Assembly (NCBI GenBank): GCA_021295715.1
Contig: JAGWBV010000085.1
Coordinates: 1-39,911, forward strand
Direction: 5' to 3'
DNA length: 39,911 bases
Origin: Candidatus Poribacteria bacterium
Lineage (GTDB): Bacteria; Poribacteria; WGA-4E; WGA-3G
Shown piece after piece: positions 1 through 39,911 of this stretch; within the stretch, counting starts at the first letter, position 1; the number at the start of each line of letters is the position of its first letter. Made by a program: the position numbers and the translations under genes. The notes under the pieces were generated by a model. It worked only from the letters and a program-made list of their open reading frames with translations. It had not been told where the DNA came from and made no database searches.

Positions 1-191
1 CAGCGGAACAAGTTGTCGCGAACGTAGAAACTGAAGACGAAACGAAAGTCGCGCTCCAGATTGCCCAAAAACGGGTAAAGCAGTATAAACGGCTGCCGAT
101 CCATGTCGCCAAACGTCGATTACACGGGTTTTTGGCACGACGCGGTTTCGGTGCCGAAATTGTGCGGCAGGTACTCGATCAGATATTTTAA
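1..191 (+). CDS. recX: Regulatory protein RecX, C-terminal fragment (5' end outside window)
   Basis: Reading from base 3, the open frame gives 62 residues ending at a TAA at 189-191. The visible part is basic and helical and ends with an LARRGFGAEIVRQVLDQIF-type motif, typical of the last three-helix repeat of RecX. RecX binds RecA filaments and modulates recombination. The next gene is alaS, and recA-recX-alaS is a widespread gene order, which supports the call. The start and most of the protein lie to the left of the window, so completeness cannot be judged. Any other small helical protein is a less likely alternative. Confidence 0.75.
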   Translation, partial: AEQVVANVETEDETKVALQIAQKRVKQYKRLPIHVAKRRLHGFLARRGFGAEIVRQVLDQIF

Positions 192-197
192 ATATAC

Positions 198-331
198 ATG
201 ACTTACGCAAAATCAAAGAATTCAGTCTATTATGGCGCAATCGGTGCGGTTAGGGGATTTGGTCTGGGAATAGACCAAATCCATTCCTCGTATTACATTC
301 CGCACCTACCGGGGAAGTGCATAAGTCCTAA
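198..331. repeat. MITE-like element with GACTTACGCA-type terminal inverted repeats
   Basis: The left end (gacttacgca, 200-209) and right end (tgcataagtc, 319-328) are inverted copies with one mismatch. Inside lies a perfect 11-bp inverted repeat (255-265 and 272-282) and the two halves of a GGTGCGGTT/CCGCACC palindrome. A related element with the same ends is at 19942-20117. It carries no ORF of its own and fills most of the recX-alaS gap, so it is probably a non-autonomous mobile or REP-like repeat. Confidence 0.6.
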
Positions 332-428
332 TATAATCTCTTGCCATGATGCCCATTGAACAATCATCGGTTGCTAATGCGGTTGATACCTTTCTGTAAA
401 CACGTCTATTTTGTGTTTCTGTTTTCTC

Positions 429-458
429 TTGACTTCTCTGCGAGAAATAGCATATAAT
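429..458 (+). promoter_or_regulatory. Sigma70-type promoter for alaS
   Basis: TTGACT at 429-434 and a consensus TATAAT at 453-458 are separated by 18 bp. Transcription would start near 465, giving a short leader before the AGGAGAG ribosome-binding site and the alaS ATG at 490. It lies just downstream of the MITE-like repeat, so alaS probably has its own promoter here. Confidence 0.65.
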
Positions 459-489
459 TAGGAATAGATAACGTAGGAGAGAGTCCAAT

Positions 490-3147
490 ATGACATCAGA
501 TGAAATTAGAGATAGTTTCTTAGAATACTTCCGCAAACACGGGCATACTATCGTGCCGAGTGCGTCCTTGATACCAGCGGGTGACCCGACGCTGTTGTTC
601 ACCAACGCCGGTATGAACCAATTCAAGGATGTGTTTCTCGGTATCGGACAGCGGGAGTATACGCGCGCCGTTGACACACAAAAATGTCTGCGGGTTAGTG
701 GCAAACACAACGATCTTGAAGAGGTCGGTTACTCGCCGAGCCACCATACCTTCTTTGAGATGCTCGGAAACTGGTCATTCGGCGATTACTACAAACAGGA
801 AGCTATCGCCTTTGCATGGGAACTGGTGATCGAACTTTGGCAGATCCCGAAGGAGCGTCTCTGGGCGACAGTCTATCTCGAAGACGACGAAGCAGAAAAA
901 CTCTGGCTCCAAGAGACAGATCTCCCGCTCTCGCGCATCCGCCGTTGTGATAAGGATAACTTCTGGGAAATGGGTGAAACAGGTCCTTGCGGTCCTTGCA
1001 GCGAACTCTTTGTTGACATGGGCGTAGAAGCCTATCCGGAAACCGCAAGTGACCCAGACGCAGGTCCCAATACGAGCGACCGCTTCAGGGAATTCTGGAA
1101 TCTGGTGTTCATCCAGTACAACCGAAACGAAGACGGTTCGCTTGAACCCCTGCCAGCCACACATGTAGATACAGGCATGGGTTTTGAACGAATTACCTCC
1201 ATATTACAAGGTGTTGATACCAACTATAAGACAGATCTGTTCACACCGCTTTTGACGACAATTGCTGATATGACAGACACCGCCTATTTCGATGATGAAC
1301 GCGGGTTACCCCATCGAGTTATCGCTGATCATATTCGGTGCTTGACCTTTGCCATCGGTGATGGGGTCATGCCCTCTAACGAGGGACGAGGCTATGTCAT
1401 CCGCAGAATTTTGCGACGGGCTGTGCTTTACGGCAAGAAATTAGGGATGGACGCAGCGTTCATCTACCGGCTTGTTGATAACGTCATCGCATTGCTTGGC
1501 GATGTATTTCCTGATGTATTGCCGCGTCATGAGTTTATCAGTCGCACGATTCAGGGTGAAGAGCATCGCTTCCATCAAACAATCGAACGCGGTTTGGAAC
1601 TTCTCGATAACTCATTTGACACGCTCAAGGAGCAGAACGGTACAGAGATCGATGGAAAGCGGGCGTTTGAGTTATATGATACCTTCGGTTTCCCCCTTGA
1701 TCTGACCCAGATGCTCGCACGTGAACGTGGGTTCACAGTTGACGATATGGGCTTTGAACAGAGTATGGAGGCGCAACGCTCGCGTGGACGGGCGGCATGG
1801 GAAGATAGAGGCGGTGTCAAAGATGAAGAAATCTCCGTTTACGCGGAAGTCCTTAAAGAGCATGGCGAAACCGAATTCGTCGGCTATACACGAAACAACG
1901 TCGAAGCAGAAGTTGTCGCCTTAATTGCTGACGCGGAATCGGTTGGTAGCGCGCAAGAAGGCGACGAGGTGTTTGTGCTGCTGAACCGAACGCCTTTTTA
2001 CGGCGAATCGGGTGGACAAGTCGGCGATATCGGCACAATTGAAAACGGCAATGCCAGATTGGCTGTAGAGGATACACTCAAGCCTTCGGCAGACTTGGTT
2101 GTTCATAGGTGTAAGGTCCTTGAAGGTGAAATCACCCCCTACAGTGCGGTCCAAGCACAAATAGATAGTGAACGTCGAAATGCCATCGCCGTGAGCCACA
2201 CAGCAACGCACCTTCTACACAGTGGACTGCGACAGGTACTCGGAACACATGTAGCGCAAGCGGGTTCACTCGTTGAAGCGGGTAGATTGCGATTCGACTT
2301 CTCACACTACGAATCTGTTTCACCAGAGCAGTTACGAGACATTGAGGAATTTGTCAACGAAAAAATTCGTGGGAACGACGCGTTGTCTATCAGTGAAACG
2401 TCGTTAGATGCGGCGAAATCGAAAGGGGCTTTAGCCTTCTTCGGCGATAAGTACGGCGACATTGTTCGCGTTGTGCAAGCAGGGAGTTATAGCGTTGAAC
2501 TCTGTGGAGGCACCCACGTTGATGCAACAGGTGAGCTCGGTTTTGTGAAGCTGATGAGCGAAAGCAGTATCGCTGCAGGTGTCCGACGCGTTGAAGCATT
2601 GACAGGGACTGCCGCGGTATCAACGGTTCAAGAAGATACCACACTCCTCGCTAACGTGGCGAATCTCCTGAAAACCCCCAAAACGGCTCTGCCCGAACGG
2701 ATCGAACGTCTGCTTCAGGAACAACGGGATTTAGAACAACAACTTCAACAACTCAAAAGCCAGCACGCCCTTGCGAACGTCGGCACCTTGGTCGAAGGTG
2801 CGACACTTGTCGAAGATGTGCGGGTGGTTGCCTCGCTCGTAACAAACGCGGATCGGAACGGGTTACGGAAACTCGTTGATGAACTCAAAACGCGCTTAGA
2901 ATCTGGTGTTGTTGCGCTTGCGGCTGTGTCAGGAACCGAAGTCGCCTTCGTAGTTGGCGTAACGGCAGACTTAGTGAAGAACCGCGATTTGCATGCGGGT
3001 AAAATCGTCTCCGAACTCACGCAACTGGCTGACGGTCGCGGTGGTGGACGCCCAGAACTCGCGCAAGGTGGCGGCAAGAATCCGAGCAAGGTAAACGCAG
3101 CAATTGCGAAAACCGGCGAAATCGTCGCGCAACAACTTAAAGTTTAA
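490..3147 (+). CDS. alaS: Alanine--tRNA ligase
   Basis: This cytoplasmic class II synthetase attaches alanine to tRNA(Ala). At 885 residues it has the full family length. The N-terminus shows the AlaRS catalytic core (EYFRKHGH, PTLLFTNAGMNQFKD). The editing domain has the zinc-binding motifs HTATH (H570 and H574) and CGGTH (C672 and H676). The C-terminal part contains a coiled-coil stretch rich in Gln and Leu and then a DHHA1-type domain ending in GGGRPELAQGGG. The ATG at 490 follows AGGAGAG closely and a good promoter lies upstream. No missing catalytic segment was noticed. Confidence 0.97.
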   Translation: MTSDEIRDSFLEYFRKHGHTIVPSASLIPAGDPTLLFTNAGMNQFKDVFLGIGQREYTRAVDTQKCLRVSGKHNDLEEVGYSPSHHTFFEMLGNWSFGDYYKQEAIAFAWELVIELWQIPKERLWATVYLEDDEAEKLWLQETDLPLSRIRRCDKDNFWEMGETGPCGPCSELFVDMGVEAYPETASDPDAGPNTSDRFREFWNLVFIQYNRNEDGSLEPLPATHVDTGMGFERITSILQGVDTNYKTDLFTPLLTTIADMTDTAYFDDERGLPHRVIADHIRCLTFAIGDGVMPSNEGRGYVIRRILRRAVLYGKKLGMDAAFIYRLVDNVIALLGDVFPDVLPRHEFISRTIQGEEHRFHQTIERGLELLDNSFDTLKEQNGTEIDGKRAFELYDTFGFPLDLTQMLARERGFTVDDMGFEQSMEAQRSRGRAAWEDRGGVKDEEISVYAEVLKEHGETEFVGYTRNNVEAEVVALIADAESVGSAQEGDEVFVLLNRTPFYGESGGQVGDIGTIENGNARLAVEDTLKPSADLVVHRCKVLEGEITPYSAVQAQIDSERRNAIAVSHTATHLLHSGLRQVLGTHVAQAGSLVEAGRLRFDFSHYESVSPEQLRDIEEFVNEKIRGNDALSISETSLDAAKSKGALAFFGDKYGDIVRVVQAGSYSVELCGGTHVDATGELGFVKLMSESSIAAGVRRVEALTGTAAVSTVQEDTTLLANVANLLKTPKTALPERIERLLQEQRDLEQQLQQLKSQHALANVGTLVEGATLVEDVRVVASLVTNADRNGLRKLVDELKTRLESGVVALAAVSGTEVAFVVGVTADLVKNRDLHAGKIVSELTQLADGRGGGRPELAQGGGKNPSKVNAAIAKTGEIVAQQLKV

Positions 3148-3235
3148 ACTTGCAGAGACCGCCTTTCTGCGAGACAGATGTGTGTGAAAAGTCGTTTAAT
3201 AGAAGTGGCATCTTAGAATGCACAAAGGAGAAGTC

Positions 3236-3793
3236 ATGGATTGGAGTTTGATTGCTTCACTTTTTTGGAAGTTCAGCCTCGGTATTTTCCTAATTGCGCT
3301 CACAGCCCTTGCGGGGTATATGTGTGCGGCTATTGGGAGTCTCCGAAACTCTTTAAACAGCATTCGCAACACATTGAATTCCACAGAAAACATCGTTAAT
3401 CAAGAGATCGGAGAATTGATTACCGACGTGGATAGGACAGTGAAAGAGGTGAACAAGGAACTCCCAGAACTGCTGCAAAATCTGAATGGGTTGACAGCTT
3501 CCTTACAAGGGATTAGCGAGACCGAAATTCAACCGACGGTGCACAATATCCAAGAAATGAGTGGTGTCCTGAACCAAAGCATTCAAGAACTTGACGAGTT
3601 GGTTCAAAAAGTGAGTAGTTTTTCTGGTCAGACGATCGAACAAGCCACGTTTTTCCGCAATCAGATAGCAGTTTCACTGGCTGATATCGTAGGTTTATGG
3701 CAGGGAATCAAAGCGGGATGGGATAGTTTCAATTTCACACAATCTTCCGAACCAGAAGAGGATGTCCCGATATCCGCTGTGTCTAACGAATAA
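3236..3793 (+). CDS. DUF948-like membrane-anchored coiled-coil protein
   Basis: The protein has 185 residues. One N-terminal transmembrane helix (about residues 8-32) is followed by a long amphipathic helix region with repeated LNSIRNTLNSTENIV and LNGLTASLQG-type heptads, then an acidic tail. This matches the DUF948 pattern: membrane-tethered, methyl-accepting-like coiled coils of unknown role. The ATG at 3236 is preferred over the ATG at 3218 because AAAGGAG sits at 3224-3230 with normal spacing. The next gene encodes a YtxH-like protein, a frequent partner of DUF948, which supports the family call. The function is unknown; a role in envelope organisation or stress is only a guess. Confidence 0.65.
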   Translation: MDWSLIASLFWKFSLGIFLIALTALAGYMCAAIGSLRNSLNSIRNTLNSTENIVNQEIGELITDVDRTVKEVNKELPELLQNLNGLTASLQGISETEIQPTVHNIQEMSGVLNQSIQELDELVQKVSSFSGQTIEQATFFRNQIAVSLADIVGLWQGIKAGWDSFNFTQSSEPEEDVPISAVSNE

Positions 3794-3944
3794 TTAAATT
3801 TGGCTAAATTGTCTGCTCCTTCGACTAAAAGTAGCATCGCATCTAAATCGCAAGAGGATATCAGGAAAAAAGAATCCAGCAAGAAATAAACATGAGAATT
3901 GAAACTTTCCACCCTGATTTTCGTAAATTTGAACAGTGTGTTTT

Positions 3945-4007
3945 GGAGATCTGCAAGCTGCACCAAAACACCTCCAAATTAGGAGATCTGCAAGCTGCAC
4001 CAAAACA
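3945..4007. repeat. Perfect 26-bp direct repeat pair
   Basis: The same 26 bases, beginning ggagatctgcaagctgc, occur at 3945-3970 and 3982-4007, separated by 11 bp (period 37). They lie immediately upstream of the ribosome-binding site of the YtxH-like gene. This could be a recent tandem duplication or a pair of operator sites. Confidence 0.8.
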
Positions 4008-4035
4008 ATCTTAATGTAATAGAAAGGATAAAAAA

Positions 4036-4446
4036 ATGAGTAATAATGGACAGAACAACGGGCTCGCAATGGTCTTCGCATTTTTTACCGGATTCATGGC
4101 AGGTGCGGTTATCAGCCTGCTCTATGCCCCGAGTTCCGGCAAGGAGACCCGACGAAAGATTCGTGACACTTCGATTGAAGCAAAGAACCGGACGGTTGAG
4201 TTCGCGCATCAGACGACCGATAGTGCGAAGCAAGGTGTCCAGACTATCATGGAACAGGGAAGAGAAAGCGTTCACAGCATTGTAGACAGCGGAAAAGAAC
4301 AGCTCCAGCAAGCAGGTGATCAGGTGAAAAGTGCTGTGGAAACAGGACGCAAAGTTTCTGCTGATGTCCGATCCAAAATCGCTGGATCTATCCCGGGTAT
4401 CGACGAGTCTGAAGAATCCGATGAAGAGGCACCCGAGGAAGCCTAA
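4036..4446 (+). CDS. YtxH-like small membrane protein
   Basis: The protein has 136 residues. An N-terminal hydrophobic segment (about residues 9-30, with the GFMAGAVISLLYAPSSGKETR pattern) is followed by a Lys/Glu/Gln-rich amphipathic helix and an acidic tail. The glycine-rich helix followed by LLYAPSSGKE is the hallmark of the YtxH family, found in general stress operons of Firmicutes and elsewhere. The ATG at 4036 follows AGAAAGGA at 4021-4028. It sits downstream of the DUF948-like gene with about 240 bp between, and this gap holds a 26-bp direct repeat. The molecular function is unknown. Confidence 0.75.
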   Translation: MSNNGQNNGLAMVFAFFTGFMAGAVISLLYAPSSGKETRRKIRDTSIEAKNRTVEFAHQTTDSAKQGVQTIMEQGRESVHSIVDSGKEQLQQAGDQVKSAVETGRKVSADVRSKIAGSIPGIDESEESDEEAPEEA

Positions 4447-4538
4447 ACGTCTTTCCGATACATACAAACGGAAATAAACGCGCGTCGACCTTAGGCAGGT
4501 ATCTATAGGTCCTGTAGACAGCATACTTTATTAAATGA

Positions 4539-5291
4539 ATGGAAATTGAAAAGTTGAGAATCCTGCTCGAACAGGTTAAAGGCGGAGAGATGGCAGTGGG
4601 TGATGCCCTGCAATCCCTCCGCACTCTTCCTTTTGAAGATTTAGGATTTTCAAAGATCGATCATCATCGTCAACTTCGTACTGGATTTCCTGAAGTCATC
4701 TTCTGTCAAGGAAAAACAGTGGAACATGTCAAGCAAATTAGTGAACGTATCCTCGCCGCAGGACATCCGCTCCTCGCCACGCGCGCCACACCTGACATGT
4801 ATAAAGCGGTAAAAGAAGTTCAACCCACCGCCCGTTATAATGAACTCGGACGAACGATCACCGTCTCGCAATCCGATGAAGATACCGGCGTTTCGGGTAT
4901 ACTTGTCGTTTCCGCGGGTACTTCTGATTTGCCAGTCGCCGAGGAAGCCGCCGAAACTGCACTAATGATGGGAAATCAACCGGAACGTCTTTATGATGTC
5001 GGTGTGGCAGGATTACATCGCCTCATGAGTAATCACGAGAAACTCTTGAATGCACGGGTTATCATTGTCGTTGCGGGGATGGAAGGTGCACTTCCGAGTG
5101 TTGTCGGTGGGTTAGTGGATTGCCCTGTCATCGCAGTCCCGACGAGTATCGGCTACGGTGCCAGTTTCGGGGGGCTTGCGGCTTTATTAGGGATGCTGAA
5201 CAGTTGTGCGTCCGGCGTCACCGTTGTGAATATTGATAACGGTTTTGGGGCGGGTTACAGTGCATCTCTTATCAATCAACTCGGGGCGTAA
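4539..5291 (+). CDS. larB: Nickel-pincer cofactor biosynthesis protein LarB
   Basis: At 250 residues the length is normal for the family. The protein shows LarB/PurE-like features: an N-terminal helical part (LLEQVKGGEMAVGDALQSLR), the segment TGFPEVIFCQGKT, and a C-terminal PurE-type Rossmann domain with VVAGMEGALPSVVGGLV and PTSIGYGASFGG. LarB carboxylates and hydrolyses nicotinic acid adenine dinucleotide in the first step toward the nickel-pincer nucleotide of lactate racemase-type enzymes. No larC, larE or LarA homologue is visible in this window, so partners must lie elsewhere. The ATG at 4539 has no strong Shine-Dalgarno. The gene converges on the next one with an 8-bp gap. Confidence 0.88.
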   Translation: MEIEKLRILLEQVKGGEMAVGDALQSLRTLPFEDLGFSKIDHHRQLRTGFPEVIFCQGKTVEHVKQISERILAAGHPLLATRATPDMYKAVKEVQPTARYNELGRTITVSQSDEDTGVSGILVVSAGTSDLPVAEEAAETALMMGNQPERLYDVGVAGLHRLMSNHEKLLNARVIIVVAGMEGALPSVVGGLVDCPVIAVPTSIGYGASFGGLAALLGMLNSCASGVTVVNIDNGFGAGYSASLINQLGA

Positions 5292-5299
5292 TTTATCGG

Positions 5300-5923
5300 T
5301 TATTCCCTACCCAAAACGCCTTCTTCCTTTTCCTCACCTGCGATCCTTCGCACAACACTTGCACTTCTCGGCGTTCCTTGCGAACCGAATCCTGATTTAG
5401 CAAAGTTGTATTCTGCTTTTAATTGGACAACTTCAGCATTGATGCTGAGGGTGACAACATCAGCTCCTATTTTGCACCGAATTTGGTATGGAACCGACTC
5501 AGAAGGACTTTGTCCATAAGAACGCGGTTGCCATGTCACACCGGATGTCTCAGCGTATGTTGTGAGGGCTATTTCGGCAGCTTTTGCGATGTTTTCGCCT
5601 GAGTTAAGGGCATGTTTCGCCGCATTTGCGGCTCTGTTTACAGCGTGCTCCAAGCGTTCCTGAACCGATTTGGCATCACTTCCATCTGCGTCATCCATCT
5701 CTTTAATTTTGCGTAAAGCGACATAGACAACAGCTCCAAGCACACACAGAAAAACGGTGGTACTCAGGATAACGGTGCCTCGCAACGCACGACGGCGCGT
5801 CATGCTTTCAAAATCATCGCGATGGTGTGGATAGAAAGCATCGTGCGCAAAAATCGGCGGACTCCAGTACAATATACCGATAGTTAGCAATAGGAGCGGA
5901 GCAGAGAAAAATTTTCGGAGCAT
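5300..5923 (-). CDS. Hypothetical exported or membrane protein
   Basis: I do not recognise this 207-residue protein. The N-terminus (LRKFFSAPLLLLTIGILYW) looks like a signal peptide or anchor with a possible cleavage site near IFAHD. A second hydrophobic segment (about residues 48-69, TVILSTTVFLCVLGAVVYVAL) would anchor it. It is followed by an Ala/Glu-rich amphipathic stretch (about 85-120) and a C-terminal region with beta-strand character. The start codon at 5921-5923 follows an AAGG-like ribosome-binding site. It converges with larB and is divergent from the ABC transporter operon. The function is unknown. Confidence 0.6.
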   Translation of the reverse strand: MLRKFFSAPLLLLTIGILYWSPPIFAHDAFYPHHRDDFESMTRRRALRGTVILSTTVFLCVLGAVVYVALRKIKEMDDADGSDAKSVQERLEHAVNRAANAAKHALNSGENIAKAAEIALTTYAETSGVTWQPRSYGQSPSESVPYQIRCKIGADVVTLSINAEVVQLKAEYNFAKSGFGSQGTPRSASVVRRIAGEEKEEGVLGRE

Positions 5924-6033
5924 TAATGTTTACCTTCCTTGGTATCCAGTATAGCAACAGGAAATCGGAAAGTCAATCCTGTATAAGCCAATCCCAGGAC
6001 CATTTAGTTTTCCATGCCCCTTCAAGTCGCTGG

Positions 6034-6140
6034 GCTTGTAGTCGGGAAACCATTTATTGCCCATTATGCATACCTTTAGAACGTGCGATGAATCGCGCTA
6101 CTACAAACACATTGCTTGTAGCTGGGAAACCATTTATTGC
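6034..6140. repeat. Imperfect 27-bp direct repeats in the 5924-6269 gap
   Basis: Two copies of gcttgtag(tc/ct)gggaaaccatttattgc occur at 6034-6060 and 6114-6140 and differ at two adjacent bases. They lie in the 346-bp gap between divergent genes. The rest of that gap contains no convincing coding sequence; a short ORF on the + strand here is a by-product of the repeat. Confidence 0.6.
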
Positions 6141-6199
6141 TTGCTCATCTGGACAACCAATAGAAAATCATAAACTTCTGAACCACACACATGAAAAAC

Positions 6200-6228
6200 T
6201 TGACCTAAAATTGTAAATTTGATAAAAT
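6200..6228 (+). promoter_or_regulatory. Putative sigma70-type promoter for the ABC transporter operon
   Basis: TTGACC at 6200-6205 and TAAAAT at 6223-6228 are separated by 17 bp and lie about 40 bp upstream of the permease start. Both hexamers are close to consensus. Confidence 0.5.
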
Positions 6229-6269
6229 GTATATAAACAAATATCAATCAAGGGTAAGGAGATAGACAT

Positions 6270-6947
6270 TTGCAGCAAAGAACACCAATTGAAGAACAAA
6301 TTGATCTTCCTTTTGTAGAATCATTACGCATCAGTTTTCAGAGTTTGAAAATTCGTTTTGGGCGTTCAATCATTACGACGGCTGGTATCACGCTCGGTAT
6401 TGCATTTTTAGTTTCAGTTTGGACAAATAACGAAATCGGTCTCGCGCTACAGGAGAGCGGACGACAATCGGCAATTAATACCTTTGAAGAAACAACGGAA
6501 AAAGGCATTTCCACAAAAGATATCTGGCTGATTATTATGTCATTGATTGTCTGCGTGGTAGGTATTGCGAACTCAATGCTAATGGCAGTAACAGAGCGTT
6601 TTCGCGAGATCGGCACGATGAAATGTCTCGGTGCGTTAGACGGATTCGTGGTTAGACTGTTTCTACTTGAATCAGGATTTCAGGGTTTCTCGGGAGCACT
6701 CATCGGTGCGCTTCTTGGAACACTCGGCGCAGTGCTTTTAGGGCTTAAAGACTACGGGTTAGACTTATTCTTCTATTTCCCGCTATTACCGGCGCAACCT
6801 GAAGACGGAACAATGCGACTCGGTGTTATCGTCGTCATCCTACTTGGATGTATTCTGGGCATGATTTTGGCAGTCATCGGATCATCGTTTCCTGCATGGC
6901 GTGCGGCGAAACTTCCGCCTGCTGAAGCAATGCGTACCGAGGTATAG
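6270..6947 (+). CDS. MacB/FtsX-type ABC transporter permease, short form
   Basis: The protein has 225 residues. It has an N-terminal transmembrane helix (about 37-54), a very short loop, and then the C-terminal FtsX-type module: a helix (about 88-108) leading into the conserved MAVTERFREIGTMKCLGA coupling segment, then two more helices (about 128-154 and 190-213), ending PAWRAAKLPPAEAMR. MacB-type permeases normally carry a periplasmic core domain of roughly 200 residues between the first two helices; here only about 30 residues remain. The start is TTG at 6270, supported by AAGGAG at 6256-6261. The ATPase gene follows 15 bp later. Efflux or lipoprotein release is likely, but the substrate is unknown. 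Confidence 0.8.
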   Translation: MQQRTPIEEQIDLPFVESLRISFQSLKIRFGRSIITTAGITLGIAFLVSVWTNNEIGLALQESGRQSAINTFEETTEKGISTKDIWLIIMSLIVCVVGIANSMLMAVTERFREIGTMKCLGALDGFVVRLFLLESGFQGFSGALIGALLGTLGAVLLGLKDYGLDLFFYFPLLPAQPEDGTMRLGVIVVILLGCILGMILAVIGSSFPAWRAAKLPPAEAMRTEV

Positions 6948-6962
6948 GCACGGAGGAAAATA

Positions 6963-7697
6963 ATGGCTGATATCGTTGTGAAAACTGAAGATGTTGTCAA
7001 AGAATATCGCATGGGTTCAAACATTCTTCGTGCTTTGGATGGCATCAACATTGAGATTGAACGCGGGGAGTATATTTCGCTGATGGGTCCTTCGGGTTCG
7101 GGCAAATCTACACTCTTTAATATGATTGGTGCCCTCGATCGCCCTACGGAGGGTCAAGTTTATATAGATGGACAAAATATGTCTCATCTTTCGCAAAGAC
7201 AAATTGCGGCGTTTCGGTGTCATCGCGTGGGCTATATTTTTCAAAGTTACAATTTGCTGCACGTGCGGAGCGCGCATGGAAATGTGACACTCCCGATGAT
7301 TTTCGCTGGCATCCCTGAGAAACAACGCAATGAAAAAGCGGAAAATTTGCTGGATATGGTAGGATTAGGAGATCGGATGTACCATCTTCCCGATGAACTC
7401 TCAGGTGGCCAGCGTCAACGTGTCGCTATCGCCAGAGCACTTGCGAACGATCCGAGTATCATCCTCGCCGACGAACCGACAGCAAACCTCGACACAATTA
7501 CGGGACGCGAAATTATCGACCTCATTAAACGCTTGAATCGGGAACAAGGGGTCACTGTTATTTCGGCGACACATGACCTGAAGATGCTGGATGTCTCTGA
7601 CCGGATTGTAGACATCCGAGACGGACTTGTGGAGCGGGTCAGAAACCGAGACGAGATTGACATCGAAGTCGGTGAAGTCGGTGGTGACGGTCACTAA
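6963..7697 (+). CDS. ABC transporter ATP-binding protein (MacB/LolD type)
   Basis: At 244 residues this has normal length for a single nucleotide-binding domain. It has Walker A GPSGSGKST (about residues 41-49), Q-loop FQSYNLL, signature LSGGQRQR, Walker B ILADEPTANLD and H-loop SATHD. Its best match by pattern is the LolD/MacB/FtsE group that energises FtsX-type permeases. It follows the permease by 15 bp with a GGAGG ribosome-binding site, so the two form a transporter. The C-terminus has an acidic extension (DEIDIEVGEVGGDGH) of no known role. It ends 6 bp from the convergent iolG-like gene. Confidence 0.92.
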   Translation: MADIVVKTEDVVKEYRMGSNILRALDGINIEIERGEYISLMGPSGSGKSTLFNMIGALDRPTEGQVYIDGQNMSHLSQRQIAAFRCHRVGYIFQSYNLLHVRSAHGNVTLPMIFAGIPEKQRNEKAENLLDMVGLGDRMYHLPDELSGGQRQRVAIARALANDPSIILADEPTANLDTITGREIIDLIKRLNREQGVTVISATHDLKMLDVSDRIVDIRDGLVERVRNRDEIDIEVGEVGGDGH

Positions 7698-7703
7698 AAA
7701 ACC

Positions 7704-8723
7704 TTAAATTTCCGACAACAGGACAGGACGATTTTCACGAAGCGACTTCAACGCTGCGAAACCGATTACGACTGGTGCCCGACCATCCTCCGCTGTAACC
7801 GGCGGTGGCGTGTCTTCCTGAATGCATGCCAAGAACGCTCGCACCTCTGAAAGAAACGCTGGTTTGTAGCGTTCCACAAAGAAATACGGAGGCGACGCAG
7901 CGCGTATCCCTTCACTACCGCTGAAGGTAACGGTATCCGTCGGTGGATTCGCTGCCGTAACCATCCCTTTTGAACCGAAGACCTCAACACGCTGGTCGTA
8001 ACCGTAGACAGCCTCCCTGCTGTTATCAATGGTTGCGATAACCCCGTTTTGGAACCGTAAAGTGATAACGGCGGTGTCAATGTCGCCAACCTCGCCGATT
8101 TTCGGATCAACACGCACGCCACCCACTGCATACACCTCAACAACTTCGTCTCCGGTGAGATAGCGCGCCATATCGAAATCGTGGATCGTCATGTCAAGGA
8201 AAATCCCGCCAGAGATCTTGACGTATTCAATCGGGGGTGGTGCGGGATCTCGGCTCGTGATTCGCATGATATGCGGTTCGCCAATCTCTCCAGAGGCGAC
8301 GGCTTCGCGGACCCGCATGAAACTCGCATCAAACCGACGGTTGAAACCGACCTGAAACTTAACCCCTGCTTTCTCAACAATCGCCAAAGTCTCATCAATC
8401 TGCCCCAAATCCAAGGAGATCGGCTTCTCACAAAAGACGTGTTTTCCTGCGCTCGCCGCGGCTTGGCTAATCTCGACGTGCGTATCGGTAGCAGATGCTA
8501 CCAATACCGCTTCAATCTGCGGATCCGCCAATATTGCAGTATAATCGTCGGTTGTTTTTGGGACATTAAATTGTTTCGCGAGAGAGACAAGACCGGCGGG
8601 GTCCAAACTGCAAATCGCTATCAGTTCGGCTTCGGGTATATGCTGAGCGAGGTGTTCAATGTGCAATTTACCGATGCGTCCTGTGCCGATAACGCCAACA
8701 CCGATTTTTGAGAGTTTGTTCAT
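7704..8723 (-). CDS. Gfo/Idh/MocA family oxidoreductase, inositol 2-dehydrogenase-like
   Basis: The N-terminal Rossmann fold has GVIGTGRIGKLH (about residues 10-21), followed by the family motif CEKPISL with the catalytic Lys at about 100, and the DMTIHDFDMARYL segment that carries the Asp/His pair of inositol dehydrogenases. It probably oxidises myo-inositol or a related polyol with NAD(P). The ATG at 8723 is chosen over a TTG one codon upstream because AAAGG lies 6 bp before it. The result is 339 residues, normal for IolG. The same-strand neighbour upstream encodes an IolE-like protein, which supports a polyol pathway. The exact substrate is not certain because this family is broad. Confidence 0.85.
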   Translation of the reverse strand: MNKLSKIGVGVIGTGRIGKLHIEHLAQHIPEAELIAICSLDPAGLVSLAKQFNVPKTTDDYTAILADPQIEAVLVASATDTHVEISQAAASAGKHVFCEKPISLDLGQIDETLAIVEKAGVKFQVGFNRRFDASFMRVREAVASGEIGEPHIMRITSRDPAPPPIEYVKISGGIFLDMTIHDFDMARYLTGDEVVEVYAVGGVRVDPKIGEVGDIDTAVITLRFQNGVIATIDNSREAVYGYDQRVEVFGSKGMVTAANPPTDTVTFSGSEGIRAASPPYFFVERYKPAFLSEVRAFLACIQEDTPPPVTAEDGRAPVVIGFAALKSLRENRPVLLSEI

Positions 8724-8726
8724 CAA

Positions 8727-8942
8727 AGACCTTTCCTACGTGGGTTCTATTAAAAGTAGTAGGCACACCCATGGGAGATTAAGAATTTAATCGGGGAATG
8801 TAGGTATTCATCGTCTGAATCAGGACTTACAGGATTCAAGGATTTACAAGATTCTGGAGCCTGCTTGATTAAAAGTTGTCTTTTATAGAATTACCCAAAT
8901 ATTTTATTACACTTCATCCGTGTGCCGTGACAGAAGTTCCTG
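8727..8942. other. Intergenic stretch with degenerate repeat sequence
   Basis: No gene is visible. Positions 8822-8858 contain related short units (aggacttacaggattcaagg, then ggatttacaagattc), which look like a degenerate dispersed repeat. The first bases resemble the GGACTTAC ends of the MITE-like elements at 198 and 19942. Confidence 0.35.
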
Positions 8943-9836
8943 CTACACAATCGAATTCAGGTACCGCAGATTCCGTTCTGCACTCTCGTAAGGACTCCCC
9001 ATTCCGGGCAAGACATCCTGCTCCACGACGATCCAACCCTCGTAGTTCCGTTTTCGCAATTCTGCGAGGAACGCGGGGAAATCAACGTCTCCGTTGCCCA
9101 GTTCGCAAAAAACGCCGTTCCCAACGGACTCGAAATAATCCCATTCATTCTTACGAGAATCGGCAGCGACATCGGGATGGCAATCCTTGAAATGGACGTG
9201 CCAGACTCGATCGGCATGGCGGACATACGCTTCAATCGGATCACCGCCACCGAATCGGTAATGTCCTGTATCGAAACACAATCCGATGAGGTTCGGGTCG
9301 GTGCGTTCCATCAACGTGTCTATCTCTGCTGGTGTCTCTACATATCCGGCACAATGCGGATGGAAAACGGTGCGGAGTCCTGTCTCGTCTCGGACAGATT
9401 CGGAGATACGGTGCGCGCCCTGTGCAAAAGTCTCCCACTGTGTTGGGGTCAACCCGTGTTCAGGACGGACACGACCGGCATAGCGGGTACGCAGTTCTGT
9501 AGTGGCGTTGTCATCCGATAGCACGATGAAGGGTTTTTCGCCAGCAGTATCCGCTAACAAACGGGCATGACGTAGTGCCGCTTCTTCACCGGATGCGTGT
9601 GTTTTTTCATCAGCGAGTGCGACACCTACGAACGCGCCTAACAGCGTTAGTTCACGGTCCTTCAGTTCGGTACGGAGGCGTTGCGCATCCGTCGGCATGA
9701 ATCCCCAATCCCCTAACTCGGTGCCGAGGTAACCGATTTCGTGCATCTCGTCTAACATCTGTGCGTAGCCGGGTGCTTCCCCGTCTAACGCAAACTCAAG
9801 TACACCCCACGAACACGGGGCATTTGCAATTTTCAT
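8943..9836 (-). CDS. Sugar phosphate isomerase/epimerase, IolE-like TIM barrel
   Basis: This 297-residue protein has the xylose-isomerase-like TIM barrel pattern: an N-terminal IANAPCSWGVLEF strand, EIGYLGTELGDWG, a metal-site region CFDTGHYRFGGGDP, VWHVHFKDCHPD, and GWIVVEQD near the C-terminus. The Glu, Asp, His and Glu residues in these strands fit a divalent metal site. Inosose dehydratase (IolE) is the best candidate because the iolG-like gene is the next gene on the same strand and an mmsA/iolA-type gene lies 5 kb away. Other sugar isomerases of the same fold are possible. The start at 9836 lacks a strong ribosome-binding site. Confidence 0.8.
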   Translation of the reverse strand: MKIANAPCSWGVLEFALDGEAPGYAQMLDEMHEIGYLGTELGDWGFMPTDAQRLRTELKDRELTLLGAFVGVALADEKTHASGEEAALRHARLLADTAGEKPFIVLSDDNATTELRTRYAGRVRPEHGLTPTQWETFAQGAHRISESVRDETGLRTVFHPHCAGYVETPAEIDTLMERTDPNLIGLCFDTGHYRFGGGDPIEAYVRHADRVWHVHFKDCHPDVAADSRKNEWDYFESVGNGVFCELGNGDVDFPAFLAELRKRNYEGWIVVEQDVLPGMGSPYESAERNLRYLNSIV

Positions 9837-9890
9837 AGAATTATAGACTCTCTTTTGCTTGAAATCTTTTCCGATCTACTTAAGGTTGTC

Positions 9891-10035
9891 TAACGTGAGT
9901 TTGAAAAATAAAGTCTTAAGAAACGTGTTGCGTATACTTTTGAGAATCAGCGGGTTTCTTGTCGCATCATCCGTTAGTTTGTGCGTCTTCTGGCGAAGAC
10001 TGACAGTCTACGCTACGAATATCAAACTCACGTTA
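9891..10035. repeat. 145-bp element with perfect 14-bp terminal inverted repeats
   Basis: taacgtgagtttga at 9891-9904 is exactly repeated in inverted form at 10022-10035. Inside is a perfect stem-loop, gtcttc-tggc-gaagac, at 9985-10000. No coding sequence is convincing. This looks like a MITE or a large foldback element in the 349-bp gap 9837-10185. Confidence 0.65.
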
Positions 10036-10160
10036 CTACCATCACCTTAACATTACCGTTAGGGTTTTTCATCTTCAAAGATGTGTGCAGATATCTTGAC
10101 TTTCGGTGCGTTTTCCGGATCGTGTCTATAGTAGTGCTGTGTCACTCCTAAAATGATGGA

Positions 10161-10190
10161 TGTGGGCAGCCACAAGGGACTGCCCCTACA
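10161..10190. repeat. Small palindromic repeat (gggcag...ctgccc)
   Basis: Arms gggcag (10164-10169) and ctgccc (10180-10185) flank a 10-base loop. This type of tgtgggcag...ctgcccctaca hairpin resembles dispersed intergenic repeats. It overlaps the stop of the small ORF next to it. Confidence 0.5.
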
Positions 10191-10335
10191 GGGAAAATCC
10201 CTTCAACCAGCAGTAGTGTTCTTCATAAGCGTCTAAAAAGAGTTTTTGGTCCTCTCTTTTTAGTGTCAAAATGAAACCTGCTTTTCCGACATCATTTAGA
10301 CCTTCATAGTATTGGATTGCTGCTTTTATGTTCAT
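10186..10335 (-). CDS. Small hypothetical protein (49 residues), doubtful
   Basis: A short ORF begins MNIKAAIQYYEGL and ends EEHYCWLKGFSL. It is charged and probably helical, without signal peptide or recognised domain. A longer version starting at 10419 is possible, but neither start has a good ribosome-binding site. Its stop overlaps a palindromic repeat, so the C-terminal residues are repeat-derived. It may be a remnant of a larger gene or not a gene at all. It lies downstream of the TPR/PIN pair on the same strand. Confidence 0.3.
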   Translation of the reverse strand: MNIKAAIQYYEGLNDVGKAGFILTLKREDQKLFLDAYEEHYCWLKGFSL

Positions 10336-10497
10336 ACAGAAAGTGTCTTGAAAAACGGTATATCTCTCCACATGCTGCGATTTTTTCGGTGTATTTACCG
10401 CTCTACCTGCAGGAAACACCCAAGCAAAAACACCTACAAATTTATTTTCAAACCGGCGGTAACACTATTAACATCATCAGAATGATAGATTTTAAAC

Positions 10498-11370
10498 CTA
10501 CTGTTGCGTTAACATTGCCTTGATGTCTTCCGGGAACTGGACACCGTTCCTCTGCTCAAAGTCTGCAACGTTTTCATAACTCTTGCGAAATGACGCGATG
10601 ATGTCAAAATCTTTGCCCTTTGCAAAAATCAGGTCTGCTTTGGCTCTTTCCCATTCCTTTAGGTGTAACCATGCCTCGCCACGAGCCCCATAGGCCTCAG
10701 CATAATCGGGTTCGCGTTTTATGACTTCGTTATAATCCTTTATGGCTTTGTCATACTCGTGTTTCTTGCAGTGAGCGACACCGCGATGGCAATACGCTTT
10801 GGCATAATTAGGTTTAAGCTTTATTGCCTGGTCATAGTCGGCGATGGCTTTATCATGCTCACCAATGTAACTGTAGGCATTGCCCCGTTTGATGTAGTCT
10901 TCTACTATTTTCGGATTGAAGGTCAAGCTTGCAGTGTAAAGTTTAATGTATTCTTGTGCCTCTTCCCTATTCTTAATTAGCCCCCGAGTATAACCACCAT
11001 TCAGTTCTTGGCACTGCCCGATAAACCGCATCAATCCATCGGCTCCAAGTTTATTCATAAGGACTTGATTTCCGATTTCACAAATCTCAATGTCTGTCAT
11101 TTTCCGAATTTCGCTTTGAGGCGCGGCGAACCTCTCAGCCCGTGCGCGTTCTTCTATTTCCCTTGCCGTAACCCTATCTTGGATCCGTTTAACGATGGTG
11201 TCAATATCGGGTTGATCCGCCAACAATTTATGTCGGTCAACAGCGTAATTACCTTTACCGGGTTGGCACTGCCGAATAAACCGCGGCACCTCAGAGACCC
11301 CGAGTTTATCCGTAAGGACTTTAATCCCCATTTCATAAAGTTCACTATCTGTCATTTCTAATACGCTCAT
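10498..11370 (-). CDS. Protein with duplicated antitoxin-like N-terminal domain and TPR repeats
   Basis: The protein has 290 residues. Two related units of about 45 residues, at 6-50 (MTDSELYEMGIKVLTDKLG, FIRQCQ) and 91-135 (MTDIEICEIGNQVLMNKLG, FIGQCQ), are joined by a charged linker. They are followed by three TPRs (about 159-258) with canonical DYIKRGNAYSYIGEHDKAI-type helices and a short C-terminal region. The gene overlaps the upstream PIN-domain gene by 26 bp, and its AGGAG ribosome-binding site (11381-11385) lies inside that gene, so translation is probably coupled. This suggests that it is the PIN partner, possibly the antitoxin, with TPRs added. The domain family of the N-terminal unit is not one I can name with certainty. 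Confidence 0.75.
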   Translation of the reverse strand: MSVLEMTDSELYEMGIKVLTDKLGVSEVPRFIRQCQPGKGNYAVDRHKLLADQPDIDTIVKRIQDRVTAREIEERARAERFAAPQSEIRKMTDIEICEIGNQVLMNKLGADGLMRFIGQCQELNGGYTRGLIKNREEAQEYIKLYTASLTFNPKIVEDYIKRGNAYSYIGEHDKAIADYDQAIKLKPNYAKAYCHRGVAHCKKHEYDKAIKDYNEVIKREPDYAEAYGARGEAWLHLKEWERAKADLIFAKGKDFDIIASFRKSYENVADFEQRNGVQFPEDIKAMLTQQ

Positions 11371-11833
11371 TTTCTGCTATCTCCTGAAACCATGCATAAG
11401 GGTTTTCGACCCGGACGGAAAGTTGAGAATTATAGCGTTTTACCCCTCTGAGAAGCCTATCATCGGTTGTTAGAAAAATATCAGCTAAGCCGCTCTCGGC
11501 ACAAGCGAGATGTAAAGCATCTAATTCTTTAAACCCCAAAGTTTCAAGCTGCTTGCCTCTCAATATTTCAATCGTTCCAACAGAAACAGTCTGGTGCGCG
11601 TTGGTTATTAAATCTTTAATCTGTAAGCGTTGGTCCAAGTCAGAGTTTTGCTCTACTTCATCCACCAAAACATCACTGGAAATCCAATACAAGTGCCCGG
11701 AATGAACCTGAGAAATGATTCGTCCGATAACTTCAGTTTCCTGATAGACTCGGGCTTGCGTTTGGTCGTCAAAAAAACGACTCAAGCAACATGTATCAAG
11801 ATAAATTTTCCAGAACTGTAAATTGGTCTGCAC
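11345..11833 (-). CDS. PIN-domain protein, putative toxin ribonuclease
   Basis: The protein has 162 residues with PIN-type acidic positions: D13 in KIYLDTCC, E59 in DVLVDEVE, D105 in ELDALHLA and D124/D125 in LTTDDRLL. PIN domains are metal-dependent RNases common in VapC-like toxins. The only plausible start is GTG at 11833 with a weak GGAG upstream. It is the first gene of a two-gene unit and overlaps the TPR gene. If this is a toxin-antitoxin pair, the toxin is encoded first, the reverse of the usual vapBC order. The RNA target cannot be predicted. Confidence 0.8.
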   Translation of the reverse strand: MQTNLQFWKIYLDTCCLSRFFDDQTQARVYQETEVIGRIISQVHSGHLYWISSDVLVDEVEQNSDLDQRLQIKDLITNAHQTVSVGTIEILRGKQLETLGFKELDALHLACAESGLADIFLTTDDRLLRGVKRYNSQLSVRVENPYAWFQEIAENERIRNDR

Positions 11834-11980
11834 ACGTATATCCAGACTCCACTCGGTAATTTTCTATCACAGGTTAACGTAATACAAAATAGGACTCTTC
11901 GTTGAATTAGCATATCATAACAAGGAGGCAGATGTCAAGGAAAACCCAATCCTCTAATCATGATCAAAGGAATAGTGGAC

Positions 11981-11997
11981 GGCACGCGGAGCGTGCC
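11981..11997. repeat. Perfect palindrome ggcacgc-gga-gcgtgcc
   Basis: Seven-base arms flank a three-base loop in the 11834-12255 gap. No gene is visible in the gap apart from this and the palindrome at 12103. The flank (ctactact) resembles sequence near 8750, so this is probably a dispersed REP-like element. Confidence 0.55.
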
Positions 11998-12102
11998 TAC
12001 TACTCTTAAGTCAGTCGAGAATCGGAGTGTTTTGCTTGGGCATTTCTCCGCTCCTACAGAACAACTATGGTAGATTATACAATTAACTTTACACTTCAAT
12101 CG

Positions 12103-12123
12103 GCGCGGTTACAAACCGCACCT
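12103..12123. repeat. REP-like palindrome ggcgcggtt-aca-aaccgcacc
   Basis: Nine-base arms with one mismatched pair flank a three-base loop. A perfect relative is at 23295-23315, and split copies occur within the MITE-like elements near 242 and 19975. Confidence 0.6.
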
Positions 12124-12255
12124 ACCAGTAAGTGTCAACATATTTTGATAATTCACCATAAATGATCTTGATCGCGTAAAAACGTAAATTTCATGAATAT
12201 AGAAAAGTATGATATACTGCCACCAATCGTAATCGAAATATCAGAGGTAAAGATT

Positions 12256-14148
12256 ATGTTCCCAACGATTGAAGCGCGAACACCCATTAACACACCGCCA
12301 ATGTGGGCTATGTTGGAACGCCAACTCATTGACAAAATGAACGCTGCAGCACCAGAAGTCCTGAAAAAGTATACGCGCTCAGACGGGACACTGTTCTGGC
12401 CCACACATCCAGATTTTCAGAGTATCGACGGATTGGACGATGCCTACGAGAGTTTTCATAACTGGTCCCTCTTTTATATGCTCGGTGGTGATGCGCGGTT
12501 CTTGGCTGACGCAGACACGGAATTCAATGTCATTACAAACGATATGGCGCGATATGGGACAGGTCACGGTTACCCGATGGTGGTGAAAGAATATCAACCG
12601 GGTTACGACTGGTTCCATCAAGGCGAAGGGAACTATCTCTTTTACATGCTCTGTATGGCAGCCCCGTCAAATCCGAAGAACATCGAACGGGCAAAACGGT
12701 TTGCAGGATTTTTCATGAATGAAGACCCAGATGTGCAGAACTATGACGCGCAGCATAAGATTATCAAATGTGCCATGAACGGGAGCAAGGGACCGGCATT
12801 CTGGGCTTTCGCTGGACACCCGTATTTCCCTTGGGACGGTTACAATATGCCATTTTACGATATTCCGGGAGGCGCGAGTCATGAAGCCGTTAGGGAAAAT
12901 GAAGCACTGCGTGAGCGTATGGGAAGGATAAACCATGAACGTCAGGGAGTGGGAGACACGGTCGTTAACCTCGCGGCGACGACTCTTGCTACGAATGCTT
13001 TTTTGCTGACCGGTGACGAGAAATACAAGGCATGGGTTCGGGAATACGTCGATGCGTGGATCGCGCGGACAGCGGAAAATGGTGGTATTGTCCCAGACAA
13101 CGTCGGATTGTCAGGAAGGATCGGCGAACACATAGATGGTAAGTGGTATGGTTCATACTATGGATGGAGTTGGCCCCACGGGTGGCATAGCGTCGGACAA
13201 GCGGTGGGTATTGCGGCGCAGAACGCCACATTGCTCTGGAGAGATCTTGCGTATCTCGACTTTCCACGCTCACAGATTGACGTATTAATCGAAAAGGGGA
13301 TTGAGAAGAACGATCAACTTTACATTCCGCAGAAGTATGGTGATCCGGGTAAAGTCAATTATGTGCCGGGTGCTTGGCTGCAATACCCAATCACAAACGA
13401 GGACGGCACTGCACTGCAAGTAGACGGTTGGTTTGAGTTCATGCCGATGCACCCATCGGATGTGGCGCATTTATGGGCACTGTCAATGGAACCCACGGAT
13501 CAGGATCGCGCAAAGAAAATCGCTAAAAGGACAGGCTCGAAATTCGACATTAACGCGTGGCACCATACCAAAGATAGCGGTGGACACGACGGCGCGTGGC
13601 TGGCATACATGCGAGACGAATATCCTGAATATCCAGAAACAATCCTCAAGCACAACCTCTCCCAAGTCGATGCACGTCTCGCCTTCATGGCTGACGATGA
13701 CGAAGATCCAGCACACTATGGAGATGCCTACTTCCAACGACGCAACCCCATCACCTGTGAAGGATTGGTTCAACTGACGTGTGGCGGTCCGTTGCCGCAT
13801 TACAACGGCGGCTTACTCGTGACACGGGTGCGCCACTTCGACGGACAGCAGAAGCGACCGGGGTTGCCACCCGATGTTGGTGCGTTGGTTACGAAGATGA
13901 CTGTGGATACCACAGAAATTCAGTTCGTCAACCTGAACACCACAGAATCGAGAGATGTTATTGTGCAAGCAGGTGCGATGGGTGAACACAATTTCACTTC
14001 AGTCAGCATCAACGACGGTCAGAACAGACAGAGCATCCCAATCAATGGAACGTTCCTCCACGTCCATCTACCCCCCTACACACACATCGATTTGGAGTTA
14101 GGGATGCACCGTTTCGTCAACGCGCCATCCTATAAGCATCCGTGGTAA
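12256..14148 (+). CDS. Uncharacterised 630-residue protein, possibly six-hairpin-type glycan enzyme
   Basis: I do not recognise a precise family. The protein is soluble, has no signal peptide, and is rich in Trp, Tyr, His and Gly (FHNWSLFYMLGG, HQGEGNYLFYML, YYGWSWPHGWHSVGQA, HHTKDSGGHDGAWLAYM). The N-terminal two thirds are helical with repeated aromatic motifs, which is compatible with an alpha/alpha toroid as in unsaturated glucuronyl hydrolases or glycan lyases. The C-terminal 130 residues look beta-rich. The ATG at 12256 (GAGG at 12244-12247) is preferred to the ATG at 12193, which has no ribosome-binding site. A role in polysaccharide breakdown is inference only. Confidence 0.8.
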   Translation: MFPTIEARTPINTPPMWAMLERQLIDKMNAAAPEVLKKYTRSDGTLFWPTHPDFQSIDGLDDAYESFHNWSLFYMLGGDARFLADADTEFNVITNDMARYGTGHGYPMVVKEYQPGYDWFHQGEGNYLFYMLCMAAPSNPKNIERAKRFAGFFMNEDPDVQNYDAQHKIIKCAMNGSKGPAFWAFAGHPYFPWDGYNMPFYDIPGGASHEAVRENEALRERMGRINHERQGVGDTVVNLAATTLATNAFLLTGDEKYKAWVREYVDAWIARTAENGGIVPDNVGLSGRIGEHIDGKWYGSYYGWSWPHGWHSVGQAVGIAAQNATLLWRDLAYLDFPRSQIDVLIEKGIEKNDQLYIPQKYGDPGKVNYVPGAWLQYPITNEDGTALQVDGWFEFMPMHPSDVAHLWALSMEPTDQDRAKKIAKRTGSKFDINAWHHTKDSGGHDGAWLAYMRDEYPEYPETILKHNLSQVDARLAFMADDDEDPAHYGDAYFQRRNPITCEGLVQLTCGGPLPHYNGGLLVTRVRHFDGQQKRPGLPPDVGALVTKMTVDTTEIQFVNLNTTESRDVIVQAGAMGEHNFTSVSINDGQNRQSIPINGTFLHVHLPPYTHIDLELGMHRFVNAPSYKHPW

Positions 14149-14273
14149 ATAAATTAAAAAAGCGAACCTTTTCTGAACGGATCTGACTAAATAAGCAAAA
14201 CCAAAAGTAAATGCCTTTCCTAAAAAGATAATTGGGCATTCACAAAATAATAATTCAAATAGGAGAAAGAAAA

Positions 14274-14777
14274 ATGAAAAAGCAATGGTTTGTACTCAGC
14301 GCAATCGCAGCAATCGCAATGATCGGAATGTTCGTTTTTGAAAACACGGCTGCAGCCCATAGAGAGGTTCAGAGCAAACGACAATATCGCAACGACAATA
14401 CCCGTCCAACTCGGGGTCGGATCGCTACACTCAATCCGGTGGCGACTCTCAATCAGTCATGGATAGATTTGACCTTCGGTGTGACAGTTGATACAGAGAC
14501 GTTAGCGAAGGTGCATCCGATCTATCAGAAAACGCGTGAAACGCTCCAGACACAGATTAAGGAAGCACGTAAATCTGATGAGAAACGTGAGGCAGTAAAG
14601 AAATTACGCGAGAACATCAAGGAAACGAATGCAAAATTCTATGCGAGTCTCAAAGAGGTCTTGACGGAAGAGCAGATGACGAAACTGACGGAATTGACCA
14701 AGAAACGGCGCACAGACGCACGGAAACGCGTCAATGAACTCCGTCGTAATCAACTGGAATCCCGTAGACACCGTTAA
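14274..14777 (+). CDS. Exported helical Spy/CpxP-like protein
   Basis: The protein has 167 residues. A signal peptide (KKQWFVLSAIAAIAMIGMF, with a cleavage site near ENTAAAH) is followed by a basic linker and a highly charged helical region, including KVHPIYQKTRETLQTQIKEA and FYASLKEVLTEEQMTKLTEL. The LTEEQMTKLTEL-type motif is typical of Spy/CpxP-like periplasmic chaperones and related LTXXQ proteins. The ATG at 14274 has a clear AGGAG at 14261-14265. It is 125 bp downstream of the large unknown gene. It is probably periplasmic; the specific role is unknown. Confidence 0.7.
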   Translation: MKKQWFVLSAIAAIAMIGMFVFENTAAAHREVQSKRQYRNDNTRPTRGRIATLNPVATLNQSWIDLTFGVTVDTETLAKVHPIYQKTRETLQTQIKEARKSDEKREAVKKLRENIKETNAKFYASLKEVLTEEQMTKLTELTKKRRTDARKRVNELRRNQLESRRHR

Positions 14778-14810
14778 AATCCATTTTTAATTTTACCTTG
14801 CGGTTCGATC

Positions 14811-14853
14811 GGGCGGGTTGGGAGCATGGAAGTTCTGCTCCGTATACCCGCCC
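14811..14853. repeat. Strong interrupted hairpin, gggcgggt / acccgccc
   Basis: Outer arms (14811-14818 and 14846-14853) and inner arms ggagc (14821-14825) and gctcc (14837-14841) form a stem around an 11-base loop. It lies between convergent genes. It could terminate transcription from either side but lacks a T-run, and it resembles dispersed intergenic repeats. Confidence 0.5.
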
Positions 14854-14880
14854 TCCATTTCATTACGGGCTACGCTGGTG

Positions 14881-14906
14881 GCAACTTGGGTTATTTTAAC
14901 AAAGTT
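14881..14906. repeat. Dispersed repeat unit gcaacttgggttatt...aaagtt
   Basis: This 26-base unit overlaps the stop codon of mmsA and recurs with two differences at 20270-20295. A shorter inverted copy is at 20116-20129. It probably derives from the end of a MITE-like element. Confidence 0.5.
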
Positions 14907-16383
14907 AAGCCCAGCGTTCAACGACGACTTTTTTCTGGGTGAAGAAGTCTACGGCATCCCAACTCTGACCGTGGAGGTCACCGAAGAAACTATCTTTCCA
15001 ACCGCTGAAAGGGAAAAATGCCATTGGCGCGGCGACACCGATGTTAATACCGATATTACCGATCTCTGCTTCATAACGGAATTGACGCGCAGACGCGCCA
15101 CTACTCGTAAAGAGACACGCCATGTTGCCGTAACGTCCGCTATTGATGAGTCCGATTGCATCGTCGATCGTCTCCACATGGATCAGCCCTAAAACGGGTC
15201 CGAAGATCTCGGTTCTGGCAATATCGCCCTGTGGATTAAGGTCATCGAGGATTGTCGGACGAATAAAATTGCCGTTTTCACCGCCAGTGATGCTCGGATA
15301 CCGACCATCAACGAGGAGTTGGGCACCTTCCTCAGCACCGGCTTGAATCAGCCCCTCAATTCGGCCCCTACTTTCGGAAGTAATGACGGGTCCCATTTCG
15401 ACCCCCTCTTCCAATCCATTTCCGACCACCCGATCAGTGGCAGTGTCGGCGATGGCTTCGGTGAACCAGTGGCGCGCCTCGCCAACAGTGAGAGCAAGAG
15501 ATGCCGCAAGGCAGCGTTGCCCAGCACATCCGAAGGCACTCTCGGCTGCAGCATTGACAGTAAACTGCGGATCTGCATCAGGAAGGACAATCAGCGGATT
15601 TTTCGCGCCCCCTTGACACTGGACGCGTTTGCCGTTTGCAGCGGCCTTCGCATAGATTTCTTTAGCAGTGGCAGTCGCCCCGACAAAACTGACCCCTCGG
15701 ATGTCTGGATGCGTTAAGATTGCATCCACAGTCTCACGTCCACCGTTCACAAGGTTGACAACGCCTTTAGGGAGTCCTGTCTGTTCCAATAACTGAAATA
15801 TCTTTTGCATCGTGATGGGCACTTTTTCGGAAGGTTTCACGATGTAAGTGTTGCCACAGGCAATGGCATAAGGGAGAAACCAGAAAGTAATCATCCCCGG
15901 AAAGTTGAAAGGTGCGATTGCAGCACACACACCAACAGGTTGACGAATCATGAATTCATCGATACCGGTAGCGATATCCTCCAAGTTCGTGCCTTGCATG
16001 AGTGTGGGAATACCACAAGCGACCTCAACATTCTCAATCGCGCGCCGCATTTCACCCTTCGCCTCGTCAAGCGTCTTACCACACTCCAGCGTAATCGTTC
16101 TGGCGATGTCCTCCAAGTTCTCTTCTAAAAGGTTTTTCAAGGCAAAGAGGTATTGAATACGTTCGACCGGGGGCGTCCGCCGCCATTCGTGGAGAGCATC
16201 AGCGGCGGCTGTCGCCGCTTGACCGACCTCTTCCGCGGGTGAAAGCGGGACTTGGGTGAGTACCTCCCCCGTCGCAGGATTCGTAACGTCTATCAGTTCA
16301 GCCGCCTCGGACTTCTGCCATGTGTTATTAACGAAGTTCGGTAGCGGGTTCCCGCTTTTAAGAAGACTCACATCAGTTTCCAT
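14905..16383 (-). CDS. mmsA: CoA-acylating methylmalonate-semialdehyde dehydrogenase
   Basis: The protein has 492 residues and is of the aldehyde dehydrogenase superfamily. It shows features of the MmsA/IolA subfamily: [43 protein letters not shown] where other ALDHs have the general-base Glu region, and the catalytic Cys at 291 in GQRCLA. The enzyme converts methylmalonate or malonate semialdehyde to propionyl-CoA or acetyl-CoA, in valine or myo-inositol breakdown. The iolG- and iolE-like genes 5 kb away favour an inositol role. The ATG at 16383 follows AGGAGG. It is the last gene of a long co-directional run. Confidence 0.92.
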
Positions 16384-16431
16384 CGTATCTCCTCCTTAGT
16401 TCTCCTCTGATCGGAAGTCACGCGATCACGA

Positions 16432-17880
16432 TCATTGTGATGGCGTGCTTCCGCTGAAGAGTTCAAGTACTTTTAATTGTTCCATAGCGGCAACGACTTG
16501 CGGATCATGCTCCAGTTCATCACGAGAGTTCTCTGTAATCTGGGCAAGAGCGTATTTAATGCCGATATCACTGAGGATAATCTGTTCTTCAATAAGCGCG
16601 TCGCTCAAGCGCTGGTAACTCCGTAGAAGTTTTGCGGCGTGTCGGTCATCACGCGACGCATGAGAAGCGGTTGTGAGTTGTGTTAGCACATCGTCGCCAT
16701 TCTCTTCTATGAAGGTTTTGAGTTTCTCGTGATCACGGAGTTTCAACTGCATCTGTCGTTCAGAGCGGCTAAACCATGCGGACTCAACATCCGGGATAAT
16801 GCCAACCTTGTCAATGTTGACCCCGTCCGGTGTAAAGTAACTCGCGACGGTTAACTTCACAGCAGATTTTGAATTGCTCAGCGGGAAGACACGTTGAACG
16901 GATGCTTTCCCGAAGGTCTTATTGCCCATGACGAGTCCGCGTCCGTGGTCTTTGATGGCTCCGGCGACGATCTCAGAAGCACTTGCGCTCCCACCATCAA
17001 CGAGTACAATCAGTGGAAAGTGCTCCCTTTTTACACCTTTCGCCTTGAAGTCCTCGCGCGTCTCAATTCCTTTACTGTAAACAACAAGTTGACCGGGCGT
17101 GAGGAAGTCGCTCGCGATATCAACGGCTGAAGAGAGGAGTCCACCAGGATTTAAACGGAGATCAAGAATGACACCACGGACATTCTGTGCTTTGAAGTCC
17201 ACAAAGGCATTATCCACGTCGTTCGCTGTCGTATCAAGAAATTGATTGATTTTGATATAGCCGATATTATCTCCGATGATATCCTGTTCAACGCTCGGAA
17301 TCCGAATGACCTCACGCGTGACAGTAACCTCAACCGGTCGGTTATCGTTCTGACTCACGACCGTAATGGAGACAGGGGTTCCCGGTTCGCCACGCAACTG
17401 GTCAACTGCCTCGTTCAAGGTCATGACGGCTGTCGATTCACCTTCAATGTGGCTAATAACATCTCCACTTTGCAAACCAGCCAACGAAGCAGGGCTCCCC
17501 TTAAAAGGCGTAACCACCGTCAACATATCTTCACGAATTCCAATCAGCATCCCAAGTCCACCGTAATTGCCACGGTTCTGCGTTCGGAACTCACCGAGGT
17601 CCGAAATGTATTGGCTGTAAGGATCCAATTTGCGAAGCATGCCGTTGATGGCACCTTCTATAAGCTCCTTAGAGTCCGGTGTTTCGAGATGTGCTTGTTT
17701 AATATACGCAAGGATCTCTGAGAAAAGTGCGAGGTTTTCTCCCAATTCATCATCAGCGGTTTCTTCTGAACTCCAACCGAACGGTAGAAACGCGCAAATA
17801 AGCAACACTGATAACAAGATGCGAAAACGGGTTCCGGACGAAGCCCGTGGGTTTCCGAAACCTATCGTTAACAATTTCAT
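16432..17880 (-). CDS. C-terminal processing peptidase, S41 family
   Basis: The protein has 482 residues. The N-terminal signal peptide or anchor (RILLSVLLICAFLPFGWSS) is followed by a helical part, a PDZ domain (about 90-180, GGLGMLIGIREDML, LAGLQSGDVISHIEG), and the S41 catalytic domain. That domain has GGSASASEIVAGA, where S300 corresponds to the catalytic Ser of Prc, and GNKTFGKASVQ, with Lys325 exactly 25 residues later as in Prc. It trims or degrades periplasmic proteins at their C-termini. The ATG at 17880 has AGGAGG. It resembles CtpA more than the larger Prc. It lies downstream of gatA and a membrane protein gene. Confidence 0.92.
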   Translation of the reverse strand: MKLLTIGFGNPRASSGTRFRILLSVLLICAFLPFGWSSEETADDELGENLALFSEILAYIKQAHLETPDSKELIEGAINGMLRKLDPYSQYISDLGEFRTQNRGNYGGLGMLIGIREDMLTVVTPFKGSPASLAGLQSGDVISHIEGESTAVMTLNEAVDQLRGEPGTPVSITVVSQNDNRPVEVTVTREVIRIPSVEQDIIGDNIGYIKINQFLDTTANDVDNAFVDFKAQNVRGVILDLRLNPGGLLSSAVDIASDFLTPGQLVVYSKGIETREDFKAKGVKREHFPLIVLVDGGSASASEIVAGAIKDHGRGLVMGNKTFGKASVQRVFPLSNSKSAVKLTVASYFTPDGVNIDKVGIIPDVESAWFSRSERQMQLKLRDHEKLKTFIEENGDDVLTQLTTASHASRDDRHAAKLLRSYQRLSDALIEEQIILSDIGIKYALAQITENSRDELEHDPQVVAAMEQLKVLELFSGSTPSQ

Positions 17881-17912
17881 TTTTTATTTCCTCCTGCCGA
17901 CATTACAGTATT

Positions 17913-18392
17913 TTAATAGAAGTAGTATCGTAGCCTTTGGATACTCGGAATCCGAAAAGCGATAAAGGCTGCGGCAGCACAGTAGAGCAGGTCAATACGA
18001 CTCATCCGTGCTTGCATGAGTTCCCAGACAGACTGTCCTTTAAACACAATTGTCGCCGTCGGCATGGCTTGCTCTATTGATATATTATGCTCTTGGCTGA
18101 GTTGCTCCGCGATTTCGGCAACCGCATTCCACTGGACATCGAGATATTTTCCGATAAAAATACCGAGTATTGCGAAAACCGCGGCAGCAACACTGACAGC
18201 ACGCCACATCGCCCTCGCATCACGCTCGAGGCATCGGCTGCTCGTGAGGAGTATGCCTACGCCAGTCAATACAGCGATACCGATAGCGATGAAGCCAGCA
18301 GTGCGTCCTGTCCACTGGATATATTTCGCCCAAAGTACGCCGCCTATCGCCGCGCCAAGAAGTCCGCCGAACGGTGCTGTTAACGTGTTCAT
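17913..18392 (-). CDS. Hypothetical four-helix membrane protein
   Basis: The protein has 159 residues. There are three hydrophobic segments in the first half (about 5-23, 32-50 and 65-84) and a fourth near the C-terminus (about 133-148). A soluble stretch between them (VQWNAVAEIAEQLSQEHNI, FKGQSVWELM) probably faces one side of the membrane. The ATG overlaps the TAA of gatA (shared base at 18392), so translation is probably coupled. No family is recognised. Being between gatA and the ctpA-like protease hints at an envelope role, but nothing more can be said. Confidence 0.65.
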   Translation of the reverse strand: MNTLTAPFGGLLGAAIGGVLWAKYIQWTGRTAGFIAIGIAVLTGVGILLTSSRCLERDARAMWRAVSVAAAVFAILGIFIGKYLDVQWNAVAEIAEQLSQEHNISIEQAMPTATIVFKGQSVWELMQARMSRIDLLYCAAAAFIAFRIPSIQRLRYYFY

Positions 18393-19873
18393 TATGAAAC
18401 AACTCCATGGGTCGCAATTTGTGGTTTCTGGCGATGGTGATCCGTATTCTGCTCAAAGGTATAAGCAACCCGCAGGACCTTTTCTTCTGCAAAAGGCGCG
18501 CCGAGGAGTTGTAATCCAACGGGTAACCCATTTTCCACAAACCCGCAGGGCACAGATATACCGGGTAACCCGGCGTGGCTCGCAGGTGTTGTCATCACAT
18601 CGCAAAGATACATTTGCAACGGATCCGCAGTGCGTTCGCCTATCTTGAACGCTGGTGTCGGCGAAGTAGGTGTTGCAATAACGTCAACTTTCTCAAATGC
18701 GGCATCAAAATCAGATTTGATGAGCGTCCGCGCTTTTTGTGCCTTCCGATAATATGCGTCTTGGTAGCCAGCACTCAGTGCGAAGGTGCCGATCATAATC
18801 CGTCGCTTCACCTCTTCACCGAACGCTTCACTTCGCGTCCTTTTATACATATCAATCAGATCCTCCGGACTTTCGTTCCGGTAACCGTAGCGGACCCCAT
18901 CGTATCTTGCGAGATTGGCACTCGCCTCAGCGGGAGCGATGATGTAGTAGGTCGCAATCGCATATTCGGTATGTGGCAAAGAAATTTCCTCAACCGTCGC
19001 ACCGACGGATTCAAGCACAGCAATAGCAGTGTGCACACGATCGGCAATTTCTGAGTCTAACGCCTCTGTGAAATACTCCTTCGGAATACCGATTTTCAAG
19101 CCTTGCACGTCGTTAATGAGACTCTGTGTGAAATCCGGAACCGGGACATCAACAGAGGTTGCATCCATCGCATCACGTCCACAGATGGCGTTGAGCAGCA
19201 GGGCACAATCGGTGACATCTTTGGTAAACGGACCAATCTGATCGAGCGAAGAGGCGAATGCGACTAAACCGTAACGAGAGACCCGTCCATACGTTGGTTT
19301 CATTCCAACAACACCACAGAGTGCCGCGGGTTGTCGGATCGAACCGCCAGTATCCGAACCGAGTGAACAGATAGCAGTATCCGCAGACACAACGGCAGCA
19401 GAACCACCACTGGAACCACCGGGAATCGTGTCCAAATCCCACGGATTGTGTGTAATCTGATATGCTGAGTTCTCAGTAGAGGATCCCATGGCGAACTCAT
19501 CCATGTTCGTTTTACCGAGCATCACAATTCCCTGTTCATGGAGTTTCGTCATAACGGTCGCGTCGTAGGGTGGCACGAAGGTTTCAAGGATCTTAGAGGC
19601 ACACGTCGTGCGGACACCCTGAGTGCATATCACATCTTTGATGGCAATCGGGATGCCAGCCAAGGCAGGCATATCGTCCCCGTTCTGAAACCCAGTATCG
19701 GCACGACTCGCCTGCTCTAAGGCAAGGTCTTTTGTTAGTGTCAAGTAACCCTTGACGTGAGGCTCCACTTCAGCGATACGTGCATAAACAGATTCGGTGA
19801 GTTCCACAGCACTAATCTCACGCGCTTTGAGTTTCTCATGTAGGACGTGTGCCGTCAATTCATAAAGCGACAT
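18392..19873 (-). CDS. gatA: Glutamyl-tRNA(Gln)/aspartyl-tRNA(Asn) amidotransferase subunit A
   Basis: This 493-residue amidase-signature protein releases ammonia from glutamine for conversion of misacylated Glu-tRNA(Gln) or Asp-tRNA(Asn). The catalytic triad falls at the numbers of the well-studied GatA enzymes: K79 in GIPIAIKD, S154 in [10 protein letters not shown] and S178 in SDTGGSIRQ. The start at 19873 has AAGGA upstream. gatC lies upstream on the same strand but is separated by about 550 bp of repeats; gatB is not in the window. The last base of the stop codon overlaps the next gene's start. Confidence 0.96.
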
Positions 19874-19941
19874 TCAATTTTCCTTATTTCTCACTATAGA
19901 ATAGTTATCAACTAACAGTTATCTGTTACAAGAGGCTTCTA

Positions 19942-20117
19942 TTATACAGGACTTACGCAAAACCACTAAATTTCATCTATTCGGACGCATTCGGTGCGGT
20001 TGGGAAGGCAGATCGCATGAATCAGAATCAACGGTATGAAGTGCTTATGCACTTCCCCGGGTATGAAGGTTCTCCGTGTGGCATGAACCGGCCGGGGAAG
20101 CGCGTAAGTCCTATTAT
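19942..20117. repeat. MITE-like element, second copy, with nested insertion
   Basis: The left end (ggacttacgca, 19949-19959) and right end (gcgtaagtcc, 20102-20111) are inverted copies and match the ends of the element at 198-331. The interior contains an inverted copy of the right end, cttatgcacttccccgg near 20043, which suggests that a second fragment has inserted or recombined inside. It lies between gatC and gatA. Confidence 0.6.
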
Positions 20118-20289
20118 AACCCAAGTTGCCAGTTTCTCATTCACATAGCACCCCTACGGGGTGCAGTTCCTTGAACGTCCGATTTTCTATAGACATACCA
20201 CCCCTACGGGGTGTAAAGACATTCTTTTCCTAAAAAATCTATGTTTAAACACCCAAAACCTATTCGGTAGCAACTTGGGTTATTATAGT
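20111..20289. repeat. Second MITE-like element with AACCCAAGTTGC ends and two internal hairpins
   Basis: ataacccaagttgc at 20116-20129 is inverted at 20270-20283 (gcaacttgggttat). Between them are two similar palindromes, gcacccctacggggtgc (20148-20164) and cacccctacggggtg (20199-20213). The element abuts or overlaps the end of the previous one. Confidence 0.6.
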
Positions 20290-20320
20290 AAAGTTTAGAA
20301 TTAATTAGGCACTCGAAAGA

Positions 20321-20341
20321 GGCGAGGATACAATCCTCGCC
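20321..20341. repeat. Perfect hairpin ggcgaggat-aca-atcctcgcc
   Basis: Nine-base arms flank a three-base loop. It lies about 90 bp downstream of the gatC stop and could terminate or attenuate transcription toward gatA, but it lacks a T-run and is probably one more dispersed repeat. Confidence 0.5.
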
Positions 20342-20427
20342 AGCGGTGGAGAGGGTTGTTTCGCTGCGCAACTGTCTACATATTTTCCGACTTTACTATA
20401 AACAAAAACCTCTTAACCGACAGCCAT

Positions 20428-20760
20428 TCAGTGGCTGCGGTCAACCACTCTGGGAACGCCGAAGTATCCCTCTTCAGCCTCAGGGGCATTCGCGAGCACA
20501 TCTTCGCGTGGAAGTGAGGGTTTGACGACATCGGGTTTGGCGACATGAGATGCGTCAGCGTCTGAACCCATGATAAAAACCTGATGTGGATGGATATGCG
20601 ATGTCGGTGGCACATCATCCGTCTGAAGTTCATTCAATTTCCCGATGTAGTCTAAGATTCGGGCAAGCTGCTCGGTAAAGTGTTCTGTCTCTTCTTCATT
20701 AAACGCAAGGCGAGCCAAGTTTGCGACATGGCGGATGCCTTCAACCGTAATTGTTGCCAT
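20428..20760 (-). CDS. gatC: Glutamyl-tRNA(Gln)/aspartyl-tRNA(Asn) amidotransferase subunit C
   Basis: The protein has 110 residues. GatC is a small protein that wraps around GatA and holds the GatA-GatB complex together. The N-terminal pattern VEGIRHVANLARLAFNEEE, FTEQLARILDYIGKLNELQT and the central PTSHIHP are characteristic, as is the LPREDVLANAPEAEEGYFGVP tail. It starts 19 bp after the stop of the helicase gene on the same strand. The nearest Shine-Dalgarno (GGAG) is about 14 bp before the ATG, longer than usual. gatA follows after a repeat-filled gap. Confidence 0.95.
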   Translation of the reverse strand: MATITVEGIRHVANLARLAFNEEETEHFTEQLARILDYIGKLNELQTDDVPPTSHIHPHQVFIMGSDADASHVAKPDVVKPSLPREDVLANAPEAEEGYFGVPRVVDRSH

Positions 20761-20779
20761 TTTTTAGTATTTTATCTCC

Positions 20780-22978
20780 TCACTCATAATCAGATATTGT
20801 CAAAGGTGTAAGTGATGGGTCAAGTTGTCTTGTTCCAGCGCGACCAAATCGAACGGTGACATAGACTCCCCGCCCTGCGCCACTGATTTTCGTTATCTTG
20901 CCTCTCCCAAATTGCGGATGATGAACAATCTGGTCAACATGGTAATCCACCACATCTTCAGAAGCCACCTCATACAGCCCTACTGATTGACGGAACGGAG
21001 ATCGGTAGCGATCCACATGCTTAATGAGATGCTCTGGAATTTCGGAGATAAAACGAGAGGGGATGCGATACTCTGTCTCTCGAAATGTTCTCCGCGAACT
21101 CGCATGTGAGAGATATAACTGCTCCATGGCACGCGTGATCCCGACGTAACAGAGCCGTCGTTCTTCCTCCAATTCCTTTTGCGTATCAAGAGAACGTCCA
21201 TGCGGCAGATATCCCTCTTCCATACCAACGATGAAAACAAATGGGAATTCCAAACCTTTCGCACTGTGCAAAGTCATCAAGGTAACCAGATCAGTAGTAT
21301 CGGTTTCCATCGTGTCTATATCAGCGATGAGTGCTACGTTCTCCAAATAATCCGAAAGGGTCGGTTCAGATGCGTTCTGTTCATATTCGATAACGGCGTT
21401 AATCAATTCCTCAATGTTCTCAACGCGGTTCTGTGCTTCAATCGTATTTTGAATCTCTAAATTTTTTAGGTAGCCTGTTACCTTTAGCACATAGTCAAGT
21501 GCATCAGCGGGTAACATAGACGCATCGAAATCATCAAAAATTTTGGCGAAACGTTGCACTTTCGTCCGAAGTCCGCGGTTAATCGTGGTAATTTCCTCGA
21601 CACGGTGGATCGCCGCAAAGAGAGAAATCCCCTCACGTGCCGCAAAATTGATGAGCCGGTCAAGCGTTGTCGCACCGATGCCGCGACTTGGCACGTTGAT
21701 GATACGTCGAACACTCATAGAGTCGTTGGGATTACACACGACGCGGAGGTAGGCAAGGAGATCTTTAATCTCCATCCGATCATAGAAACCAACACCGCCA
21801 ACAATCTGATACGGGATGTTTGCAGCGCGGAACGCTTCCTCAAAGATTCGGGATTGGGCATTGGTTCGGTAAAAGATGGCAAAGTCTTTGTAATCCACAC
21901 CCTCAGCGTGCCAATCTTCGATCTGCGTCCCGACGTAACCCGCCTCGTCGTTTTCGTCCATCGCCTCGTAGCAGGTAACGAGTTCACCCATGTCATTATC
22001 TGTCCAGAGTTTCTTCGCTTTTCGCGCCGTATTGTTATGTACAACACCCCATGCGGCATCTAAAATATTTTGCGTCGAACGATAGTTCTGTTCCAAACGG
22101 AGTACCTGTGTGTTCGGGTAATCCTTCTCAAAATCGAGGATATTTCTGATGTCGGCACCACGGAAAGCGTAAATGGATTGGTCATCGTCCCCGACGACGC
22201 AGATATTCTGCTTCGTGCCAGCCAATAAATTCACCAACTCATACTGACACCGATTCGTATCCTGATATTCATCAACGAGTATATATTCAAATTTGTTCTG
22301 ATAAAATTGGCAGACATCGGGATTTTCATTCAGGAGTCTCACTGCGAAAAGTAGCAGGTCATCGAAATCAAGAGAATTGTTCAGACGTAGGGCATCTTGA
22401 TAGAGGACATAGACCTCTGAAACGATCCGCTCAAAATAGCCATCTGCGATATTTCGGTATGCCTCTGGTGATATAGACTCGTTTTTCACACGACTAATGT
22501 TGCTAAGGATCGCGCGCGGGTTGTACTGCTTGTCACTATAGTTAAGCTGTCGGAGCACATCTTTGACGAGCGTAACTTGCTCACCAGTATCGAAGATGGT
22601 AAAGTCGCGGGTGTAGGCGTAATTTGTGGCACGGGAGACGCTTTGAGATGCTGCCTCCGCGCCTAACTTCTCAATATCTCGGCGGAGTATACGTGCACAG
22701 GTGGCGTGGAAGGTTGCCACCCAAAGATCTTGGCTAACGCTGCCGTCAACAAGCACATCCAGCCGATCTTTCATCTCCCGCGCTGCTTTGTTCGTAAACG
22801 TTACAGCGAGGATACGGTATGGAGAGACATCGTGATGTTGGAGTAGGTAGGCGATACGGTGTGTGATGACGCGCGTTTTCCCACTGCCTGCACCGGACAA
22901 AATGAGGAGCGGTCCTTCGGTGTGTTGGACGGCTTCGCGCTGAACATCATTTAAGGAACTTAATAGGTTATCGGTCAA
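20780..22978 (-). CDS. ATP-dependent DNA helicase, UvrD/PcrA type
   Basis: This 732-residue superfamily 1 helicase acts in nucleotide excision and mismatch repair and clears proteins from DNA. Visible motifs are Walker A GAGSGKT (29-35), motif Ia TFTNKAAREM, Walker B DEYQDTN, motif III GDDDQSIYAFRGA, motif IV QNYRS, motif V VTLMTLHSAKGLEFP and motif VI LCYVGITRA. The C-terminal Tudor-like tail (VDQIVHHPQFGRGKI) is typical of PcrA. The start is TTG at 22978 behind GGGG. UvrA is encoded just upstream on the same strand, so excision-repair genes are clustered. Confidence 0.95.
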   Translation of the reverse strand: MTDNLLSSLNDVQREAVQHTEGPLLILSGAGSGKTRVITHRIAYLLQHHDVSPYRILAVTFTNKAAREMKDRLDVLVDGSVSQDLWVATFHATCARILRRDIEKLGAEAASQSVSRATNYAYTRDFTIFDTGEQVTLVKDVLRQLNYSDKQYNPRAILSNISRVKNESISPEAYRNIADGYFERIVSEVYVLYQDALRLNNSLDFDDLLLFAVRLLNENPDVCQFYQNKFEYILVDEYQDTNRCQYELVNLLAGTKQNICVVGDDDQSIYAFRGADIRNILDFEKDYPNTQVLRLEQNYRSTQNILDAAWGVVHNNTARKAKKLWTDNDMGELVTCYEAMDENDEAGYVGTQIEDWHAEGVDYKDFAIFYRTNAQSRIFEEAFRAANIPYQIVGGVGFYDRMEIKDLLAYLRVVCNPNDSMSVRRIINVPSRGIGATTLDRLINFAAREGISLFAAIHRVEEITTINRGLRTKVQRFAKIFDDFDASMLPADALDYVLKVTGYLKNLEIQNTIEAQNRVENIEELINAVIEYEQNASEPTLSDYLENVALIADIDTMETDTTDLVTLMTLHSAKGLEFPFVFIVGMEEGYLPHGRSLDTQKELEEERRLCYVGITRAMEQLYLSHASSRRTFRETEYRIPSRFISEIPEHLIKHVDRYRSPFRQSVGLYEVASEDVVDYHVDQIVHHPQFGRGKITKISGAGRGVYVTVRFGRAGTRQLDPSLTPLTISDYE

Positions 22979-23366
22979 TGGTTACCCCTTGCCTCGTCGT
23001 ATTAAGGGAAGCACACCTTGCACGTGCTTGCAAATGGCACGTCATAGCATCTCAACTTTATTCCATAAAGTATACACGATTTAGGTTAATTTTGCAAGGT
23101 GAAAATATCAAAAGACTGCATCGTAGGTTGGGTCGAACGGGTAACAACTCATAGATGTTAATTTGGGGATTTTCCATGGCGTTCGGTAGCATTGGGTATA
23201 CATATGTCGAAGAAATCCGCAGAAATACCCAAGCAATAAACCTTATAGGAATCAAGCGGAAATCGGGAGTTTGTGCGGTTTACGTCTCAGATCCGGTGCG
23301 GTTAGAAACCGCACCTATCGGACCGGAGGATCGAGGAAACAGTCCTTCACAAGCAAACTCTCTTGC
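22979..23366. other. 388-bp intergenic region with a REP-like palindrome
   Basis: No convincing gene is visible. A perfect palindrome, ggtgcggtt-aga-aaccgcacc, lies at 23295-23315. A short + strand ORF (23155-23403) runs through it and into the uvrA stop and is not believed to be real. The rest shows no clear structure. Confidence 0.6.
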
Positions 23367-26237
23367 TCAGATAAGGTATTCCTTCAAAAACTGCCCAGTG
23401 TAAGAGGCTTTGACCTTCGCAATCTCTTCAGGGGTGCCTTGTGCTAAGACCTCGCCACCTTTATGTCCACCCTCTGGACCGAGATCGATGACATAATCGG
23501 CGGTTTTGATAACATCAAGATGATGCTCAATCACAAGAACGGTATGCCCACTATCAACGAGCCGGTTGAGACTATCCAAGAGTTTCTGCACGTCTGCGAT
23601 GTGGAGTCCTGTGGTGGGTTCATCTAAGATATACAGATTATGTCTACCTCGCTTGATTTTGCCAAGTTCGCTTGCCAACTTTATCCGTTGCGCTTCGCCG
23701 CCGGAGAGGATTGTAGCGGGGTGCCCAATCTGGAGATACCCCATACCGAGTTGGTATAGGACATTCAATTTATGATGAATCAACCGCTGATCGGCGAAGA
23801 ACTCAACGCCTTCCTCAATCGACATATTGAGAATCTCGGAGATATTCCTTCCGTTATAGGTAACATCAAGCGTATCGTCATTATAGCGTGCCCCCTTACA
23901 GGTCGGACAAACGACTTCAACATCGGGCATAAAGTGGAGTTTAGTCGTGATAGTGCCTTCGCCGTGGCATTCCTCACACCGTCCGCCTTTGACGTTGAAA
24001 CTGAACCGTGAGGCGGTATAGTCCCTCGCAAGTGCGAGTGGGGTACTGGCGAAAAGCTTACGGATATTATCGTAAAATCCGATGTAAGTGGCAGGATTGG
24101 AACGCGGTGAACGTCCGATGGGGGACTGATCAATACTGATAACGTCATTGACGTGTTCATGTCCACCTAATGCATCGTGGGCACCATAGAGCGTCCGACT
24201 GTCACGGTAGAGAGAATAGAGTTTCTTGTAGAGAATCTCATTGACGAGTGTACTCTTGCCAGAACCAGAAGCCCCGGTGATGCAGATAAATACACCAACG
24301 GGAATATCAACGTCAATATTTTGCAGATTGTTCTCCCTTGCTCCGGTGATGCTAAGGAATTTGCCGTTCAAGTCACGACGTTGTTCGGGAAGCCGAATCT
24401 CTCGCCGCCCGCTCATATAGAGACCCGTCAGAGATTCAGGGCAATCCAGAATTGTTTCAAGTTCACCTTGAATGACGACCTCTCCGCCGTGGATACCCGG
24501 TCCGGGTCCGAGTTCGATAATATGATCGGCGGCACGAATTGTGCTTTCATCGTGTTCAACAACGATAACGGTGTTACCGATGTCGCGTAACTTTCGTAGC
24601 GTCTCTATCATCTTGGCATTGTCTTTTGGATGTAAGCCGATACTCGGTTCGTCAAGAACATAGAGCATCCCCATCAATCCGGAGCCGATCTGTGTGGAGA
24701 GGCGGATTCGCTGCGATTCGCCCCCAGAGAGTGTCGCAGAGCGGCGGTTGAGGTTTAGATAATCCAGTCCGATGCCGAGTAGGAGATTAATCCGAGTGAC
24801 GAGTTCTGTGATAACGCGGCTCCCTGCTTCTCGTTGCTTCTCTGGAATATCGGTGATAGCCAGCAAGAAATCCCGTAATTCTTCAAAGTGCAACTCGCCG
24901 ACCTCATGAATTGTTTGACCATCAATCGTAACGAGAAGCCGTTGTCGCTTGAGTTTAGCCCCGTGGCAATCAGGACAGGTGCGTTCTACCATTACTTTTC
25001 GGAGATACTCCTCCATTCCGGAGTGCGCCTCGCCCTGTTTTCGGTAACGCCGATAATGTCTATCAATCCGGGTGATGATTCCATCAAAACGGATATTCCG
25101 ACCGAGATGCCGTTTTTCAACGGGGCGTGCGCCTTCGGGTTGCAGGATCGGAAATTCTTCGCCGTGCGTGCCGTAATAGAGAATATCAATGACCTTCTCT
25201 GGAAGGTCTGCAAAAGGAACGTTCAGGTCGAACCCGTAGTGTTCGGCGAGACTGTACATCGTCCTACCATCCCACCTATCGGGATCGTAGTTAAACGCTT
25301 GATGAACGAATGCCCCGTCTGCGATACTTCGACTCTTGTCAGGAACGAGTAGATTCGGATGCACCTGTAGGTAGGTGCCGAGACCGGAACAGGTCACACA
25401 CGCCCCGGTCGGTTCATTAAAGGTAAAGTGATGCGGTCCGAGTTCAGCCATGAGCACACCGTGCTTCGGGCATCCGAAACCTTCCAATACCTCTATTGCG
25501 TCAGTCTCGGTATCCTCTGGGAACTGGACATCAAAACGCATGAATCCTTCGCCGACGAGCATGGTGTGTTCAAGGGAGGCGAGTACCTGTTTGTCAATAT
25601 CTTTTTTGATAAAGAATTTGTCAACGATAACCTGGATGTCGTATTCCTGATCCGGATCGAGTTCAATTTCTTCGCTGATGTCGTGCTCAACGCCGTCAAT
25701 TCTGACGTGTCTACACCCTTTTGTCCGGATGTCATCGAAGAGATAAGCATAATCTTCGCCGTAGATTTTGAAGACTGGGGCGTGAATTTCAACTTCGGTG
25801 CCTTCTGGCATCGAGAGCATACGTTCTAAGATCTGATGATGCGAACGGATAGGGATTTCACCTTCGCAATAGGGGCAGTGAGCGACACCGATAGTCGCGA
25901 AGAGCATACGGAGGTAGTCTTGCAAATCGGTCATCGTGCCGACGGTAGAACGCGGATTCATCGTGATCGTTTTCTGTTCAATAGAAACGACAGGGGACAA
26001 CCCATCAATGAAATCGACATCCGGTTTTTTGAGCTGTGTAATAAAGCGTTTGGCGTAGGTGGACATCGACTCCAAAAATCGACGTTGCCCTTCGGCATAG
26101 ACGGTATCAAACGCCAATGAGGATTTACCGGAACCGCTGATACCCGTGACAACAACGAGTTGGTCCCGTGGAATTTCAACTTCAACGTTTTGTAGGTTAT
26201 TTTCTCGCGCGCCTTTAACGGCAACAGACTGTCTCAT
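23367..26237 (-). CDS. uvrA: Excinuclease ABC subunit A
   Basis: This 956-residue damage-recognition ATPase acts in nucleotide excision repair. It has two ABC modules: Walker A1 GISGSGKS (32-39), signature LSGGESQR, Walker [13 protein letters not shown]; and Walker A2 GASGSGKST, signature LSGGEAQR, Walker [12 protein letters not shown]. Zinc ligands are seen at CPKH with CVTC in the first insertion, CPDC, and CEECHGEG with CPTCKGARY in the second. The CPKH pair has His where Escherichia coli has Cys, a common variant. The ATG at 26237 follows AGGAGG at close spacing. It is full length. Confidence 0.97.
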
Positions 26238-26305
26238 GCATGCCTCCTATTTTTTAAATTATTGAGTTGAGAAATTTACCGCGGTTGAACTGATCGTAAG
26301 CAATT

Positions 26306-26734
26306 CTAATTCGTTGTCATTTGGTAGGCGACATCCACTTCGACTGCAGCATTGTACAAATCCGAATCCAACGTTACGAGCGGTAAGTCAAGGTGCATAG
26401 CGAGCTCCAGATAATTTGCATCATAAGTTGTCAATCCATGCTTCTCTGCTAACCCACAAACTGTCTTCATTGTATTTCCTTGTGTTGCTGCAGCAGTATC
26501 AATTGTAACAGGAAGTATCGCTACCACATCAAGATATTGCGATAAAACTTCTCTGCTTATACGCTTTCGTCGGTAAGCCATGAGCAGTGCATTACTAACT
26601 TCCTGATAAAATAATGACGGAACGACTGCCAAAGTTATACCGCGCTGCAAGTCTTCCAAAATTAACTGTGCCTGTTCTTCAATCTCATCAGGTAGAAGAC
26701 CTGCTATTAAAAATGAGCAATCAACGACCATCAT
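26306..26734 (-). CDS. VapC-like PIN-domain toxin
   Basis: The protein has 142 residues from the ATG at 26734. Its acidic residues fit the PIN nuclease site: D5 in VVDCSF, E45 in YQEVSNALL, D105 in TTYDANYLELA, and D123/D125 in LDSD. VapC toxins are RNases, often cutting tRNA or rRNA. This ATG overlaps the stop of the antitoxin gene by the ATGA arrangement, typical for vapBC. An upstream in-frame start would extend the N-terminus into the antitoxin gene and is less likely. It is the last gene of an accessory operon with nucleotidyltransferase genes. Confidence 0.88.
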   Translation of the reverse strand: MMVVDCSFLIAGLLPDEIEEQAQLILEDLQRGITLAVVPSLFYQEVSNALLMAYRRKRISREVLSQYLDVVAILPVTIDTAAATQGNTMKTVCGLAEKHGLTTYDANYLELAMHLDLPLVTLDSDLYNAAVEVDVAYQMTTN

Positions 26735-26973
26735 CTGCGGCCTTCGTTCTTCCAATCCGTCACCTCACGCCCTGTCCCAATAGGGAACTTTGCGCGTAAC
26801 TCAATTAATTGGCTGTAAGCGTCATTCACCTCAGCTTGCCCGATTTCACGAGGCGGAACCATTACCGCTACAACTTTACCTCTATTGGTTATAGAAAAAC
26901 TTTCTCCATTTTCAACGCGCTTGAGAAGCCTTGATAAATGCGTTTTTGCTTCATGCACACCTATCTCAGTCAT
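26731..26973 (-). CDS. Phd/YefM-family antitoxin
   Basis: The protein has 80 residues. The N-terminus (TEIGVHEAKTHLSRLLKRVENGESFSI) is the typical Phd/YefM DNA-binding dimer domain, followed by the NRGKVVAVMVP strand and a C-terminal helix likely to bind the toxin. The ATG at 26973 has AAGGAG about 10 bp upstream, which decides the start; an upstream ATG at 27036 would overlap the previous gene. It would neutralise the overlapping VapC-like toxin and repress its own promoter. It begins 40 bp after the duplicated nucleotidyltransferase gene. Confidence 0.85.
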   Translation of the reverse strand: MTEIGVHEAKTHLSRLLKRVENGESFSITNRGKVVAVMVPPREIGQAEVNDAYSQLIELRAKFPIGTGREVTDWKNEGRR

Positions 26974-27013
26974 TTGATTGATACTCCTTTCTGAAAAAAT
27001 ATGGAAATCTGTC

Positions 27014-28960
27014 CTATAGGAACGGATTATGTGCATCGAAATAATATGCGGGTTCCTCTACGGAAGTTTGGCTGTCTTTTGTCAAACGGATCGGTGCTGA
27101 AAACTGTTCAATAATCCCTTTCTGTGCGAGCCACTCACACGCCAACTCAAAGGCGAGTTGACGGCTGCCGAAGTGTGTATAGATATCGGTTATCGTGCGT
27201 TCCTCACCTGATTCCTCAAGAAAATTTAGCAACGGCTTGAAGAGTGTCTGTAGATTATCCTCTAAATACGCATCAATCCGTTCAAGGGCATCGCGGAGCA
27301 GTGTCTCGTCTTTCTGCTTGTCTATGAGATCCGTGAAAATGGCGTTGAAAAAGGACGGGTTGTGTGCAAGTGCTTGATAAATCACCTTGCGTCTCGGCGT
27401 TTCGCCGTGCAAGAGGACTTCAATACGAGCCAATTCCCGGACAGCATACGTCAGGTAGAGAAACGTGTAATCCATATCTTGCTTGAGATGGAACCATTTT
27501 TCGGCTTTGGCGAGGATGGCTGTCACCATGGCTGTGGCGTTAAGGAGTTGAGAGTGTTTATCCCGTTCACCGACCTGCAGACAGGATGGATCACCGACAG
27601 GAACATTTGCCTTACCCTCTACAGAGAAAAGACTGTCCTTGGAAAAAAGGACACGGCTTTCGGCGAGAATTGAATGGAGCGCACTACCTTGTAGCGTCCC
27701 TTCCAACAACTTTCTATAATTGCTGCGGGTGTAGAGTTGAACCCGGAACGGAATCCCGTCCTCGATTAACTGATATTCCTTCTGCTTGAATCTTGTCCCA
27801 TCTCTCAGGATGAGTGTGATGTGAGGCGTCGTTTTCTCCCAGACGTTGTCTGCGGCGAGGTTACTGGTGAGAATCGCAGCGAGGATGTACATGTCCTCTC
27901 TGAGTGTGTCCGTTAAATTGTCTAATGCAGTGTGAATCTGTGTGTGGATGTCCTCCGAATCGCGAGTATGAGGAAACACCCCAGCAAAAACACTCGCGCC
28001 TACAGTGTCATCGTAATAGTAGGCGGGTTCTTCCACGGAGATCTGGCTTTTCACTGTGAGTTTTATCGGCATCGCGACTTGTCTGATAATGCCTTTCCAC
28101 GCCAGCCATTGACAGACGAAATCTAAGGATTCGTCATCAAATTCGGGAACACCTTCACTGTTGACATGCAAACCGCGTCCGAGGTCTGCGTTCAATTCGG
28201 TATTTGTGCGTGGTGCTTTCTGCTCAATGAGATAATCAAGAATGGGTTGGAAGATAAACTGTTGCTCATCAAGATAGGTGTTAATTGCATCCAGTGTGTC
28301 CTGAATGACGGTCTCGTTTTTCTCACAGTTGATTAAGTCTGTATAGACCCGGTTAAAGAAATCTGGGTTGTAACGGAGTGCGGGTTGAATTACCTCACGT
28401 GCAGGAATTTCATTGTTCAAAAGCACCTCTAACCGTGCCAATCCTTGCACGACATTCAGAAGTGATAGGAAACAGGTGAGGCAATCTTTGTTGACGTAAA
28501 ACTGCTTTTCAGCATAGACAAGGCTCGGCAACGTGCTGGCAATGACGTTGAGCAGCCGGAACTGTTTATCACGTTCACCGATGTTGTCGAGGTTTGCGTT
28601 TTTATCATACCACTCTTGGATAGTGGCATCGTGAGAAAAGAGGAGCGTGCTGTGCGAGAAATAGGAGTGCATGAAGGACCCCTGCTGCGCACTCTCTATT
28701 GCCTGCTTAAAAGCATTCCGTGGGGATATGTTGGCGTGGATATTTACACCGTTTTCAACAAGCGAAAAGAAAGATTGCGTCGGACGAATTGCGTCTCTGC
28801 CGATGAGTTCCACATCGAGATCCGATTTTTCCCATACTTGGGCATAAGAGAAACTGCCTGCGACGATAGCGGCGAGGATGTATGGATCCTTCTGAACCTT
28901 TTCGACAAGCAGCTCCACGGCTTCTCGGTACTGTTCTTCGATAACGTCTTGGGATTGCAT
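27014..28960 (-). CDS. Tandemly duplicated nucleotidyltransferase-like protein with winged-helix-like ends
   Basis: The protein has 648 residues in two homologous halves (about 1-320 and 345-648). Each has a nucleotidyltransferase-fold domain, a helical domain (LARLEVLLNNEIPAREVI and LARIEVLLHGETPRRKVI), and a winged-helix-like end finishing SVEEPAYYYD and SVEEPAYYFD. The first half keeps AGSFSYAQVWEKSDLDVEL with G35, S36, D47 and D49, though the expected third acid region reads VNIHANI. The second half has lost the site (TSNLAADNVWEKTTPHITL). It probably acts on a nucleotide or RNA with one active and one structural copy. It starts 9 bp after the MNT-HEPN gene, whose stop overlaps its AGGAG. 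The function is unknown. Confidence 0.8.
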   Translation of the reverse strand: MQSQDVIEEQYREAVELLVEKVQKDPYILAAIVAGSFSYAQVWEKSDLDVELIGRDAIRPTQSFFSLVENGVNIHANISPRNAFKQAIESAQQGSFMHSYFSHSTLLFSHDATIQEWYDKNANLDNIGERDKQFRLLNVIASTLPSLVYAEKQFYVNKDCLTCFLSLLNVVQGLARLEVLLNNEIPAREVIQPALRYNPDFFNRVYTDLINCEKNETVIQDTLDAINTYLDEQQFIFQPILDYLIEQKAPRTNTELNADLGRGLHVNSEGVPEFDDESLDFVCQWLAWKGIIRQVAMPIKLTVKSQISVEEPAYYYDDTVGASVFAGVFPHTRDSEDIHTQIHTALDNLTDTLREDMYILAAILTSNLAADNVWEKTTPHITLILRDGTRFKQKEYQLIEDGIPFRVQLYTRSNYRKLLEGTLQGSALHSILAESRVLFSKDSLFSVEGKANVPVGDPSCLQVGERDKHSQLLNATAMVTAILAKAEKWFHLKQDMDYTFLYLTYAVRELARIEVLLHGETPRRKVIYQALAHNPSFFNAIFTDLIDKQKDETLLRDALERIDAYLEDNLQTLFKPLLNFLEESGEERTITDIYTHFGSRQLAFELACEWLAQKGIIEQFSAPIRLTKDSQTSVEEPAYYFDAHNPFL

Positions 28961-28969
28961 GGGGTTCTC

Positions 28970-29716
28970 CTACAGTGAATCGGACGGTAGTTTCAGATGC
29001 TCACGAATGGCGTGACGCACCTGATCGCAGATCTGCAGGGCATGTGCAGCATTGTCCACTGTCGCTGAATCTCCGGGATAGCGCGTCGCCACTGCGTGTT
29101 TAGAAATTTCCGAAAAGTCTGGCTCCCACACCTGCCACAGAGGGACAGTTGGAACGATTAACGCCAACAATTCCTTTAAATCGTGCGATCTCGGAATCGG
29201 GATGTTTGCCTCTTGAAGCCATGCCTTGAGATATTTTTCAATGCACTGTTGGATATGGAAACATATAATATCATAATCTGGTATGGGTGCCTGCTGAAGC
29301 CACTCAACCGCAGCATAATCTTTTTCAGCTTTTTGCATCCATTCCAGCGTCAACGGGTTCATAGCAGTTTCTTCCTTTTCTGGGGTCTCCATAAAAAAAT
29401 TAGCGACTTCATAAAGGACTTCGCCCTTTTCAGTGATCTCGCGAAGGAACCCGTCATTATGGGAAAGGCGATATGCGATATCTTCAGGTGAACGCACCAG
29501 CAGATCTATGCTGAAGCGGCAGGGATTACGTTGTGAGGTTTCCACAGTCCGTCGGTGCCGTTCTGATCTGGCTGTTGGCACGACCACCAGCAGATCCACA
29601 TCCGAATTCTCGGTCGGTGTCCCGTAGGCATAGGAACCGAAGAGGATAACTTGTAGTGGTGCGAATTCACGGACGATGTCGTCACAAGCGGCTTGAATCT
29701 CTCGTTTGTCAATCAT
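28970..29716 (-). CDS. MNT-HEPN fusion protein (nucleotidyltransferase plus HEPN domain)
   Basis: The protein has 248 residues from the ATG at 29716; an upstream GTG (29725) is possible. The N-terminal domain has the minimal nucleotidyltransferase motif GSYAYGTPTENSDVDLLVV, with a third Asp in RFSIDLLV. The C-terminal domain (from about residue 118, LEWMQKAEKDYAAVEWL) is HEPN-like with CIEKYLKAWLQEANI and ends RHAIREHLKL, which gives an R-x5-H motif as in HEPN RNases. MNT and HEPN are usually separate antitoxin and toxin proteins, where MNT AMPylates HEPN; here both are in one chain. It opens an operon with a duplicated nucleotidyltransferase and a vapBC-like pair. Confidence 0.87.
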   Translation of the reverse strand: MIDKREIQAACDDIVREFAPLQVILFGSYAYGTPTENSDVDLLVVVPTARSERHRRTVETSQRNPCRFSIDLLVRSPEDIAYRLSHNDGFLREITEKGEVLYEVANFFMETPEKEETAMNPLTLEWMQKAEKDYAAVEWLQQAPIPDYDIICFHIQQCIEKYLKAWLQEANIPIPRSHDLKELLALIVPTVPLWQVWEPDFSEISKHAVATRYPGDSATVDNAAHALQICDQVRHAIREHLKLPSDSL

Positions 29717-29890
29717 GCGCGTCACCGTTAAAGTGAAAGGGAAATCCGAATTCTGATTAAAAAAACAGGAATTTTCTATTAGTAATTATACTATAAGTCT
29801 GTTAAGAATGCAAGTCAATTTCATGGAAAAAATGGGGGTATTTAGTTTTCAGCAATCAACAGTCAGCAACACTGTTTTTTCTGTGGTGGT

Positions 29891-30110
29891 TCATGAAAGC
29901 CAGGGAATGTGTTGATTTTTCAGGTAAGGCGTGAGGTATTCTTGGAGGCGGAGGCGGGCATTTTGAAGATGTGTTTTAATCGTGCCTTCCGATCAGTTCA
30001 GATGGGTAACAATCTGTTTTATGGGCAGGTCCTGGGCATAGTAGAGGAGAAACACCTATCTGCGTGCCCGTGTGACATGAAAGTCAAGAAGAATGAGATT
30101 TGGACGAAAT
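29891..30110 (-). pseudogene. Remnant of an ECF sigma factor (region 4)
   Basis: Read on the minus strand in one frame, the sequence gives VFLLYYAQDLPIKQIVTHLN, a stop, SEGTIKTHLQNARLRLQEYL, and a terminal TGA at 29891-29893. This is a clear sigma70 region 4 helix-turn-helix (the SEGTIKTH recognition helix). Two in-frame stops, TGA at 29993-29995 and TAG at 30056-30058, interrupt it. Upstream in the same frame only a degraded stretch continues, and region 2 is not seen. It is a decayed gene in the 410-bp gap between the MNT-HEPN gene and the GHMP kinase gene. Confidence 0.75.
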
Positions 30111-30135
30111 AAGGGCTGAGGTTTCTCTAAAACTG

Positions 30136-31236
30136 TTATTGAGGGGACCAAGTGCGAAGCCCTTGAAAATCAAAATGAAAAGGAATGACTTGCGCGCCAA
30201 CTTCGCTAAAGACTCGCTTTGCATCGTGGATGCGATCTGGTTCACAGTGAAACACTAAGCACCCACCGCCACCGGCACCACACACTTTTCCACCACTACA
30301 CCCATTTGCTTTCGCAATGTTGAACAACTCATCGATGCGCTCGGTGTTTATCGAGGGATGTAACTGTTTTTGGAAACACCAGTTCTCATCAAGCAGTTGA
30401 CCGAAGTCAGAGAGATTGCGAGTCTGAAACATCTGTTTCATCTCATTGGCAATCCGACGAAGTGCTTTCAGGGCATCATGCGTCCCTCGATTTCCTGCTT
30501 GATATGCGTCAACGACATTCCGAAGAATATCGCCTGAAAAATGCGACTCCCCTGTGTAGACCAGGAGTAGAGAACTCTGCAGTTCTTTGAGAGCTTCCTC
30601 GGTCAGTTCGATTGGCGTTGCCTTAACCGATTCACCACTACATCGCAAGAAATTTATCCCACCGAGTAGGCTGGCGTAGTGATCCTGTTTCCCGCACGGA
30701 ATTCCGGTCTCCTGTTCAATGACGGCGGCACGGTCAACAATTTGGTGTCGCAGCAATCTTTTTTGCGTGAAAATCGAGAGCAAACTCGCAAGAGCGATTC
30801 CCAGGGCACCGGATGCCCCCAGACCACTTCCCTTTGGCACATCGCTCCACGTCACAAGATGGCAGCCTCTATTAGGACGCAAACGAGATAGAACCGCTTG
30901 CGGTAGATTCAATCCGTGCAGCGATGCCGAAACGCCTACCGGATGAAAGAACTCTTTGAGATCCACGGCGTAGAGGCTGACACACGAGTCAGGCACGGGG
31001 GTGAGACACACATAAACGTGTAAATCAATCGCAGCGTTGACCACTCCCCCTTCATTCTCCCGGGCGAACGGGATTAAGTCTGTCCATCCGCCAGCAAGGT
31101 CAATGCGCGTTGGTGCGCGCACATAAAGCGGCACGCGTTGGAATAGAGCCGTCATTGCGCTCTCGTGTTCAGCAGCTGGAGGTTTCCATTGATTTCCCTG
31201 AGCATCTTGTCTGTTATGAAGCAAAGTTGAACGCAT
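30136..31236 (-). CDS. GHMP kinase, D-glycero-D-manno-heptose-7-phosphate kinase-like
   Basis: The protein has 366 residues from the ATG at 31236, which has AGGAG 11 bp upstream; an ATG at 31155 closer to the domain is also possible. Family motifs are VRAPTRIDLAGGWTD at the N-terminus, the ATP-binding DVPKGSGLGASGALG, GKQDHYASLLGGINF, and the C-terminal CGAGGGGCLVF. The GGWTD and KQDHYAS patterns resemble HddA and the kinase half of fucokinase/GDP-fucose pyrophosphorylase. The enzyme would phosphorylate a sugar or sugar phosphate on the way to a nucleotide sugar. Because glycosyltransferase genes lie upstream on the same strand, it may supply their donor, but that is inference. Confidence 0.85.
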   Translation of the reverse strand: MRSTLLHNRQDAQGNQWKPPAAEHESAMTALFQRVPLYVRAPTRIDLAGGWTDLIPFARENEGGVVNAAIDLHVYVCLTPVPDSCVSLYAVDLKEFFHPVGVSASLHGLNLPQAVLSRLRPNRGCHLVTWSDVPKGSGLGASGALGIALASLLSIFTQKRLLRHQIVDRAAVIEQETGIPCGKQDHYASLLGGINFLRCSGESVKATPIELTEEALKELQSSLLLVYTGESHFSGDILRNVVDAYQAGNRGTHDALKALRRIANEMKQMFQTRNLSDFGQLLDENWCFQKQLHPSINTERIDELFNIAKANGCSGGKVCGAGGGGCLVFHCEPDRIHDAKRVFSEVGAQVIPFHFDFQGLRTWSPQ

Positions 31237-31277
31237 CTTGTCTGAGGCTCCTGTAAATAACGTAATACATCCGATGC

Positions 31278-31586
31278 TTAGACGTCTAAAACCGTGCAAT
31301 TCCAAAGAAACTCGATCGAGGCGTATTCTCCAACTTTTTGCATCAGTGCCGTGTGTGTCTCACGCCATAGTTTCGCTGTGCTTTGCAGATGGACCTCTCT
31401 ATTTTCCCAGAGTTCTGAAATACAATAACCGGCTCTATCTTGGTAAGTATCCAACAGTTCCACCTCCAAGCACCCGGGTGCGTTTCGTAGAACAGGGAGC
31501 CACTGTGTCTGGATAAATTTCTTCAAATCCTTCTTTTTCTTTTTTTCCCGCAGTGTGAGAATATAAAAGACTCTTGCTTTCGCCAC
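31278..31586 (-). CDS. Small ABM-like (dimeric alpha/beta barrel) protein
   Basis: The protein has 102 residues. The pattern of an N-terminal strand (ARVFYILTL), a lysine-rich helix (REKKKKKDLKKFIQTQWLP), PGCLEVELLDTYQD, SELWENREVHLQS and a C-terminal strand fits the antibiotic-biosynthesis monooxygenase fold (a ferredoxin-like dimer). Such proteins can be monooxygenases, heme-degrading enzymes or without known activity. The start is GTG at 31586, supported by AAAGGAG at 31594-31600. It lies between the prepilin peptidase and kinase genes on the same strand, with small gaps. Confidence 0.7.
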   Translation of the reverse strand: MAKARVFYILTLREKKKKKDLKKFIQTQWLPVLRNAPGCLEVELLDTYQDRAGYCISELWENREVHLQSTAKLWRETHTALMQKVGEYASIEFLWNCTVLDV

Positions 31587-31674
31587 GCTATAACTCCTTT
31601 GTCATTTTTGATGTTTCCGGTATTCCCCGGAATGGGCAATCTTCTACTGAGGTTTGTTGATAAGAAAGGCAGGC

Positions 31675-32811
31675 TTACTGAAAAAACGTAAAGAACGGGC
31701 CTCGACACAAAAGCGTCAAGATAACACCCAAACAGATCACAGGTGCGAACCGTAAAGAGTGCTGGATGCGGATCTTGTTCTCAAAATCCTCAAACTCGCC
31801 ATCTGCTGCCAATTGTTTCAATTCCGCCGCCTTCTCTTTTGACACGCCCCCAGGCAACGTCCCTAGGACAATGTTTGAATTCAGCACATTTGGGAGTGCG
31901 AACCCTTGCTTACTGTAGCTAACTTCCCCGTCATCGCCTTTGCTTCTAACAATCTGTTCAGCCGGCACCATTCCTTCTTTCAAATCAGAGAGGTCTATCT
32001 CGCGATCTAACACGATGTTGTCGAGATTCTCAATGAAATGCTTCCCAAAGAAAAATACGGCAAGATACAGAAGGTATATCTTCAAGAGTGGGGTGTAAGC
32101 CTCCGACCAAGCCTTCAGCGTCCAAGGGGTTGTGATCACCATTAACTCAATCAGCACGACACAAACAACATAGTTACGAACCCTCTCCAGCCCGAATTTC
32201 TTTACAAAGTAACTGAGGGTAAGATACAGAGAAAATATAACCAAGAGTTGATGCCACAGTCCAAGTTCAACCCCTAACCATCCCAGCGAGAGCATAACAA
32301 ACTGTCGCAACCCGAGTAGAAAAATGAGGCTGAATATCCGCTCGAACATCTGTTTACGGAAGTCTTCTTGTCGGAAGATTGACATAAACGCCTGCCATTT
32401 CTGTCGGACATCCGTTTTCAGGCAGAGGTACGTAACAAGGATCATGCAATACGGCACGAAAATATTGATAATGAGGGTTGTCGGCGTATATTGCGCGAAT
32501 GCAGTGGCTTCGGCAAACAATCCCGCTGGCATCAGCAGGGAGGCACCCCAAACGAGTTTGGCATCTCCAGCGGCGAAAATACCGAACCAATAGAGTGCCA
32601 GAACGATTAAAAAACCGCCAACAATCGTAAAGATACTGTTTAAAAGGGCACTGTTCCCTGACAAAACAGAGATGACTTGACTGAGAATGCCAGCGTAGAT
32701 GAGCCCGTAGCTGCAAAAATTCTTGATTTTTCTTTCTCGCAAGTCTGTATAGGTCGCATAGCAGCAGAAAAGCAGAAGAAGAGCGATGAACAAATTCTGG
32801 TAGTTTAGCAT
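31675..32811 (-). CDS. Prepilin peptidase-like membrane protease, A24 family
   Basis: The protein has 378 residues from the ATG at 32811, which has GAGGA upstream. A24 aspartic protease motifs are seen: D23 in TYTDLRERKIKN and D83 in AAGDAKLVWG. There are about 8-9 hydrophobic helices. The catalytic core is like CpaA/TadV or archaeal preflagellin peptidases and lacks the N-terminal methylase domain of PilD. The C-terminal 170 residues, with a soluble loop (NIVLDREIDLSDLKEGMVP, VSKEKAAELKQLAADGEFED) and a last helix, are an extension beyond the usual 150-250 residues. It normally cleaves class III signal peptides. Its ribosome-binding site overlaps the stop of the kelch gene. Confidence 0.8.
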   Translation of the reverse strand: MLNYQNLFIALLLLFCCYATYTDLRERKIKNFCSYGLIYAGILSQVISVLSGNSALLNSIFTIVGGFLIVLALYWFGIFAAGDAKLVWGASLLMPAGLFAEATAFAQYTPTTLIINIFVPYCMILVTYLCLKTDVRQKWQAFMSIFRQEDFRKQMFERIFSLIFLLGLRQFVMLSLGWLGVELGLWHQLLVIFSLYLTLSYFVKKFGLERVRNYVVCVVLIELMVITTPWTLKAWSEAYTPLLKIYLLYLAVFFFGKHFIENLDNIVLDREIDLSDLKEGMVPAEQIVRSKGDDGEVSYSKQGFALPNVLNSNIVLGTLPGGVSKEKAAELKQLAADGEFEDFENKIRIQHSLRFAPVICLGVILTLLCRGPFFTFFQ

Positions 32812-32821
32812 TTCCAATTCC

Positions 32822-33901
32822 TCAAGGTTGGCCCTCGCGTCCCATTTTCAAGGTACCCCAATACGTTGGGAGTTTGCCGTTTGCTTCAACAGTACGAAAG
32901 CCCATCCCAAATACCATTACACTGGTAAAATGTTGCCTGTTTTCTCCGATCCCACCGAAGACATAAATGTTGCCGTTGACTACCGCTGCGCCAAAAGGAA
33001 TAAAAGGTGTTGGCATCGGTGGAATATCACTCCATTCCTCTGTCTCTGGATTATAGGTATCCACAGTTGCCATATATTGAGGAACCCTGTTTTGCCAAAT
33101 GGTCAAGAACAACCGTCGAGAATGATAGCCTCAGGTCTGGCATCTCATGCTTCTGTCTCCAGCGGTTGATTTTTGGATCATATTCCTCAATGATCTTTAA
33201 AAATGGGCCTCCAGGACCCACTTGCGGCCACCCACGTCCACCGACAGCATAAATGTGATTTTTGACAACTCCCACACCAAACCCCTCACGTTTCGTCGGC
33301 ATCTTCGTGCGCTTTGCCCATGTATCGGTCGCAGGATCGTAGACTTTCACAAGATCAACGCGTCCTGGTTCCTCAGGTTTTCTATCCTGAGGGAGCACAT
33401 ACCCGCCAATGGCATAGATTTTGCCAGCAACCACACCCACGCCGAACTGTCTACGCGGAACCGGCATATCCTGTTTTCTCTCCCATGTGTCGGTTTGTGG
33501 GTTGTAAACTTCAACAGCTACCGAGGTTTTGATATTCACGATGCGTCTGTCTATTCCACTATGATCCCCGATGACGTAGATTTTATTATCAACAACTGCT
33601 GTTGCAGGTGCTGCGCGGGAGGTTGGCATATCCGCGACTCTCCGCCATGTGTTGGTTTTCGGATCATACACTTCAACAGTTGACAGTCCAAAGGGATCCC
33701 GCCTATTTTCAAAGAGGGTGCCGCCGATGAGATAAATCTTATCACAGACCACAGCAGGCACGAATCTCGCTCTCTCTGTTGGCAGTTCGGGGATGACTCG
33801 CCACTCGTTTGCATCAGCATCTTCCATTGCAAAATGGAAAAAACGACGACAGCCAATCCAACTATGATCCATTGTAAAGACCGAAGTATTTTCAACAACA
33901 T
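32822..33901 (-). pseudogene. Kelch-repeat beta-propeller protein broken by two apparent frameshifts
   Basis: Three overlapping frames together give one exported kelch protein. An N-terminal anchor, LRSLQWIIVGLAVVVFSILQ, begins at the ATG at 33901 behind GAGGG. A frameshift near 33820-33840, close to an A6 run (33838-33843), leads into four kelch blades (33051-33820: DKIYLIGG, NKIYVIG, GKIYAIGG, NHIYAVGG). A second shift near 33095-33110 leads to blades five and six (VDTYNPETEEW, GNIYVFGG) and the stop at 32822. Six blades would close a propeller. Either the gene is decaying or the assembly has indels. Kelch propellers bind proteins or sugars; the partner is unknown. It lies between the peptide and prepilin peptidase genes. 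Confidence 0.75.
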
Positions 33902-33938
33902 CGATTCATCCCTCTAATACAAATCAAAGGTCAAGGAT

Positions 33939-33984
33939 GTGCAGAAAAAGCGAAAAGCAGCACTTTTCTAAGCTCCTTCTGCAC
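33939..33984. repeat. Inverted repeat gtgcagaa...ttctgcac upstream of the kelch gene
   Basis: Perfect 8-base arms at 33939-33946 and 33977-33984 enclose 30 bases. It lies in the leader between the small peptide gene and the kelch gene and could be a terminator or a regulatory structure. Confidence 0.4.
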
Positions 33985-34059
33985 AAAATCTACCCTTAAG
34001 ATTTCTCCTGAGGGTCGGTTATTGTCTCTGTGGAAAAACTTGCGAAAACCAAACTTTCT

Positions 34060-34088
34060 CCGAATTGTGCCTCTAAGACACAATCCGG
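34060..34088 (-). terminator. Possible terminator downstream of the cysteine-rich peptide gene
   Basis: Ten-base arms with one mismatch (34060-34069 and 34079-34088) flank nine bases. On the minus strand the stem is followed by a loosely T-rich segment (gtttggtttt). It lies about 45 bp after the peptide stop codon. The T-tract is weak. Confidence 0.3.
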
Positions 34089-34131
34089 TCAGTTTGTTTT
34101 ACCGCATCTACCTATGCAAGACAACTGTCTT

Positions 34132-34422
34132 TTATATAGGAACACAGAAATAGGACACAACACCGTTGTCAACATGGGAGCGACAATCCTCCTTACCCTT
34201 TACACAATGAGTGTGATTGTTGTTCTCACCACACATATACTCATTATCCTCATCGCCATGATGAGCCTCTGCGGTATCAGGCTCAAGCATCAATGAAGCG
34301 AAGATCGCTCCTGTTGCTACTGTTCCAGCGACTAAAGCGTTCTTATGCGCAACATGCCCATCTTCTTTGACGAAGAAGTCACTGAGACGTTGCTTCGTGA
34401 GTTGGACTACGTGTGTCTGCAT
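34132..34422 (-). CDS. Cysteine-rich small peptide, putative RiPP-type precursor
   Basis: The protein has 96 residues. The N-terminal 27 residues are charged (TKQRLSDFFVKEDGHVAHK) and could act as a leader. They are followed by a hydrophobic segment (29-46, ALVAGTVATGAIFASLML), an acidic/Ala stretch ending TAEA (50-53) that resembles a signal-peptidase site, and a hydrophilic core (54-96) with four cysteines at 64, 73, 80 and 93 and several Asn, His, Ser and Thr. The ribosome-binding site AAAGGAGGTGA (34429-34439) is an almost full anti-Shine-Dalgarno match, indicating strong translation. Upstream on the same strand are two glycosyltransferases with RRE-like domains. I do not recognise the family; precursor status is inferred from context. 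Confidence 0.75.
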   Translation of the reverse strand: MQTHVVQLTKQRLSDFFVKEDGHVAHKNALVAGTVATGAIFASLMLEPDTAEAHHGDEDNEYMCGENNNHTHCVKGKEDCRSHVDNGVVSYFCVPI

Positions 34423-34629
34423 GTGATTTCACCTCCTTTCATTTATTGGATAAACTTACCAAACTGGTGTTCATGCGGTGCGCCGTTGAGAACATAGAAA
34501 AGCCTAAGGATAAACCTTAAGGGACAGATGCAACATTCAGCGACAGCGGTCCGCAATTCCATGATTTGGTGAGACCTTATATGGCAATATTAGGGGTCTA
34601 AAAGGGTTCTACTGCGCATGACCCCAAGT
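34423..34629. promoter_or_regulatory. 207-bp leader region upstream of the peptide gene
   Basis: No gene is visible. The region holds the very strong AAAGGAGGTGA ribosome-binding site (34429-34439). It also has a short inverted pair, ggggtc / gacccc, within about 34594-34625, near the end of the glycosyltransferase gene. Its length, compared with 13-bp gaps in the rest of the operon, suggests separate expression of the peptide. No promoter is convincing. Confidence 0.45.
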
Positions 34630-36273
34630 TCAGACGAGATTTTCTAAGATTTTTTCGGCACGTTTCGGTTCTTTACAGATGGACTGAAGGACGATTTTAA
34701 CCGCCATCGGTGTGTGTTCCTCCAGAAGGGTCATCGCAATTGCTTGCTCCATGTCAACCGACGTTGGAACCTTTGATAGCACGAATGCTTCTGACTCAAT
34801 TTCACCGCATACCGGATTGTAATGTTTCCGAAAAAGCAGGCGATGTTTCGCAGGTTTGGGCTGGTACATCTTACGATTCTGAAGATCTGCAAATAAGCAG
34901 AGAATTCGCTGGATTGTCTTTTCCCATGTATAAGTTGAAATCGCCTTTAATCCGGCTTGCACCAAATCCTTCTGTTCGTTAGGATTTCCGAGCAGAAATC
35001 TGAGTTCTTGAGATATTGATTCAACCGGCACATCGACCGGGTCGAAAAGAGTTGGTGAAATCTGAATAAACCGACACGCACCTGAAATCTCTTCAGGCTC
35101 GGCATATCCCCAAACAACCGTTGGAACGCCACACGCAACTATCTCAAGTAGAAGTAGCGGCGATGATCCAAGAATCGTCGGAAACACCAATGCGTCTAAA
35201 GCATTAAAGATAAAAGGACTCGCCTCCTTGTCCTGCAGAGACGCAATATTAAAAAAGTTAACACACCCATCCCCCGTGAAATTGTCCTCCAGGGCGGAAT
35301 GGATGACCAAATAGTTGAAATCTGGGTTTGCCAATCGCAGTTTTCGCAAGAAGCGAAACGTTTCGTGCGGAGGCAGCCCTGACACGACCCCTACCAACGG
35401 TTTTTGCGAAATCGCTGCATTCCCGAGTGCCTGAGACAATTGCTGCTTACACTTCATTTTATCCATCGGTCTGAAAACAGATGTATCGACACCATAGGGA
35501 ACATGCTGAAAGACACGCATATCGGGAACGAAATCTGAAAAGAAAGTCTGCGTCCAAGAAACATCGCATGCAAAGGCATCAAAGTTTCTCAACGCCGTAC
35601 ATCTCTCAAGCACGGTGTTGCGTGCTTCATGACGCCTCAAAGTCTCGTTGGACAAGCGGAGTATGGCTGGAACCGTGTTAAATTTCAGGAAACCTTGTTC
35701 TCCTACGGTGAGTGGAGCCAAAGCGAGGACACCGTCGCAGTCCTTCGGAATAAACTTTGCTGGCGAAAACGAGCGGTCACTTTTAAAGAAAATCGGTTGA
35801 ACACCTTCAACCCGCAAGCCGTCTTTAATCTCCTGACGGTTGTTGTCCGTCTCAGATAAAGGTAGATAAAGGTCGGCATGATTTGCCAGCGTCGTTAGCA
35901 GATGATGATTCGCCGCATTCTGTAGGAAAGAGGTTGTCTTTCTGTTTTCCAAAATGCCCGCTGTCAGAAAAATTTTCGGTCGCCCACCACACGGAGAGGG
36001 TTCGATTTCAGGTTGATCCGGCGAAAACAGAACCCCGATTTCCGAAAGTTTAGAAAGAAAAGCGAGTGCCTCAAAAATCACAGAACGGGAACCATGTTTG
36101 TCAGCGAGCGTGTCAATAATGACATCCGTCTCCGAAACGCTACAAGCATTTAGGATATCGCAAACAACTTCATTCACTGGAATAACAACACCCGCATCGA
36201 GATCGGCAACGAATTGCTCGCCATCGCGTTTGAAATGATGAAGATTATGCAAATTGCAAGGAAATTCGATCAT
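34630..36273 (-). CDS. GT4-type glycosyltransferase with N-terminal PqqD/RRE-like domain (second paralogue)
   Basis: The protein has 547 residues. The first about 85 residues (HHFKRDGEQFVADLDAGVV, LSKLSEIGVLFS) match the PqqD-like or RRE pattern seen at the N-terminus of SCIFF-type peptide maturases. Then comes a GT-B glycosyltransferase: an N-terminal Rossmann-like half, VGVVSGLPPHETFRFLRKL, and a donor half with GSSPLLLLEIVACGVP, where E377 is kept but the first Glu of the EX7E motif is Gly369. The C-terminal 45 residues resemble the tail of the upstream paralogue. The ATG at 36273 has GAGGAAG. It starts 13 bp after the previous gene. It probably glycosylates a peptide or acts as a non-catalytic partner. 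Confidence 0.8.
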   Translation of the reverse strand: MIEFPCNLHNLHHFKRDGEQFVADLDAGVVIPVNEVVCDILNACSVSETDVIIDTLADKHGSRSVIFEALAFLSKLSEIGVLFSPDQPEIEPSPCGGRPKIFLTAGILENRKTTSFLQNAANHHLLTTLANHADLYLPLSETDNNRQEIKDGLRVEGVQPIFFKSDRSFSPAKFIPKDCDGVLALAPLTVGEQGFLKFNTVPAILRLSNETLRRHEARNTVLERCTALRNFDAFACDVSWTQTFFSDFVPDMRVFQHVPYGVDTSVFRPMDKMKCKQQLSQALGNAAISQKPLVGVVSGLPPHETFRFLRKLRLANPDFNYLVIHSALEDNFTGDGCVNFFNIASLQDKEASPFIFNALDALVFPTILGSSPLLLLEIVACGVPTVVWGYAEPEEISGACRFIQISPTLFDPVDVPVESISQELRFLLGNPNEQKDLVQAGLKAISTYTWEKTIQRILCLFADLQNRKMYQPKPAKHRLLFRKHYNPVCGEIESEAFVLSKVPTSVDMEQAIAMTLLEEHTPMAVKIVLQSICKEPKRAEKILENLV

Positions 36274-36286
36274 CGTTTTACTTCCT

Positions 36287-37984
36287 CTATCCGTTTACGG
36301 CTTCCTGAAAACCAAAAACCTTTTCGAGAATCGTTTCAGTTCTCTCCTGACCATATAAATGATGTAGCACGGCTTCAACTTCATGTCGACTGTGTTTTCT
36401 AAGCAGGGCCAATGACAAACCTTCCTCAATGGAGTGGGCATAGCGGTCTTTCATCAGGGGTCTTTCCTTTTCGAGAGTGATATTGCTCAATATTGCTTGG
36501 CGTTCAATCTGTCTTCGCCGATTATTCAGATAAGGGGCGAAAGAGATAGCGAAGTGCCGTTTATGTCGGTCCTCCAACTGCTGGGTTTGTTTCAGTCTCC
36601 TGAACAACGCAATGAGATTCTGTGCGGTTTTATCCCATGTAAAAGTCAGTGCTCTCTCCCGCGCCTTTTGTCCCAATGCCAATCGTGCCCTCTCATCGGT
36701 GAGGAGACTATTGACGGCATCCGCCATTGCACTTGGTGAAACCGTCCCAGCGAAACTGCCAATTTCATTGTCATACGCTTGTGCCGGCACAACAAGTCCC
36801 GCATCGCCGACAACCTCAGGAAGTCCATCAAGACGTGGCACAACCGGGGGGACCCCACAAGCCATCGTTTCTAAGAGCGCGAGCCCAAATGTTTCTTCAC
36901 CGACCATTGATGGGAAACAGTAAACATCAAAAGCATTTAAAAATCGGACAAGTTGGTCTCTGGGTTGCTGTGGTGCACAAATCAGATTCGGTGGCAGTTG
37001 CTGATGTCCGTAGATATTGAGCGTTGGCGCGGTCAGCAGAAAACACGCATGTGGCAGGAGTTTTGCAATTTTTATGTAAATTCCTGCCCCTTTTTCAGGT
37101 TGAAATCTTGAGAAGAAACCGACAACCGGCGAATAAGCAATTTGAGGGGCATTGAGCATCCTCGCCATTTCATTTTTAGCCTGCTGTTTGTCCAATGGAT
37201 AAAATTTGTTAGGGTCAACTCCCAATGATACGGTCTGAAAAACGTCCTTGTTAGAGACAAATCGACCATACAGATCACTCACTGAGTTTGTTGGCACCAG
37301 AAAAGCATCAAAAGGACGCATCGCCGTGTACCAGAGCAATCCTGCATTAATGACATCGCCATTGTGCCCCCTTGCGGAATAGATCGGAACAACAAAAGGT
37401 GCGTCAATATAACGTAAAAGTGGAAGGAACTGCGTGTCTTGGTGACTTCCTAACAGAACAGCATCGTAACTGCCCTGGATTAACTTTAGAAACGCAGATT
37501 TATCGTTTCTCTGGAATCTGATACCTTGGACATTCTCATTGAACTTTTCGTCGCGTTCACCTACTACGTCAAGAGAAGCATGTGCCTCCAGAGCTTTGAC
37601 GAGATTGTGATGTGCCACCGACACCCCACCCGTTGCTTTTGTAATGTCTGCTGCATAGGGACCGTTCTGTAGGACAAGAATCTTCAATTTAGTTGTAGTC
37701 TCTGCCCCCTGTGAGGCGGTGTTCCTTTCGAGGTTTGAAAAGAGAACCCCACGCTGTTCCATTGTTGATAGTGTATTTAGTGCCTCAATGACTAAATCAC
37801 GGTCATATTTTCTCTCAAGTCGTTCTATGATTTCCTCACTTGAAAAAGATGGGCATAGGTCCAGGATCTCCCAAGTGATGTTATCGATGCCCAATACAAG
37901 ACATTGGCTCAGATCGGCGACATACAGACGGTTGCCCTGTCGGAATTTATGTAGATGTGTGGTCGGTTTCGGACATACGAACAT
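36287..37984 (-). CDS. GT4-type glycosyltransferase with N-terminal PqqD/RRE-like domain (first paralogue)
   Basis: The protein has 565 residues. The N-terminal 85 residues (LHKFRQGNRLYVADLSQCLV, then LSTMEQRGVLFS) resemble the RRE leader-binding domain found in SCIFF maturases such as CteB. A GT4 domain follows: GGVSVAHHNLVKALEAHASL, acceptor half, GFFSRFQPEKGAGIYIKIA, and the complete EX7E motif with E364 and E372 in GEETFGLALLETMACGVP. A tail of about 100 basic/helical residues (HSIEEGLSLALLRKHSRHEV) is shared with the paralogue. The ATG at 37984 has GAGGAA overlapping the stop of the previous gene. It is the likely catalytic enzyme of the pair, transferring a sugar from a nucleotide donor to a peptide. 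Confidence 0.83.
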   Translation of the reverse strand: MFVCPKPTTHLHKFRQGNRLYVADLSQCLVLGIDNITWEILDLCPSFSSEEIIERLERKYDRDLVIEALNTLSTMEQRGVLFSNLERNTASQGAETTTKLKILVLQNGPYAADITKATGGVSVAHHNLVKALEAHASLDVVGERDEKFNENVQGIRFQRNDKSAFLKLIQGSYDAVLLGSHQDTQFLPLLRYIDAPFVVPIYSARGHNGDVINAGLLWYTAMRPFDAFLVPTNSVSDLYGRFVSNKDVFQTVSLGVDPNKFYPLDKQQAKNEMARMLNAPQIAYSPVVGFFSRFQPEKGAGIYIKIAKLLPHACFLLTAPTLNIYGHQQLPPNLICAPQQPRDQLVRFLNAFDVYCFPSMVGEETFGLALLETMACGVPPVVPRLDGLPEVVGDAGLVVPAQAYDNEIGSFAGTVSPSAMADAVNSLLTDERARLALGQKARERALTFTWDKTAQNLIALFRRLKQTQQLEDRHKRHFAISFAPYLNNRRRQIERQAILSNITLEKERPLMKDRYAHSIEEGLSLALLRKHSRHEVEAVLHHLYGQERTETILEKVFGFQEAVNG

Positions 37985-37997
37985 TGTGCATTCCTCG

Positions 37998-39911
37998 CTA
38001 ACGACAGGTTTCTTTTACCTTTCCACGCCAAAGGCTACCGTCAATAATCCGTCCATCAATGACCAAAGTCGGGGACCCTTTGATATTGAGTTCCTCCGTT
38101 CTTTGTATTTCCTTGACAAGTTCCAATGCCACCTTTTCCGATTCAACGGCTCGTGCGATCCTCTCTACATCCAGTCCAACGTCCTTCGCACAATTTACCC
38201 ATGCCTCCTGAAGATGGTCGGCACGACAGAGCAGATAGTCAAAGAGTTTATCCGGATACAGTTCGGCGATAACCATTTGTCGCTTGTTCTCAATGAGTTC
38301 GGGTTCACCGTGCAGACTTGTAAACGCGACCTGTTCACTTGTCTCTTCCTCAGATGCCTCTTCTTTACCGACAATAAACCGCAGCTTAAAATCAATTGTA
38401 TCCCCATACGTTTCAAAAAACGGCAGCAGTTCCTGTTCTGCTTGCACACCGTAGGGGCAATACGACATCACAAAGAGTTCAATCTCCGGTTTCATAGGTC
38501 CACGCATGCGCTGTTCAAGGATCTGCTTAAGGCTCAACTGCGTTCGGCTGTGATCAACTTCAGGCATCACCTGTTCGATAAGCTCATCAAACCCTGGAGA
38601 ATGCTCAGGTGTATGACACGCCATACAAACTTTTTCAGGCACTTGCCCGCGAATATTCTCCTTCAGCGGTGTATAGGTGTGCTGCTTGCCCGGACCGTGG
38701 CAGGTTTCGCATCCGACATCCACAAGATGTGCACGTTCTGTGTTACCTATCTCGTAACCGCTCTCATACCCGGAGCCAGTGACGTGACAGGTGATGCATT
38801 CTGGATAATATTCCCTGCCAATTGTCCGTAAGGTGTTAAACGCTGTCGCATGGGAGGAGTGCGACCACTGGCTGAATTCTTTTTGATGGCATTCTTGGCA
38901 TGCCTGAGAACCGATATAACTGTTGGTCTCGTCCTGTTCAAAAGGTTCCGAAGAAAACAAGCGATGACTCACAATCTGCAATTGATGGTCGGTAGCGACT
39001 TGATGATAGAAATCATCCAGGAGTTTTCTAACATCTGGATCGTCGGAGACCTGTTCGGTTAGGGCAATTTGCTGAACTTTGGAGGAAATACTTCCCACTC
39101 CATCGGTGAGCATCAACGCACCAAGCGTTTTCCCTTTGGCACTACAATATGCCAGCAAGACATCACCAACTTTTTCGGTTTCGCCTTCGGACGGACTCAA
39201 GATCGCTGAAAAACTCGGGTATTCCCGTGCCAACACCCTATTGACTTCTATAGGTGAATGGCTCAGTCCAACAACAAAATCAGATTGTGCTTGAACCTCA
39301 GAGAGAAGCGAATTGAACTTCTCAGACACAAACGCTACTTCCGCTGGGTCTTTAAGGTCCAATGTGACCATAGCGATTCGTTTCTCTCCAACCGTTTTTA
39401 TTAAATACGAGTCAAAATCTTGAGTCAAATCCGAATCTAAAAATGGAAAAGATAGGTCAGCTCCCCGATTCTGAACAATTTCAGTCTCTGCCTCAAAGGG
39501 AAAGAGTGCATCATACCCCATCATTTTCATCGCCGTAAGGGTTGTTTGCACACGATGTTGGTCTCGGCTATGAACCTCACTTTCAGTTGAAAGGTTGTCC
39601 GATTCAAACGAGTGGGGTTTCATGCTTTGGGGTTGAGAAGGTTGGATGCCACCAAGATCTACCAACAACGGAGAGAATCCGGTTTCTCGGAGTCTCGGTA
39701 GCCCACCGGATTGCCCGATGAAGCAACCACACGGCTCCAGCTGTGCTTGCGTGTTGCCCGTGAAGAGTAGAAGGTGTGTGCTGTCTGGTGAAACCTGTTT
39801 CAGCTGATGGAGATAGTCCGTCAAAGGTGTCGCATGAATCTGAGAAGCGAACTGTTTTGTTTCTCTAATGTGTTGTAACCGTTTCGATTCGCTCCATTTC
39901 TGATAAGCAAA
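37998..39911 (-). CDS. UshA-like / tetraheme cytochrome c554-like / thioredoxin-fold fusion (5' end outside window)
   Basis: The frame stays open to the window edge, so the true start is beyond 39911; a TTG at 39824 is only the first start-like codon. The N-terminal part (TGNTQAQLEPCGCFIGQSGG, SHSPIEVNRVLARE) is like UshA/5'-nucleotidase proteins fused to cytochromes. A c554-like part has four CxxCH heme sites: CQECH (38886-38900), CITCH (38784-38798), CETCH (38697-38711) and CMACH (38613-38627). The C-terminal thioredoxin fold has SYCPYG with a single Cys (38457-38459) and cis-Pro IKGSPTLVIDG. Hemes require periplasmic location, so a signal or anchor must lie upstream. It may handle electrons or thiols; the substrate is unknown. 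Confidence 0.8.
   Translation of the reverse strand, partial: FAYQKWSESKRLQHIRETKQFASQIHATPLTDYLHQLKQVSPDSTHLLLFTGNTQAQLEPCGCFIGQSGGLPRLRETGFSPLLVDLGGIQPSQPQSMKPHSFESDNLSTESEVHSRDQHRVQTTLTAMKMMGYDALFPFEAETEIVQNRGADLSFPFLDSDLTQDFDSYLIKTVGEKRIAMVTLDLKDPAEVAFVSEKFNSLLSEVQAQSDFVVGLSHSPIEVNRVLAREYPSFSAILSPSEGETEKVGDVLLAYCSAKGKTLGALMLTDGVGSISSKVQQIALTEQVSDDPDVRKLLDDFYHQVATDHQLQIVSHRLFSSEPFEQDETNSYIGSQACQECHQKEFSQWSHSSHATAFNTLRTIGREYYPECITCHVTGSGYESGYEIGNTERAHLVDVGCETCHGPGKQHTYTPLKENIRGQVPEKVCMACHTPEHSPGFDELIEQVMPEVDHSRTQLSLKQILEQRMRGPMKPEIELFVMSYCPYGVQAEQELLPFFETYGDTIDFKLRFIVGKEEASEEETSEQVAFTSLHGEPELIENKRQMVIAELYPDKLFDYLLCRADHLQEAWVNCAKDVGLDVERIARAVESEKVALELVKEIQRTEELNIKGSPTLVIDGRIIDGSLWRGKVKETCR

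Follow-up and report, generated by a model that had tools for sequence, protein, structure and literature searches.

A Poribacteria locus pairing RRE-fused GT4 glycosyltransferases with a hypervariable Cys-rich peptide family: a candidate RiPP system

Introduction

Two adjacent glycosyltransferases (GTs), each beginning with an RRE-like domain and followed by the gene of a small Cys-rich peptide, raise the question of whether this Poribacteria locus encodes leader-guided peptide glycosylation. The DNA that we analyzed, hereafter the window, is the whole stretch of 39,911 nucleotides at positions 1-39911 of contig C85, in a genome of 5.14 Mb and 175 contigs. The genes and coordinates given in an earlier note on this DNA were confirmed; the gene order, all on the minus strand, is UshA-like protein, rGT1, rGT2, 96-aa peptide, kelch protein, A24 peptidase, ABM-domain protein and GHMP sugar kinase. 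All close relatives of the window rGT1 come from Candidatus Poribacteria MAGs.

Results

The N-terminal domains of the two GTs span residues 1-89 of rGT1 (37718..37984, minus strand) and residues 1-91 of rGT2 (36001..36273, minus strand), both being of the same RRE family. The motifs quoted for them in the earlier note are exact (LHKF..LYVADL and EALNTLSTMEQRGVLFS in rGT1, EALAFLSKLSEIGVLFS in rGT2). In single-sequence scans, the ScfB-related and SCIFF maturase models were matched over their first 90-100 positions, and the full rGT2 protein reached 5.7e-5 against NCBIfam not_ScfB. When 92 N-terminal domains from Poribacteria loci were aligned and their profile was compared with the PDB, CteB was found with E=5.8e-14 (5wgg); NF040492 was matched by 89 of the 92 domains and PqqD by 57, with a best value of 3.3e-4. 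The AlphaFold model of the RRE domain (pLDDT 92.4, pTM 0.84) has the order β-β-β-α-α-α, which defines RREs according to the main text of PMC12710340. Foldseek with this model gave CteB as first match (E=2.6e-5, TM 0.75), and further matches were TbiB1, lasso B1, ThcOx, LynD/TruD-type heterocyclases, McbB, TigE and PbtF, nearly all of them known RREs. Both GTs of the pairs retain the domain. Judged by sequence profile and predicted fold, the N-terminal domains of rGT1 and rGT2 are RREs. The resemblance suggested earlier is thus upheld by the CteB profile match, the AlphaFold fold and Foldseek, and RRE identity survived the structural comparison with PqqD/RRE folds that had been set beforehand as a refutation test.

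The RRE-fused GT4 glycosyltransferase rGT1 (565 aa, 36287..37984, minus strand) matches Pfam Glycos_transf_1 at 1.4e-19. Its full-length model is that of a soluble GT-B enzyme, with MshA as Foldseek match (1.6e-18) and GlgM, sucrose-phosphate synthase, BshA, PimA and PimB' as other structural neighbours. EX7E, formed by E364 and E372 in rGT1 of the window, was kept in all 41 aligned rGT1 rows, a count that leaves out a 42nd row belonging to a GT2 protein. The intact motif and the fold bear out the GT4 assignment made before. The GT4-like rGT2 (547 aa, 34630..36273, minus strand), likewise fused to an RRE, gave a weak Pfam GT1 match (0.006), and the second Glu of EX7E was kept while the first was absent in 40/40 homologues. 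Because of this loss, rGT2 is probably a non-catalytic partner. As read from the motifs, the tandem is made of one catalytic-looking and one degenerate GT, a point absent from the earlier note, and the adjacency of two such GT4 proteins is an arrangement of the GtfA/GtfB type.

The gene of the 96-aa precursor peptide (34132..34422, minus strand) has a strong AGGAGGTG ribosome site. According to alignments of five paralogues and of 82 family members, the peptide has a leader of residues 1-22 (34357..34422, minus strand; F16, E20 and G22 conserved in the table of alignment positions) ending at the invariant Gly22, a hydrophobic segment at about 29-47, an AxA-like site and a core with 4 Cys at about 54-96. 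With four other paralogues of near-identical leader it makes up a subfamily, among about 17 precursor paralogues in the window genome. An iterative search collected 84 distinct precursors across Poribacteria, 82 of which were aligned. Gly22 and Cys64 are invariant in this alignment, and the leader carries the motif F-x5-G: counting Gly22 as -1 (G in 82/82), position -7 is F or Y in 82/82 (F in 78), -3 is E in 81/82, +2 is V in 76/82 and +5 is K or R in 79/82, so that the surroundings of Gly22 read E-[ED]-G and then K/H/R-V. The hydrophobic stretch begins at about +8 and is followed by an AxA site in 63 of the 82 precursors.

The cores have 2-8 Cys, mostly 4 or 6, and 5.3% Ser. Between precursors whose leaders are at least 90% identical, core identity is 34%, and 27% when Cys is left out. 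RiPP precursors usually show just this contrast between a constant leader and a changing core, and here the short precursor that shows it lies adjacent to the GTs. The peptide described earlier, with its leader-like N-terminus, hydrophobic segment and four-Cys core, proved to be a member of a conserved multi-copy family. Apart from Cys, the cores of the 82 precursors have no one conserved residue that could serve as acceptor. Only one of the 82 cores lacks both Ser and Thr, so O-linkage would be possible almost everywhere. In one genome (G012), two Cys-less short-core precursors with the leader, ending ...VIVAI, lie beside an RRE-GT pair (L161:9383-9912), and Cys therefore need not be the acceptor. 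Metazoan-like core folds (Dickkopf, EB, WAP, DX) were considered and set aside as weak matches in a few members, probably driven by composition.

To define the composition of the cassette, 48 loci were compared. The recurrent families were the tandem RRE-GTs, the precursor (39), the A24 peptidase (33), the UshA-like protein (28), β-propellers of PD40/TolB or kelch type, a SAM methyltransferase (12), an NTP-transferase (11), the ABM-domain protein (9) and the GHMP kinase (6); no radical SAM protein was recognized among them. Considering the 38 RRE-GT pairs with enough flank, a precursor was located within 9 kb of 35, an A24 peptidase beside 32 and an UshA-like gene beside 25. On the complete 5.85 Mb chromosome of G010, the distance to an RRE-GT is at most 12 kb for 14 of the 17 listed precursor genes, where random placement gave a mean of 0.9 and a maximum of 6 in 20,000 trials; the remaining three, with the same leader, are 340-350 kb away from any listed RRE-GT. 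Across 98 genomes, 32 contained both components, 3 RRE matches only, 7 precursors only and 56 neither (Fisher p=1e-15, relatedness being ignored). The presence of a conserved peptide beside homologous GT pairs in other genomes, the second test fixed in advance, was therefore found, both in 35 of 38 pairs and in this co-occurrence. Leader type and RRE-GT clade agreed in 66 of 67 precursors, 14 of which combine a type I leader (MQTHV..LTKQRL) with clade I and 52 a type II leader (MKxNLRGKIREF) with clade II, although this co-segregation may reflect descent only, since cassette genes are inherited together. Among 289 genomes searched, RRE-GT1 and precursors were found only within the Poribacteria phylum; neither this restriction nor the multi-copy nature of the system figured in the earlier note. 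Viral spread was rejected, since all matches in a scan of viral contigs were generic GT4 ones that did not involve the RRE.

The A24 prepilin-type peptidase (31675..32817, minus strand) has an archaeal-type C-terminal domain (Pfam Peptidase_A24 1e-7, Arc_PepC 2e-5), and both catalytic Asp are invariant in 35/35 aligned sequences. Since, in addition, it stays with the peptide where RRE-GTs are absent, it is likely the leader protease, a role that the earlier note did not give it, with a predicted cut after Gly22. In many cassettes a SAM methyltransferase adjoins it. The loci without RRE-GTs belong to genus g3 (G048, G053, G054, G056), in which peptide, propeller, A24 peptidase and UshA-like gene are all present, meaning that the peptides have no strict need for the RRE-GTs. 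Downstream of the UshA-like gene, STT3- or PMT-type membrane glycosyltransferases are encoded in three of these four species, and a GT2 with a fucokinase/fucose-pyrophosphorylase in the fourth. This pattern may indicate that the glycosylation route was replaced, or that glycosylation is not central. The PMT_2 or STT3 genes at such loci are at L136:15128-16906, L156:1970-4870 and L157:1940-4021.

Every peptide has a beta-propeller protein as its partner, a pairing likewise absent from the earlier note. In the window, this is a frameshifted kelch propeller, recognized by domain match and by comparison with locus L059 (33051..33872, remainder 32822-33112, minus strand); the frameshift is a deletion relative to L059, and two paralogues in the genome have it at an identical position (window 33051-33112 and L008:6449-6507). 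Peptide partners of three unrelated folds (PD40/TolB propeller, kelch propeller and LamG) share a terminal motif like KLxTTWGxLK, for example at L009:3876-4859, L063:13817-14845 and L059:13885-14997, which is possibly a C-terminal sorting signal of Poribacteria. ECF sigma factors fused to BNR/sortilin-like propeller regions of about 700 residues were also seen, at L070:17276-20326 and about 20 other loci.

The UshA-like ORF (37998..39911, minus strand), which encodes a tetraheme protein with a thioredoxin-like domain (CPYG), continues beyond the window end, and its start is unreadable because contig C85 is masked (N) from about 39912. Its 25 homologues all have 4 CXXCH together with EPCGC; the corresponding NCBI family, NF041198, is named UshA_like_PCGU, a (seleno)protein, whereas here Cys is present in 25/25. 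In 24 of the 25, the thioredoxin-like domain has CP[YF]G instead of CXXC, which makes a simple disulfide-oxidase role doubtful. Hence the periplasmic heme/thioredoxin protein of the earlier note stands as to its heme and thioredoxin-like parts, while the disulfide-making role given to it is weakened by the missing second Cys. Further along the contig, next to another precursor copy, an UshA-like piece is fused directly to a piece of the GT2 RRE region in a chimeric ORF (L008:7883-8266, C85 about 46882-47265), which is probably a decayed third cassette.

The small ABM-domain (monooxygenase-like) protein (31278..31586, minus strand) is a cassette neighbour in one clade. The HddA-like GHMP sugar kinase (30136..31305, minus strand) matches NCBIfam HddA at 9.7e-38, under the curated cut-off. 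Other sugar-activation genes near the cassettes encode a phosphomannomutase (CpsG-like, 1e-114), found in about 15 of the 48 loci, and a mannose-1-phosphate guanylyltransferase/HddC-like protein. Nucleotide-sugar genes are thus frequent neighbours, in line with the sugar kinase named in the earlier note. Because of these neighbouring sugar genes, which score below curated cut-offs, our guess for the sugar donor is GDP-mannose or GDP-heptose.

Discussion

We consider it probable, with appreciable room for doubt, that these genes form a Poribacteria-specific RiPP-type system of RRE-guided GT4 glycosylation, leader cleavage by the A24 peptidase and export. In the cytosol, the RREs of rGT1 and rGT2 would bind the conserved precursor leader. 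rGT1, with its retaining GT4 signature, would then glycosylate the variable core, most likely from a GDP-mannose- or GDP-heptose-like donor, while rGT2 would hold the substrate, as GtfB does for GtfA. Afterwards, if the steps follow this order, the precursor would insert into the membrane by way of its hydrophobic segment and be cut by the A24 peptidase after the invariant Gly of F-x5-G, and the Cys-rich core would be exposed outside together with its paired beta-propeller protein. In its fullest form, this is a new RiPP class of Poribacteria in which GT4-pair glycosylation is guided by RREs, release is due to A24, and hypervariable Cys-rich glycopeptides are displayed or secreted with matched beta-propellers; we hold this complete version only tentatively, doubt being slightly the stronger.

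Several parts of the data could also be read otherwise. The F-x5-G motif followed by a hydrophobic helix resembles Flp-type prepilin signals by eye, and the A24 peptidase is kept even at loci without RRE-GTs and stands next to the SAM methyltransferase in many cassettes. The precursors could accordingly be mini-pilins with a Flp/Tad-like leader, for which A24 is the main enzyme, the helix anchors or polymerizes the protein, the variable Cys-rich part forms the tip and the sugar added by the RRE-GTs is optional. We find such a pilin-like display unlikely, though worth keeping in mind: position +5 of the precursors is K or R, against the Glu of pilins, the AxA-like signal-peptidase site in 63/82 suggests release, and the recurrent cassette families include neither a Tad ATPase nor a secretin. 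Homology to Flp/Tad pilins at the level of Pfam Flp_Fap (PF04964) was rejected, since no precursor was matched in 40 genomes, with one weak match below the cut-off.

It is also conceivable that the GT pair makes a surface glycan, its RREs being vestigial or having another ligand, and that the peptides are secreted proteins with no dependence on it, carried along in one mobile or multi-copy block. Vestigial RREs have a precedent (described in the main text of PMC7470986), peptide loci without RRE-GTs exist, and the neighbouring genes are those of general sugar metabolism. Retention of the RRE on both GTs of the pairs, the linkage of 35/38 pairs with the genome co-occurrence, and a leader whose conservation, next to a variable core, well exceeds the demands on a signal peptide make this rather improbable. 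The RRE likewise argues against a further scheme, in which ordinary disulfide-rich proteins are secreted through long signal peptides and lie next to the GTs as a convenience of the operon, for glycoprotein decoration after export. The hydrophobic segment with AxA in 63/82 and the STT3-/PMT-type genes downstream in 3/4 of the RRE-GT-less cases would suit it, but a 22-residue leader that is acidic, near-invariant and accompanied by an A24 peptidase does not resemble a Sec n-region and rGT1 is modelled as a soluble GT-B, and we regard this scheme as very improbable.

If the RRE-guided glycosylation reading is true, leader-guided RiPP chemistry would extend to GT4 glycosylation, a prepilin-type peptidase would gain a role as RiPP leader protease, and a large, diversified set of glycopeptides would come from a sponge symbiont that is abundant but uncultured. 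A genome can hold as many as about 20 precursors with hypervariable cores, which points to functions in recognition, competition or contact with the host. Since every component is small and can be expressed in E. coli, the proposal lends itself to direct testing, and a leader that tolerates hypervariable cores would be a useful peptide-glycosylation tool.

A literature search covering few subscription papers or preprints returned no description of a Poribacteria RRE-GT4/peptide/A24 system, and no paper combining prepilin peptidase, RiPP and leader peptide. The RRE-Finder work (PMC7470986, Fig. S7) had already included RRE-glycosyltransferase fusions, and PMC12710340 (2025) names PF00535 (GT2-type) RRE fusions; the main texts of these two papers join an RRE to a glycosyltransferase but contain no tandem GT4 pair, A24 peptidase, propellers or Poribacteria family. 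Since RRE-GT fusions are known and no account of this system was found, it is probably a new class within RRE-dependent RiPPs, with no new principle. An 'RRE-containing' cluster was flagged by software in a Poribacteria MAG of genus WGA-3G (PMC12795557); its gene content is not described in the main text, and it may or may not be the same system.

By sequence and fold, the closest RREs are those of CteB (SCIFF/ranthipeptide maturase, 5WGG, TIGR03974) and of the NF040492 ScfB-related maturases. Theirs is fused to radical SAM/SPASM, whereas the Poribacteria RRE is fused to GT4, and no six-Cys SCIFF peptide occurs here; SCIFF/ranthipeptide membership was rejected, the RRE alone being shared and no radical SAM/SPASM maturase being recognized among the recurrent cassette families. 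In 47 of the 82 precursors, the leader region matched HxsA3 (NF038309; best E=2.1e-5), and the window precursor, at 15.7 bits, stayed below the cut-off, which is 65. This is a likeness at leader level alone, the cores having no His-Xaa-Ser repeats and neither HxsB nor HxsC being seen, and the Hxs system was set aside.

In glycocins, the SunS/GccA-type enzymes are GT2 and are not known to carry an RRE. The Poribacteria GTs are GT4 and not of this SunS/GccA type, which ruled out glycocin membership. Glycocins (sublancin, glycocin F, thermoglycocin; PMC12457901) are likewise Cys-rich ribosomal peptides, with glycosylation proposed here, but they use a C39 PCAT transporter where the Poribacteria system has an RRE-GT4 pair and an A24 peptidase. 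No PCAT was found among the recurrent cassette families, and generic ABC genes are present in 7 loci; beside the double-Gly-type leader of glycocins, the motif here is E-[ED]-G and then K/H/R-V. The GtfA-GtfB pair is not known to carry an RRE. In this pair (Gtf1-Gtf2), which acts on serine-rich repeat adhesins, Gtf2 serves as chaperone and binds the substrate (PMC8498110). Its substrate is a large Ser-rich adhesin, whereas rGT1 and rGT2 neighbour Cys-rich mini-peptides; in arrangement the two systems are alike, each a tandem of two GTs, which in GtfA-GtfB are one catalytic and one substrate-binding protein.
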